Source: Rheinheimera pacifica
GTDB lineage: Bacteria > Pseudomonadota > Gammaproteobacteria > Enterobacterales > Alteromonadaceae
DNA: 64,000 nucleotides
NCBI RefSeq assembly: GCF_900108485.1
Contig: NZ_FNXF01000005.1
Location: forward strand, 1 to 64,000
Direction of reading: 5' to 3'
Positions 1-64,000 of this stretch are shown here, piece by piece. Under the pieces are notes generated by a model. It did no database searches. It worked only from the letters and a program-made list of their open reading frames with translations, and was not told where the DNA came from. Within the stretch, counting starts at the first letter, position 1; each line of letters begins with the position of its first letter. A program made the position numbers and the translations under genes.

Positions 1-166
1 TGAGGCCTAAATTGTTAAAGCGGATAACCAAATCACTGATGGTTGCCCGGCCAATATTTAAAGCCTGAGAGATTTGCCTGTCGCTTAGTCTGGCCTCAAA
101 TTTAAGACGGAATATATCCAGATAAGTTTGCATATCTGTCCTTACCATTTTCTTTTTACGTGTCAT
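1..166 (-). CDS. istA: IS21-family transposase IstA, N-terminal fragment (cut by window edge)
   Basis: Reading leftward from an ATG at 166, an open frame of 55 codons runs off the window edge without a stop. It begins MTRKKKMVRTDMQTYLDIFR and contains a helix-turn-helix of the kind that opens IS21 transposases (LSDRQISQALNIGRATISDL, about residues 29-48). A GGAG Shine-Dalgarno sits six bases before the ATG. IstA is the DDE transposase that works with the AAA+ helper IstB. The catalytic domain and istB, if present, lie outside the window. The identification rests on the HTH region plus the typical terminal repeats just upstream, so I am fairly but not fully sure. Confidence 0.72.
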   Translation of the reverse strand, partial: MTRKKKMVRTDMQTYLDIFRLKFEARLSDRQISQALNIGRATISDLVIRFNNLGL

Positions 167-230
167 GACTACTCCGGCAAACAGTTAAAAAACTGTTATG
201 CCAAAGTCCGTAAAACGAAGGAAGAACAAA

Positions 231-342
231 CTGGCCGGACGATACCGAAACAGGTGGCCGGATAAGGCCGAAATCAGTGGCCGGATGATACCGAAATGGG
301 TGGCCGACTCATGCCGAAATCGCTGGCCGGATCATCCCGAAA
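231..342. repeat. Five 20-bp repeats with exact 23-bp period (IS21 terminal repeats)
   Basis: Units start at 231, 254, 277, 300 and 323. Each follows TGGCCGG..(6-7 bases)..CCGAAA, for example GTGGCCGGATGATACCGAAA at 277-296. IS21-family ends carry multiple repeats that bind the transposase, so this is the likely role here. The repeats also create a meaningless plus-strand open frame. Confidence 0.8.
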
Positions 343-378
343 TACGCATCATTGGCACACGATCTGCGAAAAGACATC

Positions 379-452
379 AAGGAACTTTGTTTGTCTCAGC
401 ACAGATGAATTCCAATAAAGAGCGCCGACTTTGTCGATCAGACTTGTTAAAT
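379..452 (-). other. Degenerate attC site of the last cassette (74 bp)
   Basis: On the minus strand the R'' box ATTTAAC (446-452) overlaps the TAA stop of the DUF4393 gene and is the exact complement of GTTAAAT, the first bases of the same cassette (1253-1259). A possible inner stem GTCT/AGAC and a final GTT (383-385) fit a 74-bp attC, but the outer box would be GTTCCTT, off the GTTRRRY consensus. The outer half is therefore uncertain. Insertion of the IS about 30 bp further on may have removed the next cassette. Confidence 0.45.
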
Positions 453-1238
453 GCTATACCTTCCGACACACGAATCGACAAAGCCTCGGCCAAAGCCTGT
501 AAAGCTATATTGCCCGCTTTTATAAGAAACTCTATCTAGTTGCGAATTTACACTGCATATTTCTTTTACTTTCTCTGATAAGAAAATTCTTTCATGCTCT
601 TCCTTTGGGAAAGAAGTACCTGATGTTGGAGTTAGCAGGCCCAACCGTTTTAAGTTGGAGAAATACATAACCGAGTTTTCGGGGTTATCGCAATCAGCGT
701 CTTCACAGATTAGGTTTACTTCCGCTGTAGTTGATGTGATTCCAAAGTTACTATCCTCCGAATCTTGTTGGACTATATCAATCGTTGGTGCATGACCTTT
801 TCTATGCTTTTCTTTATTAAACATAAACCGAAGGATCCTAGCTTCATCCGGCTGGAGCTGCTTGATTATTTCGATGTACGCCGGATGAGCAATCCCCGAA
901 GTTTTCTTGTCTAGGCTTGCCGATATTAGATTTGAAAAAAGGCGCTGTATTTCATCTTCATTTATTGCAAATCTGGCCTCATTCAGAGCCTGAAGAGCAA
1001 CCCTTGGTCGATCGAATGAAATTTGCTCAGGTGCTAATAATGCCAGATTCTCAGCAGTCATCCGCAAGACGCTTGTGACCGCGTGAACGCTATCTTCTAC
1101 AAGGAAAATTCCCGAATTTACCATTCTGGCAATGGAGACTAATCCCTTTGATAATTCTTTAGAAAAAGGGCTCAGAGCATCTTCATAAACCGGAATAGCG
1201 AGCTTTTCGGCTATCGCTTTCACGCTCTCATCTATCAT
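447..1238 (-). CDS. DUF4393 (Abi-alpha-like) domain protein in an integron cassette
   Basis: The product is about 263 residues from MIDESVKAIAEK and resembles the DUF4393 / Abi_alpha family, a group linked by annotation to abortive infection. The N-terminal half is helical and the C-terminus ends in the FGRGFVDSC motif typical of the family's final segment. There is no signal peptide. I chose the ATG at 1238, five bases after GGAG; a second ATG at 1241 is only two bases away from it. The gene fills one cassette: it starts 15 bases after the cassette boundary and its TAA lies inside the attC R'' box. Its biological target is unknown. A role in phage defence is inference from the family name and the Abi_C gene beside it. 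Confidence 0.65.
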   Translation of the reverse strand: MIDESVKAIAEKLAIPVYEDALSPFSKELSKGLVSIARMVNSGIFLVEDSVHAVTSVLRMTAENLALLAPEQISFDRPRVALQALNEARFAINEDEIQRLFSNLISASLDKKTSGIAHPAYIEIIKQLQPDEARILRFMFNKEKHRKGHAPTIDIVQQDSEDSNFGITSTTAEVNLICEDADCDNPENSVMYFSNLKRLGLLTPTSGTSFPKEEHERIFLSEKVKEICSVNSQLDRVSYKSGQYSFTGFGRGFVDSCVGRYSI

Positions 1239-1252
1239 CATGTCTCCAGTGC

Positions 1253-1324
1253 ATTTAACGCACGCAGTACCGGGCAATTTGGAGCGCAGCGGAAAATTAA
1301 TCCGTTTGCTTGCTTTTGTTATAC
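1253..1324 (-). other. attC recombination site (72 bp) between two abi-type cassettes
   Basis: On the minus strand the site opens with GTATAAC (1318-1324) and closes with GCGTTAAAT (R' GTTAAAT, 1253-1259, fits GTTRRRY). Inner arms GCAAGCA and TGCGTGC pair at six of seven positions. GTATAAC matches the complement of the first bases of its own cassette (GTTATAA) at six of seven positions, as a cassette excised as a circle requires. Confidence 0.65.
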
Positions 1325-1331
1325 AAAATCT

Positions 1332-2165
1332 CTACCGCATTCTCTTTATACAGTCTTGAATGTACCTAAAAACGGTATACATTGCATTAACAATGGCGGT
1401 TGCTTCAGGGACATCTAGCAAGTCATTCACATGTGCGAGGCTCGCCTTATTTCTAAGCGTAGAAAAGGCGTCAATTGACGCGGCAAAAGAATTAAGAACT
1501 CTGGTAACTTCATCAGCCCTATGACCTGACGCTTGTAATGCCGGATGAAACTGTCGAAGTTGTTTGAACGCTTTTGATGCCGTAGGGTCGTTGGGTAGAT
1601 CAATTTGATTGTCGATACAAAGTTGCACCAAATATCCATGGAGAGCAGTATGAGCACGATCAATTGCGCTTGACGAATCCACCGTGCCGATTAATGCCTT
1701 CGCGTCTCCCAAAGCCCTCATCACCGAAGTCGAAATAGATTCACTGAATTCTGGCGCAGCAACACTGCCTGCTGTTTGAGTGAGCTGATCATCAACAATT
1801 TGATAATGGTCTTGGTTCTTAAGCAGAATCTGATTGATATTTTGTACTGTTGGTACAGTAGCGCCACTATGCTCCAGTTCCTCTAAAGCCTCATAGACAG
1901 CAGCTATAAAATTCGGAGCATCCTTTGCCGCATTTTGAGCCTGACTGGACATGTCAGACTCAGCCCAGTCAATAGAAGAACTGCGGGCGTAATAATCACC
2001 AGAAACTTTGCAAAAGTGTTGTTTAAATACTTCTATTATTCCTTGCCGACTCATTCCCCCTGATACTCTTCTTATCAATGAAATAAAATCATCTACAGAC
2101 TGTTCACTGAGTGGAGTCGTTGATCCCATGGGAAATCTAAGTTCACTTGCCATTTGAAGCGGCAT
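1332..2165 (-). CDS. Abortive infection family protein (Abi_C domain) in an integron cassette
   Basis: The protein has 277 residues from the ATG at 2165, which follows GGGGAG by six bases. The C-terminal 110 residues carry the Abi_C pattern: an AIDRAHTALHGYL helix near residue 168, then LRNKASLAH near residue 240 and a final helix. This region occurs in proteins grouped as abortive-infection phage-resistance factors. The N-terminal half (STTPLSEQSVDDFISLIRR) is a helical region I do not recognise. No enzyme motif is visible, so the mechanism cannot be stated. The gene lies alone between two attC-type sites, in the same orientation as its neighbours, with its TAG eight bases before the attC. 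Confidence 0.7.
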   Translation of the reverse strand: MPLQMASELRFPMGSTTPLSEQSVDDFISLIRRVSGGMSRQGIIEVFKQHFCKVSGDYYARSSSIDWAESDMSSQAQNAAKDAPNFIAAVYEALEELEHSGATVPTVQNINQILLKNQDHYQIVDDQLTQTAGSVAAPEFSESISTSVMRALGDAKALIGTVDSSSAIDRAHTALHGYLVQLCIDNQIDLPNDPTASKAFKQLRQFHPALQASGHRADEVTRVLNSFAASIDAFSTLRNKASLAHVNDLLDVPEATAIVNAMYTVFRYIQDCIKRMR

Positions 2166-2182
2166 CAATTGCTCCCCATTTT

Positions 2183-2288
2183 TTATAACGCATTGCTAGT
2201 AGGCTGCTACAGCGCAGCGTACACAGTCCCGTGGAGGGCACGTTGTGTGTGGCAGGAATTAAATTAAGCAACTTGCCAAGCATTAGTG
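2183..2288 (-). other. Degenerate attC-like site (106 bp)
   Basis: On the minus strand the site runs from a weak R'' (CACTAAT, covering the TAA stop of the 120-residue gene) to GCGTTATAA (R' at 2183-2189). The middle contains an imperfect hairpin with ACACA/TGTGT and GTGCCC/GGGAC arms. Only four of seven R'' bases match the expected GCCTAAC, so this site may be poorly active. Position and spacing are those of a cassette boundary. Confidence 0.5.
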
Positions 2289-2645
2289 TTTATTACCTGA
2301 ACTAGCGGGAGGTTTATTAAGTGGACGAATTTCGACAGCAACATCCTCAAGATCCTCTGGAGGATAACCAGAAAAAAACGAAGAAATACCACGAGTTTTT
2401 GCTTGGTGGTAATTTGCCTGGACGTCTGGTCGATACTGAACAATCTGCTCTTCATCTAGCAAAAGTTCGCGTTCTACCTCGATTACTTCCCAAGCGTAAT
2501 CCATAAGGTATGAAAGCGCTTTAATTTCGGCGGCACCCCGCGATGATTCAAAGACCCAAATATCTGCGTGAGCACCACCAACTTTACCGTATTCAGGAGA
2601 GCCTTTTGTTGGCTTTACGTGGTAAACAAAAACGTATACTTCCAT
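2283..2645 (-). CDS. Uncharacterised 120-residue cassette protein
   Basis: The gene has a strong ribosome site (AGGAGG, five bases before the ATG at 2645) 14 bases inside the cassette boundary. The product begins MEVYVFVYHVKPTKGSPEYG and has mixed alpha/beta character, an acidic middle (ERELLLDEEQ) and a proline-rich end. There is no signal peptide, membrane segment or metal motif. I do not recognise a family. Its position between two attC sites supports it being a real cassette gene rather than a chance frame. Confidence 0.6.
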   Translation of the reverse strand: MEVYVFVYHVKPTKGSPEYGKVGGAHADIWVFESSRGAAEIKALSYLMDYAWEVIEVERELLLDEEQIVQYRPDVQANYHQAKTRGISSFFSGYPPEDLEDVAVEIRPLNKPPASSGNKH

Positions 2646-2658
2646 GTTTCCTCCTGAT

Positions 2659-2733
2659 GCCTAACGCTCGCCATAAACGGCGCGAGGAACGAGCGTCCGA
2701 CCGTAGGGAGCGAATTTAATGGTTTTGTTAGCT
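2659..2733 (-). other. attC recombination site (75 bp), best preserved of the array
   Basis: On the minus strand the site runs from AGCTAAC (2727-2733) to GTTAGGC (2659-2665, fits GTTRRRY). Inner arms CGCTC and GAGCG pair. AGCTAAC is the exact complement of GTTAGCT at the start of its own cassette (3102-3108). The TAA stop of the upstream gene lies inside AGCTAAC, a common feature of cassette genes. Confidence 0.75.
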
Positions 2734-3084
2734 CTTGACTCGAATACGGCCTTTCTCATCTTCAACGCCGTGCTTACCTTTAGGAATAGCAACCATGCGG
2801 CCGTCACGGCCTTCCAAACCATGTCCTCCGGGGGAGATTCCGACCATTCTCCCGTCACGGCCTTGAAGACCATGCCCACCTTTAGGTATGTAAGCCATAC
2901 GACCATCGCGCCCCTCTAAGCCATGACCACCGGCTCGAATAGCCACCATTCTTCCATCTCGGCCTTGCAAGCCATGACCACCTTTTGGGATTGCGACCAT
3001 ATGACCATCACGTCCCTGAAGGCCGTGACCACCATCAGGAATGGTTACTGCCTTTCCATCCCTGCCTGTAAGTTTATGTGGCAT
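2728..3084 (-). CDS. Small repeat protein: six 17-residue GRDGRMVAIPKGGHGLQ-type units
   Basis: The 118-residue product is almost only repeat. After MPHK, residues 5-106 are six units of 17 residues with the pattern L-x-GRDG-x-M-V-x-I-x-x-GGHG, followed by a degenerate tail VEDEKGRIRVKS. Glycine, basic residues and a fixed histidine dominate each unit. No signal peptide is visible. I do not recognise the family; a beta-hairpin or solenoid fold is a guess from the regular G-R-D-G turn and I-P strand. The ATG follows AGAGGA, and the stop overlaps the attC site. It is the first cassette of the array as seen in this window. Confidence 0.65.
   Translation of the reverse strand: MPHKLTGRDGKAVTIPDGGHGLQGRDGHMVAIPKGGHGLQGRDGRMVAIRAGGHGLEGRDGRMAYIPKGGHGLQGRDGRMVGISPGGHGLEGRDGRMVAIPKGKHGVEDEKGRIRVKS
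2767..3072 (-). repeat. Six in-frame 51-bp tandem repeats
   Basis: These encode the six 17-residue units of the repeat protein. Units differ at many third positions but keep the amino-acid pattern, so selection on the protein rather than recent DNA duplication explains most of the similarity. Confidence 0.8.
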
Positions 3085-3108
3085 AAATTTGTCCTCTGTG
3101 GAGCTAAC

Positions 3109-3628
3109 AATTTAATAGAAGGCTTTGTGCCCGCAAGTAGAAATTTTTTCTGCCACCTTTCATGATTTTTACTAATACCAAATTAACGTTGATGTACCTC
3201 TAATTCAATAAATTTTTCTGAAATGAGTAAACTTTTGAATCCGACAAAATTTATACAGGTAGTACGCTAATTGTTCTTAAATTTACTCAAGCGATATATC
3301 TGGCAATTTAACCAGTAGTTGGAGTTAATAAATGAAGTAATTAGCGAAGGTTTGTCACCATGAGGGATGTCAGGTTTTAGCACTTAGCCACCAGCCAGGC
3401 AAAGGGATCTCGGGTAGCCAGCTTGAAATTAATAACACCTATATGACACCTTTCGACAAGCTATCAGCAGATACTGAGGCTTCTTTCTAAAATGGCTTTA
3501 AGAGCAGGTATATCAGCTTGCGGCTGATAATGAGCAGCTCAAAAGCATCTAGTTCAGCATAATCACATTTTCTGAAAAGAAAAATTTTTCTTTAGCATTT
3601 CATCACTCGAGCGAGATTGGAGTTTTGA
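3109..3628. other. 520-bp AT-rich gap, no gene or integrase found
   Basis: This stretch lies beyond the first cassette boundary (AGCTAAC on plus, 3102-3108), where an attI site and a divergent intI gene would be expected in a complete integron. I see no open frame of note on either strand and no clear attC or attI. Only the perfect palindrome near its right end stands out. Confidence 0.6.
3576..3593. promoter_or_regulatory. Perfect 18-bp palindrome upstream of the PrtN-like gene
   Basis: AAAGAAAAATTTTTCTTT is a perfect inverted repeat centred 44 bp before the start codon at 3629. It could be an operator. It is also simple A/T sequence, so chance or DNA bending is possible. Confidence 0.35.
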
Positions 3629-4108
3629 ATGAGGCTAAGCAGTACCGCCCAACTACTGGTGAAACAGTTTGACGGCTATCTAAACCTGGATGCAGGAGTT
3701 GTTGCGACGAAATTTTTCGGCGTGGCACTGAAAACAGCGCGTGCAATACCGGAATTCAGGACGCTGGTTAATAGCCAACTAACTATCAATGTCGCGGATC
3801 TGGCCAACCTTATTGATGCTAACCGCAGATTAAAACTGAGAGATGACGATATGAACGCACAACAAATACTTGAATTTGGACTGATGACAGAACACGGTAC
3901 AGCCGTAATACCACTGGAAGTGGTATCAGATAAATACCTGAACATGAGCCACAAATCGGCCCAGGCAAAATTCAATACCGGCGAGCTAAAACGGTTGGGA
4001 CTGAACGCATTCCGGCTTAATACCTCACAAAAAGCTCCTATTTTGGTTTTGGTAACCGATCTGGCTGAGTTTGTGCTTACCCGCAGAAAGATCACCATCG
4101 CCGCTTAG
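3629..4108 (+). CDS. PrtN-like (pyocin activator family) regulator, 159 residues
   Basis: The C-terminal 70 residues (TAVIPLEVVSDKYLNMSHKS ... SQKAPILVLVTDLAEFV) match the pattern of the PrtN pyocin-activator family, small DNA-binding activators of phage-derived genes. The N-terminal 85 residues (helical, with NSQLTINVADLANLIDANRR) are an extension I do not recognise. The ATG follows GGAG. No phage structural or pyocin genes are next to it, so its target is not visible and it may be a remnant of a prophage or an accessory regulator. The identification is moderate because it rests on the C-terminal pattern only. Confidence 0.55.
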   Translation: MRLSSTAQLLVKQFDGYLNLDAGVVATKFFGVALKTARAIPEFRTLVNSQLTINVADLANLIDANRRLKLRDDDMNAQQILEFGLMTEHGTAVIPLEVVSDKYLNMSHKSAQAKFNTGELKRLGLNAFRLNTSQKAPILVLVTDLAEFVLTRRKITIAA

Positions 4109-4810
4109 AACGCCACTGGCGTGGTTTCCCATGCCCCCACTCACTTGTATCTATACTCTCAATGCCTGACAAGTTCGGGCATTCTCCATTTGCCATAGCC
4201 AAGCACATTGCCAACGGCTGAATGTCTCAGTAAGCTTGCCTCTGCATGCTCAATTATGCACAAATCTTCCCCCTGCTAAGTCTGATAAAAACATAAAGGC
4301 CATCACGAGGATGGCCTTTATAAGAGACTTTACTTTGCCTGATTTATCCGTATATTGCTTTATTGCTACAAGCGTGGGGGACTGAACCACCACAAAATTG
4401 CGCACCAGATTACCTATAAATCTTTATAAAACAATAACCTGCCTTAAGCCACCTCTCCAGTCCAGCATAGGGGCAATCGAAAAGCGATGATCGAGGGCAA
4501 GCTGGCCAACACCGGCGCCAATACTCGATTTTACCGGGTTTTGATTAGCTTGTTTTTCAGTCATTTTCCGCTATTTCCAGTCATTTATTAATTGCACCTG
4601 CCCCATATCTCTATACAGTTAAAGGACATCAAGGTGAAGCGCTAGTATACCGCGTATCACGGACCTTTGGCAGCCTGCCCGACAGTAAGCGTTGCTATAA
4701 CGCTCGAAATTGGGCGTCAAATTCAGCACTTGCCTAACGGATTGCGACTGCCGGGCTTTGGTCCGGGTTTATGCATACCCTTCTTCCGCGAAAAAACTCA
4801 ATCACAAATC
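4109..4810. other. 700-bp gap without a supported gene
   Basis: No convincing open frame occurs on either strand. An 11-bp perfect stem with a 5-base loop (TAAAGGCCATC / GATGGCCTTTA, 4294-4320) is present but lacks a T-tract in either direction, so it is at most a weak terminator for the PrtN-like gene. The rest looks like decayed sequence between accessory and regulatory regions. Confidence 0.5.
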
Positions 4811-4834
4811 GTGACCATATCTCAAAATGGTTAC
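4811..4834. promoter_or_regulatory. Predicted TetR operator upstream of tetR
   Basis: Arms GTGACCA (4811-4817) and TGGTTAC (4828-4834) are separated by ten bases and end three bases before the -35 element. The same arms and spacing recur at 5556-5579 in front of the efflux genes. Two copies in the two intergenic regions of this cluster make it the likely binding site of the encoded regulator. Confidence 0.65.
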
Positions 4835-4837
4835 TCG

Positions 4838-4866
4838 TTGTCAATCTTTTATGCAGAGGATACACT
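4838..4866 (+). promoter_or_regulatory. Predicted sigma-70 promoter of tetR
   Basis: TTGTCA (4838-4843), a 17-base spacer and TACACT (4861-4866) form a good sigma-70-type promoter 40 bp before the chosen start codon. It is directly downstream of the predicted operator. Confidence 0.6.
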
Positions 4867-4905
4867 ATTGGCTATCAGTTTAATTACTACAGACAGCATG
4901 ACGTT

Positions 4906-5547
4906 ATGGGTAACGAAATGAGTAACGGAACGAGCAACGAAAATACCTATCCTGTATCAAGCCGGGGACCGGCCGACCACGATGTGCGGGATCAAATTCT
5001 GCATGCGGCTACAGAGCATTTCAGCCAGTATGGTTATGTAAAAACTACGGTTTCTGATCTGGCCAAAGCTATTGGTTTTTCAAAAGCCTATATCTATAAG
5101 TTCTTCCCTTCTAAACAGGTTATTGGCGAGATGATCTGTGCCAACTGCCTGCGTGAAATCGAAGCTGAGGTACGTGCAGCTATTGATGAAGCAGAGCGAC
5201 CGCCGGAAAAACTGCGGCGAATGTTCAAAGCGATTGTTGAAGCCAGCGTTCGCTTATTTTTCCGCGATCAGAAGCTGTATGAGATTGCCGCCTCCGCGGC
5301 GTCTGAACGTTGGCAAGCTGCACTTGCTTACGAGGAGCGCATGCAGCAGTTACTGCAGGATGTGTTGCAGCAAGGTCGGTTAAGCGGAGATTTTGAGCGT
5401 AAAACCCCGCTTGATGAAACGGTTATGGCTATTTATCTGGTGATAAGACCTTATCTTAATCCACTGCTATTGCAACACAGTTTTGATCATGCCAGTGATG
5501 CATCTGCGCAGTTATCCAGTTTGGTACTGCGCAGCCTTTCACCATAA
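4906..5547 (+). CDS. TetR-family repressor of the adjacent RND efflux genes
   Basis: The product has about 213 residues from the ATG at 4906; upstream in-frame codons lie inside the predicted operator and promoter, so a longer form is unlikely. An ATG at 4918 is an alternative. The N-terminal HTH (ILHAATEHFSQYGYVKTTVS ... AKAIGFSKAYIYKFFPSK) is classical TetR. The C-terminal ligand domain is divergent. The gene precedes the adaptor-pump pair in the same direction, and a shared inverted repeat lies before each transcription unit. This fits a ligand-released repressor of itself and the pump. The ligand cannot be read from the sequence. Confidence 0.85.
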   Translation: MGNEMSNGTSNENTYPVSSRGPADHDVRDQILHAATEHFSQYGYVKTTVSDLAKAIGFSKAYIYKFFPSKQVIGEMICANCLREIEAEVRAAIDEAERPPEKLRRMFKAIVEASVRLFFRDQKLYEIAASAASERWQAALAYEERMQQLLQDVLQQGRLSGDFERKTPLDETVMAIYLVIRPYLNPLLLQHSFDHASDASAQLSSLVLRSLSP

Positions 5548-5555
5548 ATTTTACA

Positions 5556-5579
5556 GTGACCATTGACTAATTTGGTCAC
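5556..5579. promoter_or_regulatory. Predicted TetR operator over the efflux promoter
   Basis: GTGACCA (5556-5562), ten bases, TGGTCAC (5573-5579) is a perfect 7-bp inverted repeat. It encloses a -35-like TTGACT (5563-5568), with a -10-like TAAAAA 16 bases on. A repressor bound here would block the promoter of the adaptor-pump pair. The arms match the site before tetR at 13 of 14 positions. Confidence 0.65.
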
Positions 5580-5625
5580 ATGAATAAAAATAACTCCCCT
5601 GATCCAGTCGTCAAGGGGGCTTTAT

Positions 5626-6756
5626 ATGTATCGGCGTTACCTCGTTTCACTTACTGTTTTATCTGCGTTGCCACTGGTATTGCTTGGCTGTGGTGAAACA
5701 TCCCCGGCCGATCCGCGCCTTGCTGCGCCACTGGTGCGTACTGTTATTGTTGAGGAAGCATCGGCCGGGTCCCGGACATTTAGCGGTGTTGTCGCCGCAC
5801 GGGTGCAAAGTGACCTTGGCTTTCGTGTCTCCGGCAAGGTGCTGGAGCGGTTAGTGGATACCGGCCAAACCGTCAAACGCGGTCAGCCACTGCTGCGTAT
5901 TGACCCTGTCGACTTGCAACTCGCCGCGCTGGCTCAGCAGCAAGCAGTAGCGGCCGCACGGGCACAAGCCATGCAGGCCGCAGCAGATGAAGTCCGTTAT
6001 CGTGGCCTGCGCGGAACCGGCGCAATATCCGACTCGTCCTACGATCAGGCTAAAGCCGCGTCCGATGCCGCTCAGGCACAACTCAGTGCCGCCGAAGCTC
6101 AGGCTAAAGTGGCACTGAACGCCACTGCCTATACCGACTTAGTCGCTGATGCCGATGGCGTAGTGATGGAAACCCTGGCTGAGCCGGGGCAGGTTGTTAA
6201 TGCCGGCCAGACTGTAGTACGGCTGGCCCATGCTGGCTCCCGTGAGGCTATTATCCGCTTACCGGAAACCCTGCGACCTGTACCGGGTTCTGCCGCCCAC
6301 GCCACGCTGTTCGGTAATGGTGGCCACAGCGTGGCGGCCACCCTGCGGCAACTGTCTGACGTCGCCGATCCGTTAACCCGTACCTTCGAGGCACGATATG
6401 TGCTGCAGGGTGCACCGGCTGACATCCCGCTGGGTACCACCGTTAGTATCCGGCTGGCAGATGAGCATGGCTCCCAACCCAATGATGTTGCCAATGGTGT
6501 AGTGCAGGTGCCAATCGGTGCGCTGTTTGACGCTGGCAAGGGTGCTGGCGTATGGGCTGTTAGTGGCGAACCGGCCACGGTTTCATGGCGACCGGTACAG
6601 GTGCAACATCTGACTGATGACAGCGCGCGTATCAGCGGGCAACTGCAGCCCGGCGAGCTTATCGTTGCACTTGGTGCCCACTTGCTGCGCGAAGGCGAGC
6701 AGGTCCGGCTGGCGCATCAGACGGTAACAACTGCGGTCAAAGGAGCTCAGCCATGA
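5626..6756 (+). CDS. RND efflux periplasmic adaptor lipoprotein (MFP family)
   Basis: The 376-residue product has a lipoprotein signal (LVLLG before Cys22), so it should be anchored to the periplasmic face of the inner membrane or the outer membrane. It shows the membrane-fusion layout: a first biotinyl/lipoyl-like half (GFRVSGKVLERLVDTGQTVK), an alanine/glutamine-rich alpha-hairpin (about residues 95-160), a second lipoyl half (ADGVVMETLAEPGQVVNAGQ), then beta-barrel and membrane-proximal domains. It links the pump to an outer-membrane channel. The stop overlaps the start of the pump gene (ATGA), so the two are translationally coupled. Confidence 0.92.
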   Translation: MYRRYLVSLTVLSALPLVLLGCGETSPADPRLAAPLVRTVIVEEASAGSRTFSGVVAARVQSDLGFRVSGKVLERLVDTGQTVKRGQPLLRIDPVDLQLAALAQQQAVAAARAQAMQAAADEVRYRGLRGTGAISDSSYDQAKAASDAAQAQLSAAEAQAKVALNATAYTDLVADADGVVMETLAEPGQVVNAGQTVVRLAHAGSREAIIRLPETLRPVPGSAAHATLFGNGGHSVAATLRQLSDVADPLTRTFEARYVLQGAPADIPLGTTVSIRLADEHGSQPNDVANGVVQVPIGALFDAGKGAGVWAVSGEPATVSWRPVQVQHLTDDSARISGQLQPGELIVALGAHLLREGEQVRLAHQTVTTAVKGAQP

Positions 6757-9700
6757 GTGAAGGCCGTTTTAATCTCTCTGCAATAGCGGTACGTGAGCGT
6801 GCTGTTACCTTGTTTTTGATCGTGCTGATCTCGTTGGCAGGCATCATTGCCTTTTCTAAATTGGGGCGGGCCGAAGATCCGGCCTTTACCATTAAGGTCA
6901 TGACCATTATCACTGCCTGGCCCGGGGCTACAGCGCAGGAGATGCAGGACCAGGTAGCAGAAAAGCTCGAAAAACGCATGCAGGAACTGCGCTGGTATGA
7001 CCGTACAGAAACCTACACCAGACCGGGTTTAGCTTTCACAACATTGACCTTGCTCGATACGACACCGCCTGCTGAAGTGCAGCAGGAGTTCTATCAGGCC
7101 CGCAAAAAAATCAGTGATGAGGCCGCTAACCTGCCCTCCGGCGTGATCGGCCCTATGGTCAACGACGAATACGCCGACGTGACCTTTGCCCTGTTTGCGC
7201 TGAAAGCCAAAGGCGAACCGCAGCGTTTGCTGGTGCGCGAGGCTGAGACGCTGCGCCAGCGGCTGCTGCACGTACCCGGCGTCAAGAAGGTCAACATCGT
7301 CGGTGAACAGGCCGAACGCATTTATATTGAGTTCTCGCATGAACGTCTGGCCACGCTGGGTGTTAGCCCGCAGCAGGTATTCGCCGCACTGAATAACCAA
7401 AATGCCCTGACACCGGCAGGCTCGGTGGAAACCAGAGGACCGGAGGTGTTTATCCGGCTGGATGGCGCCTTTGACGAATTGCAGAACATTCGCGATACAC
7501 CGGTGATGGCGCAAGGCCGCAGCCTGAAATTATCAGACATTGCTACGGTCACGCGCGGCTATGAAGACCCGGCAACCTTTATGGTACGTAATGGCGGCGA
7601 GCCGGCCCTGCTGCTGGGCATTATTATGCGCGACGGTTGGAATGGACTCGATCTCGGTAAGGCACTGGGCAGCGAGGTTGCTGCGATTAACAGCGAACTG
7701 CCGCTGGGCATGAGCCTGAGCAAGGTTACGGATCAGGCGGTCAATATCAGTTCGGCGGTCGATGAGTTTATGGTTAAGTTTTTTGTCGCCTTACTGGTCG
7801 TGATGCTGGTGTGCTTCGTTAGTATGGGCTGGCGCGTGGGCGTAGTGGTTGCCGCCGCAGTGCCACTCACCCTGGCGATAGTGTTTATGCTGATGCTTGC
7901 GAGTGGCAAGAACTTCGACCGCATTACCCTGGGGTCGTTGATCCTGGCACTGGGTTTATTGGTAGACGATGCCATCATCGCCATTGAAATGATGGTGGTA
8001 AAAATGGAAGAAGGCTACAGCCGCATTGCCGCTTCGGCCTATGCCTGGAGCCATACCGCAGCGCCGATGTTATCGGGCACGCTGATCACGGCTGTTGGTT
8101 TTATGCCCAATGGCTTCGCCCGCTCCTCCGCCGGTGAATACACCAGCAATATGTTTTGGATCGTAGGTATTGCGCTAACGGCATCCTGGCTGGTGGCTGT
8201 GGTATTTACGCCTTACCTGGGTGTAAAAATGCTGCCCGACTTCAAAAAAGTTGCCGGCGGTCATGACACTATCTATAACACCGCGCACTATAACCGCTTT
8301 CGCAAACTGCTGGGACTTGTCATCTCGCGCAAATGGCTGGTCGCAGGTGCAGTGATAGGCTTGTTCGTGCTGTCAGTCATAGGCATGGCAGTGGTTAAGA
8401 AGCAATTCTTCCCGATATCCGACCGCCCGGAAGTGCTGGTTGAGTTGCAAATGCCCTACGGCAGCGCCATTACGCAAACCAGTGCCGCCACAGAGAAAGT
8501 GGAGGTCTGGCTGGCGCAACAAGCGGAAGCCAAAATTGTTACCGCTTATGTTGGCCAGGGCGCGCCCCGTTTCTTCTTCTCAGTCGGTCCTGAACTGCCG
8601 GATCCGTCCTTTGCGAAAATAGTGGTACGCACTGACAACCAGCATGAACGTGAGGCACTAAAACACCGGCTACGGCAAGCTATCGCTGACGGGCTCGCCT
8701 CTGAGGCACAGGTACGCGTCACCCAGCTGGTATTTGGCCCTTATTCGCCGTTTCCGGTGGCTTACCGGGTTAGCGGCCCGGATCCTGATACGTTGCGCAG
8801 TATCGCAGCAGAGGTGGAGCAGGTGATGGCGGCCAGCCCGATGATGCGCACAGTTAATACCGACTGGGGCAGCCGCACGCCTACGCTGCATTTCACGTTG
8901 GATCAGGACAGATTACAGGCCGTCGGCCTCACCTCCAGCGCAGTAGCGCAGCAACTGCAATTCTTGTTAAGTGGTGTACCGGTTACTACTGTGCGTGAAG
9001 ATATTCGCACCGTACAGGTGGTCGCGCGCTCAGCCGGCGACACCCGGCTCGATCCGGCCAGAATTGCCGATTTCACCCTGGCGGGTGCCGACGGCCAGCG
9101 TATCCCGCTGGCACAAGTGGGAGAGGTTAAGGTGCGGATGGAAGAGCCTGTTATGCGCCGGCGCGATCGCATGCCAACCATCACAGTGCGCGGCGACATC
9201 GCCGAAGACTTACAGCCGCCGGATGTATCTACCGCTATTACTGTGCAGTTGCAGTCGATTATACAGGCGCTGCCCAAGGGCTATCACATTGCAGAAGCAG
9301 GTTCTATTGAAGAATCCGGCAAGGCGATGACAGCAATGCTGCCCATCTTCCCTATTATGCTGGCCATTACCTTACTGATCATCATTTTGCAGGTGCGTTC
9401 TATCCCGGCAATGATCATGGTATTTCTGACCAGTCCTTTGGGCTTGATTGGTGTGGTGCCAATACTGCTGTTATTCCAGCAGCCATTTGGCATTAATGCA
9501 CTGGTGGGTTTAATTGCGCTGTCCGGCATCCTGATGCGCAATACGCTGATCCTGATTGGCCAAATAGACCACAATCAACAGGCTGGGCTGGCCCCGTTCC
9601 ACGCCGTGGTCGAGGCTACTGTGCAGCGGGCACGGCCGGTTATCTTAACGGCGCTGGCCGCTATTCTGGCGTTCATCCCGCTCACTTATTCCGTGTTTTG

Positions 9701-9818
9701 GGGCACGCTCGCTTACACGCTGATCGGCGGCACCTTCGCCGGAACAGTGATAACGCTGGTATTTCTGCCAGCCATGTATGCCATCTGGTTCAAAATAAAA
9801 CCCGGGCAGGGCAACTAA
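6753..9818 (+). CDS. RND multidrug-type efflux pump, inner membrane permease
   Basis: The 1021-residue product has the standard AcrB-type architecture: one transmembrane helix near the N-terminus, a large periplasmic loop, a six-helix bundle, a second large loop and a final six-helix bundle. The proton-relay pair Asp405-Asp406 in helix 4 (GLLVDDAIIAIE) is present, so it should be active and driven by the proton gradient. Drug specificity is not readable. No outer-membrane channel gene follows, so it must borrow a TolC-like protein encoded elsewhere. The neighbouring TetR gene and operators indicate inducible expression. Confidence 0.93.
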   Translation: MSEGRFNLSAIAVRERAVTLFLIVLISLAGIIAFSKLGRAEDPAFTIKVMTIITAWPGATAQEMQDQVAEKLEKRMQELRWYDRTETYTRPGLAFTTLTLLDTTPPAEVQQEFYQARKKISDEAANLPSGVIGPMVNDEYADVTFALFALKAKGEPQRLLVREAETLRQRLLHVPGVKKVNIVGEQAERIYIEFSHERLATLGVSPQQVFAALNNQNALTPAGSVETRGPEVFIRLDGAFDELQNIRDTPVMAQGRSLKLSDIATVTRGYEDPATFMVRNGGEPALLLGIIMRDGWNGLDLGKALGSEVAAINSELPLGMSLSKVTDQAVNISSAVDEFMVKFFVALLVVMLVCFVSMGWRVGVVVAAAVPLTLAIVFMLMLASGKNFDRITLGSLILALGLLVDDAIIAIEMMVVKMEEGYSRIAASAYAWSHTAAPMLSGTLITAVGFMPNGFARSSAGEYTSNMFWIVGIALTASWLVAVVFTPYLGVKMLPDFKKVAGGHDTIYNTAHYNRFRKLLGLVISRKWLVAGAVIGLFVLSVIGMAVVKKQFFPISDRPEVLVELQMPYGSAITQTSAATEKVEVWLAQQAEAKIVTAYVGQGAPRFFFSVGPELPDPSFAKIVVRTDNQHEREALKHRLRQAIADGLASEAQVRVTQLVFGPYSPFPVAYRVSGPDPDTLRSIAAEVEQVMAASPMMRTVNTDWGSRTPTLHFTLDQDRLQAVGLTSSAVAQQLQFLLSGVPVTTVREDIRTVQVVARSAGDTRLDPARIADFTLAGADGQRIPLAQVGEVKVRMEEPVMRRRDRMPTITVRGDIAEDLQPPDVSTAITVQLQSIIQALPKGYHIAEAGSIEESGKAMTAMLPIFPIMLAITLLIIILQVRSIPAMIMVFLTSPLGLIGVVPILLLFQQPFGINALVGLIALSGILMRNTLILIGQIDHNQQAGLAPFHAVVEATVQRARPVILTALAAILAFIPLTYSVFWGTLAYTLIGGTFAGTVITLVFLPAMYAIWFKIKPGQGN

Positions 9819-9841
9819 AGCACAATTAAGCCTGATTCAAT

Positions 9842-9877
9842 AAGGCCGGTAGCTAGCCAAAGCTAACTACGGCCTTT
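9842..9877. terminator. Bidirectional terminator between the RND pump and speD
   Basis: AAGGCCGGTAGCTAGC pairs with GCTAACTACGGCCTT across CAAA, with one bulge and one mismatch. TTTT follows on the plus side. The two genes converge here. Confidence 0.75.
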
Positions 9878-9886
9878 TATATAGTG

Positions 9887-10693
9887 TTACTTCATATCCG
9901 GCAGGTTACGGCCGTAGAAAATCTCGCGCATTTCGCGAAACACTTTTTTGCTGATTGTTTTTTGCTCTTCCGGCGTCATTGAATCTTTGCCCATACCAAA
10001 CAGGTAGTTATTCAAATCAGCTTCTTTTAGCATCATCTTGGTGTGGAACAGGTTTTCCTGATACACGTTAACGTCAATCATCTGGAAGGCACGTTTGGTG
10101 TCTTCGTCCATAAAGTTCTGAATAGAGCTGATAGGGTGATCGATATAATGCTTGGTGCCGCTGACATCACGGGTAAAACCACGTACGCGGTAGTCGATAG
10201 TAACTATGTCAGATTCAAAGCTGTGGATCAGGAAGTTCAGTGCTTTCAGTGGCGATATAATACCGCAGGTAGAAACCTCGATATCGGCACGGAAAGTACA
10301 GATGCCATCATGCGGATGGATTTCCGGATAGGTATGCACGCAAATATGGCTTTTATCCAGATGTGCCACAACGGCATCAGGCCGCGGCCCCGGGTTTTCT
10401 GAGTTGTCCGGATCAACCAGTACCGGCTCTTCACTTACCAGTATGGTAACGCTGGCGCCTTGCGGATCATAATCCTGCCGTGCCACATTCAGAATGTTAG
10501 CACCGATTATATCAGTGACTTCAGTCAGAATATCCGTCAACCGATCGGCATTATATTGCTCGTCGATATATTCGATGTATTCCTGCCGGTGTTGCTCAGT
10601 TTTGGCATAACAAATGTCATAAAGGCTGAAACTCAGGCTTTTTGTCAGGTTATTAAAACCGTGTAGTTTCAATTTTTCAAAAGGCTTAACCAC
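9887..10693 (-). CDS. speD: S-adenosylmethionine decarboxylase proenzyme
   Basis: The 268-residue protein closely follows the E. coli-type SpeD (264 residues), with the [20 protein letters not shown] opening. The self-cleavage site is in [12 protein letters not shown]: cleavage before Ser115 creates the pyruvoyl group. The enzyme makes decarboxylated SAM for spermidine synthesis. It starts at a GTG (10691-10693); the only nearby ATG is out of frame. speE is not adjacent, unlike in E. coli. Confidence 0.93.
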
Positions 10694-10747
10694 TTAACAT
10701 TGTCTCCGCTAAAAAACCGGTTACCGGTTTTGACTAATTTACTGCTG

Positions 10748-11176
10748 TTATTCTGCTGCCGGCGTAAGCTCAGCAGCTACAACACTGAATGAATGTGTTA
10801 CGGCTACGCTGCCGGATAACATAATGGATACCGAACAATATTTATCTGCCGATAACTGCACTGCCCGCTCTACCTGCTTTTCACTGAGGTTAACCCCGGT
10901 TACGGCAAAATGCAGATGCAATTTGGTAAATACTTTAGGTACGGTGTCGGCGCGCTCGGCACTTAGCTTAACTTCACAATCAAGCACCTGCTGGCGGGAT
11001 TTTTTTAAAATACTGACAACATCAACAGATGAGCAGGCACCTGCGGCCATCAGCACCATTTCCATCGGGCTGGGGGCGGTACTGTCATCTTTATTGCCGT
11101 CGAATACCACTGCATGACCACTACCAGAGCGGCCAATAAAGGTGTTGTTATCGTGCCATTTAACCGTTGCTTCCAT
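10748..11176 (-). CDS. OsmC-family protein, YhfA-like
   Basis: The 142-residue product from the ATG at 11176 (MEATVKWHDNNTFIG) is very similar in pattern to E. coli YhfA, including APSPMEMVLMAAGACSSVDV and LSADKYCSVSIML with its two redox cysteines. OsmC-family proteins reduce organic hydroperoxides; the YhfA branch has no firmly established substrate. An earlier start would add a hydrophobic, poorly conserved leader. In E. coli this gene neighbours crp; here it sits beside speD. Confidence 0.85.
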   Translation of the reverse strand: MEATVKWHDNNTFIGRSGSGHAVVFDGNKDDSTAPSPMEMVLMAAGACSSVDVVSILKKSRQQVLDCEVKLSAERADTVPKVFTKLHLHFAVTGVNLSEKQVERAVQLSADKYCSVSIMLSGSVAVTHSFSVVAAELTPAAE

Positions 11177-11260
11177 CACAAACCCCAGCCAGAAAAAGGA
11201 GGCCGACATTCTACGTAAAAGCTGCTCAGGTATCTAGCACATTTGCAGTAAGGTGTGGCG

Positions 11261-11608
11261 TTAATCCATCAGATCGGCGATGGCAGTATCGAACAGGTTT
11301 TTGATTAGCAGAGAGATTTCATTGATAAGTTCAGCCTGCTGGCGGGTGGCTTTTTTATCCAGCACACTGGCAAGCACCTCCTGAAAGTCATACATAATGC
11401 CGTCAACTTCACGGATAATCATGCTGCGGTGGTTCATTTCCAGCTCAGTGTGCTGGGTGCAAAGCGTGATAATTTGCTCTGCAATAGACTCTTCCAGTAA
11501 GGCACCAATAGTCTTATCTGTATCACCCGAGCCGGTTTGCTCAAACAGCGACAAATGCTCTGTCAGAAACTGGATCAAATGCTCGTATCCGGGTTTATCT
11601 GTGACCAT
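11261..11608 (-). CDS. DUF3802 family protein
   Basis: The 115-residue soluble helical protein from the ATG at 11608 (MVTDKPGYEHLIQFLTEHLS) resembles DUF3802, a small family I know from Alteromonadales and Vibrionales. Conserved stretches are MIIREVDGIMYDFQEVLASV and LIKNLFDTAI. No function is known. The 12 extra residues of the longest frame look unlike the family and were left out. Confidence 0.65.
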   Translation of the reverse strand: MVTDKPGYEHLIQFLTEHLSLFEQTGSGDTDKTIGALLEESIAEQIITLCTQHTELEMNHRSMIIREVDGIMYDFQEVLASVLDKKATRQQAELINEISLLIKNLFDTAIADLMD

Positions 11609-11679
11609 GGGCTGTTTACACCTAACTGTTGGCAAGAGATGCATTAAGTATGCGTTATTTAAGCAAATACTGCAGCAGA

Positions 11680-11705
11680 AAACAAATCGGGGCGTTAGCC
11701 CCGAT
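11680..11705 (-). terminator. Rho-independent terminator after astD
   Basis: Read on the minus strand, ATCGGGGC-TAAC-GCCCCGAT is followed by TTGTTTT. It starts 22 bases after the astD stop. Confidence 0.7.
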
Positions 11706-11726
11706 AAGATTTATTTACTGCCAGAC

Positions 11727-13196
11727 TTAAAAAGCCAGACCCGGCGATAATTGCTCTGGCAATACCACCTGCTCCAGTTCCACAGACGCCACCGGATAAG
11801 CACAGTAATCTGCGGCATAAAACGCACTGGCTCTGTGATTGCCGCTTGAACCCACACCGCCAAAAGGTGCGGCTGAACTGGCACCGGTAATTGGCCGGTT
11901 CCAGTTAACAATACCGGCGCGGATACGGCGGAAGAAATGCTGATATAACTCAGCGCTGTCACTTAACAGCCCGGCAGATAAACCAAACTGGGTATTGTTA
12001 GCCGCATCAATCGCCTGATCAAAATCAGTGAAACGAAATACTTTTAACAAGGGGCCAAAATGCTCATCATCCGGATAATCGGTTATATTGCTGCATTCGA
12101 TAATGCCCGGGCTCACCAAAGCGGTGTTAACATCAATATGCTGCATTTCAACCAGCACCTTCCCACCCAATTCAACTAACTGCTGCTGCACAGCCAGCAT
12201 ACCTTTAGCTGCGGCAACAGAAATCATTGAACCCATAAAAGGCTGCTCGGCGGCGTCATACACACCGACCTTGATATTACGGGTTACTTCAAGCAGGCGC
12301 GCCAGAATGGCATCGCCCTGTGCATTAGCCGGTAAAAACAATTTACGGGCGCAGGTACAACGCTGGCCGGCAGAAATAAAAGCCGACTGAATAATATCGT
12401 GCACTGCGGCATCAATATTAGCGACATCCTGGACAATCAGCGGGTTATTGCCGCCCATTTCCAGCGCCAGAATTTTATCCGGCCGGCCGGCAAACTGTTG
12501 GTGCAGGTAATGGCCGGTGCGGGAGCTGCCGGTAAAGAAAATACCATCAATACCATTGTGGCCGGCAATCGCCTTACCGGTATCTACTTCGCCTTGCAGT
12601 AAAGCAATAACGCCAGCAGGTAAACCGGCCTGCTGCCATAGTTTTACCGTTTCCTCTGCCACTTTCGGCGTTAACTCTGAGGGTTTAAACACCACGGCAT
12701 TACCTGCCAGCAAGGCCGGTACTATGTGGCCATTGGGTAAGTGGCCGGGAAAATTATAAGGCCCGAATACCGCTACTACGCCATGCGGTTTATGCCGCAC
12801 AAAAGCCCGGCCCTGCGGCATGGGGTTTTCTTTGGTGCCGGTGCGCTCCTGATAAGCCCGTACAGAGATATCAATTTTACCAATCATGGCCGCCACTTCG
12901 GTGCGGGCTTCCCAGAGTGCCTTACCGGTTTCGCTGGCAATAGTCAGTGCCATCGCTTCTTTATTTTCGCTAAGTTGCTCAGCAAACTTTTTTACCACAG
13001 CAACACGCTCATCAAAGCTTAAACCTGCCCAGTCATATTGCGCTTTACGTGCCACCTGCACCGCAGTATCTACCTGAGCCGCAGTTGCCGCCTGGCCTTG
13101 CCATACCTGCGTATTTTTTACCGGGTCCAGTGAAGTAAACTCTTTACCTTCACCACCAAGCCATTGATTATTAATAAACTGTACTGCGTGATTCAT
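11727..13196 (-). CDS. astD: N-succinylglutamate 5-semialdehyde dehydrogenase
   Basis: The 489-residue aldehyde dehydrogenase matches AstD. It shows the NAD-binding and substrate features ([20 protein letters not shown]), the general base Glu in LEMGGNNP and the catalytic Cys in [12 protein letters not shown]. It oxidises succinylglutamate semialdehyde to succinylglutamate in the arginine succinyltransferase (AST) pathway. It follows astA with a 12-base gap, so the two are co-transcribed. A terminator closes the unit. Confidence 0.92.
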
Positions 13197-13208
13197 ATCT
13201 CTCCCCTA

Positions 13209-14225
13209 TTAAATTCTGGTAACCCGAACCCAGTCGCCCGCGTTTACCCGCAGTGCGGCGGCCACATCAGCCGGCAGGGTTACCTCTGCGCTGTGTTCGT
13301 TTACGTCAAGTGCCAGCCAGGTAGCCCGGAAGTCTACAACGCTGGTATTACATATCAGATAAGGCTGGCCGTTACTGACATCGCCCAGCCGCACTTGCAG
13401 GCGCTGGCTGTTGCGCACTGAGCGGATATGTTCCACTCTGGCTTCTACTGTAGGGCCGGCATCAAAAATATCGACATAACCACGATGCGAAAACCCCTCT
13501 GACTGCAGCAATGCCAGCGCCGGTTTGGTTTTATCATGTACCCGGCCAATAACCGCTTGCGCCTGTTTGCTCAGCAGGCTGACATAAATCGGATACTTAG
13601 GCATCAGTTCTGCGATAAACACCTTCTGGCCTATGCCAGTCAGATAATCTGCGGTGGGGAAATCCAGCGAGAAAAAATGCTCCTGCAACCACTGCCAGAA
13701 TGGCGAGCTGCCGTCGGAGTTAGAAATGCCGCGCATTTCGGCGATCACTCTGTCGGAAAAACGCTGCGGGAATTCAGCCATAAACAAAAAACGCATTTTT
13801 GACAGCAAACGGCCATTGTTTTTCTCGCGGCGGCTTTCACGCAAAAATAACGTGCATAATTCACTAACGCCAGTGTAATCATTACACAGGGTTAATATAT
13901 CAGCTGTTTTATACACCCCGAGCGAACGTGAGCTGTGTACCACCTTGCCCAGGTGGTAATGATAAAACGCATCATCCAGCCCCACAGCCGCTTCCAATGC
14001 GCTGGTGCCACACACCTCACCGGTGAGCGTATCCTCCAGTACAAACAGATAGCCTTCATCTCCCGGCGAGCTGACCACTTTGTTAAATGACTGCTCCGAG
14101 CGGCTTATTTTGCGCATCAAGAGTTCATCATTTACCGGTAACGAGGTAAAACCATGTCCAGACTCAACCGCAATGCTATACAGCGCCGGGTAATCATCCG
14201 CACGGATTGGGCGAATCACCATCAT
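13209..14225 (-). CDS. astA: Arginine N-succinyltransferase
   Basis: The 338-residue protein has the AstA pattern: MVIRPIRADDYPALYSIA opening, CGTSALEAAVGLDDAFYHYH, MRFLFMAEFPQRFSDRVIAE and GFSHRGYVDIFDAGPTVEA. It transfers succinyl from succinyl-CoA to arginine, the first AST step. It lies between astC and astD on the same strand. The 118 bp before it contain a GGGGC/GCCCC hairpin that might slow transcription from astC. Confidence 0.93.
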   Translation of the reverse strand: MMVIRPIRADDYPALYSIAVESGHGFTSLPVNDELLMRKISRSEQSFNKVVSSPGDEGYLFVLEDTLTGEVCGTSALEAAVGLDDAFYHYHLGKVVHSSRSLGVYKTADILTLCNDYTGVSELCTLFLRESRREKNNGRLLSKMRFLFMAEFPQRFSDRVIAEMRGISNSDGSSPFWQWLQEHFFSLDFPTADYLTGIGQKVFIAELMPKYPIYVSLLSKQAQAVIGRVHDKTKPALALLQSEGFSHRGYVDIFDAGPTVEARVEHIRSVRNSQRLQVRLGDVSNGQPYLICNTSVVDFRATWLALDVNEHSAEVTLPADVAAALRVNAGDWVRVTRI

Positions 14226-14343
14226 CGTCGCTACTCCACTTTTACTTTATCGTTTTCGGGGCTCTAAGGCCCCTTAGCTTCATTTTTGCAGTCTTGGTGC
14301 TGCTTAATAGTCGTGTCAGAACAGCAGTGTCCTGATAGTAGTG

Positions 14344-15882
<1,539 letters not shown>

Positions 15883-17010
15883 TTATAACTCAATACCTAA
15901 ACGTTTTAGGTTGGTTCTGGCCAGAATATCCTGACTGTCGCTGCTTAACTGTACCGCTGCAAACCAATTACTGGTTTCCTGCTCTGATATCTGCTGACTC
16001 TTGCGCAGCGTTTGCCACTGCACATAGGTTTGCGCCTGCAATACCAACCTGGCCAGAGGGCTGCAACCGGCAAAACCTGCACCTTCAGCCAGTTGATCCA
16101 GCGTCTGGCATAGCGGTAATGTACTTAACTGCCAGCGCGAAGCGATGTCTGCACTGAGTACCGCCGCAAACTCTGCCAGGCTTTCACACAAAAAGCTGGC
16201 ATCGGCTTCAAGTTGATCCAGTGTATTGGTAAGCTGCGTATCGCGATTTTCTCTGGCATGCAGCAGTTGCTGCTGGCGTACCTGCAGGTAAGTACGCAGG
16301 TAGTTACGAATAACTACGGCATGGCCGGTGGTATGAAACAAGCCGGCACAAAACGCATTGTAAGGATGTTCGGCACTATTCTCTGCTAACGCACGCGCGG
16401 CAATGGCAACAGCCAGCGTGTACTCCCACAACCGGCTTTTTAACGGCGTAAAAGGGTCGGTTGAATGCGGTATCATCCGGCGCATAGCATATACCGGTAT
16501 AATCAGCTGCAAACTTTCAACACCTAAAAAACGTAGCGCGGTTTTAATATCTTTGATCATCGCACCCGATGCGGTGCGGTTACGGTACTGCGGCTGATTA
16601 ACCAGCCGTAATAGCTCTTCTTTTAACCAGGGTACTTTTGATACCAGCGGGTCCAGCTTGTTAACGGTTACCACTTTGTCGCTTAGCAAATCCAACACCG
16701 GAAAAAATGCTTCGCCCGGGTCAAACAACGACGCCATCACCTGTTCAATATTGTGCAATTTGCGTAGTAGCTCATCAGCCACTTCATCATGCAAATGCAC
16801 CTGAGCAAACTCAGTAAACTGGGCTTTAGCCTGCTCGCCGGCCTCGCGTAGCTGTTGGGCCTGCGCTTCCACGGCCAGCAAAGTACGCTGCGTATCCATC
16901 TGCCCCGCCCGGATTTGATAACCGAGACGTTTTTTTTGTGGGTTTACCCCAACTAACTGATCAAAAAAGCGCTGCACCATCACATCTGCAAAAGACACTA
17001 AATGCTCCAT
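15883..17010 (-). CDS. HDOD-domain protein
   Basis: The product has about 375 residues from the ATG at 17010 (MEHLVSFADVMVQRF). The central and C-terminal part reads as an HDOD domain, a degenerate HD fold without the phosphodiesterase motif: ALRFLGVESLQLIIPVYAMR, then FCAGLFHTTGHAVV. The N-terminal 110 residues form a helical linker with long Q/A-rich helices. HDOD proteins are usually signalling or scaffold proteins; no partner domain is fused here. A TTG-initiated form 14 residues longer is possible. Its place between pabA and astC does not reveal its role. Confidence 0.75.
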   Translation of the reverse strand: MEHLVSFADVMVQRFFDQLVGVNPQKKRLGYQIRAGQMDTQRTLLAVEAQAQQLREAGEQAKAQFTEFAQVHLHDEVADELLRKLHNIEQVMASLFDPGEAFFPVLDLLSDKVVTVNKLDPLVSKVPWLKEELLRLVNQPQYRNRTASGAMIKDIKTALRFLGVESLQLIIPVYAMRRMIPHSTDPFTPLKSRLWEYTLAVAIAARALAENSAEHPYNAFCAGLFHTTGHAVVIRNYLRTYLQVRQQQLLHARENRDTQLTNTLDQLEADASFLCESLAEFAAVLSADIASRWQLSTLPLCQTLDQLAEGAGFAGCSPLARLVLQAQTYVQWQTLRKSQQISEQETSNWFAAVQLSSDSQDILARTNLKRLGIEL

Positions 17011-17090
17011 CTGAATTCGGTGACAGTTGTCATGCGCACTGCCTGCTGCCAATACTGCAACCGGACTCTGGCAGAGTCAAGCCAGCTGGG

Positions 17091-17681
17091 TTAGCCCGGC
17101 TGCGCCAGGGTTAAAAAATTAGCTAACAGCTGTTTACCCTGCTGGCTGAGAATAGCCTCCGGATGAAACTGCACACCGTGTAATGCCAGCCCAGGGTGCA
17201 TTAAACCCATAATGTCGGCTGTTTCCTGGCTGGCATCATCTGTCCAGGCCGTTTGTACCAGCTCGGTGGGCAGGCTGTGTTTGTCTACCACTAAAGAGTG
17301 GTAGCGCGTTACATCAAGTGGATTGGCCAGGCCATGAAATACCGACTGATTATTGTGCCGCACCAGCGAATTTTTACCATGCATAACCTGACGGGCCCGT
17401 ACCACGCGGCCACCAAATACCTGTGCAATAGCCTGATGGCCCAGGCAAACCCCCAGGATAGGAATTTTGCCGGCAAACTGCTCAATAGCCGCTAATGACA
17501 CGCCAGCATCATCGGGAGTTTTCGGGCCGGGAGAGATAACAATATGGTCCGGCGCCAGTTTCGCTATCTGCGCCACGCTAATATCATCGTTGCGCCGCAC
17601 CATAACCTGCTGGCCTAATGCAGCAAAATACTGCACCAGGTTATAAGTAAAAGAGTCGTAATTATCGATCATCAGCAGCAT
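17091..17681 (-). CDS. pabA: Aminodeoxychorismate/anthranilate synthase glutamine amidotransferase subunit
   Basis: The protein has 196 residues from the ATG at 17681 ([14 protein letters not shown]). The class-I glutamine amidotransferase triad is present: Cys in [14 protein letters not shown], and His and Glu in [12 protein letters not shown]. It supplies ammonia to PabB for folate synthesis, or to TrpE. The 46-residue upstream extension of the open frame is not conserved in this family and was excluded. In related genera pabA lies upstream of astC, as here. Confidence 0.9.
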
Positions 17682-17943
17682 TCGGCCGTCCCTGCTTTGT
17701 AAGCCTATAGCGAATAACGGGCTATTTTGCCATAAGCGACGGCTTTTTGCTGCGCTGCTAAAGCGCAACAGTCGGGTTTGGATATTTTTACAGCAGTTCA
17801 TTGACAGGCTATTAATCATACAATAGGATGATTAATAGTTCGTACAATAGCACGAATAATAAAAACACATATAAAAACGCCTCCATTGTCAGTTTTCTCT
17901 GGCCAGGAAGGCAATAACATAAGTGACAAGGGGAGTTATGCTC

Positions 17944-20730
17944 ATGTTTAAACCTTCGGTTTTAAGCAGTGCTGTCGCCATGGCGATAACATTGTCTGCC
18001 CATCCGTTATACGCTCAGCAAAGCAGTGACGACACCACAGTATCGCCAGATGAGGTTGAAGTTATTCTGGTAAAAGGCATTCGTGGCAGCCTGGCCCGTT
18101 CAGTTGATTTGAAACGGGAAAACATGCAAATCGTCGATTCAATTATCTCGGAAGATATCGGTAAATTTCCCGATAACAACGTAGTAGAAGCCCTGCAACG
18201 TTTATCCGGGGTACAGGTAACAGACCGCGGTGCCGGTGAAGTTACCACCGTGTCTATCCGCGGCTTAAACGACGTTACCACCACCGTTAATGGCCGCAAT
18301 ATTTTTACTGCCTCTGGCCGTTCAGTGGCACTGGCTGATATTCCTGCCAGCTTGCTAAACCGGGTAGATGTGTATAAAACCCGCTCTGCCAGCCTGATAG
18401 AAACCGGTATCGCCGGCCAGATTGATATTCATACCCAGCGCCCGTTTGATTTTGATACCAGTAAGCTGGTCGTTGCCGGCCGCGGTATCCACTCAGATCA
18501 AGCCGATAAAACTGACCCGAATATCAGTGCGTTATTCAGCAATAACTGGGATATTGGCGATAGCCGCTTTGGCGCGCTGATTAACCTGTCTTATGCTGAA
18601 ACGCATTATCGCGATCAAAGCGTTACTGCCGGCGCTATGATGCCGTTTGCCACCAATAACCCACCGGCCGGCTGGGCGCCGTACGAAATTATTCGCAGCA
18701 CTGATGGCCGGGCCTCAGAGAACCCGATCTGGCAACCGGGCTTAGAAGCCGGTTTACCCTTTGCACCGGGCTCTACCTTTGATGTTAATGGCGTACCTAC
18801 CGAATATTTACTGTCGCGTGATGCCGTGTTTGCCAGCGATCTGACCGGTAAACGCGAGCGCCCGGCAGTAAATGTGGCTTTTCAGTTTGCGCCAAACGAT
18901 ACCTCTGAATACATTTTTGAAGCGTTTTATAATGGCTTTCGCAATGAATCTTATAACTCGTTGTTGTTTTCCTTTGTCGACTGGTGGGGCAACTTAGGCG
19001 ATAACCCGGATATCAGCCTGTTCGAAGGCACCAATATTATTAAATCCCGCACTGTTGGTTCGCCGTATATGTTTACCAGTGGCGATTTAAGCACCGGCAA
19101 AACCGACAGCTATGTGTATGCACTGGGCGGAAAATGGCTGATTGGCGACAACCTGCAACTGCGCTCTGAAGTGGTGTATCAGGACACCCAGTACGATGAA
19201 AGCTTTTTTGCTATGCGTACTGAGCGGGTAGCAGACAGCATCACTGTCGACTTTAACAGCGGCGGCGGTCTTCCGGCTTTTCAGTTTGGCCCGGCAACCG
19301 ATTTAACCGCACCGGATCAGTGGGCTATGGCTCAGCTTTATGACCAAGCCTATAGCCGTGGCGGTGATGCCCTAACCTTTACGTTAGATGCCGACTACAC
19401 GCTGAATAAGAGTATTATTACCAATATCAGCTTTGGTGGCCGTTATGACAAACGTAAAGCCTCCGAAGCCCAGCTGTTGCAAGATACCGGTTTGTGTAAC
19501 TCTGGCAACGCGGCATGTCAGTTAGCTACCTATGAGGGCTTGCTGCATACCAACAACGGTTTTTTTGATGGCGAATCGGATGTGCCTACCTCTTGGTTAG
19601 CTGCCAATGGCTACTATATCCGCGATAACGCCGATATGTTCCGCACTATATACAACACTGAAACCGGATCTAATCTGGCTATTGGTGATCAACGCGTATT
19701 AGCACAAACCTTCTCAGTTACCGAAACAACCACTGCGCTGTATGCGCAGGCAGATTTTGAAACTGAACTGGGTGGGCGTTTGTTCGATGGCCAGTTTGGC
19801 TTGCGCTATGTTGATGTGGATACCGATATGGCGTTTGCCGGTAATACTGCCTCAACCGGCGCCAGCAAGGTATTACCCAGCCTGATGTTACGTTACAACC
19901 TGACCGACGATTTACTGGCCCGTTTTAGCTACGGCGAAACGCTGCGCCGTCCGGGCTTTGCCCAGCTAAACCCTACTATTAACTATGTGCGCGATGTTAC
20001 CAATATTGGTTATGGCACGGCAACCGGTGGCAACCCTGAGCTAAAACCAACCGAATCTAAAAACTACGATCTGTCGCTGGAATGGTATTTTGCTGAAGGC
20101 AGTACGCTGTATGCCACCGCCTTTAAGCGTGACATTGAAGGCTTTGTCGTCGATTTTCGCCGCCGGGTAATTCACGATGATGGCCAGGGCGAATATCCCT
20201 ATATCCTGAACCAGCCGGATAATGCGTCAAACGGTAAACTGGATGGTTATGAGTTAGGTGTAGTGTACTTCCCCAAAGGGTTACCGGATTTACTGGATGG
20301 CATTGGTATACAAGCCAGTTACACCATACTGGATTCTTCGCAGGATATTCCGATCACCAACAGCGAAGGTACGGTAGTGGGTACCGATACCACACCATTA
20401 TTCGGCGTATCGGATTCATCTTACAGCGTGGTGCTGGCTTATGAAAAAGAGCGTTTCGATATGCGGCTGTCGTATGTCTGGCGTGAAGACTTCCTCAACA
20501 ACTACGAAGCGGCGCAATTTGCCAATCCGCTGGGTATATACCGTAACCCGGAAAAAAGCCTCGATTTTCAGTTAAGTTACAACGTTACCGACAACCTGAT
20601 GGTAACGTTTGATGCGACCAACCTGACTAACGAAATTTTCCAGAGTTACTACGAGTATCCGTCAACGCATAACTTTGGCTCTTCGCTGTTTAGCCGAACC
20701 TTTGCGCTGGGGTTCCGTTACAGCCTGTAA
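17944..20730 (+). CDS. TonB-dependent receptor of the carbohydrate-uptake type
   Basis: The product has about 928 residues from the ATG at 17944, eight bases after AAGGGGAG (an ATG at 17938 is too close). A signal peptide (to about ALYAQQ), a plug (VDSIISEDIGKFPDNNVVEA ... RLSGVQVTDR, SIRGL) and a 22-strand barrel ending in a C-terminal aromatic-rich strand (FALGFRYSL) are visible. The FPDNNVVEALQRLSGVQ pattern is common in glycan-uptake receptors of Alteromonadales. It likely imports arabino-oligosaccharides across the outer membrane. It is the first gene of the arabinan locus and has its own terminator. Confidence 0.9.
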   Translation: MFKPSVLSSAVAMAITLSAHPLYAQQSSDDTTVSPDEVEVILVKGIRGSLARSVDLKRENMQIVDSIISEDIGKFPDNNVVEALQRLSGVQVTDRGAGEVTTVSIRGLNDVTTTVNGRNIFTASGRSVALADIPASLLNRVDVYKTRSASLIETGIAGQIDIHTQRPFDFDTSKLVVAGRGIHSDQADKTDPNISALFSNNWDIGDSRFGALINLSYAETHYRDQSVTAGAMMPFATNNPPAGWAPYEIIRSTDGRASENPIWQPGLEAGLPFAPGSTFDVNGVPTEYLLSRDAVFASDLTGKRERPAVNVAFQFAPNDTSEYIFEAFYNGFRNESYNSLLFSFVDWWGNLGDNPDISLFEGTNIIKSRTVGSPYMFTSGDLSTGKTDSYVYALGGKWLIGDNLQLRSEVVYQDTQYDESFFAMRTERVADSITVDFNSGGGLPAFQFGPATDLTAPDQWAMAQLYDQAYSRGGDALTFTLDADYTLNKSIITNISFGGRYDKRKASEAQLLQDTGLCNSGNAACQLATYEGLLHTNNGFFDGESDVPTSWLAANGYYIRDNADMFRTIYNTETGSNLAIGDQRVLAQTFSVTETTTALYAQADFETELGGRLFDGQFGLRYVDVDTDMAFAGNTASTGASKVLPSLMLRYNLTDDLLARFSYGETLRRPGFAQLNPTINYVRDVTNIGYGTATGGNPELKPTESKNYDLSLEWYFAEGSTLYATAFKRDIEGFVVDFRRRVIHDDGQGEYPYILNQPDNASNGKLDGYELGVVYFPKGLPDLLDGIGIQASYTILDSSQDIPITNSEGTVVGTDTTPLFGVSDSSYSVVLAYEKERFDMRLSYVWREDFLNNYEAAQFANPLGIYRNPEKSLDFQLSYNVTDNLMVTFDATNLTNEIFQSYYEYPSTHNFGSSLFSRTFALGFRYSL

Positions 20731-20746
20731 TCTGGCTGCACTAATA

Positions 20747-20775
20747 CAAAAGCCCCTGCAAGTCAGGGGCTTTTG
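20747..20775 (+). terminator. Rho-independent terminator after the TonB receptor gene
   Basis: CAAAAGCCCCTG pairs perfectly with CAGGGGCTTTTG over the loop CAAGT, a 12-bp stem with its own T-run in either direction. Confidence 0.85.
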
Positions 20776-20795
20776 TTTATGTTAAAAAAACCGTG

Positions 20796-20906
20796 TCAGT
20801 TGTACCCTAACTCAACCTGCTGCTCCAGTTCAGCTTGCGGCTCAGCCGCAGGTTGTTCTGCTTCAGAGGCCGGGGCAGCAGCGTCTGGTATAGATGAAGC
20901 TGTCAT
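20796..20906 (-). CDS. Possible small protein of 36 residues (Ala/Glu/Gln-rich)
   Basis: A minus-strand frame opens at 20906 (MTASSIPDAAAPASEAEQP) and ends at 20796, after AGGTGA about seven bases upstream of the ATG. The composition is low complexity: alanine, glutamate, glutamine and proline. It lies downstream of the GH43-ricin gene on the same strand, after a 12-bp hairpin. Nothing identifies a function. It may be a real small protein or a chance frame. Confidence 0.3.
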   Translation of the reverse strand: MTASSIPDAAAPASEAEQPAAEPQAELEQQVELGYN

Positions 20907-20925
20907 TCTTATTCACCTGTGATCT

Positions 20926-20955
20926 GGCAGCAGAGCCTAAAGCGGCTCTGCTGCC
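20926..20955 (-). terminator. Strong hairpin after the GH43-lectin gene
   Basis: GGCAGCAGAGCC pairs perfectly with GGCTCTGCTGCC over six bases, starting six bases past the stop. No T-tract follows on the minus strand, so it may protect mRNA 3' ends or act as a weak terminator. Confidence 0.5.
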
Positions 20956-20960
20956 GGGGG

Positions 20961-22814
20961 TTAGTTAATGGCGCGGATATGAAAGCGCTGACAAAAGCTG
21001 TCTGCGGCCAGCGGCGCCTGTTTTAATTCGGTATCATCTGCCAGCGCACAGGCCGGTACTTCCAGCACCGCTTTGCTATGCGCCGACACTAACCGCATAC
21101 TGCCGTAGCTATTGGGCTGCAATAACCAGTGGCTGGCTTTGGCATCGCAGGCAGCCATCACCACCGGCGCACCTGCCGCCAGAGACTGTGCTTCTACTGC
21201 CATACAAAGCTCAGTATTACTCGCATTACGCAGCTGCAAAGTGCCTTGCTCGGTCTGGCTAAACTGCCAGTGTTGATCGGGCCGGTTTTGCCAGCCTGTC
21301 TGGCTGACTTTTGCCGCGCCAGCAGTTTGCCCGGCAGCAACGGATAGCACCTTACCACTGTGGCTACTGCTGATAGCCACCTTACCCGCCGGCAGTAACT
21401 GCCAGTCGCTGCACCCTTGCTCTGTATTACAACCCGGTATTTGCAACGCTGTATCACTGGCTTTATTGATTAATTGCCAGGCAGCTGTCTCCGTTGCCGC
21501 AAAACGCCACTGCTGGCGTACTTTATTGCGCCATGGCCCGGCTTCAGCCGCACCGTTAAGCCCAAGGCCAATATACTGGCCCTGCCGGGTCACTAAACGG
21601 TAATACTCGCCCATGGTCGGGTCTATTTTTAAAGCACTCTGTGCAGAGCAATTAACAGCCGCCGGGGCACCATCCACCACGCTCAGACATTGGCCCTGGC
21701 CGTTACGCAGTAACCAGTCAGCCCCTTGCGGCACTGCCGTTATAGGGCCGTTTTCGCCGGACGGTGCCGCTATTACCTGGCCTTCCGGTACCGGCTGGCC
21801 AAAATTTGGCGTGCCGTCATCATGCCAGCTAAACGGCTGCGCCCGTAACGAGCGGGTCGCACTGCAGCCATCGGTTGCTTTATTGTTACCATGGTAAACC
21901 AGCCAGTCTTCTTTATTGTCCGGCGATTTAAAAAAGCCGTTATGGCCAGGGCCATAAACGCCATTAGCGCGTTCAAATACCGGTTTATCGTATTTTGTCC
22001 AGTCTGCCGGGTTAAGCGGGTCATCGCCGGTCAGTTCCAGCAAACCCAGTTTGTAATCGGGTGTGTCACAGTAACTGGCTGAATACACCACAAAGGTGCG
22101 ACCGTTACGTTTTAACACTTCGGCGCCTTCATTCACTTTACGGCCGGATATTTCCCACGGCAGCTCTGGCCTGGACAGCACTACTCTGGGCCCGGTAATC
22201 GTCCAGGGGTTAACCATTTCGGCAATCCAGTTTAGTTGCTCATCACCCTGCCATTCTGACCATAACAAATATAATTTGCCGTTGTGCTGCAAATAATTAC
22301 CGTCAATATTCCAGCTATCCGGCATCGGTGAGCCTTTAAACTGATAAGGCCCCATAGGATCATCACCGGCACTTTCCAGTACCGACAAATGCTGGCCATC
22401 GAGGTTTTCCTGCTTGCCGGAGGTAAACATCATGTACCAGCGATAACCATCCGGCCCTTTGAGGCGGTGAAACTCATAAGCCCAGAAGTTACAACAGCGG
22501 GCCGGATCGGTTTCTGACCATAAATAAACCGGCGTTGCCTCTGCCAGCCCGGCCAGCGTGGGTGCTTTGCGCATAACTAACTGCGAGGTCCAGGTGGTGG
22601 TGGTCAGGTAATAATTGCCGTCAAAATATTCCAGCCAGGGATCGGCGCCATTGTTATACAGTGGGTTGGTAAAACTCTGGCCTTCATAGGCGTCACTGAC
22701 CATGCTATTGCTGGCATCCGCTGTCTGATTAAGCGATTGCTGGCAGCCACTTAGTGACAGCACTATGGCGCTGGCCAGTAATGCCGGCTTAAGTATTGGT
22801 TTAATATTATGCAT
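20961..22814 (-). CDS. GH43 lipoprotein with C-terminal ricin-type lectin domains
   Basis: The 617-residue product has a lipobox (LSLSGC, Cys24) and should be lipid-anchored, probably on the outer membrane. The GH43 five-bladed propeller covers about residues 45-350, with the catalytic base Asp58 in NGADPWLEY, a middle Asp in WNIDGNY and the acid Glu in VNEGAEVL. From about residue 365 a beta-trefoil ricin/CBM13-like region follows, with QxW-type repeats such as QQWRF and DQHWQF. The style is that of exo-acting alpha-L-arabinofuranosidases of subfamily 26-like GH43. The lectin part probably binds the polymer. It is likely co-transcribed with the upstream endo-arabinanase-like gene. Confidence 0.82.
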   Translation of the reverse strand: MHNIKPILKPALLASAIVLSLSGCQQSLNQTADASNSMVSDAYEGQSFTNPLYNNGADPWLEYFDGNYYLTTTTWTSQLVMRKAPTLAGLAEATPVYLWSETDPARCCNFWAYEFHRLKGPDGYRWYMMFTSGKQENLDGQHLSVLESAGDDPMGPYQFKGSPMPDSWNIDGNYLQHNGKLYLLWSEWQGDEQLNWIAEMVNPWTITGPRVVLSRPELPWEISGRKVNEGAEVLKRNGRTFVVYSASYCDTPDYKLGLLELTGDDPLNPADWTKYDKPVFERANGVYGPGHNGFFKSPDNKEDWLVYHGNNKATDGCSATRSLRAQPFSWHDDGTPNFGQPVPEGQVIAAPSGENGPITAVPQGADWLLRNGQGQCLSVVDGAPAAVNCSAQSALKIDPTMGEYYRLVTRQGQYIGLGLNGAAEAGPWRNKVRQQWRFAATETAAWQLINKASDTALQIPGCNTEQGCSDWQLLPAGKVAISSSHSGKVLSVAAGQTAGAAKVSQTGWQNRPDQHWQFSQTEQGTLQLRNASNTELCMAVEAQSLAAGAPVVMAACDAKASHWLLQPNSYGSMRLVSAHSKAVLEVPACALADDTELKQAPLAADSFCQRFHIRAIN

Positions 22815-22851
22815 CTTCTATCCCCGTTTTTTGTTTGTCGCTTTATCCGCG

Positions 22852-23925
22852 CTATTTTTGCTCTGCTGGCAGTAATACGCTGCGATAATCATTCAGCACA
22901 CTGTCACTGAGCAGTGGCCATTTGGCGTCATCCCAGCTCATTTCGGCTATTTTTAGTTTTTGTAAGCCATTATCGGCCGCTTCATAGGCATGAAACACCA
23001 GATAGTCTTTACCGTTGAAGGTGTAGGCACTGTTATGGCCCAGGCCGGGCCAGTCGTGGTTGCCTTTAAGCAGCACAGTGCCGCCGCCCTCATTTAGCGA
23101 CTTACCGTCTTTATCCAGATAAGGGCCGGTAACATTTTTTGCGCGACCAACAACCAGATGATAGGTACTGTCGGCACCACGGCAGCATTTACCGTACGAG
23201 ACAAACAGATAGTAATAACCATGCTGTTTAAAGATAAAAGGCGCTTCGAGCTCCCCCGGGCCGGGTTCGGCGTCATCAATAAAGGCCGGTCGCTGTGCTT
23301 TGGCAATGGTATGCCACTGCTGCGGCTGTGCCAGTGATACCAGGTCATCTGCCAGTTTTACCAGCTTTAAACCGCCCCAGAATGAACCAAAGCTCATCCA
23401 GATATCGCCGTTATCATCGGTAATAATATTCGGATCTATCGCGTTCCATAAATCGCGCTGCGGCACCGACTCCAGCACTATGCCTTTGTCCTGCCACTGG
23501 TAATCCGGGCTGCTTTTATCCAGCGTATTATTAACAGTAACGCCAATGGCCGAGGTGTTTTTGCCAAAAGCCGACACCGAGTAATACAAATAAAACTTAC
23601 CGTTGTGCTGATAAATATCCGGCGCCCAGATATGGCCATCAAAGCTTGGCGCCACTTGTTTAGCCCACTGTGGTTCATCAGCAAATACGCGGCCGGCCAG
23701 TTGCCACTGCAACATATCGTCAGAGTGATAATAAGTAATACCCGGCCCGGTACTGAATAAATAAAACCGGTTGTCTTGCTGAATCATCACCGGATCATGG
23801 ATACTGAGTTGTGGCAGTGTTTGTTGTTCATCTGCGCAGGCGGTTTGCCCGGTTAATAACAAGGCCAGCGCTGAAACCCTGCCTATGCCAGCCAGCCATT
23901 TTGTGGTCATTACCCCGTTTAACAT
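22852..23925 (-). CDS. GH43 endo-alpha-1,5-L-arabinanase
   Basis: The 357-residue product has an N-terminal Sec signal. It resembles the Cellvibrio Arb43A-type endo-arabinanases: base Asp44 in SIHDPVMI, a pKa-modulating Asp in NAIDPNII and acid Glu in GELEAPFIF, plus the GHIWAPDIYQHNGKFYLYYS signature. It would cut the arabinan backbone inside the chain. The ATG follows GGAGG by five bases. It shares a divergent intergenic region, with a predicted GntR operator, with the sugar symporter gene. Confidence 0.85.
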   Translation of the reverse strand: MLNGVMTTKWLAGIGRVSALALLLTGQTACADEQQTLPQLSIHDPVMIQQDNRFYLFSTGPGITYYHSDDMLQWQLAGRVFADEPQWAKQVAPSFDGHIWAPDIYQHNGKFYLYYSVSAFGKNTSAIGVTVNNTLDKSSPDYQWQDKGIVLESVPQRDLWNAIDPNIITDDNGDIWMSFGSFWGGLKLVKLADDLVSLAQPQQWHTIAKAQRPAFIDDAEPGPGELEAPFIFKQHGYYYLFVSYGKCCRGADSTYHLVVGRAKNVTGPYLDKDGKSLNEGGGTVLLKGNHDWPGLGHNSAYTFNGKDYLVFHAYEAADNGLQKLKIAEMSWDDAKWPLLSDSVLNDYRSVLLPAEQK

Positions 23926-23988
23926 CTACGCCTCCTTAAGGCTGCAGACCCCACCCCCTATAGGGGTAGATATCTGCTTTCATTTTAG

Positions 23989-24004
23989 TAGTATTGTATT
24001 ACTA
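23989..24004. promoter_or_regulatory. Predicted GntR operator in the GH43 / symporter divergent region
   Basis: TAGTA-TTGTAT-TACTA is an inverted repeat that contains TTGTATTACTA (23994-24004). The same 11-mer occurs before the L-arabonate dehydratase gene, and close variants occur before two GH43 genes. It fits the FadR-subfamily pattern TNGTNNNACNA. One site here could control both divergent operons. Nearby CCCCTATAGGGG (23955-23966) is a separate palindrome of unknown role. Confidence 0.65.
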
Positions 24005-24148
24005 TTTATCATATATTATTCGGCAGTGCAAAACTCAACCAGCCAAACTGTGGCAGTTTTGCGAATAAAAAATATAAAAACCGGCGCTACGCAGGAATAA
24101 TCACAGGCTTGAACCTGCCGCATAGTACCGGGAACGACAGGGAACTTT

Positions 24149-25501
24149 ATGCAAACTCACAAACTTTCCGTACTGGAGAAAGTCGGCTTTGGCGCCGGCG
24201 ATATGGCGGTCAACGTGGTGATGTCATCTATGATGCTGATTATCACGTTTTTCTACACCGATATTTTTGGCTTAAAGCCAGCCGACTTAGCGGTGCTGTT
24301 TTTAGTGGTGCGGCTGGTTGATGCGGTAACCGATCCGCTAATGGGCATAATTACCGACCGTTTTACTACCCGCTGGGGCCGCTACCGGCCCTACTTCCTG
24401 TTTTTAGCCGTACCCTTTGGTATTGCGGTATACCTTACCTTCAGTACCCCCGACTGGGATTACAACAGTAAACTGGTGTGGGCCTATGCTACCTATATTC
24501 TGGTCACGGTCATTTTTACTGCGGTGACCATCCCGTATATCTCTATTATTGGCGTGCTAACGGATAACCCGAAAGAGCGCTTATCCGCCAACGGCTACCG
24601 GTTATTTTTTGCCAAAATCGCGGCTTTTCTGGTGACTATTATTGTGCCTATTCTGGCAAAGCACTGGGGCGGAGAAAACCTGGCCGGCGGCTATCAGTCG
24701 GCGATGGGAGTGATGGCATTAATGGCAACACTGCTGTTTTTATTCTGTTTTTTCACCACTACCGAACGTATCCAGCACACCGTAGAAACATTGCCGTTTT
24801 TGCAGCAGCTAAAATACCTGCTGAAAAATGATCAATGGCTGGTGCTGTGCGCGGTATGTGTTACCGGCACTATCGGCTATGTGGTGCGTGGCTCTGTCGC
24901 CGCTTACTACGCCAAATATTATCTTGGTGGTGACGCCGCTATGCTGTCGGCATTTTTATCTACCGGGGTAGCGGCAGCAATTCTGGCGATGGTAGCGTCA
25001 ACCTGGATCACCAAGCATTATTGCAAGGTAAAACTGTTCCGCTACAGCCAGATTTTAGTGGCGATATTAAGTGTGCTGCTATATGTGCTGGTAAACCCCG
25101 GTGATGTGATGCTGGCCTTTGTGTTGTATTTTCTGCTGTCATTTGTCGTCGATTTGCATGCCCCGGTATTCTGGTCGGCTATTCCCGAGGCCGTTGATTA
25201 CGGCGCAGATAAAACCGGCCAGCGCGTGTCCGGCCTGGCTTTTGGTGGTATCTCTTTTTGCCAGAAAGCCGGTATGGGCATCGCTGGTTTTATGGTTGGC
25301 AGCCTGCTGGCCGGTTTTGACTATGTGCCGGATCAACCGCAAAGTGCGCTGGCCCTAACCGGCATAGCCTTAATGCTGTCGGTTATTCCGGGCGTATTTC
25401 ATCTGCTGATGGGCTTGCTGATGTTTCGCTACCGCATTACCGATAACTATTACCAACAGCTGGTCGGGAAAACCAGTGTCGTTAAGCCCACTACTATCTG
25501 A
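24149..25501 (+). CDS. GPH-type sugar:cation symporter (MFS)
   Basis: The 450-residue protein has twelve predicted transmembrane helices and the glycoside-pentoside-hexuronide family signature near the N-terminus (VRLVDAVTDPLMGIITDRFT followed by RWGRYRPYFL). It carries sugars or short oligosaccharides across the inner membrane with a cation. Its place as the first gene of an operon with an exo-GH43 and a GH127 suggests arabino-oligosaccharides as substrate. The gene ends 10 bases before the next start. Confidence 0.88.
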   Translation: MQTHKLSVLEKVGFGAGDMAVNVVMSSMMLIITFFYTDIFGLKPADLAVLFLVVRLVDAVTDPLMGIITDRFTTRWGRYRPYFLFLAVPFGIAVYLTFSTPDWDYNSKLVWAYATYILVTVIFTAVTIPYISIIGVLTDNPKERLSANGYRLFFAKIAAFLVTIIVPILAKHWGGENLAGGYQSAMGVMALMATLLFLFCFFTTTERIQHTVETLPFLQQLKYLLKNDQWLVLCAVCVTGTIGYVVRGSVAAYYAKYYLGGDAAMLSAFLSTGVAAAILAMVASTWITKHYCKVKLFRYSQILVAILSVLLYVLVNPGDVMLAFVLYFLLSFVVDLHAPVFWSAIPEAVDYGADKTGQRVSGLAFGGISFCQKAGMGIAGFMVGSLLAGFDYVPDQPQSALALTGIALMLSVIPGVFHLLMGLLMFRYRITDNYYQQLVGKTSVVKPTTI

Positions 25502-25511
25502 GGAGTTTACT

Positions 25512-26456
25512 GTGAGATTACAGCAGCCATTAATTGAACAGCGCGCCGATCCGTGCATTTATAAACACAGTGACGGCTTTTACTATTTTACCGCGTCAGT
25601 GCCGGCTTATGACTTAATTGAGCTACGCCGCGCCAGGACAATAAATGAACTGGCCAGCGCCCCGGCGGTAGCGGTATGGCATAAGCCCGACAGCGGCCCT
25701 TACTCTGAGCTGATCTGGGCACCGGAGATCCATTTTAATCAGGGTGCCTGGTATATTTATTTTGCCGCGGCTCCCAGCCGCGAAATCAAAAATAAGCTGT
25801 TCCAGCACCGGATGTATGTACTGCGCTGCACTGACGCCAATCCGGTTGGTGGCCAATGGCAGTTTGTCGGCCAGCTCGACAGCGGCATAGACACCTTTTG
25901 CCTGGATGCCACCACTTTTAACCACCATGACCAGCTGTACTATGTCTGGGCCCAGAAAGATAACGCCATCGAAGGCAACAGCAATTTATATATTGCCACG
26001 ATGGACACACCAGACAAGTTAAGCGGGGCGCCGGTTATGCTAAGCAAACCTGAGCTGGAGTGGGAAACGCGCGGTTTTTGGGTTAATGAAGGCCCGGCAG
26101 TGCTAAAGCGTAACGGTAAAATCTTTTTAACTTACTCAGCCAGTGCCACCAATGAAAACTACTGTATTGGCCTGTTGTGGGCCGATGAGAATGCCGACCT
26201 GTTAAACCCCGCCAGCTGGCATAAATCGCCGCAGCCGGTATTTCAAAGCTGCTTTGAACATGGTGTTTATGGCCCGGGCCATAACAGCTTTACCGTATCA
26301 GAAGATGGCCGGCACGATATGCTGGTATACCACGCCCGCACCTATACCGAAATTGTCGGCGACCCGTTATGGGACCCAAACCGCCATACTTATGTTAAAG
26401 CCATACGCTGGGATGACAACGGCATGCCGCTATTTGGCAAAGCGTCAGAGGCGTGA
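25512..26456 (+). CDS. GH43 exo-alpha-L-arabinofuranosidase, cytoplasmic form
   Basis: The 314-residue product starts at a GTG preceded by GAGGAG at good spacing; the longer frame overlaps the symporter gene. It has no signal peptide, so it should act in the cytoplasm on imported oligosaccharides. Catalytic candidates are Asp13 (QRADPCIYK), Asp in FCLDATTF and Glu in VNEGPAVL. It is a close paralogue of the secreted gene at 30628-31668 (both share SASATxxxYxxGLLWADENADLLxPxSWHK-type segments). Confidence 0.83.
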   Translation: MRLQQPLIEQRADPCIYKHSDGFYYFTASVPAYDLIELRRARTINELASAPAVAVWHKPDSGPYSELIWAPEIHFNQGAWYIYFAAAPSREIKNKLFQHRMYVLRCTDANPVGGQWQFVGQLDSGIDTFCLDATTFNHHDQLYYVWAQKDNAIEGNSNLYIATMDTPDKLSGAPVMLSKPELEWETRGFWVNEGPAVLKRNGKIFLTYSASATNENYCIGLLWADENADLLNPASWHKSPQPVFQSCFEHGVYGPGHNSFTVSEDGRHDMLVYHARTYTEIVGDPLWDPNRHTYVKAIRWDDNGMPLFGKASEA

Positions 26457-26482
26457 AGTTTAACCCTGAGTGAGGAGGCAAG

Positions 26483-28825
26483 ATGAAAGCTTTGCTTAGC
26501 CTGTGTATGTTACTGCTGGTACTGCCGGTCAGTGCCGCTATAGACACTTTTGCGCTTAATCAGGTTCGGCTGCACAGCGGGCCTTTTTATCAGGCGCAGC
26601 AAACTAACATCGGCTACCTGATGGCGATGAACCCGGACCGCCTGCTGGCCCCCTACCGGCGCGAAGCAGGCCTGCCGCCACTGACCGATCCTTACCCGAA
26701 CTGGGAAAGCTCTGGCCTGGATGGCCATATTGGCGGCCACTATCTTAGTGCACTGGCCTTGATGTACAGCGCCAGCGGTGAGCCGCAACTGCTCGAGCGG
26801 CTAAATTACATGATTAACGAGCTGCACAGTTACCAGCAAAAACACGGCGATGGCTACCTGGGCGGTATTCCCGGCGGCAAAGCCACCTGGCAGCAAATCA
26901 GCCAGGGCCAGATAGACGCTGATTTATTTGTGTTAAACAAGCAATGGGTGCCCTGGTATAACCTGCATAAAACCTTCGCCGGTTTGCATGATGCTTATGT
27001 TTACGCCGGTAATCAGCAGGCTAAGCAGATGTTGCTGCGACTGAGCGACTGGGCGCTTAAATTAACCAGCCAACTAAGCGATCAGCAACTGCAGCAAATG
27101 CTGATCACCGAATATGGTGGCATGAACGATATTCTGGCCAAAGTGGCCAAACTTAGCGGTGACGACAAATACCTGCAGCTGGCGCTGCGCTTTTCTGAAC
27201 TGCGTATTATGCAGCCGCTGTTGCAACAACAAGACGTACTGGACGGCCTGCACGCCAATACCCAGATCCCGAAAATTATTGGCATGGCGCAGCTTGCCAG
27301 CCAAACGAACAACGACAGCTGGTACCAGGCCGCCGATTTTTTCTGGCAACAAGTAGTGAATAAACGCAGTGTCGCCATAGGTGGCAACAGCGTGCGCGAG
27401 CATTTTCACCCGTCAGACGATTTCAGCAGCATGCTAACTGATGTAGAGGGGCCGGAAACCTGCAACACCTACAATATGTTAAAGCTAACCAAGCTGCTAT
27501 ATCAGCGCACGCCAGAACCGCGCTATATGGAATACTACGAACGGGCGCTGTATAACCATATTTTATCGTCGCAGCACCCGGAGCATGGCGGCCTGGTGTA
27601 TTTTACGCCGATGCGGCCTAATCACTACCGCGTCTATTCGTCGCCAGAGCACACCATGTGGTGCTGCGTTGGCTCCGGCATTGAAAACCACGCTAAATAC
27701 GGCGAAATGATTTATGCCCATAAAGGCGATCAGCTGTATGTGAATTTGTTTGTCGATTCCAGCCTGAACTGGCAACAGCAGGCCGTTAAACTGCGCCAGA
27801 CGACCGCTTTTCCGGATCAGGACAGCAGCCTGATCACGATAGAACAAGGCGGTAAATTCGGCCTGAATATCCGTGAGCCGCAGTGGGCCGCCGCTAAGGT
27901 GCAACTGACACTAAACGGCAAAGCGGTGAAATTCACGTCAACCACACCAGGCTATTTAAGCCTGCAGCGCCAGTGGCGTAAAGGCGATAAGCTGGCGATC
28001 ACCCTGCCGATGCAAACCACGCTGGAGCAACTGCCGGATAACAGCAAGCACTATGCTATTTTGCACGGCCCTATTGTGCTGGCCGCGCGCAGCCAATGGC
28101 AGGACAAGCTTAGTTTCATTGCCGACAGCAGCCGCATGGGCCATATCGCCAGTGGCGAGCAATGCCCGGTTGATCAAACGCCGACCTTTATCAGTGATAA
28201 CGCCGATTTTGTCCGCCATATTAAACCGGTGGCCGGCAAACCGCTGACCTTTACCAGCGGCGATGCAGTACTGGCCGGTGTTGAGGGCCCGTTAGAACTG
28301 GTGCCGTTCTTCCGGCTGCATGACAGCCGCTATACGCTGTATTTCCCGCACAGTAACGCCGGCCAGTGGCAGCAACAACAACACTTATTGCGCCAGCAAA
28401 GCCAACTTGACAGCCAGCTGGCAGCTAAAACCATCGATATGATCCGCCCCGGCGAGCAACAGCCGGAAGCCGACCATCAGTTTGCCGGCGAAAAAACAGA
28501 AGCCGGGGTGCACCAGGGCCGGCACTGGCGCCATGCCACTGGCTGGTTTAGTTATCGCTTAAACACCGGCGGGCAACAAGCCCTGCAGCTGCGACTGACG
28601 TATTTTGGCGCCGACAGCAACCGGCATTTTCAAGTTTTACTGAATAATCAGTTGCTGGCCGATGTCAGTCTGACGGATGAGCAGGGCGATAACTTTTACC
28701 ATATCGATTACCCGATCCCGGCGCGGCTGTTAAACACGGGCGATAGTATAGAACTGAAATTTGTTGCTGCTCCGGGCTCGGTGGCCGGTGGCATTTATGA
28801 AGTGCGTTTAATGCAGATTGATTAA
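26483..28825 (+). CDS. GH127 family glycosidase (beta-L-arabinofuranosidase type)
   Basis: The 780-residue product begins with a signal peptide (MKALLSLCMLLLVLPVSA). The GH127 active-site set is visible: Glu325 and Cys327 in EGPETCNTYNML, and Cys394-Cys395 in MWCCVGSGIENH, matching the zinc-bound cysteine nucleophile centre known for this family. An (alpha/alpha)6 barrel spans about residues 25-420, then beta-sandwich domains. Characterised members remove beta-L-arabinofuranose; many relatives are untested. It closes the symporter-GH43 operon and is followed by a strong terminator. Confidence 0.87.
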   Translation: MKALLSLCMLLLVLPVSAAIDTFALNQVRLHSGPFYQAQQTNIGYLMAMNPDRLLAPYRREAGLPPLTDPYPNWESSGLDGHIGGHYLSALALMYSASGEPQLLERLNYMINELHSYQQKHGDGYLGGIPGGKATWQQISQGQIDADLFVLNKQWVPWYNLHKTFAGLHDAYVYAGNQQAKQMLLRLSDWALKLTSQLSDQQLQQMLITEYGGMNDILAKVAKLSGDDKYLQLALRFSELRIMQPLLQQQDVLDGLHANTQIPKIIGMAQLASQTNNDSWYQAADFFWQQVVNKRSVAIGGNSVREHFHPSDDFSSMLTDVEGPETCNTYNMLKLTKLLYQRTPEPRYMEYYERALYNHILSSQHPEHGGLVYFTPMRPNHYRVYSSPEHTMWCCVGSGIENHAKYGEMIYAHKGDQLYVNLFVDSSLNWQQQAVKLRQTTAFPDQDSSLITIEQGGKFGLNIREPQWAAAKVQLTLNGKAVKFTSTTPGYLSLQRQWRKGDKLAITLPMQTTLEQLPDNSKHYAILHGPIVLAARSQWQDKLSFIADSSRMGHIASGEQCPVDQTPTFISDNADFVRHIKPVAGKPLTFTSGDAVLAGVEGPLELVPFFRLHDSRYTLYFPHSNAGQWQQQQHLLRQQSQLDSQLAAKTIDMIRPGEQQPEADHQFAGEKTEAGVHQGRHWRHATGWFSYRLNTGGQQALQLRLTYFGADSNRHFQVLLNNQLLADVSLTDEQGDNFYHIDYPIPARLLNTGDSIELKFVAAPGSVAGGIYEVRLMQID

Positions 28826-28837
28826 TATTACTCAGCT

Positions 28838-28874
28838 GTAAAAAGCCAGTCCGGTTGCCGGACTGGCTTTTTAC
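28838..28874. terminator. Bidirectional terminator between GH127 and GH43 genes
   Basis: A 17-bp perfect stem around a TTG loop, with core AAAAAGCCAGTCCGG / CCGGACTGGCTTTTT, serves both converging genes. Confidence 0.9.
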
Positions 28875-28877
28875 TTA

Positions 28878-30416
28878 CTACGGCAGTTTACTGCCCCATA
28901 CTGAAACACCCTGTGCCGACTGAGCGCTAAAGGTCACGACAAACTGTGCCGGAGTTTCATGCCACTGGCGTGATAATACGCCTTCATACAGACCAGTATC
29001 ACCGAGGTTCAGCGTGATCTGCTGCTCAGTGCCAAAATGCCAGCTACCACTGATATTGCCCGCACCGCTGCTAACGCTGCCATCAGCAGCTAAGGTAATC
29101 AGCTGCGAGTTTTTAATGCTGGCAGAGATATCTTTACCATGATTTATAAATTTGTACTGGCCAGCGACCTCATTTTCGCTAATGGTCGCATTCAGTTCAG
29201 TTGAGGCGGTGCTCAGCGGTGCATAGCGATGCGGCGCCACCACCGGCCAGCCGTCTTTATTAATAAAAAACTGGTGCACCCTCAGCTGATGTTGCTCGCC
29301 CAGCCCAGGAAAACGGGTATGAAACAGCAAAAAGTACTGGCCGGTGGCCGCGTCAAAATAGGCTGAATTATGCCCCGGTGACACATAGCCACTGCCCGCC
29401 CCAGTGCCGGGTTCACCGGCGCCGCGGACAAACAAATGGTTACCCATAATTTTCTGGCCAAAAGGCGCGATAGAAGCATCATCAAACAGTGGCAGCGCCG
29501 GATCTGACTTTACTGCCGCCATATCGTTACCCAGCGCATCCAGATAAGGGCCATCCGGCGCACTGGCACGCGCCACCCGCATATTATAAGCGCCGTTGGC
29601 ATCCAGGCCGCCAAACGAGCTAAACAGATAATAATAATCGCTATCCGGACTGTACAGCACATAAGCGCCTTCAATCCGGCTGTGATTGCCGCCCATCAGA
29701 TGCTTACCATAGCCCTGCCCCGGCAGCGTTAAGCCGGTCGCCGGGTCCATTTCCAGTATAAACAGGCCGCCGGAATAAGAGCCATACACCAGCCATAACT
29801 TGCCGTTTTTATCAAAAAAAGCTTGAGGGTCAACTACATTGGGGTGGATCTGGGCATCGTAGATAGTGCCATCTTCACTGATTTCACCCCACATACCGGA
29901 TTTAAGCAGAATCTGCTTATTAACATAAGGCCCCTCTATATTATCAGCCACCGCGACACCCAACGCCGAGCGGGGCGAATCCCCTTTACAGGCGTTGTAA
30001 TACATATAGAACTTGCCATCGGCCAATTGGATCACATCGGTGGCCCATAACGTGTCGGTTTGCGCCCAGGCGAAGGTTTCTTCCAGCTCGGTCAGCACAT
30101 TGGCAAACAAGGGGTTAGTGCTGTTGACACCATCGGCGACTTGCTGCCAGTGCATCAAATCGGTCGATTTTGCCGCCGCCAGATGCGAGCCAAACACGTA
30201 AAAAGTGCCGGCCACTTTAATCACAGATGGATCATGCACACCAACATTAGCAAAAGTGGGGCCTTGTTCCGGTGGCAACGGTACTGGCGGAGCTGTCGAT
30301 ACCGGTGGGTAGGCCACCGCCGCCGGTGGCGAATTGCTGCTGTCGTTACAGGCACTGAGTAAAAGTGCTGTGGCCAATACACTGAAAGAAAAAATACCGC
30401 TGTTACATTGTTTCAT
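28878..30416 (-). CDS. GH43 endo-arabinanase-like lipoprotein with C-terminal beta domain
   Basis: The product has about 512 residues from the ATG at 30416 (MKQCNSGIFSFSVL). A lipobox precedes Cys23 (LLLSAC), followed by a proline-rich linker. Catalytic candidates are Asp62 (VHDPSVI), Asp in NVVDPQAF and Glu in RIEGAYVLY. The C-terminal ~100 residues form a separate beta domain, as in two-domain endo-arabinanases of the Bacillus Abn2 type. The 40-residue upstream extension of the frame runs towards the promoter and was excluded. It has its own predicted GntR operator. Confidence 0.82.
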   Translation of the reverse strand: MKQCNSGIFSFSVLATALLLSACNDSSNSPPAAVAYPPVSTAPPVPLPPEQGPTFANVGVHDPSVIKVAGTFYVFGSHLAAAKSTDLMHWQQVADGVNSTNPLFANVLTELEETFAWAQTDTLWATDVIQLADGKFYMYYNACKGDSPRSALGVAVADNIEGPYVNKQILLKSGMWGEISEDGTIYDAQIHPNVVDPQAFFDKNGKLWLVYGSYSGGLFILEMDPATGLTLPGQGYGKHLMGGNHSRIEGAYVLYSPDSDYYYLFSSFGGLDANGAYNMRVARASAPDGPYLDALGNDMAAVKSDPALPLFDDASIAPFGQKIMGNHLFVRGAGEPGTGAGSGYVSPGHNSAYFDAATGQYFLLFHTRFPGLGEQHQLRVHQFFINKDGWPVVAPHRYAPLSTASTELNATISENEVAGQYKFINHGKDISASIKNSQLITLAADGSVSSGAGNISGSWHFGTEQQITLNLGDTGLYEGVLSRQWHETPAQFVVTFSAQSAQGVSVWGSKLP

Positions 30417-30544
30417 ATTATACCCCTGTCGTTTGTTGTTATTACGGGTAAGCTGTGCTGCCCTGTATTGGCAAAACTGTGCGGCTAAAACAACGTAAAT
30501 TGCGGCATCTGCCAGTAACACATTACCCTCACCCACTAATATTA

Positions 30545-30555
30545 TTGTATTACTT
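30545..30555. promoter_or_regulatory. Predicted GntR operator upstream of the two-domain GH43 gene
   Basis: TTGTATTACTT differs from the consensus by one base and is embedded in ATTATTGTATTACTT. On the minus strand it contains TACAAT, a likely -10 box, with TTTCAG 17 bases before it. Bound repressor would cover the promoter. Confidence 0.55.
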
Positions 30556-30627
30556 TTTAAATTTAACTGAAAAATCCCGCTTAAACCGCGATTACAGCGC
30601 GGCTATTGTCTTACTACTGACAGCGAA

Positions 30628-31668
30628 TTAATCCGGTAGATGATCGTTAAATAACGGTAAGCCAGCGGCTGACCAGTGTATTTGCCGCCAACGGGTGTGG
30701 CGGTTGCCGTCGGTTAACGGCGAGCCTTGCAGTTGCTGAGTGTCGCGAGCGTGGTAAAACATCAGATCTTCACCGTTATCACCCACCACAAAACTGTTAT
30801 GGCCGGGGCCATAGCGGTTAAATTCCGGCCGGGTCTGAAATACCGGTTCAGGCGCTTTATGCCAGCTTTGCGGGTCAAGCAAATCGGCATTTTCATCGGC
30901 CCACAGTAACCCCATGGCATAACGATGATCAGTCGCACTGGCTGAATACGCGATAAAGATTTTGCCATGGCGGATCAATACCGCGGCGCCTTCATTAACT
31001 TTATAGCCCTGCTGCTCCCAGCTCAGATCCGGTTGGCTGATAATCACTTCCGGCGCTTCCAGCCGGGTTGGCGTGGCCATTTTTGCCAGCACTAAAGCAC
31101 TGTTATAGCTGCGCGCGGCATCCTGCTGCGCCCACACCATATAATGCTGGCCGCGGTGGCTAAATACGGTGGCGTCCAGTGAGAAACTGTCCAGCGCGCT
31201 TTGCATCTGGCCCAGCTCTTGCCATTGGCCCTGCATGGGATCGGCGGCGCTATTGGCCAGCACATACATACGGATCTGAAACGGCCGTTCAGCCTCGCCG
31301 GCTGCGACATATAAATACCAGACGCCGTCTATCCTGTGCAGCTCTGGCGCCCAGATATTGGCGCTCATCGGCCCGCTGGCTTTTTTGCGCCAAACGGTTT
31401 TCGCCTGCGCGTTGGCCAGCCCGGCTATGTCGGGGCTAAAACGCAGCTCTATCCGGTCAAACTCTGGCACCGAGGCAGTAAAGTAATAGCCATTGTCGGC
31501 TTTATACACCCAGGGATCGGCCCGGCGCGGAATAAAAGCCGCAGAAACCGCGTTATTTACTGCCACAGGCTGTGTTGCAGTTAAGTTGTCAGTCGCCATA
31601 TTGACTGGCTGGCAGCCGCTTAGCCCCGCCAGGCCGGCTAATACGGCGAATAATGGTAAAAGCTTCAT
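30628..31668 (-). CDS. GH43 exo-alpha-L-arabinofuranosidase, lipoprotein form
   Basis: The 346-residue product has a lipobox (GLSGC, Cys19). Catalytic candidates are Asp in RRADPWVYK, Asp in FSLDATVF and Glu in VNEGAAVL. It is the periplasmic or surface counterpart of the cytoplasmic GH43 at 25512-26456. It is the last gene of the long arabinose operon, and its ATG overlaps the stop of the lactonase gene (ATGA). Confidence 0.83.
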   Translation of the reverse strand: MKLLPLFAVLAGLAGLSGCQPVNMATDNLTATQPVAVNNAVSAAFIPRRADPWVYKADNGYYFTASVPEFDRIELRFSPDIAGLANAQAKTVWRKKASGPMSANIWAPELHRIDGVWYLYVAAGEAERPFQIRMYVLANSAADPMQGQWQELGQMQSALDSFSLDATVFSHRGQHYMVWAQQDAARSYNSALVLAKMATPTRLEAPEVIISQPDLSWEQQGYKVNEGAAVLIRHGKIFIAYSASATDHRYAMGLLWADENADLLDPQSWHKAPEPVFQTRPEFNRYGPGHNSFVVGDNGEDLMFYHARDTQQLQGSPLTDGNRHTRWRQIHWSAAGLPLFNDHLPD

Positions 31669-32621
31669 TCAGTACCTCCGTGATAGCGCTTTGCCAATTG
31701 CTGCCACGGCATTACCGCCAGTTGTGGCTCGGTCAGGCCCTGGTGCGGGTACTGATAAACCAGTAAATTCCCTGCCTGTGGTTGCTGGCTAAGCTGCTCA
31801 GCACTTAAACCCTCAGTTGCGGTGGTAACAAACAGAATATCCAGCTTGTCGCCACCGAGCGCAACACAAGTGGGTTGTGTTACCGGCAGTGGGTAAAACG
31901 CCGCCAGGCTGCCATCGGCTGCATAGCGGACCAGTGCGCTGCCACCCCATAAGGCGCATAACAGGTGATCATCAGCATCAATAATGGCGCCATCCGGCTC
32001 AGTACCCTCTGGTGTAGTGGCAAAGCGTTCGGCATTGCCGATATCACCGCTTACCGGGTTAAAGCGGTAGCGGTTAATCTGCTGCGTCGGGGAATCGGCG
32101 TGGTACATCAGGCTGCTGTCGCGGTTCCAGCACAGCGCATTAGGAATACGCAGGCCGCTTAACATCTGCTGACAACCGTGTTGGTCTAGCCGGTACAGGC
32201 TGCCGCTGGCAGCAGTATCTGCTGTTGGCTGCTCTACCATAGTGCCGGCCCAGAACCGGCCCTGCCGGTCGACCCGGCCATCGTTAAAGCGGTTGCCGCT
32301 TAATTGCTGCTGCGGTTTTGCCAGCCACAAGATAGCGCCGCTATCGGGGTTATACAGTGCAAAGCCGCTGGCAAAAGCCACCAGCAAGGGGTAGCGGTTT
32401 GCCATCGGATCAGCAGCGTTTAGCAAGCTAAAGCAGCTGATACGCTCGGGCAGTGGCCATTGACGTAATGTTTGCTCAGGCCAGCGCAGTTGAAATAACG
32501 CTTTACCGTGAATATCAGTCCACCACACGCTACTGCTGGCCGCGTGCCAGAAAATACCTTCGCCCAGGCGGTTTTTTACGCTGATACTGGCTAACAGTTG
32601 CAGGTTTTCGCTGTTAGCCAT
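31665..32621 (-). CDS. SMP-30/gluconolactonase family, likely L-arabinolactonase
   Basis: The 318-residue six-bladed propeller has the family metal ligands: Glu in RLGEGIFW, Asn in RFNDGRVD and LRIPNALCW, and Asp in TEPDGAIID. It should open L-arabino-gamma-lactone to L-arabonate, the second step of the oxidative pathway. Its place in one operon with the dehydrogenase and dehydratase supports this substrate. It overlaps the permease gene before it by 8 bp and the GH43 gene after it by 4 bp. Confidence 0.85.
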   Translation of the reverse strand: MANSENLQLLASISVKNRLGEGIFWHAASSSVWWTDIHGKALFQLRWPEQTLRQWPLPERISCFSLLNAADPMANRYPLLVAFASGFALYNPDSGAILWLAKPQQQLSGNRFNDGRVDRQGRFWAGTMVEQPTADTAASGSLYRLDQHGCQQMLSGLRIPNALCWNRDSSLMYHADSPTQQINRYRFNPVSGDIGNAERFATTPEGTEPDGAIIDADDHLLCALWGGSALVRYAADGSLAAFYPLPVTQPTCVALGGDKLDILFVTTATEGLSAEQLSQQPQAGNLLVYQYPHQGLTEPQLAVMPWQQLAKRYHGGTE

Positions 32622-33600
32622 GAGCGGTACTCCCTGCCACTGTTGTTAATGCTGTGCGCCGGCTGAGTACTTTTTGCAGCACAATAAAGCCAAACAGCAG
32701 TAGGCCAATGACAATTTTGGTCCACCAGCTGCTTAGGCTGCCGTCAAAAATAATATAGGTCTGGATCACACCCATCAGCAGTACTCCCAGCACAGTACCG
32801 ATAACAAAGCCGCTACCGCCGGTTAGTAAGGTGCCGCCTATGACTACGGCAGCAATCGCATCCAGCTCCATGCCTACCCCGGCCAGCGCATAACCGGAGA
32901 AGGTATAAAAGGTAAACACTATGCCCGCCAGCGCCGCCAGCACACTGCTCAGCGCGTAGATAGCAATAGTAGTACTTGCTACCGGCACGCCCATCAGCTG
33001 TGCCGACTGGCTGTTACCGCCAATGGCATAAACACAGGCACCAAAACGGCTGTAGTGCATCAGCATAATTACCAGCACCAGCAACACCATAAAGATCATC
33101 GTGGAAGCACCTACCCAGCCGCCGCCGGGCAGCGCAAAGCCAAATTCAGCTATCGCATCGTAAAAACTGTGGTCAATAGCTATAGATTCTTCACTGAGTG
33201 TAGTGGCCAGGCCGCGCGCCAGAAACATCCCCGCCAGCGTGACAATAAACGGCTGCAGTTTGTACACGTGGATCAACACTCCCATTAACGCACCAAATAA
33301 TGCCGCAGCCGGCACAATAAGCGCAAAAGCCGTTAGCGGGTGCCACTGATACTGGCTAATCAGCAAGCCGGTGGCCACACCACTGAGCGCAATCACTGCA
33401 CCGACCGATAAATCAATGCCACCGGAGATAATCACCAATGTCATACCCAACGCGACAATCAGTAAAAAGGCGTTGTCACTAAACAAATTGCTCACCACAG
33501 CCAGCGAGGCAAAGCCGTCAAACTGCCAGCCGCCAATACCAAACAGCAGGCACAGCAACGCCGCAGTGATCCATAAGGGTAAATAGCGTAGCGACATCAT
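32614..33600 (-). CDS. Sugar ABC transporter permease (YjfF-like)
   Basis: The 328-residue polytopic protein has the ribose/galactofuranose-type permease motif (GGIDLSVGAVIALSGV). In E. coli the YtfQRT-YjfF system imports galactofuranose and uses two different permeases, and the same pair occurs here. The gene overlaps the other permease by 4 bp (ATGA). L-arabinose, possibly in furanose form, is the likely substrate from context. Confidence 0.87.
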   Translation of the reverse strand: MMSLRYLPLWITAALLCLLFGIGGWQFDGFASLAVVSNLFSDNAFLLIVALGMTLVIISGGIDLSVGAVIALSGVATGLLISQYQWHPLTAFALIVPAAALFGALMGVLIHVYKLQPFIVTLAGMFLARGLATTLSEESIAIDHSFYDAIAEFGFALPGGGWVGASTMIFMVLLVLVIMLMHYSRFGACVYAIGGNSQSAQLMGVPVASTTIAIYALSSVLAALAGIVFTFYTFSGYALAGVGMELDAIAAVVIGGTLLTGGSGFVIGTVLGVLLMGVIQTYIIFDGSLSSWWTKIVIGLLLFGFIVLQKVLSRRTALTTVAGSTAHG

Positions 33601-34664
33601 GCCTGGCCTCCTTTACGCCACTTTGGTAACACGCTGCTTAGCTGGCGGCGGAACTTATCTGACTGCAGCAACAGCACCAGCAGCACCACCAGGGCTTTAA
33701 TCAATAAGTTAAATTTGGCCGGTAAACCGCTGACAATAATAGTGGTGCTTAAACTTTGAATAATCAGCACGCCGATAACCGACAACAGCAATGAAAAACG
33801 CCCACCGCTCAGTGCCGCACCACCAATCACCACCGCCAGAATGGCATCCAGTTCCAGCCATAAACCGGCGTTGTTGGCATCAGAACCCTGAATATCGGCA
33901 GCACTGATCATGCCGGCCAACGCGGCGCAAAAGCCGGCAAAGGCATAAACAAACAGCTTTATCGCTTTATCGTTAATACCTAAATAACGGCTGGCGGTAG
34001 CATTGCAGCCTACCGCCTCAATAAACAGGCCCAGTGCGGTGCGCCGCAGTAACAGCTGGCTTAAACCAAACATCGCTATTACCAGCCATACCGGCAGCGG
34101 TAACCCCAACCAGCTGCCGCTGCCAAGCCAGGCAAAATCGGGCCGTAAAAAGGTTACTATCTGGCCCTGATTAATCAACTGGGCGACACCGCGCCCGGCC
34201 ACCATCAGCAATAAGGTCGCCACAATAGGCTGAATTTTCAGATAACTGACCAGAGTGCCATTAATCAGCCCGGCAGCGATACCGGTGGCCAGCCCGGCTG
34301 CAATTACCAGTGCTAACGGCAAGTCTGCCTGCAGCAATAAGTTGGCGCATATGCTACCTGCGATAGCCATCACGGCCCCGACCGACAAATCTATACCGCC
34401 GGTAGCAATTACCAGGCTCATCCCTATTGCCAGCAATGCTACCGGCGCACTGCGGTTTAAAATATCAATTAACGAGCCATACAAACGGCCATCCTGGAAA
34501 CTCAGTTGAAAAAAGCTGGCATCCAGCAACAAGTTTACTGCCAGTAACAGTATTAACGCTGCCAGTGGCCACAAATAGCGCGCGGATGCCTTTGTACTGC
34601 CTGGGCTGTAACGTGCCAGCCGGGCCTGTTGCAAGGTGTCGGCGCAAGGTTGAGTCTGTTTCAT
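33597..34664 (-). CDS. Sugar ABC transporter permease (YtfT-like)
   Basis: The 355-residue polytopic protein has ATGGIDLSVGAVMAIAG and VIGGAALSGG signatures. It pairs with the YjfF-like permease to form a hetero-dimeric channel. The start codon abuts the ATPase stop (TAAATG), so translation is coupled. Confidence 0.87.
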   Translation of the reverse strand: MKQTQPCADTLQQARLARYSPGSTKASARYLWPLAALILLLAVNLLLDASFFQLSFQDGRLYGSLIDILNRSAPVALLAIGMSLVIATGGIDLSVGAVMAIAGSICANLLLQADLPLALVIAAGLATGIAAGLINGTLVSYLKIQPIVATLLLMVAGRGVAQLINQGQIVTFLRPDFAWLGSGSWLGLPLPVWLVIAMFGLSQLLLRRTALGLFIEAVGCNATASRYLGINDKAIKLFVYAFAGFCAALAGMISAADIQGSDANNAGLWLELDAILAVVIGGAALSGGRFSLLLSVIGVLIIQSLSTTIIVSGLPAKFNLLIKALVVLLVLLLQSDKFRRQLSSVLPKWRKGGQA

Positions 34665-36167
34665 TTATCCCTCTGCAATTGCCTGCATAATATGCTGGGC
34701 TGTCATGTTATCGCCGCTTAATTCCGTCACTTTTTGCCGGTCGCGCAGCACCACGACTTTACCGGCAAAAGCGACCAGCTCTTCGAGCTCAGACGAGGTG
34801 ACCAGCAAAGACATACCTTGCTGACACAGGCTTTTGATCAGTAATACAATTTCGGCATGGGCGCCAATATCAATGCCGCGGGTGGGTTCGTCCAGAATCA
34901 GCAATTGCGGATTAATCGCCAGCCAGCGCGCCAGGATCACCTTTTGCTGGTTGCCACCGCTCAGTTGCTCAATAGGTTTGTCGGCATCCGGTGTGGCAAT
35001 TTGCAGCTTGTCGATGTAAAACGCCGCCAGTTGCTGCTGTTGTTTAACCGGCAAATAACGCCACCAGCCACGGCGTGCCTGCAGCGCCAGCATAATATTT
35101 TCCCGGATAGACAACGGGCCGATAATGCCCTCGGTTTTGCGCTCTTCCGGGCACAATGCAATACCGGCTTTTATTGCATCAGCAGGCTGCTGCAATGTCA
35201 GCGTTTTACCGCCAAACTGTATTTCGCCGCCGCTTAACACATCTACGCCATACACTGCGCGGCACACTTCTGTGCGGCCAGAGCCAAGCAAGCCTGCCAG
35301 CCCCACGGCCTGGCCTTTTGCCACCGTAAGCGAAATATCGCTTAGCGAACCTTTTACCGAAATCTGCTGCAGTACCAGCAAGGGTTCAGCCTGTTTTGCC
35401 ACGGCTGTTGCAGCCTGCTGTTGGGTCAGCTGTTGTAATTCTTTGCCAAGCATGGCTTCAATCAGCTGCGAACGCGGTAAGTCTGCTGTCAGATACTCGC
35501 CAACTTTACTGCCATTGCGCAGCACAGTAATGCGATCACTGATCTGATACACCTGCTCAAGAAAGTGGGTAATAAACACTATCGCCACGCCCTGCTCACG
35601 CAGCTGACGCATCACATCGAACAGCATCTGCACTTCACTGCTATCGAGGCTGGCAGTCGGTTCGTCCAGCACCAGCACTTTGGCCGACATTGCCACGCCG
35701 CGGGCAATAGCGATCAGCTGCTGCACCGCGACAGAATATTGCGCTAACGGCGCGGTAACGTCGATATTAAGCTTAAAACGCAGCAATAACTGCTGCGCCT
35801 GCTGCTGCATTTTTTTATGCTGAATTAAACCGAAGCGGCGTGGCTCATGGCCCAGAAACAGGTTTTGCGCCACGCTAAGGTTGGGTAGTAAATTAACTTC
35901 CTGATATACCGTACTGATACCCGCGCGTTGTGCCGCCGCCGGGCTGGCAAAGTGGCACTGCTGGCCGTTAAAGTAGATGTCACCGCTGCTTTTGGCTAAA
36001 GCACCGGTCATTACCTTTATCAGCGTGGATTTACCGGCGCCGTTTTCGCCCAGCAAGGCATGTACTTCACCGGCAAATAAACGTAAATCAACATTTTGTA
36101 GCGCCTTAACGCCGGGAAAATGCTTGCAGACCTGTTTCAGCTCTAATACCAGAGATGGCGTAGTCAT
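34665..36167 (-). CDS. Sugar ABC transporter ATPase with two ABC domains (YtfR-like)
   Basis: The 500-residue duplicated ATPase has Walker A GENGAGKST in the first half, Walker B LVLDEPTASLD, and in the second half the signature LSGGNQQKVILARWL with LLILDEPTRGID. As in other sugar importers of this class, the first half has a degenerate signature (YSVAVQQLIAIARG) and the second a degenerate P-loop (GLLGSGRTE), so only one composite site is likely to be fully active. It follows the binding-protein gene. Confidence 0.9.
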   Translation of the reverse strand: MTTPSLVLELKQVCKHFPGVKALQNVDLRLFAGEVHALLGENGAGKSTLIKVMTGALAKSSGDIYFNGQQCHFASPAAAQRAGISTVYQEVNLLPNLSVAQNLFLGHEPRRFGLIQHKKMQQQAQQLLLRFKLNIDVTAPLAQYSVAVQQLIAIARGVAMSAKVLVLDEPTASLDSSEVQMLFDVMRQLREQGVAIVFITHFLEQVYQISDRITVLRNGSKVGEYLTADLPRSQLIEAMLGKELQQLTQQQAATAVAKQAEPLLVLQQISVKGSLSDISLTVAKGQAVGLAGLLGSGRTEVCRAVYGVDVLSGGEIQFGGKTLTLQQPADAIKAGIALCPEERKTEGIIGPLSIRENIMLALQARRGWWRYLPVKQQQQLAAFYIDKLQIATPDADKPIEQLSGGNQQKVILARWLAINPQLLILDEPTRGIDIGAHAEIVLLIKSLCQQGMSLLVTSSELEELVAFAGKVVVLRDRQKVTELSGDNMTAQHIMQAIAEG

Positions 36168-36193
36168 AAATGGCTCCTGTACTTAGCGACAGC

Positions 36194-36209
36194 GCCGGCA
36201 TTAACCGGC
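36194..36209 (-). other. Intercistronic hairpin after the binding-protein gene
   Basis: GCCGG-CATTAA-CCGGC lies between the binding-protein and ATPase genes. Such hairpins often stabilise the upstream message so that binding protein is made in excess. Confidence 0.4.
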
Positions 36210-36223
36210 CTGCTGGCAGTCAG

Positions 36224-37183
36224 TTATTTATTGGTCCGCTGCTGGTATTCGGCTGCTGCAGTATCCTGGCTGAATAGCTCGCCGGTGTTATTAATGTATT
36301 TGGCAATATCTTTATCGCCATTGAGGTAAGCGGCTATCACATCGAAAGCCGGGCCACCCAGGTGCGGGTCAAGCTCAACGGTGGCATTGGCTTCACCGTC
36401 AGCCATGGCTTTGAAGTAGTCCGGTACGCCGTCTACTGCTACTACCAGAATATCCTGGCCTGGTTTTAAGCCCGCTTCTTTAATCGCCTGAATCGCCCCC
36501 AGCGCCATTTCATCGTTGTGGGCCCATAAAGCACAGATATTGCGCCCGCCCTGCTCGGCTTTAAGAAAACTTTCCATCACTTCTTTGCCTTTACTGCGGG
36601 TAAATTCAGCGGTTTGGCTACGGATAATTTTTGCGTTGGGGTGAGCAGATAATACCTCGTTAAAGCCTTTAGCGCGGTCGATTGCAGCGGTGGCACCCAC
36701 AGTGCCCTGCAATTCAACGATGTTGCATTTACCGTCGGTTTTTTGCATCAGCCAGTTAGCAATTTTGCGGCCTTCCTCGGTAAAGTCTGAGGCAATGCGG
36801 GTTAAATATAATGAGTCGTCATTAACCTGAACATTACGATCAACAATAACTACCGGAATACGGGCGCGTTTGGCTTCACGCAGTACCGGTGCCCAGCCGG
36901 TTTCGACCACCGGCGCAATAATAATGGCATCGACGCGCTGGGCAATAAAACCGCGCACAGCACGGATCTGGTTTTCCTGTTTTTGTTGCGCGTCAGCAAA
37001 CTTTAACTCGATGTTACGTGCGCTGGCTTCCCGTTTTACTGACTCACTGAAACTACTGCGCCAGCCGCTTTCTGAGCCGACCTGCGAAAAGCCAATAGTG
37101 GTAGCCCTTGCCAAAGAAGATAGTGCCAGTGAAGAAGACAGCGCCAGCATAGCTGTGGCGCCTAACAGACGTTTAATTTTCAT
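36224..37183 (-). CDS. Periplasmic sugar-binding protein (YtfQ-like)
   Basis: The 319-residue product has a cleavable signal peptide ending near SLARA. The type-I periplasmic binding fold is clear: TIGFSQVGSESGWRSSFSES, FIAQRVDAIIIAPVVETGW, CALWAHNDEMALGAIQAIKE and ILVVAVDGVPDYFKAM. It closely follows the YtfQ galactofuranose-binding protein. Here it probably binds L-arabinose. The gene is first of the four transporter genes. Confidence 0.9.
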   Translation of the reverse strand: MKIKRLLGATAMLALSSSLALSSLARATTIGFSQVGSESGWRSSFSESVKREASARNIELKFADAQQKQENQIRAVRGFIAQRVDAIIIAPVVETGWAPVLREAKRARIPVVIVDRNVQVNDDSLYLTRIASDFTEEGRKIANWLMQKTDGKCNIVELQGTVGATAAIDRAKGFNEVLSAHPNAKIIRSQTAEFTRSKGKEVMESFLKAEQGGRNICALWAHNDEMALGAIQAIKEAGLKPGQDILVVAVDGVPDYFKAMADGEANATVELDPHLGGPAFDVIAAYLNGDKDIAKYINNTGELFSQDTAAAEYQQRTNK

Positions 37184-37198
37184 ATCTTGCCCCCGTTG

Positions 37199-37214
37199 GC
37201 CGGGTTATCCCGGC
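37199..37214 (-). other. Intercistronic hairpin between galM and the binding-protein gene
   Basis: GCCGGG-TTAT-CCCGGC lies just before the binding-protein start. It has no T-tract and could mark an RNA processing point within the operon. Confidence 0.35.
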
Positions 37215-37271
37215 GCTATTATTAGTTATGCGATGCGGAGTCTTTGCCCCGCTGCTATCGCGCTCAGCAAT

Positions 37272-38351
37272 TTAGCTAATCCTCTGTGTATAAAAACGAT
37301 AAATAGTGCGTTGCCGGTACGGCTGCGCCGGTGAAATTAAAATCGATGGAAACTGCGGCAGATTTACGGCATTAGGATAATCATGTGTTTCCAGACATAG
37401 CCCGGCAAATTTAGTAAGTGGCATACCATCGGCACCATTAAGGCTGCCATCAAGAAAATTACCGCTGTAAAACTGAAGACCAGCCTCAGTGGTCAGGATG
37501 TCCATCACCCGGCCTGAGCCCGGATCAGACAGCACAGCCGCCAGTTGTGGTTGCTGTTTATCGGCATGGCTTTGCGCAAAATCGTTCAGCACAAAAAAAT
37601 GATCATAGCCGTTAGTAAGTTGCGCTATATCGCGGCCGATAGTTTTGGCCTGCTGAAAATCAAACGCTGTACCGGCCACCGCCAGCAAGTTACCGTTAGG
37701 TATCAATTGCTGATTAACCTCCAGGGTATGGCCGGCGTTAAGCCATAACGTATGTCCCAGCACATCAGCACCGGGTTTAGCCGCCAGGTTCCAGTAACAA
37801 TGGTTAGTTAACGATAGCGGCGTAAGCTTATCGGTAGTGGCGTAATAGTCGATGCTAAGCTCGTTATCGCGGTTAAGCCGGTAGCAAACTTCCAGCGCCA
37901 CATTACCTGGGTAACCCTGATCGCCATCGGCACTTTGGCAGCTGAAAATCACCGCCACACTGTCGGCCTGTTGCTCAGTGCGGTATTGCCAGAAGCGACT
38001 GCCAAGCCCTTCTGGCCCGCCATGCAGCTGGTTGGCGCCCTCGTTGGCGGCAAGCTTGACCTGCTTACCATCAAGCTCAAACGCCGCATTCGCAATGCGG
38101 TTAGCCACCCGGCCGATGCTGACACCAAAATAGTACCGGTTAGTGGCCCACTGCGCCGGGTCCTGATAGTTCAGCACCAGTTCGGCCGCTGTACCGCTTT
38201 CATCAAGCTGGGTAACCGACCAGATGCCGGCACCCAGCGTCGACAGCGTAGCTGTTAGGCCATTGCCATTATCCAGCGTGATCAGCTGCACGGTTTGCGC
38301 CAGCGCAGGCTCCGTCAGGCTACGACTGCTAACTGACATTAGCGCTGCCAT
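37272..38351 (-). CDS. galM: Aldose 1-epimerase (mutarotase)
   Basis: The 359-residue galactose-mutarotase-like protein has NEGANQLHGGPEGLG with the catalytic His, LTNHCYWNLA with the second His, and FYSGNFLDG. It interconverts anomers so that the dehydrogenase gets its preferred form of L-arabinose. The ATG overlaps the stop of the upstream dehydrogenase gene (TAATG). The N-terminus could hold a weak signal sequence or start 12 bases later. Confidence 0.85.
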   Translation of the reverse strand: MAALMSVSSRSLTEPALAQTVQLITLDNGNGLTATLSTLGAGIWSVTQLDESGTAAELVLNYQDPAQWATNRYYFGVSIGRVANRIANAAFELDGKQVKLAANEGANQLHGGPEGLGSRFWQYRTEQQADSVAVIFSCQSADGDQGYPGNVALEVCYRLNRDNELSIDYYATTDKLTPLSLTNHCYWNLAAKPGADVLGHTLWLNAGHTLEVNQQLIPNGNLLAVAGTAFDFQQAKTIGRDIAQLTNGYDHFFVLNDFAQSHADKQQPQLAAVLSDPGSGRVMDILTTEAGLQFYSGNFLDGSLNGADGMPLTKFAGLCLETHDYPNAVNLPQFPSILISPAQPYRQRTIYRFYTQRIS

Positions 38352-39967
38352 TAGCTGGCGCCCGCCACCGCAGCTTCTACCGCAGCCGTGGTGCGTACAC
38401 CATTGACCAGCCGTGAGATTTGCAGCGGGTTGCTATCCTGCAGCTCTTGCGGTAACAGTGCCTGTGGGTAGTTCTGGAAACATATTGGCCGGATAAAACG
38501 GGCAATTGACGCTGTACCTACCGAGGTAAAACGGGCATCGGTTGCTGCCGGGAAAGGTCCGCCATGCATCATTGCATCGCACACTTCCACCCCGGTCGGG
38601 AAGTTATTAATCACCAACCGGCCCACTTTGCTGCGCAGCAACTGCACCAGTTTACTTTGCTCGGCCAGTTCCGGCTCTGTACAGTGAATAGTGCCGGTAA
38701 GCTGGCCTTTAAGGCTGCTAACTACCTGTAACAGCTGCTTCTGGTCGTCACAGACCACCACCACCGAGGTATGGCCAAACACTTCTTCCTGTAAATGCGG
38801 GTTCGCCAGAAAGGTCGCGGCATCAACCTGAAATAATTTGGCCTGGGTATAAAAGCCCTGCTCAGCGGTGACACTGGCACCACAGCCCGCCAAAGATACC
38901 CCGGCTTGTGCTGCAAGATGCGCAGTGCCTTTATCGTATGCATCGGCAATATTGTCATTCAGCATTACGCCAGCCGGAATTTTTGCCAACGCTTCGCCAG
39001 CGCTTTGCAAAAACCTGTCCAGCTCCGGACCGGCTATTGCCACGGCTACGCCGGGGTTAACACAAAACTGGCCACTGCCCAGGGTTAACGAGGCCACATA
39101 GCCCTGCGCCAGTGCCGCCGCTGACTGCTGCAATGCCTGTGGCAGAAATACCACCGGGTTAACACTGCCCATTTCAGCAAATACCGGTATCGGTTCCGGC
39201 CGGTTATTGGCCAGTTTAAACAGTGCCATACCACCGGCTAATGAGCCGGTAAAACCGACAGCTTTAACAGCTGGTGCTACTACCAGCTCAGAGCCGATTT
39301 CACGGCCCGAGCCCATTAATAAAGAGAATACACCAGCGGGTAGCCCACAGGCTTTTACCGCATTATCCAGCGCCTGTGCTACCAGCTCACAGCTGCCAGG
39401 GTGCGAATTGTGGCCTTTTACCAACACCGGGCAACCGGCGGCCAGCGCGGCGGCAGTATCGCCACCGGCGACAGAAAACGCCAGTGGAAAATTGCTGGCA
39501 CCAAATACCACTACCGGCCCCAGCGGCTGGTTCATAAAGCGGATATCAGGCCGCGGCAATGGCTGACGCTCTGGTAACGCCGTATCAATGCGGATATCAA
39601 GATAATCGCCGGTGCGGATCGAGCTGGCAAACAAGCGCAGCTGATGGCAGATGCGGCCACGCTCACCTTCCACCCGGCCGCGCGGGTAGCCGGTTTCCTG
39701 CATTACCCGTTCAATAAGTTCATCACCCAACGCCATCACTTCTTCGGCGCAGCGCTGTAAAAACTCTGCCCGCTGTGCCGCGCTGGTGTTGGCGTACAAG
39801 GGCGCCGCAGCCTCTGCGGCCGCTACAGCCGCTGCCACCTGCGCTTTGCTGGCATAGCTTAATAGTGGGGCTATTTCTTCGCCAGTGGCCGGATTAACGG
39901 CCTGATATTGCCCTGCTTCACCTGCCAGCCATTGGCCGTTGATCAGTTGTTTGCCGGTAATACGCAT
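38351..39967 (-). CDS. 2-oxoglutarate semialdehyde dehydrogenase (KGSADH type)
   Basis: The 538-residue aldehyde dehydrogenase belongs to the NADP+-type group used in pentose oxidation. The catalytic Cys is in GSGQFCVNPG and the Glu in VFAEMGSVNP. A long C-terminal part (DAMMHGGPFPAATDARFTSV) is typical of this group. It oxidises 2-oxoglutarate semialdehyde to 2-oxoglutarate, the last step before the TCA cycle. Confidence 0.87.
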   Translation of the reverse strand: MRITGKQLINGQWLAGEAGQYQAVNPATGEEIAPLLSYASKAQVAAAVAAAEAAAPLYANTSAAQRAEFLQRCAEEVMALGDELIERVMQETGYPRGRVEGERGRICHQLRLFASSIRTGDYLDIRIDTALPERQPLPRPDIRFMNQPLGPVVVFGASNFPLAFSVAGGDTAAALAAGCPVLVKGHNSHPGSCELVAQALDNAVKACGLPAGVFSLLMGSGREIGSELVVAPAVKAVGFTGSLAGGMALFKLANNRPEPIPVFAEMGSVNPVVFLPQALQQSAAALAQGYVASLTLGSGQFCVNPGVAVAIAGPELDRFLQSAGEALAKIPAGVMLNDNIADAYDKGTAHLAAQAGVSLAGCGASVTAEQGFYTQAKLFQVDAATFLANPHLQEEVFGHTSVVVVCDDQKQLLQVVSSLKGQLTGTIHCTEPELAEQSKLVQLLRSKVGRLVINNFPTGVEVCDAMMHGGPFPAATDARFTSVGTASIARFIRPICFQNYPQALLPQELQDSNPLQISRLVNGVRTTAAVEAAVAGAS

Positions 39968-39998
39968 AATCTGTGTCCTGTTAAGTTAGCGCCGCTGG

Positions 39999-40781
39999 TT
40001 AAATCCAGCCGCCGTCTACAATAAAATTTTGTGCGGTGCAAAGTTTGCTGTCGTCAGAGGCCAGAAACAGCGCCATCGCTGCTACATCTTCCGGCATCAC
40101 GCTGTCTTTAAGGCACTGGTTTTTCTCAATGTCTTTTGCTGTTTCGGGGGTCACCCAGTGCGTTAACTGGCGCTCTGTCATTACCCAGCCTGGCGTCAGC
40201 GTATTAACGCGGATTTTATCCGGGCCTAAATCCCGCGCTAAGCCACGGGTTAAACCCAGTACCGCCGCTTTGGCACTGGTATAGCCCGGCATACCGCCCT
40301 GGCTTTCGTACCAGCTCATTGAGCCAAGGTTAATAATTGAACCGCCACCCAGTTGCTTCATTTGCGGATACACCGCTTGAATGGCGAAAAACTGATGCCG
40401 CAGGTTAATCTGCATGCGCTGATCCCAGTACTCCTCGGTTACGTCCAAAAAGTGATGCCGGGTGTCACTGGCCGCGTTGTTGATCAGTACTGCAATAGCC
40501 CCTAAATCCTGCTCAGTCTGGCCGATAACCTGCTTTAACCTGGTGATATCCGTCAGATTGCAATGGTAAAAGCGCACTGCACCATGTTGCAGGTTGTCAT
40601 CCGGCAACGCCTGCAATTGGCTTATCAGCGCCTGGGATTCAGCCTCGAGGATATCGACAAACGCCACTTTGGCGCCCTGGCGATAAAATGCTTCAACCAG
40701 GCAGGCACCAATGCCCGAGCCTCCGCCGGAGATAAATACGGTTTTATCCCGCAAGCTGGGATAGTTATTGCTTAATGTCAT
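39999..40781 (-). CDS. Short-chain dehydrogenase, likely L-arabinose 1-dehydrogenase
   Basis: The 260-residue SDR starts at the ATG at 40781. It has the Rossmann motif SGGGSGIGACLVEAF, NNAA, and the Ser-Tyr-Lys catalytic set (GSMSWYESQGGMPGYTSAKA). Operon context makes oxidation of L-arabinose to the lactone the likely reaction. Related SDRs act on D-xylose or L-fucose, so the sugar is an inference. Confidence 0.82.
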   Translation of the reverse strand: MTLSNNYPSLRDKTVFISGGGSGIGACLVEAFYRQGAKVAFVDILEAESQALISQLQALPDDNLQHGAVRFYHCNLTDITRLKQVIGQTEQDLGAIAVLINNAASDTRHHFLDVTEEYWDQRMQINLRHQFFAIQAVYPQMKQLGGGSIINLGSMSWYESQGGMPGYTSAKAAVLGLTRGLARDLGPDKIRVNTLTPGWVMTERQLTHWVTPETAKDIEKNQCLKDSVMPEDVAAMALFLASDDSKLCTAQNFIVDGGWI

Positions 40782-40796
40782 AGCCAACCCTGTTTA

Positions 40797-40818
40797 AGCG
40801 CCTGGCATACCAGGCGCT
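40797..40818 (-). other. Intercistronic hairpin between dehydratase and SDR genes
   Basis: AGCGCCTGG pairs perfectly with CCAGGCGCT over four bases. On the transcribed (minus) strand no T-tract follows, so it is more likely an mRNA-stability element for the abundant dehydratase message than a terminator. Confidence 0.45.
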
Positions 40819-40829
40819 GTTTTTCGTAT

Positions 40830-42581
40830 TTAGTGTGAATGCGCCGGCACTGCAGCACCACGGCAGCCTACCAGAAAATCAAAGTCGCAGCCTTCATCGG
40901 CCTGCAATACCCGCTCGCGGTACATTTCCATATAACCGCCGGTGCGCATAATAACCTGGGTGGATTTTAATTTTTCCAGCCTCGCCGCCAGCTCAGCATC
41001 GGAGACTTCCAGTTGCAACAGGCCGTTTTCGGCGTCCAGCTGAATATAATCACCTTCCTGTACGGCAGCTAACGGGCCCAGCTCCATCGCTTCGGGTGTG
41101 ACATGCAACACCACAGTACCAAAGGCGGTACCGCTCATCCGTGCATCAGATATGCGAACCATATCTTTAATACCCTTTTTCAGCACCTTGGGCGGCAGGC
41201 CCATATTGCCAACTTCTGCCATGCCGGGGTAGCCTTTAGGGCCACAGTTTTTCAGTACCATTACGCTGTTTTCGTCGATATCCAGCTCAGGATCGTTAAT
41301 GCGTGCTTTGTATTGATCGAAATTTTCAAATACTACCGCTTTACCCCGGTGTTTCATCAGGTGCGGGCTGGCAGCAGAAGGCTTTAATACTGCGCCACGC
41401 GGCGCCAGATTGCCGCGCAAAATGCAAATGCCGCCGTTAGCCACCAGCGGGTTATCCAGCGGGCGAATGACATCATCGTTATGACACTGCGCATCTTTAA
41501 CGTTATCCCAGATGGTTTTGCCATTTACCGTCAGCGCATCTTTAGTCAGCACGCCCAGCTCACCCAGCCGGCGGTGCACGGCCGGTAAACCACCAGCGTA
41601 GTAAAACTCTTCCATCAGATATTTGCCGGATGGCTGTAAATTCACAATGGTGGGCACACCGCGGCCATGTTCCCAGTCGTCCAGGCTTAAATCGACGCCG
41701 ATGCGCCCGGCGATGGCTTTTAAATGGATCACAGCGTTAGTAGAGCCACCAATAGCAGCATTGGTGCGGATAGCGTTTAAAAATGCGTCTTTGGTCAACA
41801 CTTTTGACAGGCGTAAATCTTCATGCACCATTTCAACAATGCGCATGCCAGACAAATGCGCCAGCACATAGCGGCGCGAATCTACCGCCGGAATAGCCGC
41901 ATTATGTGGCAGGCTGGTGCCCAATGACTCCGCCATACAGGCCATAGTCGAAGCAGTGCCCATGGTATTACAGGTACCGGCCGAGCGTGACATACCGGCT
42001 TCTGCACTTAAAAACTCGTTCATATCAATATTGCCGGCTTTTAAATCTTCGTGCATGCGCCACACTAAAGTGCCGGAGCCGACATCCTGACCTTTATGTT
42101 TACCATTTAACATCGGGCCACCGGTTACCACTATAGTGGGCAAGTCGCAGCTAGCGGCGCCCATCAGCAGCGCCGGGGTGGTCTTATCACAGCCCACCAG
42201 CAGCACTACGCCGTCTATCGGATTACCGCGGATAGACTCTTCAGTATCCATCGCCGCCAGATTGCGGGTGAGCATCGCCGTTGGCCGTAAGTTCGATTCA
42301 CCATTAGAGAACACCGGAAACTCAACCGGAATACCACCGGCTTCACGAATACCATTTTTTACCCGCTCGGCAATTTCACGAAAATGTGCATTGCATGGCG
42401 TTAACTCTGACCAGGTATTACACACACCAATAACAGGCCGCCCCTGAAAGTGGTGATCCGGAATACCCTGATTTTTCATCCAACTGCGGTACATAAAGCC
42501 GTTCTTGTCATTAGTGCCGAACCAGCTTGCTGAGCGTAATACTGTCTTGTTGCCACTCTTTTTGTCGTCGTTATCTGCCAT
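40830..42581 (-). CDS. araC: L-arabonate dehydratase (IlvD/Edd family)
   Basis: The product has about 583 residues from the ATG at 42581 (MADNDDKKSGNK); a TTG-start form adds five. The Fe-S cysteines of the family appear in IGVCNTWSEL, LLVGCDKTTP and AGTCNTMGTA, and the metal/substrate Ser-Gly region in ARMSGTAFG. The length and sequence style match pentonate dehydratases rather than IlvD. It converts L-arabonate to 2-dehydro-3-deoxy-L-arabonate. It is first in the long operon and lies directly behind a predicted GntR operator. The symbol follows usage for non-phosphorylative arabinose genes and is not the AraC regulator. Confidence 0.87.
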   Translation of the reverse strand: MADNDDKKSGNKTVLRSASWFGTNDKNGFMYRSWMKNQGIPDHHFQGRPVIGVCNTWSELTPCNAHFREIAERVKNGIREAGGIPVEFPVFSNGESNLRPTAMLTRNLAAMDTEESIRGNPIDGVVLLVGCDKTTPALLMGAASCDLPTIVVTGGPMLNGKHKGQDVGSGTLVWRMHEDLKAGNIDMNEFLSAEAGMSRSAGTCNTMGTASTMACMAESLGTSLPHNAAIPAVDSRRYVLAHLSGMRIVEMVHEDLRLSKVLTKDAFLNAIRTNAAIGGSTNAVIHLKAIAGRIGVDLSLDDWEHGRGVPTIVNLQPSGKYLMEEFYYAGGLPAVHRRLGELGVLTKDALTVNGKTIWDNVKDAQCHNDDVIRPLDNPLVANGGICILRGNLAPRGAVLKPSAASPHLMKHRGKAVVFENFDQYKARINDPELDIDENSVMVLKNCGPKGYPGMAEVGNMGLPPKVLKKGIKDMVRISDARMSGTAFGTVVLHVTPEAMELGPLAAVQEGDYIQLDAENGLLQLEVSDAELAARLEKLKSTQVIMRTGGYMEMYRERVLQADEGCDFDFLVGCRGAAVPAHSH

Positions 42582-42614
42582 GGTTGCATCTCGCAATAGC
42601 TTAATTTAATATTA

Positions 42615-42625
42615 TTGTATTACTA
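42615..42625. promoter_or_regulatory. Predicted GntR operator at the main arabinose operon promoter
   Basis: TTGTATTACTA is identical to the site at 23994-24004 and embedded in ATTATTGTATTACTA. On the minus strand it overlaps a TACAAT -10-like box about 30 bp before the start codon. Confidence 0.65.
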
Positions 42626-42632
42626 ATACTAA

Positions 42633-42647
42633 AACCTTAGAAAGGTT
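42633..42647. promoter_or_regulatory. Second inverted repeat in the dehydratase promoter
   Basis: AACCTT-AGA-AAGGTT lies eight bases from the GntR-type site and upstream of it with respect to the operon. A second regulator or activator could bind; I find no partner gene. Confidence 0.35.
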
Positions 42648-42721
42648 ACAAGTGATTTTTTTCTCCGGCAGCAAAATCAGCAGCGTGCTAATGGGGTAAA
42701 ACAGCTGTCAAAGCAGTATAT

Positions 42722-42736
42722 TAGTAATACTATAAT
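42722..42736 (+). promoter_or_regulatory. Predicted GntR operator overlapping the -10 box of a GH43 gene
   Basis: TAGTAATACTA (42722-42732) is a perfect palindrome around one base and fits the operator consensus. TATAAT (42731-42736) overlaps its end, so binding would block initiation. Confidence 0.6.
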
Positions 42737-42772
42737 TCAAATATGACAATTACAAATACCGACAGGGGACTT

Positions 42773-43708
42773 ATGAAAACACTGCTACTGCTACTTGGCC
42801 TGGGCTGGGCACTGGCCGCCAGCGCTAATCCGATTTTTAAGGACGTGCGCACCGCCGATCCGGCCGCGATAGTACATAACGACACCGTATATTTGTACAC
42901 CGGCCATGACGAAGCGCCAGACAACAAAGGTTTTTTTGTTATGCATGACTGGCTGGTGTTTTCATCCACCGACATGCTGAACTGGCAACGCCACGGGCCA
43001 AAGCTCAGCACCAAAGACTTTAAATGGGCCAAAGGCGATGCCTGGGCATCACATGTGATTGAAAAAAACGGCAAGTTTTATTGGTTTGTTACTGTGCGCC
43101 ACGCCACTATTAACGGTTTTGCTATTGGTGTGGCCGTAGCCGACACCCCACTGGGACCGTTTAAAGATGCGTTGGGTAAGGCACTCATTACCAATGATAT
43201 GACTACCGACACCGACATAGACTGGGACGACATAGACCCGGCGGTATTTACCGATGATGACGGTCAGTCTTATCTGTTCTGGGGTAATACCAAAGCCCGC
43301 TACGCCAAATTAAAAGACAATATGATTGAACTCGATGGCCCGATTAACACCATCGATCTGCCCGATTTTACTGAAGCTTTATGGGTCCACAAACGTGGCG
43401 ATATTTACTATCTGTCCTATGCCTCCGGCTTTCCGGAAAAAATTGCCTATGCCACCAGCAAAAGTATTCATGGCCCCTGGCAGTATCGCGGCATTCTGAA
43501 CGAAGTGGCCGGCAATTCGCCGACTAACCATCAGTCGATTATCGAGTTTAAAGATAAATGGTTCTTTATCTACCACACCGGCGCATCGCAACCTGATGGC
43601 GGTGAATTCCGCCGTGCGGTGGCAATAGATCCACTGTACTACAACGAAGATGGCAGCATTAAACGCATCATTATGACATCCGAAGGTATCACCGAAGCGG
43701 TGAAATAA
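42773..43708 (+). CDS. GH43 family glycosidase, secreted
   Basis: The product has 311 residues from the ATG at 42773, which follows AGGGGAC; the earlier ATG at 42743 lacks a ribosome site and lies within the promoter. A signal peptide (to about ALAASA) is present. Catalytic candidates are Asp in TADPAAIV, Asp in DDIDPAVF and Glu in FTEALWVHK. It belongs to a different GH43 branch from the other five in the locus, nearer to arabinofuranosidase/xylosidase members. It is divergent from the main operon, sharing the regulatory region. Confidence 0.8.
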   Translation: MKTLLLLLGLGWALAASANPIFKDVRTADPAAIVHNDTVYLYTGHDEAPDNKGFFVMHDWLVFSSTDMLNWQRHGPKLSTKDFKWAKGDAWASHVIEKNGKFYWFVTVRHATINGFAIGVAVADTPLGPFKDALGKALITNDMTTDTDIDWDDIDPAVFTDDDGQSYLFWGNTKARYAKLKDNMIELDGPINTIDLPDFTEALWVHKRGDIYYLSYASGFPEKIAYATSKSIHGPWQYRGILNEVAGNSPTNHQSIIEFKDKWFFIYHTGASQPDGGEFRRAVAIDPLYYNEDGSIKRIIMTSEGITEAVK

Positions 43709-43715
43709 CTTATTT

Positions 43716-43752
43716 GCCGGCTGCAAGCTAATATGCCGCAGCCGGCTTTTTT
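43716..43752 (+). terminator. Terminator-like hairpin between GH43 and AraD1 genes
   Basis: GCCGGCTGC pairs with GCAGCCGGC over 13 bases, followed by TTTTTT. The AraD1 gene begins only 29 bases later, so either partial read-through or a very close promoter must serve it. Confidence 0.75.
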
Positions 43753-43781
43753 GTACTATTTTTTGTAATAAGAGGAACACC

Positions 43782-44780
43782 ATGCGTCTTATTCAGTTTT
43801 ATACATCAGACAAACAGCGCGCTGTAGCTATTGTTAATTCAGCCGACAGCGTTACAGTGCTGCATAGCGTCAGTTCGGTTTATCAGTTGGCACAGCTGGC
43901 GCTAAGCAACCAACTGTCATTGCAACAGCAAAGTCTGGCCCTGAAAAGCGACACCACGTTAAGCTATACCGACATTATTCAGCAACAACGCTTACTGCCG
44001 CCCTATGACCACCCGGACGATGCCGCCCATATGCTGGTAACGGGCACCGGCCTGACCCACTTAGGCAGCGCCGACACCCGCGCCACTATGCATGCGCAGA
44101 CATCCGGCAAAGCCGACTCTGAGCTGACCGATACCATGAAAATGTTTAAGCTGGGAGTAGAAGGCGGCAAGCCTGCAGCGGGCCAGCAAGGCGTGCAGCC
44201 AGAATGGTTTTATAAAGGCGATGGCAGCATCGTGGTTGCACCTGGCGCGGCGCTGGTGTCACCTGGTTTTGCACTGGATGGCGGCGAAGAGCCGGAAATT
44301 GCCGGCTTGTATATTATTGACCCGCAAGGCCAGCCATACCGGCTTGGCTTTGCTATCGGCAACGAGTTTTCTGATCATAAAACCGAGCGGCAAAACTACC
44401 TGTATCTGGCACACTCCAAGCTGCGCCCTTGCTCGTTCGGCCCTGAGCTGCTGGTAGGCGAGTTACCGGCTGATATTCGCGGCCATTCACGTATTATCCG
44501 TAACGGCGAAACCGTGTGGCAAAAACCTTTTGTCAGTGGCGAGCAGAATATGTCGCACAGTATTGCCAACCTGGAGGCACATCACTTTAAATACCAGCAG
44601 TTCTGCCGCCCTGGGGACGCCCATGTGCATTTTTTTGGTACCGCCACGTTAAGCTTTGGCGATGGCTTTGAAACCCAGGCCGGTGATGTTTTTGAAATTG
44701 GCGCTGCGCCATTTAGCCAGCCACTGCAAAATACGCTGGCTATCGATAATGACGTCAGTGTGCAGGTTAAAGCGCTGTAA
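43782..44780 (+). CDS. araD1: AraD1-family L-2-keto-3-deoxyarabonate dehydratase (FAH superfamily)
   Basis: The 332-residue protein has the fumarylacetoacetate-hydrolase-type metal site (DGGEEPEIAGLYII, NEFSDH) and the TGTGLTHLGSADTRATMH segment. This FAH-superfamily branch converts 2-dehydro-3-deoxy-L-arabonate to 2-oxoglutarate semialdehyde in some proteobacteria, in place of the DHDPS-type enzyme. No DHDPS-like gene exists in the locus, so this is the only candidate for that step. The ATG follows AGAGGA. Confidence 0.82.
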   Translation: MRLIQFYTSDKQRAVAIVNSADSVTVLHSVSSVYQLAQLALSNQLSLQQQSLALKSDTTLSYTDIIQQQRLLPPYDHPDDAAHMLVTGTGLTHLGSADTRATMHAQTSGKADSELTDTMKMFKLGVEGGKPAAGQQGVQPEWFYKGDGSIVVAPGAALVSPGFALDGGEEPEIAGLYIIDPQGQPYRLGFAIGNEFSDHKTERQNYLYLAHSKLRPCSFGPELLVGELPADIRGHSRIIRNGETVWQKPFVSGEQNMSHSIANLEAHHFKYQQFCRPGDAHVHFFGTATLSFGDGFETQAGDVFEIGAAPFSQPLQNTLAIDNDVSVQVKAL

Positions 44781-44869
44781 CTGTAGCGCCCGGATGACAA
44801 AGCAGTAAGCCAAAATTTTTGTTAACAACTATTGGTTTACTGCTTATTTTTAGCGTACCGCTTAGGGTT

Positions 44870-45598
44870 TTATGCGCCGCTGCCGGTAAAGTTGGTCAGG
44901 GCGTAATCGAGGTTTTCTTTTGACCGGCTTAGCAAACGCGACATCGCCTGTTTCGCGCCTGTTGCATCGCTTGCTGCTATGGCTTCATACACTGCTTTGT
45001 GCGCCGGCAGCGCTTCGGTATATTCATCACCAATTGAACTGCTCAGACGGAATAAGCCCATCAACGCCGTTTGAATGGTCATGCCCAACGAAATCATAAA
45101 TTCATTATTAGTGGCGCTTAGCACACAGAGGTGGAAATTCAGATCACTGGAGAATACCTCATCAGTACCCAGCTTAGCTTTTTCCATATCTTTATAGGCT
45201 TTAGCCAACAATTTTATTTGCTCAGCAGTACCATTTTTGGCAGCCAGCTCTGCCGCGGCCGGTTCAAAAATTTCCCGCACTTCAAACAAGGAGACAAAAA
45301 ACTTTGGCGTAGGCTTCGACTCAAAGCACCAACTGAGTATTTCGGTATCGAACATATTCCAGTACTGCCGCGGCCGCACGCGGGTGCCCAGCTTGGGCCG
45401 GGCCTCAATTAAACCTTTAGCAGTAAGAATTTTAAACGCTTCACGCAGCGCGGTGCGCGAGACATCCAGTTCTGCACCAATAGCAGCTTCGTTCGGAATA
45501 TATTCGCCTGGGGTATAGACCCCGCTGACAATACGGGTTCCCAGCTCTTCGGCTACCCAACCATGGATACTTTGCGGACGATTTCTGCCTGCAGCCAT
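44870..45598 (-). CDS. FadR-subfamily GntR regulator of the arabinose locus
   Basis: The 242-residue protein has an N-terminal winged helix (GEYIPNEAAIGAELDVSRTA followed by LREAFKILTAKGLIEARPK) and an all-helical FCD ligand domain with metal-binding Asp/His candidates in SSDLNFHLCVL and PAHKAVYEA. FCD regulators usually sense carboxylic acids; a pathway acid such as L-arabonate or 2-dehydro-3-deoxy-L-arabonate is a likely ligand. The repeated TNGTNNNACNA-type sites in the locus are its probable operators. It probably represses, because the sites overlap -10 boxes. Confidence 0.85.
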   Translation of the reverse strand: MAAGRNRPQSIHGWVAEELGTRIVSGVYTPGEYIPNEAAIGAELDVSRTALREAFKILTAKGLIEARPKLGTRVRPRQYWNMFDTEILSWCFESKPTPKFFVSLFEVREIFEPAAAELAAKNGTAEQIKLLAKAYKDMEKAKLGTDEVFSSDLNFHLCVLSATNNEFMISLGMTIQTALMGLFRLSSSIGDEYTEALPAHKAVYEAIAASDATGAKQAMSRLLSRSKENLDYALTNFTGSGA

Positions 45599-45654
45599 TT
45601 AATTCCCCTTGCTCACAACCTGTAATATCAGCCGCCACCATTTAGCTGCACCAA

Positions 45655-45665
45655 TACTACTACAA
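45655..45665. promoter_or_regulatory. Weaker GntR-type site upstream of the regulator gene
   Basis: On the minus strand ATTATTGTAGTAGTA resembles the consensus ATTATTGTATTACTA with two changes. It lies about 57 bp before the regulator start and suggests autoregulation. Confidence 0.4.
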
Positions 45666-45809
45666 TAATATATATCCTATCTTATTAATGCAGAAAAACC
45701 CATAAGCTAAACCAACTTAGCCTGGCTGTGGCAGCCTAACTACAACTACCACCTGGTGCAGTTCTGTGTCTGACAGGTTACGACAAGTACGGTTATCAGC
45801 TACTGAACA

Positions 45810-46814
45810 TTATGGCAGCACAAAACCAACAGCATCATTCACTTTCGCCAGCGTCGCCGCGGCGCGCGAACGGGCTTTTTCTGCCCCGGCGCGCATTACT
45901 GTGGTTAATGTCGTTTGATCGGCCCGTAACTCAGTAAAGGTTTTCTGTACCGGCTCTAATAAAGCGATGACAGCATCGGCAACATCACCTTTTAAATGGC
46001 CGTACATTTTACCTTCGTACTCGGCTTCCAGCGCAGCAATGGTTTTGCCGGTTACTCCACTTAAAATACTTAACAGGTTGGCCACCCCAGGTTTGGCATC
46101 CAGATCAAAGCGCACTCGTGGCGGATCTTCTGAATCGGTCATCGCTTTTTTGAATTTTTTGCTGATCATTTTCGGATCTTCGAGCAAACCGACGAAGTTC
46201 CACGGGTTTTCGTCCGACTTAGACATTTTCTTCGTTGGGTCCTGCAAGCTCATTACCCGTGCTGCTACCGGCGGAATAAAAGGCTCCGGCACTGTAAAAA
46301 TGTCGCCGTGCACCGCGTTAAAGCGTGTTGCTACATCACGGGCTAATTCTAAATGCTGTTTTTGATCATGCCCCACCGGAATTTGATTGGCCTGATACAA
46401 TAAAATATCGGCCGCCATCAGCACCGGGTAAGTAAACAAGCCAGCGTTAACGTTGTGGGTATGGCGCTCCGATTTATCTTTAAACTGCGTCATGCGGCTT
46501 AGCTCGCCAAACTGGGTATAGCAGTTCAGCACCCAGGCCAGCTGGCTGTGCTCTGGCACATGTGATTGCATAAATACCGCAGAGCGCTTTGGATCGATAC
46601 CACAGGCCAGATACAACGCCAGGCTGTCGAGCGAGGCACTGCGCAGTGCAGCAGGCTCCTGCCGTACAGTAATAGCATGCAAATCAACGATACAGTACAA
46701 GCAATCATAGTCATCCTGCATTTTGTCCCATTGGCGCAGCGCCCCCAGATAATTACCGATGGTAAGTTGTCCGGATGGCTGTGCACCACTTAGCACAATT
46801 GGCTTATTGCTCAT
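45810..46814 (-). CDS. trpS: Tryptophanyl-tRNA synthetase
   Basis: The product has 334 residues from the ATG at 46814 ([20 protein letters not shown]). The class-I HIGH-equivalent TIGN and the KMSKS motif ([11 protein letters not shown]) are present. It charges tRNA-Trp. A GTG four codons earlier is an alternative start. It marks the return to core genome after the arabinose locus. Confidence 0.95.
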
Positions 46815-46910
46815 AGTTGTATCCACTTTAAAGGCTGTATTGTTAATGACAGGCCGGTACTCACCGGTTTGAAGTGCAGCATTATAACCATATCAGCACG
46901 TTGCAACAGT

Positions 46911-46931
46911 AAAAAAGCCGCCTAGCGCGGC
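46911..46931 (-). terminator. rpe terminator whose loop contains the stop codon
   Basis: On the minus strand GCCGC-GCTAG-GCGGC is followed by TTTTTT. The rpe stop TAG (46922-46924) is in the hairpin. Confidence 0.8.
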
Positions 46932-47599
46932 ACTTTTGCCAATTGCTGCCGCATCTTTGTAATCACCTCTGCATAATCCGCGGCATTAAAAATGGCCGAA
47001 CCGGCAACAAACATATCAGCACCGGCTGCAGCAATGTCAGCAATATTATCCGGGTTTACACCACCATCAATTTCCAGCCGGATTGGCAAGCCGCTTTGGT
47101 CGATAATATCGCGTGCCGCAGCTAATTTATCCAGCGTAGCCGGAATAAACTTCTGCCCGCCAAAGCCCGGGTTAACCGACATCAGTAAAATAACGTCCAC
47201 TTTATCCAGTACATAATCCAGGTAACTTAGCGGCGTAGCCGGGTTAAATACTAATCCGGCCTGGCAGCCATGGCTTTTAATTAACTGCAGGGTACGGTCA
47301 ATATGGCGCGATGCCTCAGGGTGAAACGTAATAATACTGGCACCGGCCTCGGCAAACTGTGGTACCAGGCTATCTACCGGCTCTACCATCAAATGCACAT
47401 CTATCGGTGCGCTAATGCCATAGTTTCGCAGCGCCTGGCACACCATGGGCCCCATTGTCAGGTTAGGCACATAGTGATTATCCATCACATCGAAATGCAC
47501 CACATCAGCCCCTGCCTGCATTACAGCTGCTACGTCATCGCCCAACCGGGCAAAATCTGCAGACAAAATAGAGGGCGCAATTAAATAAGGTTGCATAGC
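46922..47599 (-). CDS. rpe: Ribulose-phosphate 3-epimerase
   Basis: The product has 225 residues from the ATG at 47599 ([20 protein letters not shown]). TIM-barrel motifs of Rpe are clear: [19 protein letters not shown] with metal ligands, [15 protein letters not shown], and [10 protein letters not shown]. It interconverts ribulose-5-P and xylulose-5-P. In many relatives gph stands between rpe and trpS; here it is missing and rpe has its own terminator. Confidence 0.95.
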
Positions 47600-47829
47600 A
47601 AATATCCGTTTAAACACAGTAGGCGAACTTTACTGAATTTGGCATAAAAATGCACGGTTATGCCGCAGCCTGTTAACGCCCAAAAAACGAGCAGTAGCGC
47701 ACCAATTTAGCACAAGCTGTTACATAAGTTAAAACGAGACTAACTTATCCACATGAATTAAAACAATAAAACCACATGGCATATATCTTGGAACCCCAAA
47801 GTGAGGGAACAGAGAAAAGGGCGAATAAA

Positions 47830-48510
47830 ATGAAAACAGCAACAAAAATGACGACGTTAGCAACAAGCATGATGTTACTTGGATTATCGGCCGGCAGTTT
47901 TAGTGCCAGTGCAGTAGAGCTCAGCGGGGATATTACTTTTACCTCTGACTATGCCTTTCGCGGTATTTCACAAACCGAAGAAGCCCCGGCTATACAAGGT
48001 GGCTTATCGCTGGCTTCTGAATCGGGCTTTTATGTCTCGGTGTGGGGCTCAAACGTTGATTTTCTGGCTGAAGGCACCCTTGAGCTGGACGTTATGCTGG
48101 GCTGGAGTGGCGCCATCAATGACGACTGGTCAACAGATGTTGGTATTATGCGCTACGGCTACCCGAACGCAGAAATTGAAGGCTCAAACTTCTGGGAGAT
48201 TTACGGCTCCTTATCATACAAAGATTTAACCTTTGGCCTGGCCTACAGTGATGATTACTATGCCAACAGCGGTAAATTCTATTATATATATGCTGACTAC
48301 AGTTATGCCTTAACAGAAAACTTCAGTTTAGACTTACATGTCGGCCAAAATGAATATGATGACAGCAGTGCCAGTTATCTGGACTGGAGTGTGGGTATCA
48401 GCACTGAAGTGTTGGGTGCCGGGCTGAGCCTGGCCTACGTCGACACGGATATGAATGGCTCATATCTGGCAGATCGCCGGGTAATATTTTCTATTTCAAA
48501 AAGCTTTTAA
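47830..48510 (+). CDS. TorF-family putative porin (TIGR02001-like)
   Basis: The product has 226 residues from the ATG at 47830 (MKTATKMTTLATSMM), after an AAAAGGG-rich leader. A signal peptide ends near FSASA. The mature part begins VELSGDITFTSDYAFRGISQ, the usual opening of this outer-membrane family, and continues as alternating beta strands to a terminal FSISKSF. Substrate unknown. The upstream 18-residue extension is not part of the family. Confidence 0.8.
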   Translation: MKTATKMTTLATSMMLLGLSAGSFSASAVELSGDITFTSDYAFRGISQTEEAPAIQGGLSLASESGFYVSVWGSNVDFLAEGTLELDVMLGWSGAINDDWSTDVGIMRYGYPNAEIEGSNFWEIYGSLSYKDLTFGLAYSDDYYANSGKFYYIYADYSYALTENFSLDLHVGQNEYDDSSASYLDWSVGISTEVLGAGLSLAYVDTDMNGSYLADRRVIFSISKSF

Positions 48511-48523
48511 CGCTGCTGTTAAT

Positions 48524-48547
48524 CTACCGGTGTAACTACACCGGTAG
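48524..48547. other. Hairpin downstream of the porin gene
   Basis: CTACCGGTGT-AACT-ACACCGGTAG is a perfect 10-bp stem, 14 bases after the stop. There is no T-tract, so termination is uncertain. Confidence 0.45.
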
Positions 48548-48663
48548 CTACCTCATTTAAATCATATTGTTCGGCTAATAAAATGGTGAAGAAATAATCA
48601 GCTTGAATGAAAAAGTCAGATGCTTTATTATCTGGCATGTTTACAAGAGCAAATGGAATTAAC

Positions 48664-48915
48664 ATGAAATTCACCACCCCGTTAAAAGCGGCTGTAATTT
48701 CAACTGGCATTATTGCCGGTGCTCTGAGCCTTGCCTTGCCTGGCTGGATTGCCAATCACCACTGCCAGCAACTGGCTCAGTCAGCTATACCCTGTACTGA
48801 AGTTGATCAACAGAACTGGTTAAGCTGGTTTACCGGCAAAAGCCGCTCGACTCAGTTTCACTTTGTTGATTTACTTGAACTCCTAAGCCGGTTTGCGCCG
48901 GTACAAAAGTCTTGA
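48664..48915 (+). CDS. Small hypothetical protein with one N-terminal hydrophobic segment
   Basis: The product has 83 residues from the ATG at 48664 (MKFTTPLKAAVISTGIIAG), after GGAATTAAC. The first 28 residues form a signal peptide or a single membrane anchor, followed by a region with two cysteines (HHCQQLAQSAIPC) that could form a disulphide in the periplasm. I do not recognise a family. Its stop overlaps the TTG start of the next gene (TTGA), so they are coupled. Confidence 0.55.
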   Translation: MKFTTPLKAAVISTGIIAGALSLALPGWIANHHCQQLAQSAIPCTEVDQQNWLSWFTGKSRSTQFHFVDLLELLSRFAPVQKS

Positions 48916-49106
48916 TAAACCAAAAACCGTCTCTGCTGCAAGTCATTAAAGCTGTGTTAGGTGCTTTGGTGGGTGTTCAGTCAGAGCAACAGCGACAACA
49001 AGATTTCAGCGCAACCAGCCCGTTACCTTATATTGTCGTCGGTATTATTGTCACCCTGCTTTTTGTGGTAACACTGCTACTTGTAGTGTCCTGGGTACTT
49101 TCTTAG
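48912..49106 (+). CDS. DUF2970 family small membrane protein
   Basis: The 64-residue product (MINQKPSLLQVIKAVLGALV) matches the DUF2970 pattern: a soluble start with GVQSEQQRQQDF and one C-terminal transmembrane helix (YIVVGIIVTLLFVVTLLLVV). It begins at a TTG that overlaps the previous stop. Its last 56 bases overlap the 3' end of dam on the other strand. Function unknown. Confidence 0.65.
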   Translation: MINQKPSLLQVIKAVLGALVGVQSEQQRQQDFSATSPLPYIVVGIIVTLLFVVTLLLVVSWVLS

Positions 49107-49926
49107 GCTGATATACCGCAAACAGCTCCGCCACCTTACCGCGTGTTGCACCATTTTGGCTAATTGAACGCCCTACCTGCAAACTGTGCAATTGTGCCTG
49201 CTGATAAATCTTTCGTGTCCACGTTGTATCATGGTTACTGATCACTACTGTAACGCCACGCTGTTGCGCCTGCTCGGCTAAATTAGCCAGCTCAGCCTGG
49301 TCATCTAAATTAAAACCTTCTGTGGCATAACTGGTAAAACTGGCTGTTTTGCTCAGCGGCACATAAGGCGGATCGCAATAAACCACAGCCCCAGTTGACG
49401 CCTGTAGCATGAGTTGCTGATAACTGGCACAGCTAAACTCAGCGCGCTGTGCTTTCTCGGCAAAAAAATACAGTTCAGCTTCAGGAAAATACGGCTTTTT
49501 ATAACTACCAAAAGGCACATTAAACTTGCCAGACAGATTGTAACGGCACAGGCCATTGTAACCATGGCGGTTCAGATATAAAAATAACTGCGCCCGCTCG
49601 TAAGCATCGTCACTGAGGTTGAATTGCTGACGCAACTGAAGATAAGCATCACGCTGGTTAGAGGTTGGCGTAAAAAAGGTTTTTGCGTCTGCAATAAACC
49701 GTTCAGGCTGAGTTTTAACCAGCTGATATAAGCTGATTAAATCTGCGTTGATGTCATTTAGTTTATAACTTGAATAATCCGTATTAAGAAATACTGAACC
49801 TGCACCGACGAAAGGTTCTATCAGGGTATCACTGTCTGGCAGATGCCGTTGTATGGCATCCACCAGATTGTATTTCCCACCCGCCCATTTAAGAAATGCC
49901 CGGCTTTTTTGCCTGCTTTTAACCAT
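49051..49926 (-). CDS. dam: DNA adenine methylase (GATC)
   Basis: The 291-residue alpha-type N6-adenine methyltransferase has the SAM motif FLKWAGGKYNLVDAI, the LIEPFVGAGSVFLNT segment and the catalytic DPPY (VVYCDPPYVPLS). It methylates GATC and guides mismatch repair and replication timing. The position beside the DamX-like gene, aroB and aroK is conserved in gammaproteobacteria. Confidence 0.93.
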   Translation of the reverse strand: MVKSRQKSRAFLKWAGGKYNLVDAIQRHLPDSDTLIEPFVGAGSVFLNTDYSSYKLNDINADLISLYQLVKTQPERFIADAKTFFTPTSNQRDAYLQLRQQFNLSDDAYERAQLFLYLNRHGYNGLCRYNLSGKFNVPFGSYKKPYFPEAELYFFAEKAQRAEFSCASYQQLMLQASTGAVVYCDPPYVPLSKTASFTSYATEGFNLDDQAELANLAEQAQQRGVTVVISNHDTTWTRKIYQQAQLHSLQVGRSISQNGATRGKVAELFAVYQPKKVPRTLQVAVLPQKAG

Positions 49927-49932
49927 CGGTTG

Positions 49933-51207
49933 CTATTCCGGCACACTTTGCTGATTACGATGCAAGGCATTAATTTCTGTCTGTACGGCCTGCAACCTTT
50001 TAACAAAAGGTCCGCTTGCCCGTAATGCTTCTGGCAGCTGAGCCAGTTGCTGATTAGCCGCAGTGGTACTGCTAAAAGGTGCCAGTAATATTACCCATTG
50101 CTTTTTCCCCTGCCAGTTACGCTGATAAACCAGGCTATCCAGTTGCGGGTAAGCCTTGTTAAAACGCTGCAATGATGCATTACTGGACAATACCGCAAGT
50201 TGCAGTGCTATCTGCTGCTTATCCATCTCCAGCAACTGTGCTTCATCATATTTGAAAGTTCCCGCCGCTGCCGCGTTATCTTTCGCAACCGGCTCTGGTG
50301 CTGCAGGCTCTGTTACAACCTCAGTGGTAGTGTCTTCAGCTACTGAAGGCTCAGACACCGATGGCGGGATAACAGGGATCAGCTCAGGCTCTGGCGTAGT
50401 ATCAAGGATGGTTTCTTGCTCAGCGCTAATCTCAGGTTCCGTGCTAACTTCAGGCTCAGTAGTAACCGCCGGTATCTGTACCGGTATACGTACTGACGTA
50501 TCCGGTGCTTTGCTTTCAGGCCAGAAAAAATAAAGCAACATAGCGGCCAATACTACCGCTATCACAATATATACGGCTTTAAACGGCGGCATAGCAGGTT
50601 TGGTATGTTCAGGTTCTGCTACAGATCTCGCGGCAGCCGGGCGTAATAACAAGTGCAGGTTGCCATTAGCCGCCGCCAGACGGCTGCTAATTTCCAGCGG
50701 GTTAAGTTGCTCTGCCTGCAGCAAGTATTCTGCATCGGCGGATGTAAGCGGGCTAATGGTAAGTGTTAAGCCGTCATCCAGCAGCGGTTTAGCGGAAAAG
50801 CTGAATAGCAGACAGGGTAAATCCTGTAGCTGTGGCAAAACAGAGCTAAATTGTTCAGCATTATCAACGATAAGCAGCAACGGCACTGTGCCGGTCTGAG
50901 CAACGACTTGTTCTGACAATGCGATGCCCGCTTGCGCCGGTAATCCAAACCATTGCTGCATTAACTGGCTGGCAACCTGAGCCTCGTCAGCCGGTGTATT
51001 GAGTAAGGCCACGTTATACTGTTCTGAAAACAGCTCAGCCAGTGTCAATGCCAGTGTTGACTTACCGCTACCCACAGCACCGACAGCTTCAATGTGATCA
51101 ACATTGTTAAACGCCAGCTGAAACAGCAATCTTTCTGTCCATTCCCGCTGTGACGGCAGCAAGTGCTCGAACAATGCCAATCTTGCCTGTAGTTCAGTTG
51201 TTTCCAT
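49933..51207 (-). CDS. damX: AAA-SPOR protein, DamX-like
   Basis: The product has about 424 residues. It has an N-terminal ATPase-like domain (Walker A GAVGSGKST near residue 45, LLLIVDNAEQF as Walker B), one transmembrane helix near residues 215-233 (VYIVIAVVLAAMLLYFF), a Pro/Glu/Thr-rich periplasmic linker with repeated TEPE units, and a C-terminal SPOR domain (about residues 340-410) that binds denuded septal glycan. This is the DamX layout. It overlaps aroB by 14 bp. Confidence 0.85.
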   Translation of the reverse strand: METTELQARLALFEHLLPSQREWTERLLFQLAFNNVDHIEAVGAVGSGKSTLALTLAELFSEQYNVALLNTPADEAQVASQLMQQWFGLPAQAGIALSEQVVAQTGTVPLLLIVDNAEQFSSVLPQLQDLPCLLFSFSAKPLLDDGLTLTISPLTSADAEYLLQAEQLNPLEISSRLAAANGNLHLLLRPAAARSVAEPEHTKPAMPPFKAVYIVIAVVLAAMLLYFFWPESKAPDTSVRIPVQIPAVTTEPEVSTEPEISAEQETILDTTPEPELIPVIPPSVSEPSVAEDTTTEVVTEPAAPEPVAKDNAAAAGTFKYDEAQLLEMDKQQIALQLAVLSSNASLQRFNKAYPQLDSLVYQRNWQGKKQWVILLAPFSSTTAANQQLAQLPEALRASGPFVKRLQAVQTEINALHRNQQSVPE

Positions 51208-52264
51208 CAGCAAATACCCTGAAAAGTTCCGTTTCGGTTACGTTATCTACCACAGCTGTGGCTCCAAACGCGGTTGGTAACACAAAACGCATACTGCCGT
51301 TTTTGACTTTTTTATCTGTTTTCATATAAGGCATAAAATCGCGAATATGCATACCGGCAGGAGGTTTAACCGGCAATGAAAATGCTAACAATAATGCATT
51401 AATACGCGCCAACTCTGCCGCTTGCAAATCGCCCCGGCTTAAAGCCAGTTCTGCAGCCATGACCATACCGACAGCGACGGCTTCACCATGCAGCCATTCA
51501 CCGTAGCCCAGATAAGCTTCTATAGCATGGCCAAAAGTATGACCTAAATTCAGCAGAGCTCTTTCGCCCTGCTCTGTTTCATCGCGGCTGACAATATCGG
51601 CTTTCATCTGGCAACAATAGCGGATCATCTCGGCCAGTGTAGCAGCATGCTGTTGTTGAATAAGCTGTTGCTTCTGCTCCAGCCAGCTGAAAAACTCAGC
51701 ATCAGCTATCAATGCATACTTAATTACTTCGGCCATACCGGCGGCAAACTCACGTGCAGGCAACGTCGATAATACTGCGGTATTAATCAGTACCTGAGCA
51801 GGTTGCTTAAAAGCACCGATCATATTTTTGCCAAGCGGGTGATTTACTGCCGTTTTACCACCGACAGAGGAATCCACCTGAGATAATAACGTAGTTGGAA
51901 TTTGTAAAAATGGCACACCACGCTGATAACACGCTGCCACAAAACCGGTAAGATCGCCTATTACTCCGCCGCCCAGCGCAACCAGCAGCACATCCCGTGA
52001 CATACGCTGCTGCAATAAAAACTCCATAACCTGCTCAAACGAACTTAAGGTTTTGTAAGCTTCACCATCAGGCAGTAAAAAATGCTGTGTCGTGCAACCG
52101 ACAAATAATTGTTGCACAGACTGCAGATAAAGCGGCGCCACCGTAGGGTTGGAGATAATAACGACCTGACGGCAATTTGCCAGCTCGGCAGCTAATCCTT
52201 GAAAATTATCAGAGATAGAGATGGTGTAGCTGCGTTCGCCAAGTTGGACTTCAACTTTCTGCAT
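51194..52264 (-). CDS. aroB: 3-dehydroquinate synthase
   Basis: The 356-residue enzyme has LVALGGGVIGDLTGFVAA (NAD site), PTTLLSQVDSSVGGKTAVNH, KNMIGAFKQP and the metal-binding NLGHTFGHAIE. It makes 3-dehydroquinate from DAHP in the shikimate pathway. It follows aroK by 24 bases in the conserved order. Confidence 0.96.
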   Translation of the reverse strand: MQKVEVQLGERSYTISISDNFQGLAAELANCRQVVIISNPTVAPLYLQSVQQLFVGCTTQHFLLPDGEAYKTLSSFEQVMEFLLQQRMSRDVLLVALGGGVIGDLTGFVAACYQRGVPFLQIPTTLLSQVDSSVGGKTAVNHPLGKNMIGAFKQPAQVLINTAVLSTLPAREFAAGMAEVIKYALIADAEFFSWLEQKQQLIQQQHAATLAEMIRYCCQMKADIVSRDETEQGERALLNLGHTFGHAIEAYLGYGEWLHGEAVAVGMVMAAELALSRGDLQAAELARINALLLAFSLPVKPPAGMHIRDFMPYMKTDKKVKNGSMRFVLPTAFGATAVVDNVTETELFRVFADGNN

Positions 52265-52288
52265 CAGCAGCTCCCCGGTAGATGTTGG

Positions 52289-52807
52289 CTAAAAACCCAG
52301 TTGTTCTATAATCTGACTGGCTACAGCACGAGCGCTTTGCTCATCGGTGCGTACAGTGAAGTCAGCAATTTCTGCATAAAGCGGGTTACGTTCAGCCGCC
52401 AGACGCTCCAGAACTTCTTTTGGTGCCTCTTCAGTTTGCAGCAAAGGTCTGCGTTTATCACGCTGAGTACGGGCAACCTGCTTTTCGATCGGTGTCTCAA
52501 GATACACTACAATACCGCGTGCAGACAAGCGGTTGCGAGTCTCTTTACTCAGTACTGACCCACCGCCAGTAGCAAGCACTATGCCCTGTAGTTCGGTCAG
52601 ATCCTGAATGACAGTTTCTTCACGTACGCGGAAACCTTCTTCACCTTCCAGATCGAATACCCAGGCAATATCTGCACCAGTGCGGCGCTCGATTTCCTGA
52701 TCCGAATCGTAGAACTCAAGATGAAGCATGTCTGCTAAGTGACGGCCAATTGTGCTTTTGCCTGCACCCATTGGGCCAACAAGGAAGATATTACGTTTTT
52801 CTGCCAT
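52289..52807 (-). CDS. aroK: Shikimate kinase I
   Basis: The 172-residue P-loop kinase has Walker A ([15 protein letters not shown]), the shikimate-binding [19 protein letters not shown] and LATGGGSV, and the lid KRRPLLQ. It phosphorylates shikimate. It follows pilQ by about 170 bp. Confidence 0.96.
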
Positions 52808-52980
52808 AGGTAGTATTACTAATCAGCTAACTCAGTGAAAAGTTGAATTCAAGGACCAAAAGGCTCCCACGAAAATTTGAAGCGCTGAATTATGTCAGGA
52901 ATAGCCTTTTGTTGGCAAGCTAATTCTCAAACCTCCGGCACTACTGCCAGCGCAGCTACAGCAGTGCTTATGTTGTTCGT

Positions 52981-55047
52981 TCAAAGGCCATCAGTAATGA
53001 TTTTTGGTGTAACGAAAATCAGTAACTCGTTCTTTTCATTAACTTCACGCTTTGATCTGAACAAAACCCCCAGATAAGGAATATCACCAAATACCGGTAC
53101 CTTATTAACTGTCGACAGAATTTGTTGCTGGTAGATCCCACCCAAAACGATGGTTTCGCCATTGTCGACTAACACCTGAGTTTGTATTTGTTGTGTATCA
53201 ATAGCTGTTGCTGGTCCGGTTGGGGTTTGCACCGTTTCACCACGGGTATTCTGGGTAATAATCAGATCCAGAATGATCTTATTGTCCGGGGTAATTTGCG
53301 GCGTTACCGTTAAACTCAGTACCGCTTTTTTAAATTCTACTGTGGTAGCACCACTTGACGCAGCCTGTACATAGGGTATTTCAACACCCTGCTCAATACG
53401 GGCTTGCTTCTGGTTGGCAGTAGTAATACGTGGGCTGGCGATAATTTCACCTTTGTTTTCCTGTTCAAGTGCTGAAAGCTCAAGGTCCAGTAAGGTGCCA
53501 TCTGCCAGACGCGCGATATGAAAAGCGATGCTACCTGCCGGATTGCTGGCAGGTAAGTTAACATTCCAGCGATTGTCGAGCGATGGGATCACACCATTAG
53601 CAATACTGTTAGCCCCACCTGCTGAGCCTGATGTTCCCTGGTTAGAACTGCCGCTGCTTTGCTGGTCGCTAAAGCCCCAGCGGATGCCCAGCTCATCAGT
53701 AACACTGTCACGCACGGTAACCATGCGTGATTCAATCAGTACCTGACGTACCGGAATATCGAGCCGCTCTATTAACTTACGTACACTTTCAATGTTACGG
53801 GCCGTGTCTTTAATTAAGATGGTATTGGTACGCTCGTCAACATTTACAGAACCGCGGGATGACAGCATGGTTGCATCTTTGTTTGATAATAAACCGGCTA
53901 GATCAGCCGCTTTAGCATAGTTAATTGCTAAGAAATCTGAGTATAACGGCTCCAGATCAGCCACTGTCTGTTTGGCTTCCAGCTCCCGGGCTTCACGTGC
54001 TGCCAACTCGTCAGTTGGCGCTACCATCAGGATATTGCCTTCCATCCGCTTATCCAGACCTTTAACTCTAAGCACAATATCCAGCGCCTGATCCCAGGGC
54101 GTACCGTCTAAACGCAACGTAATATTGCCGGTAACAGAGTCGCTGGTTACCAGGTTAAAGCCGTTATAATCCGCAATAATCTGTAGTACGGTACGTACCG
54201 GAATATCCTGAAAATTCAATGAAATTGCGCGGCCTTTGTACTCTTTTCCGCCGCCGAGAATGCTGCGGTTAGTGGTATCACGCTCAACATTCAGCGTAAA
54301 AATATTATCGATTTGCTGATAGGTAAAGGTAAATTCTGCAGTGGTATCCACCACTAAACGGGTAGAGCCCACCTCTTTAAACGTTTCGATACCTTTTACA
54401 ATAGTGCCAAAATCAACTACATCCAGTTGGTACAGTAATTCGTCGAGAATATCAGTGTTATGGAACTCAACTTCCAGCTTACCTAAACGCTCAGCAACAT
54501 CCACAGCAGCAGTGTTGTCGCGTAAAAATACCAGCACCCGGCCTTCACCTTTATCGCCACGGCGGAAATCTATTGCGTTTACCCGGTTAATATAAGTAGG
54601 AGTAACGTCGGCAACTGAGCCAAGATTGCCAGAAGTAGGATTGTCGGAAATATGAATATGAAAAACGTTACCCCTGACTCGCGTACGATAGATCTTCAGA
54701 TAGTCCAGATAGATAACCGTTTTAAACCCTTCGCCGACAAACTCCGAAGTAACACGTTTTACTCCGGCTTTGTTTATTAGTACTTCGTTTAATTTTTCTT
54801 CGTAATCTGAGTTATCAAAAAACAGTTCAATACGAGCCGGTTCATTAAATACCTGAATACTCGGATCGGCGTACAACTCTTCATCGAAAATGAATTCAAT
54901 TTCTGTTTCACCTGTCAGCAGAGGGTTGTATCTGACATCATATAACAGGGGCACAGCTGCTGCGGGTAAGGACAGTAACATTAAGGTTGCAAAGGACACT
55001 ACCGTGCGCTGGAGTCTGCCAGACATTATTTTGATTATTTTATCCAT
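52981..55047 (-). CDS. pilQ: Type IV pilus secretin PilQ
   Basis: The 688-residue product has a signal peptide and an N-terminal AMIN-like beta domain. N0/N1 domains follow (GRAISLNFQDIPVRTVLQII, NEFSDH-free; SRGSVNVDERTNTILIKDTA), then the secretin core with EIPYVQAASSGATTVEFKKA and VPVFGDIPYLGVLFRSK. It forms the outer-membrane pore for the pilus and for DNA uptake. There is one AMIN-type region rather than the longer N-termini of some species. Confidence 0.94.
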   Translation of the reverse strand: MDKIIKIMSGRLQRTVVSFATLMLLSLPAAAVPLLYDVRYNPLLTGETEIEFIFDEELYADPSIQVFNEPARIELFFDNSDYEEKLNEVLINKAGVKRVTSEFVGEGFKTVIYLDYLKIYRTRVRGNVFHIHISDNPTSGNLGSVADVTPTYINRVNAIDFRRGDKGEGRVLVFLRDNTAAVDVAERLGKLEVEFHNTDILDELLYQLDVVDFGTIVKGIETFKEVGSTRLVVDTTAEFTFTYQQIDNIFTLNVERDTTNRSILGGGKEYKGRAISLNFQDIPVRTVLQIIADYNGFNLVTSDSVTGNITLRLDGTPWDQALDIVLRVKGLDKRMEGNILMVAPTDELAAREARELEAKQTVADLEPLYSDFLAINYAKAADLAGLLSNKDATMLSSRGSVNVDERTNTILIKDTARNIESVRKLIERLDIPVRQVLIESRMVTVRDSVTDELGIRWGFSDQQSSGSSNQGTSGSAGGANSIANGVIPSLDNRWNVNLPASNPAGSIAFHIARLADGTLLDLELSALEQENKGEIIASPRITTANQKQARIEQGVEIPYVQAASSGATTVEFKKAVLSLTVTPQITPDNKIILDLIITQNTRGETVQTPTGPATAIDTQQIQTQVLVDNGETIVLGGIYQQQILSTVNKVPVFGDIPYLGVLFRSKREVNEKNELLIFVTPKIITDGL

Positions 55048-55065
55048 GATTTACTCGCATACCTG

Positions 55066-55602
55066 TCAATTACTCGCCACAGATGACATATCAATCATCT
55101 GTAACATGGTCGTCCGTTCTTTCCAGCAACCTGCGCCATCGGGGATTAATTCCAGTAACTCTATATGAGTGGGCTCAACATTAATGACGCGGCCATGAAA
55201 CAATCCCACGTGATTGCTCAGAGTTACCCGGTGTAATGTTTTGTCAGAAGCCTCAATCAGCGCCCAGATATTACCTGTATCACCCAAGGTGCCGCGCATC
55301 TTTAAGTTGTCCAGCGCGTATTTTTCTAATGGCTCTTTTCTGCGCCTTGGATCGGGGTGTAAACAGTCCTGTACCTGCAGAAATTTATCCTGCACAGCTT
55401 CTGGCCTTGGCGCAGCAAAGGGGCTACGTACATTTTGCGAGCGATAAGGAATATGCACAAACTCCTTAACTTCTGGCAGTGGTTCGACACGGGCTCTGGT
55501 GCTGGCTTTTACCTCAGCAATATACTGCTGTACATCGCTCAAATCATTAAAACAACCGCTTAGCAGTACGCTCAGCGCAACCACAGACAAGGGTCTGATC
55601 AT
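55066..55602 (-). CDS. pilP: Type IV pilus lipoprotein PilP
   Basis: The 178-residue product has a lipobox (LSVLLSGC, Cys17) and the C-terminal beta domain of PilP (ALDNLKMRGTLGDTGNIWAL). It bridges the inner-membrane PilNO complex to PilQ. Its start overlaps pilO. Confidence 0.93.
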   Translation of the reverse strand: MIRPLSVVALSVLLSGCFNDLSDVQQYIAEVKASTRARVEPLPEVKEFVHIPYRSQNVRSPFAAPRPEAVQDKFLQVQDCLHPDPRRRKEPLEKYALDNLKMRGTLGDTGNIWALIEASDKTLHRVTLSNHVGLFHGRVINVEPTHIELLELIPDGAGCWKERTTMLQMIDMSSVASN

Positions 55603-56192
55603 GGCTGAACCTCTTTATAGCGATAGGTTTTAGCCACTACATTAAAACGCAACCGTTCGTTTGGTTCGGTCTGAATAGAAAAGTCATGCAAGCTTACAAT
55701 ACGTGGCAGCTTAGCAACTTCACTGACGAAATTACCAAACTGATGGTAGTCACCGACTACTTCTATTTTTATCGGTAATTCTGTGTAAAATTCCTTTTCT
55801 ATTTCTGGTTCCCAGTTGATACGAATAAAAGTTAAACCGCTGGTGGTTCCAACATAGGTAATATCATCCAGCAGGCCCGGCGTTTCATGCGTTGTTGGTA
55901 ACTGTTTTAATAGAAATGAAAACGTTTGTTCCATTTCCACCATTTGCTGCTTATATAAATCCAGATTGACTGCAGATGCATATTTGTTGCGGTACAGCTG
56001 GCGTAACTCAACTTCTTTTTTTTGCGCAAAAGCCAACTCGTCTATCTTGCTGTCAACCAGCAGAAAATAACTTAGTGCCGATACCATAAGCGCCAGCACT
56101 GCAGCAAAAATAATCTTTGCCGCAACAGGCCAAGAGCCCATGTTCTGAAAATCCAAATCATTGATATCAATTTCAGACAAATTCAGATTCAT
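55599..56192 (-). CDS. pilO: Type IV pilus inner-membrane protein PilO
   Basis: The 197-residue product has a short cytoplasmic start, one transmembrane helix (about residues 25-45), a coiled coil and a ferredoxin-like periplasmic domain (LPIKIEVVGDYHQFGNFVSE). It forms the alignment complex with PilN. It overlaps its neighbours on both sides by 4 bp. Confidence 0.92.
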   Translation of the reverse strand: MNLNLSEIDINDLDFQNMGSWPVAAKIIFAAVLALMVSALSYFLLVDSKIDELAFAQKKEVELRQLYRNKYASAVNLDLYKQQMVEMEQTFSFLLKQLPTTHETPGLLDDITYVGTTSGLTFIRINWEPEIEKEFYTELPIKIEVVGDYHQFGNFVSEVAKLPRIVSLHDFSIQTEPNERLRFNVVAKTYRYKEVQP

Positions 56193-56785
56193 TTAGCACC
56201 GCCTTTTGCCGGAGTTACAGCGGCGTCAGCGCCCTGCACTGCTTCATAGCCTTCAACCTTCAGGTGCATCTTAAAATTACTTAATAAGCTGGTATTGTCT
56301 TTACCGGCTTCAATAAACTCCAATAACGGGCTGGAAAGTAATTCCGATTCTTCTGCTTCGCGTAATAAATTGGACAGGCGGTTATTAGATTCACTTTTGC
56401 CTATCAACAGCAAAGCAGTCCCTTTTTTTTCCAGTTGGGTTAGGTAAACCCCGGCAGGTACTGACTTGGCAATAGCGTCCATAATTTGCGTTCCCAGATT
56501 ACGGCTGCCTTGCAACTGTTCAATCAGCGACATACGCTGCTGTAAGTTTTTCTTCGTATCATTTAGCGTACGGATCTCTGCGATGCGTTGATCCAGCACC
56601 TTAATTTCATTTTCCAGGTAACGGTTACGTTGCGTTTGGCCGTCAATACGGGCGTTGTAGGCTATGTTTACCAGAAACATCAGTAAAAAACTCATCACCG
56701 CTGTTGCTGTGAGTACAGTCAGGTACTGCTTTTGTTGTTCTTTACGCGCAGCTTCCCGCCACGGCAATAGGTTTATATATGCCAT
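56189..56785 (-). CDS. pilN: Type IV pilus inner-membrane protein PilN
   Basis: The 198-residue product opens with the PilM-binding motif INLLPWREAARKEQQK, then one transmembrane helix and a coiled coil (YLENEIKVLDQRIAEIRTLN). A ferredoxin-like domain follows. It overlaps pilM by 13 bp. Confidence 0.92.
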   Translation of the reverse strand: MAYINLLPWREAARKEQQKQYLTVLTATAVMSFLLMFLVNIAYNARIDGQTQRNRYLENEIKVLDQRIAEIRTLNDTKKNLQQRMSLIEQLQGSRNLGTQIMDAIAKSVPAGVYLTQLEKKGTALLLIGKSESNNRLSNLLREAEESELLSSPLLEFIEAGKDNTSLLSNFKMHLKVEGYEAVQGADAAVTPAKGGAK

Positions 56786-57852
56786 GAGGAAAAACTCCTT
56801 AACGCCAGACCGCTGGCAACCATTAGTTGTGATGAATGACGATTAAGCTGGTCACGATCAACAGAAGTGGCTACTTCCATGGCTTTAAAAGGATTAGCTA
56901 CCACGGTATGAATACCTAATTCATCAATCAGCAGCTTATCAATGCCTTCTATCAGCGCAGTGCCGCCAGACAGCACCAGATAATCCACTGTGTCTTTACC
57001 ACTGCTGGTGAGGTACATCTGAATACCGCGGCGAACCTGTTGCAGCAGCATAGTCTGAAATGGTGCCAACACTTCAAAGGTGTAGTTTGGTGGCAAATCG
57101 CTGTTTACTTTAGCCTGTTCGGCTTCGTCATAACTTTTATTGTAATAAGATAAAATGCTGCGGGTGTATTGATCACCACCAAATACCTGATCGCGGGTAT
57201 AGAGTGTTTTACCATTTTCCATAATGCTTAGTAATGTCATGGTGGCACCAATGTCCACCATAGCAACCACCTTTTTATGTGCATCATCGGGTAATTGTTT
57301 CAAGCATAGTTGTGCTGCACGGCTTAAAGCATAGCTTTCAATATCCACTACCTTGGCAGTGAATCCGCTATTGTCTAATGCGGCAACGCGCGCTTCTATA
57401 CTTTCTGTACGCGCAGCACTTAACAGTACATTAACTTTTGAAGGATCTGCCTCGTTAACGTCCAGCTTTTCAAAATCCAGACTAACTTCATTTAATGGGT
57501 AAGGAATTAAGGTATCAGCTTCTACTTCAATCTGGCTTTCCAATTCAGCATCCGTTAAGGACACATCCATGAAAATGATTTTGCTGATCACAGTAGATCC
57601 GGAAACGGCGGCGGCAGCAAACTTTACGGAGCGGGGGATCTTTTTGCGGATCTTGCTAAGCACATTGCCTACGGCTTCTATGTCCTGTATCTCCCGATCA
57701 GACATAGCACCTTTTGTCATTGGTTCAACTGCAACGGCTTCCACTTTGTAAACGCCATTATGCTGGCTAAGTAATACCGCTTTGACGGAGTGCGCACCAA
57801 CGTCAATCCCAACCATCATGGGTGTTTGTTTGCTAAACAGGCGATTTATCAT
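56773..57852 (-). CDS. pilM: Type IV pilus actin-like ATPase PilM
   Basis: The 359-residue cytoplasmic actin-like protein has the phosphate-binding loops MVGIDVGAHSVKAVLLS and VAMVDIGATMTLLSI, and the adenosine motif YLVLSGGTALIEGI. It binds the PilN N-terminus. First gene of the pilMNOPQ operon, divergent from mrcA. Confidence 0.94.
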   Translation of the reverse strand: MINRLFSKQTPMMVGIDVGAHSVKAVLLSQHNGVYKVEAVAVEPMTKGAMSDREIQDIEAVGNVLSKIRKKIPRSVKFAAAAVSGSTVISKIIFMDVSLTDAELESQIEVEADTLIPYPLNEVSLDFEKLDVNEADPSKVNVLLSAARTESIEARVAALDNSGFTAKVVDIESYALSRAAQLCLKQLPDDAHKKVVAMVDIGATMTLLSIMENGKTLYTRDQVFGGDQYTRSILSYYNKSYDEAEQAKVNSDLPPNYTFEVLAPFQTMLLQQVRRGIQMYLTSSGKDTVDYLVLSGGTALIEGIDKLLIDELGIHTVVANPFKAMEVATSVDRDQLNRHSSQLMVASGLALRSFSSWHI

Positions 57853-58005
57853 AGCACCCTGCGACCAATTTATAGTTATGATTATAATTGTCTCATTGAT
57901 AGCTTAGTCGCTAATTTTTGGCAAGAAAAAGCGTTTAATCTAATGCTAATAAATATATACTAGCAGCGTTGTAAAGGAATTGGGAGTAAAAATTGGGGCT
58001 ATTCA

Positions 58006-60615
58006 GTGTCTTGGGTTAAAAAATTCTTAATTCTTAGCCTGCTAATGATCGTCTTTGGCATCATTTCGATCGCTGGGATCTACTTTTATCTTAAAGATGA
58101 TCTGCCGGACGTTACCACCTTGCAGGATGTAAGACTACAAACGCCAATGCAGGTATTTACTGCAGACGGAGAACTAATTTCACAATTTGGTGAAAAACGC
58201 CGTATTCCGCTTAAACTGGAAGAAATGCCGCCTTTGTTGGTAGAAGCATTCTTAGCTGTTGAGGATACAAGGTTTTATGAACACCCTGGTATAGATATCA
58301 TTGGTATATTCCGTGCTATTTCAGTAGTCGCCTCCTCAGGCGATTTCAGCCAGGGCGCCAGCACTATTACGCAACAGTTGGCGCGAAACTTCTTTTTAAG
58401 CCGCGAGAAGAAGATAGTTCGTAAAATCAAAGAGATTTTTCTTGCTATTCATATAGAGCAATTACTGACAAAAGATCAGATCCTCGAGCTTTATCTAAAT
58501 AAGATAGAACTGGGCCAACGATCTTTCGGTGTTGGCGCGGCCGCTCAGGTGTATTTCGGTAAAACGGTACATGAACTAACGCTGGACGAAATTGCCATTA
58601 TCGCTGGTTTACCTAAAGCCCCGTCTGCACTTAACCCTGTACGCTCGGCGTCTAACGCCAGAGCCCGCCGGAATGTCGTGCTTGGCCGGATGCTGGAAAC
58701 AAGGGTGATTGACAAAGCCGCTTACGATCTGGCGATTGCAGCCCCGGTTACCAGCCGCCTGCACGGTGCTCAGATCACTGCCTCTGCACCTTATATTGCT
58801 GAAATGGTGCGCCAGGATATGGTTAACCGCTTTGGTGAAGAAGTGGCCTACTCTGCTGGTTTACAGGTATTTACCACTATTCAAAGCGTACAGCAGGCAG
58901 AAGCAAAACAGGCATTGCAACAAAATCTGTATGACTATGACGAACGCCATGGTTACAGAGGGCCGGTAGCAGAGTTATGGCAATCCACGTTGGTTGAAGC
59001 AGACAATACAGAGCACAAATTTGAACAGGAAAACCCGCTTAGTGCAGAGGAAATTCTGGCCTATCTTGATAAACAAAGCAGTATTGAAGATTTACGTCCG
59101 GCCATTATAACCGCGGTACATGAACAAAGCGCCGAAGCCATTATTGCCGGAGGCCAGCAAGTAACCTTGCAATGGGACGGTCTGAAGTGGGCACGTACTT
59201 TTCAGACGGATGAACGTCAGGGCGTTGCGCCTAAAACAGCGTTTGCTATTGTCAAACCAGGACAGCATGTATTTGTACGTCAGCAGAATGAGCAGTGGCG
59301 CTTAAGCCAGGTGCCGCAAGCCAGCAGCGCCATAGTGGCAATTGACCCGCATAACGGTGCAATCCGCTCGCTTGTCGGAGGTTACAGCTTTAGCCAAAGC
59401 CAGTTTAACCGTGTTACTCAGGCCAAACGGCAAGTGGGTTCGAACATAAAACCCTTTATATACTCTGCGGCTCTGGAGCATGGGCATACACTGGCAACCA
59501 TTATGAATGATGCTCCTATTCATCAATGGGACAGCAATGCCGGTATTGCCTGGCGGCCGAAAAACTCTCCGGCAGTCTATGACGGCCCAATCCGCGTTCG
59601 TGAAGCATTGGCCAAGTCGAAAAACGTAGTGTCAGTTCGTTTGCTCAGAGCAGTGGGTATAGATAATATTATTACCCACCTACAGCGGTTTGGTTTTACG
59701 CCCAGTGATTTACCGCGCAATGAAACCCTTTCATTAGGTTCGGCCTCATTAACACCGCTGGAGCTGGTAACAGGCTATGCCGTATTTGCTAATGGCGGCT
59801 ATCTGGTAAGCCCTTACATTATCGAAAAAATACTGAGCGAAGATGGCGAGTTGTTGTATCAGCACAACCCTGTCACCGCCTGCCGCGATTGTGAAGCGGC
59901 CCCTGTTGCCACCCAACAAGCCGCGGTGCAGTCTATTGATGCCGAAGCACAAATGGATCAGTTATTTAATACGCTGTCGCTTGATACGCCATTAAACCAG
60001 CAAGCCATTGCAGAGCAGTCAGAAAAACAGGCGGAACAGGTTATCTCTGAGCAAAACAGCTTTCTTATTGCCGATGCGCTAAAAAGCAGTATTTGGGGTG
60101 GTGGCAGCTGGCAACACGGCACTGGCTGGAATGGCACAGCCTGGCGGGTTCAGCAACTGAAACGACGCGATATCTCTGCCAAAACCGGTACCACCAACGA
60201 CTCTAAAGACACTTGGTTCTCCGGCTTTACGCCTGATCTTGCCGTAACGGTGTGGGTGGGTTTTGACGATGCTAACCGCAGCCTGGGCCGTGCTTTATGG
60301 CATGCTAATATGGGCCAGCAACAAAGCGCCGGTACAGAGTCAGGTGCCCGTACTGCATTACCCGCCTGGCTTGCCTACATGCAAACAGCTTTACCGCAGT
60401 ATCCGGAGCAGCCTGGTAACGCGCCGGTTGGCTTGTCGTCTGTGCGAATTGATTTGCAAACCGGCTTACTGACTAACCGTACCGATCACACCAGTGCTTT
60501 TGAGTACTTTAAACCCGGTACTGAACCTAAGCAGTATGCTACCGCCAATATTCAGCAAATCAGTTTTGATAAAGCACAGGATAAAAAGCAGGACGAAGAA
60601 GTAGAATTATTCTGA
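58006..60615 (+). CDS. mrcA: Penicillin-binding protein 1A
   Basis: The 869-residue bifunctional enzyme has one N-terminal transmembrane helix. A GT51 transglycosylase follows (catalytic Glu in AVEDTRFYEHPG, then GASTITQQLARNFFLSREKK). An OB-like insert comes next, then a transpeptidase with the SxxK nucleophile (GSNIKPF), SKN (LAKSKNVVS) and KTGTT. It builds and cross-links peptidoglycan. It starts at a GTG (58006) with GGGG eight bases ahead. Divergence from pilM is conserved in gammaproteobacteria. Confidence 0.95.
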   Translation: MSWVKKFLILSLLMIVFGIISIAGIYFYLKDDLPDVTTLQDVRLQTPMQVFTADGELISQFGEKRRIPLKLEEMPPLLVEAFLAVEDTRFYEHPGIDIIGIFRAISVVASSGDFSQGASTITQQLARNFFLSREKKIVRKIKEIFLAIHIEQLLTKDQILELYLNKIELGQRSFGVGAAAQVYFGKTVHELTLDEIAIIAGLPKAPSALNPVRSASNARARRNVVLGRMLETRVIDKAAYDLAIAAPVTSRLHGAQITASAPYIAEMVRQDMVNRFGEEVAYSAGLQVFTTIQSVQQAEAKQALQQNLYDYDERHGYRGPVAELWQSTLVEADNTEHKFEQENPLSAEEILAYLDKQSSIEDLRPAIITAVHEQSAEAIIAGGQQVTLQWDGLKWARTFQTDERQGVAPKTAFAIVKPGQHVFVRQQNEQWRLSQVPQASSAIVAIDPHNGAIRSLVGGYSFSQSQFNRVTQAKRQVGSNIKPFIYSAALEHGHTLATIMNDAPIHQWDSNAGIAWRPKNSPAVYDGPIRVREALAKSKNVVSVRLLRAVGIDNIITHLQRFGFTPSDLPRNETLSLGSASLTPLELVTGYAVFANGGYLVSPYIIEKILSEDGELLYQHNPVTACRDCEAAPVATQQAAVQSIDAEAQMDQLFNTLSLDTPLNQQAIAEQSEKQAEQVISEQNSFLIADALKSSIWGGGSWQHGTGWNGTAWRVQQLKRRDISAKTGTTNDSKDTWFSGFTPDLAVTVWVGFDDANRSLGRALWHANMGQQQSAGTESGARTALPAWLAYMQTALPQYPEQPGNAPVGLSSVRIDLQTGLLTNRTDHTSAFEYFKPGTEPKQYATANIQQISFDKAQDKKQDEEVELF

Positions 60616-60637
60616 TTTCTGTATCGCTTGCAGATAA

Positions 60638-60666
60638 TTAAAAAGCCCGCATTGCGGGCTTTTTAA
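60638..60666. terminator. Bidirectional terminator between mrcA and argH
   Basis: TTAAAAAGCCCGC pairs perfectly with GCGGGCTTTTTAA around ATT, giving T-runs for both converging genes. Confidence 0.9.
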
Positions 60667-60687
60667 TACTTATCAATATAATAAGAA

Positions 60688-62067
60688 TCAAGCTGATTCA
60701 AACCACTGCTTAGCTTGCGCCAAAGCTGCCAGCACCTGCTGCGGTGCAGTACCGCCCAGGGCGGCGCGTTTTTGCAAACCGGCTTCCAGTTGCAATGCCG
60801 GATAAACATCATCGCCTATCAATGTACTGAACTGCTTCAGCTCATTTAGCGGTAAAGCTTCCAGCGCCAGTTGCTGCTTGGCCGCATGCACGACCAGCTC
60901 GCCCACCACCTCATGTGCATCACGAAATGGCATACCTTTGCTAACTAAGTAATCGGCTAAATCGGTGGCATTGCTGTAACCGAGCTCAGCCGCCTGACGG
61001 CACTGCACCTCGTTGACACTTAAATGCGGCAATACCGTCGCCAGCACCAGCAAAGATTGCTGCCAGGTGGCCATCAGGTCAAAAAAGCCCTGTTTGTCTT
61101 CCTGCATATCTTTGTTGTAGGCCAGCGGTAAGCCTTTAAGTACGTGCAAAATCGCCACCAGATGGCCCAGCACGCGGCCGGTTTTACCGCGTAGCAGCTC
61201 AAACACATCAGGGTTTTTCTTTTGCGGCATTAACGATGAGCCGGAGCTTATCGCATCACCCAGTTTGAAAAAGCCCGCTTCACCGGAGCAGAAGAAAATC
61301 ACATCTTCCGATAAACGCGATAAGTGCGTCATACAGATACTGGCCGCGGCGGATAACTCCACTACATAATCCCGATCTGACACTGCATCCAGGCTATTTA
61401 GCGCGGCACTGGCAAAGCCCAGCCGCTGTGCCAATTGCCCGCGGTCAACCGCCACACCTGTGCCGGCCAAAGCTCCGCAACCGAGCGGACAAACATCCAT
61501 CCGGGTTAAGGCATCGTCTAAGCGGCTAACATCGCGTTTAAACATCTCAACATAGGCCAACGCCCAGTGCGCCACTAATACCGGCTGCGCCCGTTGCAAG
61601 TGGGTAAAACCCGGCATTACCGCCGTGCCGGCACGTTCGGCAAAGGTTAGCAAGGCCGCTATGGCGCCCAGCAAGGACTGGCGCACATTTTGTGCATGCA
61701 GTTTGCTCCACAGGCGTAAATCCGTAGCTACCAAATCATTACGGCTGCGGCCGGTGTGCAGCTTTTTCGCCACTGCCCCCAACTTAGCCGTAAGCTGTGC
61801 TTCTACCCAGCTGTGAATATCTTCTTCACTGGTTTGCAGCGGCAGTTTAGCGTCGGCATCTATCGCCACCGCCAGATCTGCCAGAGCGGCATCGAGCTGC
61901 GCGGCTTCGTCGGTGCTGATAATACCGGCTTGCGCCAGTTGCTGTGCCCAGGCCCGCGAAGCCTGAATATCCTGCTGCGCCAGCAAATAATCAAAGCTTA
62001 GCGAGTCGTTAAAGTCACGAAACTCAGCAAGGGTTGCTTCCTGAAACCGTCCGCCCCACATTGCCAT
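60688..62067 (-). CDS. argH: Argininosuccinate lyase
   Basis: The 459-residue fumarase-superfamily enzyme has LHTGRSRNDLVATDLRLW, the signature GSSLMPQKKNPD with the catalytic Ser loop, and FTHLQRAQPV. It releases fumarate to give arginine. It follows argG by five bases. Confidence 0.96.
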   Translation of the reverse strand: MAMWGGRFQEATLAEFRDFNDSLSFDYLLAQQDIQASRAWAQQLAQAGIISTDEAAQLDAALADLAVAIDADAKLPLQTSEEDIHSWVEAQLTAKLGAVAKKLHTGRSRNDLVATDLRLWSKLHAQNVRQSLLGAIAALLTFAERAGTAVMPGFTHLQRAQPVLVAHWALAYVEMFKRDVSRLDDALTRMDVCPLGCGALAGTGVAVDRGQLAQRLGFASAALNSLDAVSDRDYVVELSAAASICMTHLSRLSEDVIFFCSGEAGFFKLGDAISSGSSLMPQKKNPDVFELLRGKTGRVLGHLVAILHVLKGLPLAYNKDMQEDKQGFFDLMATWQQSLLVLATVLPHLSVNEVQCRQAAELGYSNATDLADYLVSKGMPFRDAHEVVGELVVHAAKQQLALEALPLNELKQFSTLIGDDVYPALQLEAGLQKRAALGGTAPQQVLAALAQAKQWFESA

Positions 62068-62072
62068 AATAA

Positions 62073-63281
62073 TTACCCTTTTTGTTGCTGATGTAGTGCC
62101 CGGATACGGCTGGCCAGGCTGTACAAGCGGATAAAGCCGGCTGCGTCTTTCTGGTTGTACACTTCATCGCCCTCAAAGGTGGCAAAGGCTTCAGAGTACA
62201 GCGAGTTAGGTGAACGACGCTTCGCCACGGTAACATTGCCTTTATACAGCTTAATGACCACATCACCGGTTAACTGTTCCGCCAGCGAAGTGGCCGCTGC
62301 CAGCAGCGCATCTTTTAATGGCGTAAACCAACGGCCATCGTATACCAGCTGGGCAAATTCCTGGCCCACTTCTTCACGGTATTTCAGTGAAGTACGATCA
62401 TACACCAGTGCTTCTAAGCCCTTTAACGCCGCCATTAAAATGGTGCCGCCCGGTGTTTCATAGCAACCGCGTGATTTCATGCCGACTAAGCGGTTTTCCA
62501 CGATATCAATGCGGCCAACGCCATGCTCAGAACCAATTTCATTTAGCAACTCAATCGCAGCAACCGGTGCTATATCATGGCCGTTGATCTTAGTCAGCTC
62601 GCCTTTATCGAAGCTCAGCTCAACATAGGCGGCATGATCCGGCGCCTGCTCCGGTGATTTGGTCCACATCCACACCTGTTCTGAGGGTTCACACCAGGGG
62701 TTTTCCAGCTCGCCGCCTTCATGTGAGATATGCCATAAGTTAGCATCGCGGCTGTATATTTTGGTGGCAGACGCCGTAGTTGGCACCTTTTTCTCTGCTA
62801 AATAGTTCAGCAGTGACTGACGTGAATTAAACTGCCACTCACGCCACGGTGCAATCACTTTCAGTTGTGGTGCCAGTGCGGCAAAGGCGCCTTCAAAGCG
62901 GACCTGATCATTACCTTTACCGGTACAGCCATGGCACAAAGCATCTGCCCCCAGCTCCAGTGCCAGTTTTACCTGGGCACGGGCAATAACCGGCCGCGCC
63001 ATAGAAGTACCCAGCAAATACTGGCCCTCGTATACCGCGCCGGTTTTCAGCGTCGGGTAAATCACTTCTTTAACAAACTCTTCGCGTAAATCGACGATAT
63101 AACAGCTACTGGCACCTGAGTTAATGGCCTTTTGCTCCACTCCGGCCAGCTCTTCATCACCCTGCCCGACATTAGCCACAAAGGCGATAACTTCACAGTT
63201 ATAGTTGTCTTTTAACCATGGCACGATAGCCGAGGTGTCCAGACCGCCGGAATAGGCTAAAACGACTTTTTTGATACTCAT
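62073..63281 (-). CDS. argG: Argininosuccinate synthase
   Basis: The product has 402 residues from the ATG at 63281 ([20 protein letters not shown]), whose PP-loop SGGLDTS binds [16 protein letters not shown] and [19 protein letters not shown] are family signatures. It joins citrulline and aspartate. The ribosome site GAGGAC overlaps the argF stop, so the two are coupled. Confidence 0.96.
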
Positions 63282-63288
63282 AGTGTCC

Positions 63289-64000
63289 TCACGCAAATAA
63301 ACTGATTAATACGGCATTCTGGGCGTGCATGCGGTTTTCCGCCTGCAGTAATACAAGTGACGCCTCGCTGTCGAGTACCTCGCTGGTAACCTCGTGCTCA
63401 CGGTGCGCCGGTAAACAGTGCATAAAATATTTTACCGCCAGGCGTTGCATCACGGCGGTGTTGATCTGATAAGGCTTAAACACGCGTTCAATCTGCTCAG
63501 GGTCGGCTTTATCGCCCATCGACAACCAGGTGTCGGTATAAATAGCGTCGGCACCGGCTGCGGCTGATAAATGCGGGCTTAGCTCCAGCACCGCACCGGT
63601 ATCGGCTGCTATTTTTTGTACCCGCAATAATACCTGGGCATCAGGTGAGAAACCTTGTGGCGTTACTACCGTCATTTTCATGCCGGATAATGCCGCACCA
63701 ATCATCAGCGAATGGCAAACATTATTGCCATCACCGACATAAGCCAGATGCACTTTGGTCAGATCGCCAAAGCGCTCCTTTAATGCCAGCAAATCGGCCA
63801 GTGCCTGACACGGATGATACAAATCACTGAGCGCATTTATCACCGGTTTGTGGCTGGCCTGTGCCAATTGCTCCAAGGTTTGCTGCGAGAATACCCGCGC
63901 CACTATGGCATCGGTCCAGCAGGCCAGATTGCGGCCAAAATCGGCGACGGTTTCGCGTTTACCCATAGCGCCGTTTTGCTGGTCCATATACACACTATGG
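63289..64000 (-). CDS. argF: Ornithine carbamoyltransferase, 5' end cut by window edge
   Basis: The C-terminal ~236 residues are present. They include the ornithine-side [28 protein letters not shown] with the catalytic Cys, and [14 protein letters not shown]. The N-terminal carbamoyl-phosphate STRTR motif lies beyond the edge. It makes citrulline and heads the visible argFGH run. Confidence 0.93.

Follow-up and report, generated by a model that had tools for sequence, protein, structure and literature searches.

Organization of the cassette array

The window, the whole stretch of DNA that was analysed, covers 64 kb at the start of a 268-kb contig from Rheinheimera pacifica, the genome of which is a 4.46-Mb draft in 46 contigs. 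Near the contig end, four minus-strand genes, encoding a 118-residue repeat protein, a 120-residue protein, Abi_C, and Abi_alpha, read away from an attI-like site (Table 1). The segment 447–2165, to which the first-pass annotation had assigned two abortive-infection-type genes in neighbouring cassettes, is indeed filled by two minus-strand ORFs in the ORF list of the window. The protein of cassette 1 is built of repeat units of the form GHGLxGRDGRMVxIPKG, each encoded by 51 nt, and has no Pfam match above the cut-off. The protein of cassette 2 has no match up to an E-value of 1 in Pfam, PADLOC, NCBIfam, or PHROGs. The element at positions 1–344, which we take to be an insertion-sequence-like end, cuts the attC behind Abi_alpha, as read from the sequence. 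An Rfam search of window positions 1–6000 returned a single sub-threshold, chance-like match.

Table 1. Coordinates of the array features in the window.
Feature	Position	Strand	Basis
attI-like site, integrase end of the array	3104–3138	-	88–91% identity over 33–35 nt to congener sites
Cassette 1: 118-aa protein with 17-residue tandem repeats	2728–3084	-	ORF; 51-nt direct repeats
attC of cassette 1	2659–2733	-	Model R1, 18.7 bits
Cassette 2: 120-aa protein	2283–2645	-	ORF
Probable attC of cassette 2, degenerate left box	2183–2290	-	Sequence reading; model gives only 5.9 bits, at 2183–2201
Cassette 3: Abi_C protein, 277 aa	1332–2165	-	PF14355, E 4.3e-14
attC of the Abi_C cassette, dividing Abi_C from Abi_alpha	1253–1324	-	Model R1, 15.0 bits; homologous sites elsewhere
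Cassette 4: Abi_alpha/DUF4393 protein, 264 aa	447–1241	-	PF14337, E 3.8e-39
Truncated attC of the Abi_alpha cassette, stop codon inside left box	345–452	-	Sequence reading; not found by the model
Insertion-sequence-like end at the contig end	1–344	-	Start of a transposase-like HTH frame; 23-nt repeats

Model R1 was built from 11 attC sites, all located on another contig of the same genome, and its stem was drawn by hand after the general attC anatomy; the drawn stem holds in 81.8% of cells, compared with 25–41% when it is slid. In an unfiltered search of the first 6 kb, the attC sites of cassette 1 and of the Abi_C cassette have E-values of 0.0012 and 0.013, respectively, which become 0.027 and 0.31 in a larger filtered search, and neither is among the matches listed from the whole-genome search (E-value up to 1). 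The dividing site is weak by score, and its identification therefore rests mainly on the comparison with Marinimicrobium alkaliphilum and Halomonas salinarum, where a homologous attC follows the same Abi_C gene with 35.2 and 20.9 bits, respectively; this comparison bears out the assignment of the two genes to neighbouring cassettes. In a metagenome-assembled genome of Desulfoluna, attC sites are present on both sides of the Abi_C gene. The boundaries at about 2183–2290 and at 452–345 are not found by model R1 and were read from the sequence. The Abi_C gene is followed by an attC on the same strand, and Abi_alpha only by the truncated site read from the sequence.

The whole-genome search has at least 44 attC sites among the matches listed, and 52 model attC sites occur in 14 stretches, 13 of them around listed sites and one being the model's own array. 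The contigs with these stretches are 17, 45, 12, 16, 31, 10, 7, 40, 46, and 14.

Integrase, attI-like site, and expression

The array is without an integrase of its own, and no remnant of an integron integrase was found at window positions 1–8000 (best tblastn E-value 0.44). An integron integrase above the family cut-off is present in 28 of the 31 genomes of the genus, this genome being counted among the 31. Here, it is represented by fragments: the best match is broken up, interrupted by an internal gap and a stop codon, and two further fragments exist; because the assembly is a draft of 46 contigs, an intact copy could be missed. The 52 attC sites are spread over many contigs, whereas the genome has only integrase fragments. 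On contig 24, at positions 2301–4303 of the extracted locus, an integrase fragment is accompanied, as judged by eye, by a GIY-YIG-like ORF and by a putative nuclease-like ORF and its neighbour.

Two congeners have an integron integrase gene that starts near the attI-like site and points away from the cassettes, one of these genes being intact and the other broken, and two further congeners have the site without a nearby integrase ORF. Several congeners carry the site or its flank (window positions 3104–3332) next to cassette-like genes, in surroundings that lack an integrase ORF. It is as if arrays had been copied, or the integrase lost, repeatedly. Promoters usually act near the attI site, and the cassettes with the Abi genes lie near the attI-like end of this chromosomal array. 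A promoter search of positions 200–3700 detected no sigma-70-like site on the minus strand.

Abi_C protein and its R-x6-H motif

The Abi_C domain named by the first-pass annotation was recovered in the Pfam search, in which PF14355 covers residues 202–271 of the 278-residue ORF with 52.8 bits against a cut-off of 24. The AbiJ model of PADLOC matches residues 114–272 weakly (E-value 1.5e-5), and the ATG start codon of the gene is conserved in relatives. The C-terminal domain contains the segment RNKASLAH (R238 to H245), which forms an R-x6-H motif. The arginine and histidine, with six residues between them, are invariant in all 23 aligned Abi_C domains, nine of which belong to the clade of the window protein (the protein itself and eight close relatives), while the other 14 are only 15–22% identical to it. 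Two sub-cut-off Abi_C matches were excluded from the count, and a frame-shifted Desulfoluna copy outside the alignment also has the motif, which makes 24 of 24 when it is included. The residue following the arginine is asparagine, threonine, or serine; the window protein reads R238-N-x5-H245. The earlier statement that no known enzyme motif is present does not hold for this protein.

The active site of HEPN RNases is Rx4-6H, typically with a polar residue after the arginine, and Ex3[KR] is given for many HEPN families, not all (PMC3710099). The Ex3[KR] motif is missing from the Abi_C clade of the window and present in other Abi_C members. AbiJ is a HEPN family with varied, exchangeable N-terminal domains that may sense phage; its HEPN domain often occurs with one of AbiJ-NTD1-5, solos exist, and HEPN domains are common as toxins (PMC3710099). 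A relative from Comamonas combines AbiJ_NTD5 and Abi_C in one protein, with the motif present. In a published survey, pfam14355 and HEPN are separate entries of the toxin-antitoxin block, so that the survey, as far as this table goes, did not treat Abi_C as HEPN (PMC8649781). Structure prediction, proposed by the first-pass annotation for both proteins, gave a confident model of Abi_C at residues ~21–125. The C-terminal half, where helices are predicted, has pLDDT values mostly below 50 because the alignment of eight close relatives is too shallow. No HEPN chain is among the six PDB matches listed from the Abi_C profile search, and no HEPN entry is among the listed fold matches. Judged by the motif, which is observed directly, the C-terminal domain is probably a HEPN-type RNase toxin, its activity and its fold both being predicted.

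Residues ~16–135 form a helical domain that matches no Pfam family in a scan of 138 residues, AbiJ_NTD5 included, although Pfam may not cover all five AbiJ-NTDs. The domain recurs with 34–36% identity in three plasmid proteins, two from Sinorhizobium and one from Acetobacter, which have a different C-terminal part without an Abi_C match, and it could be a phage sensor. An RSSSxxWAESD-like motif characterises the domain, and two of the plasmid proteins lie at positions 3001–3846 and 2938–3795 of their loci. Both Sinorhizobium proteins adjoin AbiE-type genes, and the Acetobacter protein adjoins a TIGR02391/Ymh protein. The best fold matches of the N-terminal domain are death-fold proteins, headed by the CARD entry 9frr_B with a Z-score of 4.7 (rmsd 4.8, 88 aligned residues), in a range, below about 13, that can reflect a common helical arrangement. 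CARD is absent from the profile search with this domain, and a Z-score of 4.7 is too weak to claim a CARD-like fold. We regard as very unlikely the broader idea that the domain is an undescribed, portable module for sensing, perhaps an adaptor of the death-fold (CARD-like) type, which would switch on the HEPN RNase and would have spread as an integron cassette across Gammaproteobacteria and Desulfobacterota. If true, it would make Abi_C a one-gene bacterial relative of inflammasome logic.

Seven relatives with 74–93% identity to Abi_C were found in Marinimicrobium, Rheinheimera, Halomonas, three Psychrobacter, and Desulfoluna. A model attC follows the gene in Marinimicrobium, Halomonas, and Desulfoluna (three of seven), and no model attC was found at the gene in the other four (three Psychrobacter and R. 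soli). The Psychrobacter copies lie beside a presumed guaA-like gene, and that of R. soli beside presumed restriction-type genes. The dN/dS ratio is 0.06–0.09 in the six of seven comparisons with finite dS, and 0.08 relative to Marinimicrobium, the sole comparison without dS saturation; these low ratios reflect strong purifying selection on the Abi_C lineage. The protein was not found in phage records at an E-value of 1e-5 or in the 30 other genomes of the genus, and single-sequence queries found no close relatives of Abi_C or Abi_alpha in viral contigs.

Abi_alpha protein

The Pfam search confirmed Abi_alpha as a DUF4393/Abi-alpha-type protein, with PF14337 matching residues 75–270 of the 276-residue ORF (135.2 bits against a cut-off of 29). 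The protein also matches the PADLOC candidate PDC-S47 (E-value 1e-35), on which we found no literature, and PHROG 2232 (E-value 2.5e-29). PF14337 is common among phages and prophages, with 69 loci in viral contigs and members in 70 phage records, 55 of them from Staphylococcus. No attC was found around any of the 69 viral loci (18 searched at E-values up to 1 and 51 up to 0.1). Abi_alpha itself is present in none of 40 relatives, 24 of which belong to the genus. Abi_alpha, a family known chiefly from prophages, is also found in cassettes, here and at three other places. These are the Marinimicrobium array, genome G370 of the order (a partial profile match with attC on both sides), and a Pseudoalteromonas plasmid, where an attC lies directly behind the gene (18.3 bits) and an annotated integron integrase is ~3 kb away.

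The AlphaFold2 model of Abi_alpha, computed from an alignment that retained 25 of the 69 viral loci, has a pLDDT of 83 and a pTM of 0.80, and shows helices at the N-terminus and a core that resembles PDB 3h35. This structure is the best fold match (residues 73–259, Z-score 11.5, rmsd 6.3 Å, 142 aligned residues) and also the best profile match (E-value 0.031). Z-scores to MarR/ArsR winged helices are ~5–6, which can reflect a common arrangement. A putative membrane helix is moderately hydrophobic (best 19-residue Kyte-Doolittle mean 1.28). We rejected Abi_alpha as a transmembrane protein because hydropathy is too low in most members, only two of 26 exceeding 1.6.

The Enterococcus faecalis prophage gene ef2833, named Abi-alpha, aborts infection with lysis about ten minutes early, and its authors obtained no resistant phage mutants (PMC6356687). 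By family membership, Abi_alpha is most likely an early-lysis protein. The E. faecalis protein is a distant relative with a mechanism that is itself unsettled, which counts against this reading. The description of both genes as having no known mechanism was nevertheless too broad, given the HEPN motif in Abi_C and the premature-lysis phenotype reported for this relative.

Distribution of the two genes

In a census of 394 genomes of the order, with the same genomes in both family searches, PF14337 is present in 13 (one sub-cut-off match, excluded from the alignments, is counted here) and PF14355 in 17, and both occur together only in the genome analysed here. Chance alone would give 0.6 joint occurrences, compared with the one observed; when this genome, which was chosen for having both, is excluded, none is observed and ~0.5 is expected. 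As the expected overlap is only ~0.5–0.6, a weak association would have escaped the census, which within this low power lends no support to a functional pairing of Abi_C and Abi_alpha, nor to the earlier suggestion that they could work together.

Among the seven genomes with a close Abi_C, PF14337 is present in Marinimicrobium and absent from the other six. In M. alkaliphilum, the 93%-identical Abi_C and the PF14337 gene are cassettes of a single array and are separated by two ORFs. Its Abi_alpha is diverged, being 18% identical in our alignment of the family (A3) and giving no blastp match at an E-value of 0.01. This array is the only hint of repeated co-storage. It spans positions 4830–8544 of its locus and contains seven model attC sites, with Abi_C first and Abi_alpha further down, and sits behind what we take to be a DEAD-box-helicase-like gene. 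In the window, Abi_C and Abi_alpha each look like a separate late acquisition.

Proposed roles and alternative explanations

The explanation we favour, and consider somewhat probable, is that the locus stores two unrelated one-gene abortive-infection cassettes, a HEPN-type RNase and an early-lysis protein, which need not interact. Its observed basis is the two family assignments, the conserved attC between the genes, their largely separate distribution, the invariant R-x6-H motif, and the purifying selection on Abi_C. In Abi_C, the N-terminal domain would restrain an RNase toxin and may sense phage infection; the C-terminal domain would then cut cellular or phage RNA, and growth would stop. 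Abi_alpha, by analogy with its E. faecalis relative, may trigger premature lysis of infected cells, with virions still immature, probably through a disturbance of the membrane or of the holin clock of the phage. It may act through its N-terminal helical hairpin, with the winged-helix-like core behind it.

The genes could instead be silent relics of a decayed integron that do nothing in this strain, which we think unlikely. The broken best integrase match with its two further fragments, the absence of any integrase trace at the array and of a promoter-like site, and the last attC cut by the insertion-sequence-like end would all fit such decay. Both reading frames are intact, however, purifying selection on the Abi_C lineage is strong, and the cassettes are close to the attI-like site, in the region from which promoters usually act; a draft in 46 contigs may also hold an intact integrase elsewhere. 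It is rather improbable that the two proteins are toxins of the toxin-antitoxin type kept for stabilising the array, with phage defence as a secondary effect. Toxin-antitoxin cassettes are frequent in large integrons, which counts for this idea. HEPN domains are common toxins (PMC3710099), and pfam14355 stands in the toxin-antitoxin block of the survey table (PMC8649781), but neither cassette contains an ORF of at least 50 residues outside the two genes, and an Abi_alpha relative has an experimental role in defence (PMC6356687).

A single two-protein system, with one protein as the sensor and the other as the killer and with the cassettes retained as a pair, is highly unlikely. The genes are adjacent here and the M. 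alkaliphilum array holds both families, but the two ORFs between its cassettes and its diverged Abi_alpha argue against a conserved pair, as do the lack of PF14337 in six of the seven genomes with a close Abi_C and, at low power, the single joint occurrence in the census. In addition, the E. faecalis Abi_alpha worked as a single gene (PMC6356687). The two cassettes are thus better described as independent defence genes, at the somewhat probable level given above.

Comparison with known systems

Defence genes in integron cassettes have reportedly been described by Darracq 2025, Kieffer 2025, and Getz 2025. A Xanthomonas survey assigns 20 orthologous cassette genes (1.8%) to phage defence, abortive-infection systems among them (PMC12444791), in line with the first-pass remark that cassette arrays can store such genes. 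Their presence in cassettes is therefore already known, and the present pair fits the published pattern. Our literature search, with few subscription papers within reach, found no title on DUF4393 or Abi_C cassettes. Beside the 52 attC sites of this genome lie 42 cassette ORFs; a PADLOC scan for other defence cassettes covered 19 of these and, in addition, one cassette gene located at the end of a contig. The scan gave weak matches only, to HTH regulator models in one protein (best E-value 1.1e-8), PDC-S31 in a second (1.8e-5), and Avs1c in a third (3.4e-4). The locus provides concrete examples of two defence families carried by integron cassettes, one of them with a predicted active site, and the N-terminal domain of Abi_C, which has no Pfam match and recurs in other plasmid-borne proteins, could be a phage sensor.

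Like AbiJ-type HEPN proteins, Abi_C has an invariant R-x6-H motif in its C-terminal part and an N-terminal accessory domain; unlike them, its N-terminal domain has no Pfam match, and its clade is missing Ex3[KR]. PDB 3h35 (ABO_0056), an uncharacterised protein, resembles the C-terminal part of Abi_alpha only. Abi_alpha shares PF14337, the single-gene organization, and a similar length (264 versus 272 residues) with ef2833 of E. faecalis prophage 6. It differs from this prophage gene in its location in an integron cassette. In common with the published integron defence cassettes, the locus stores small defence genes, abortive-infection systems among them, as cassettes.
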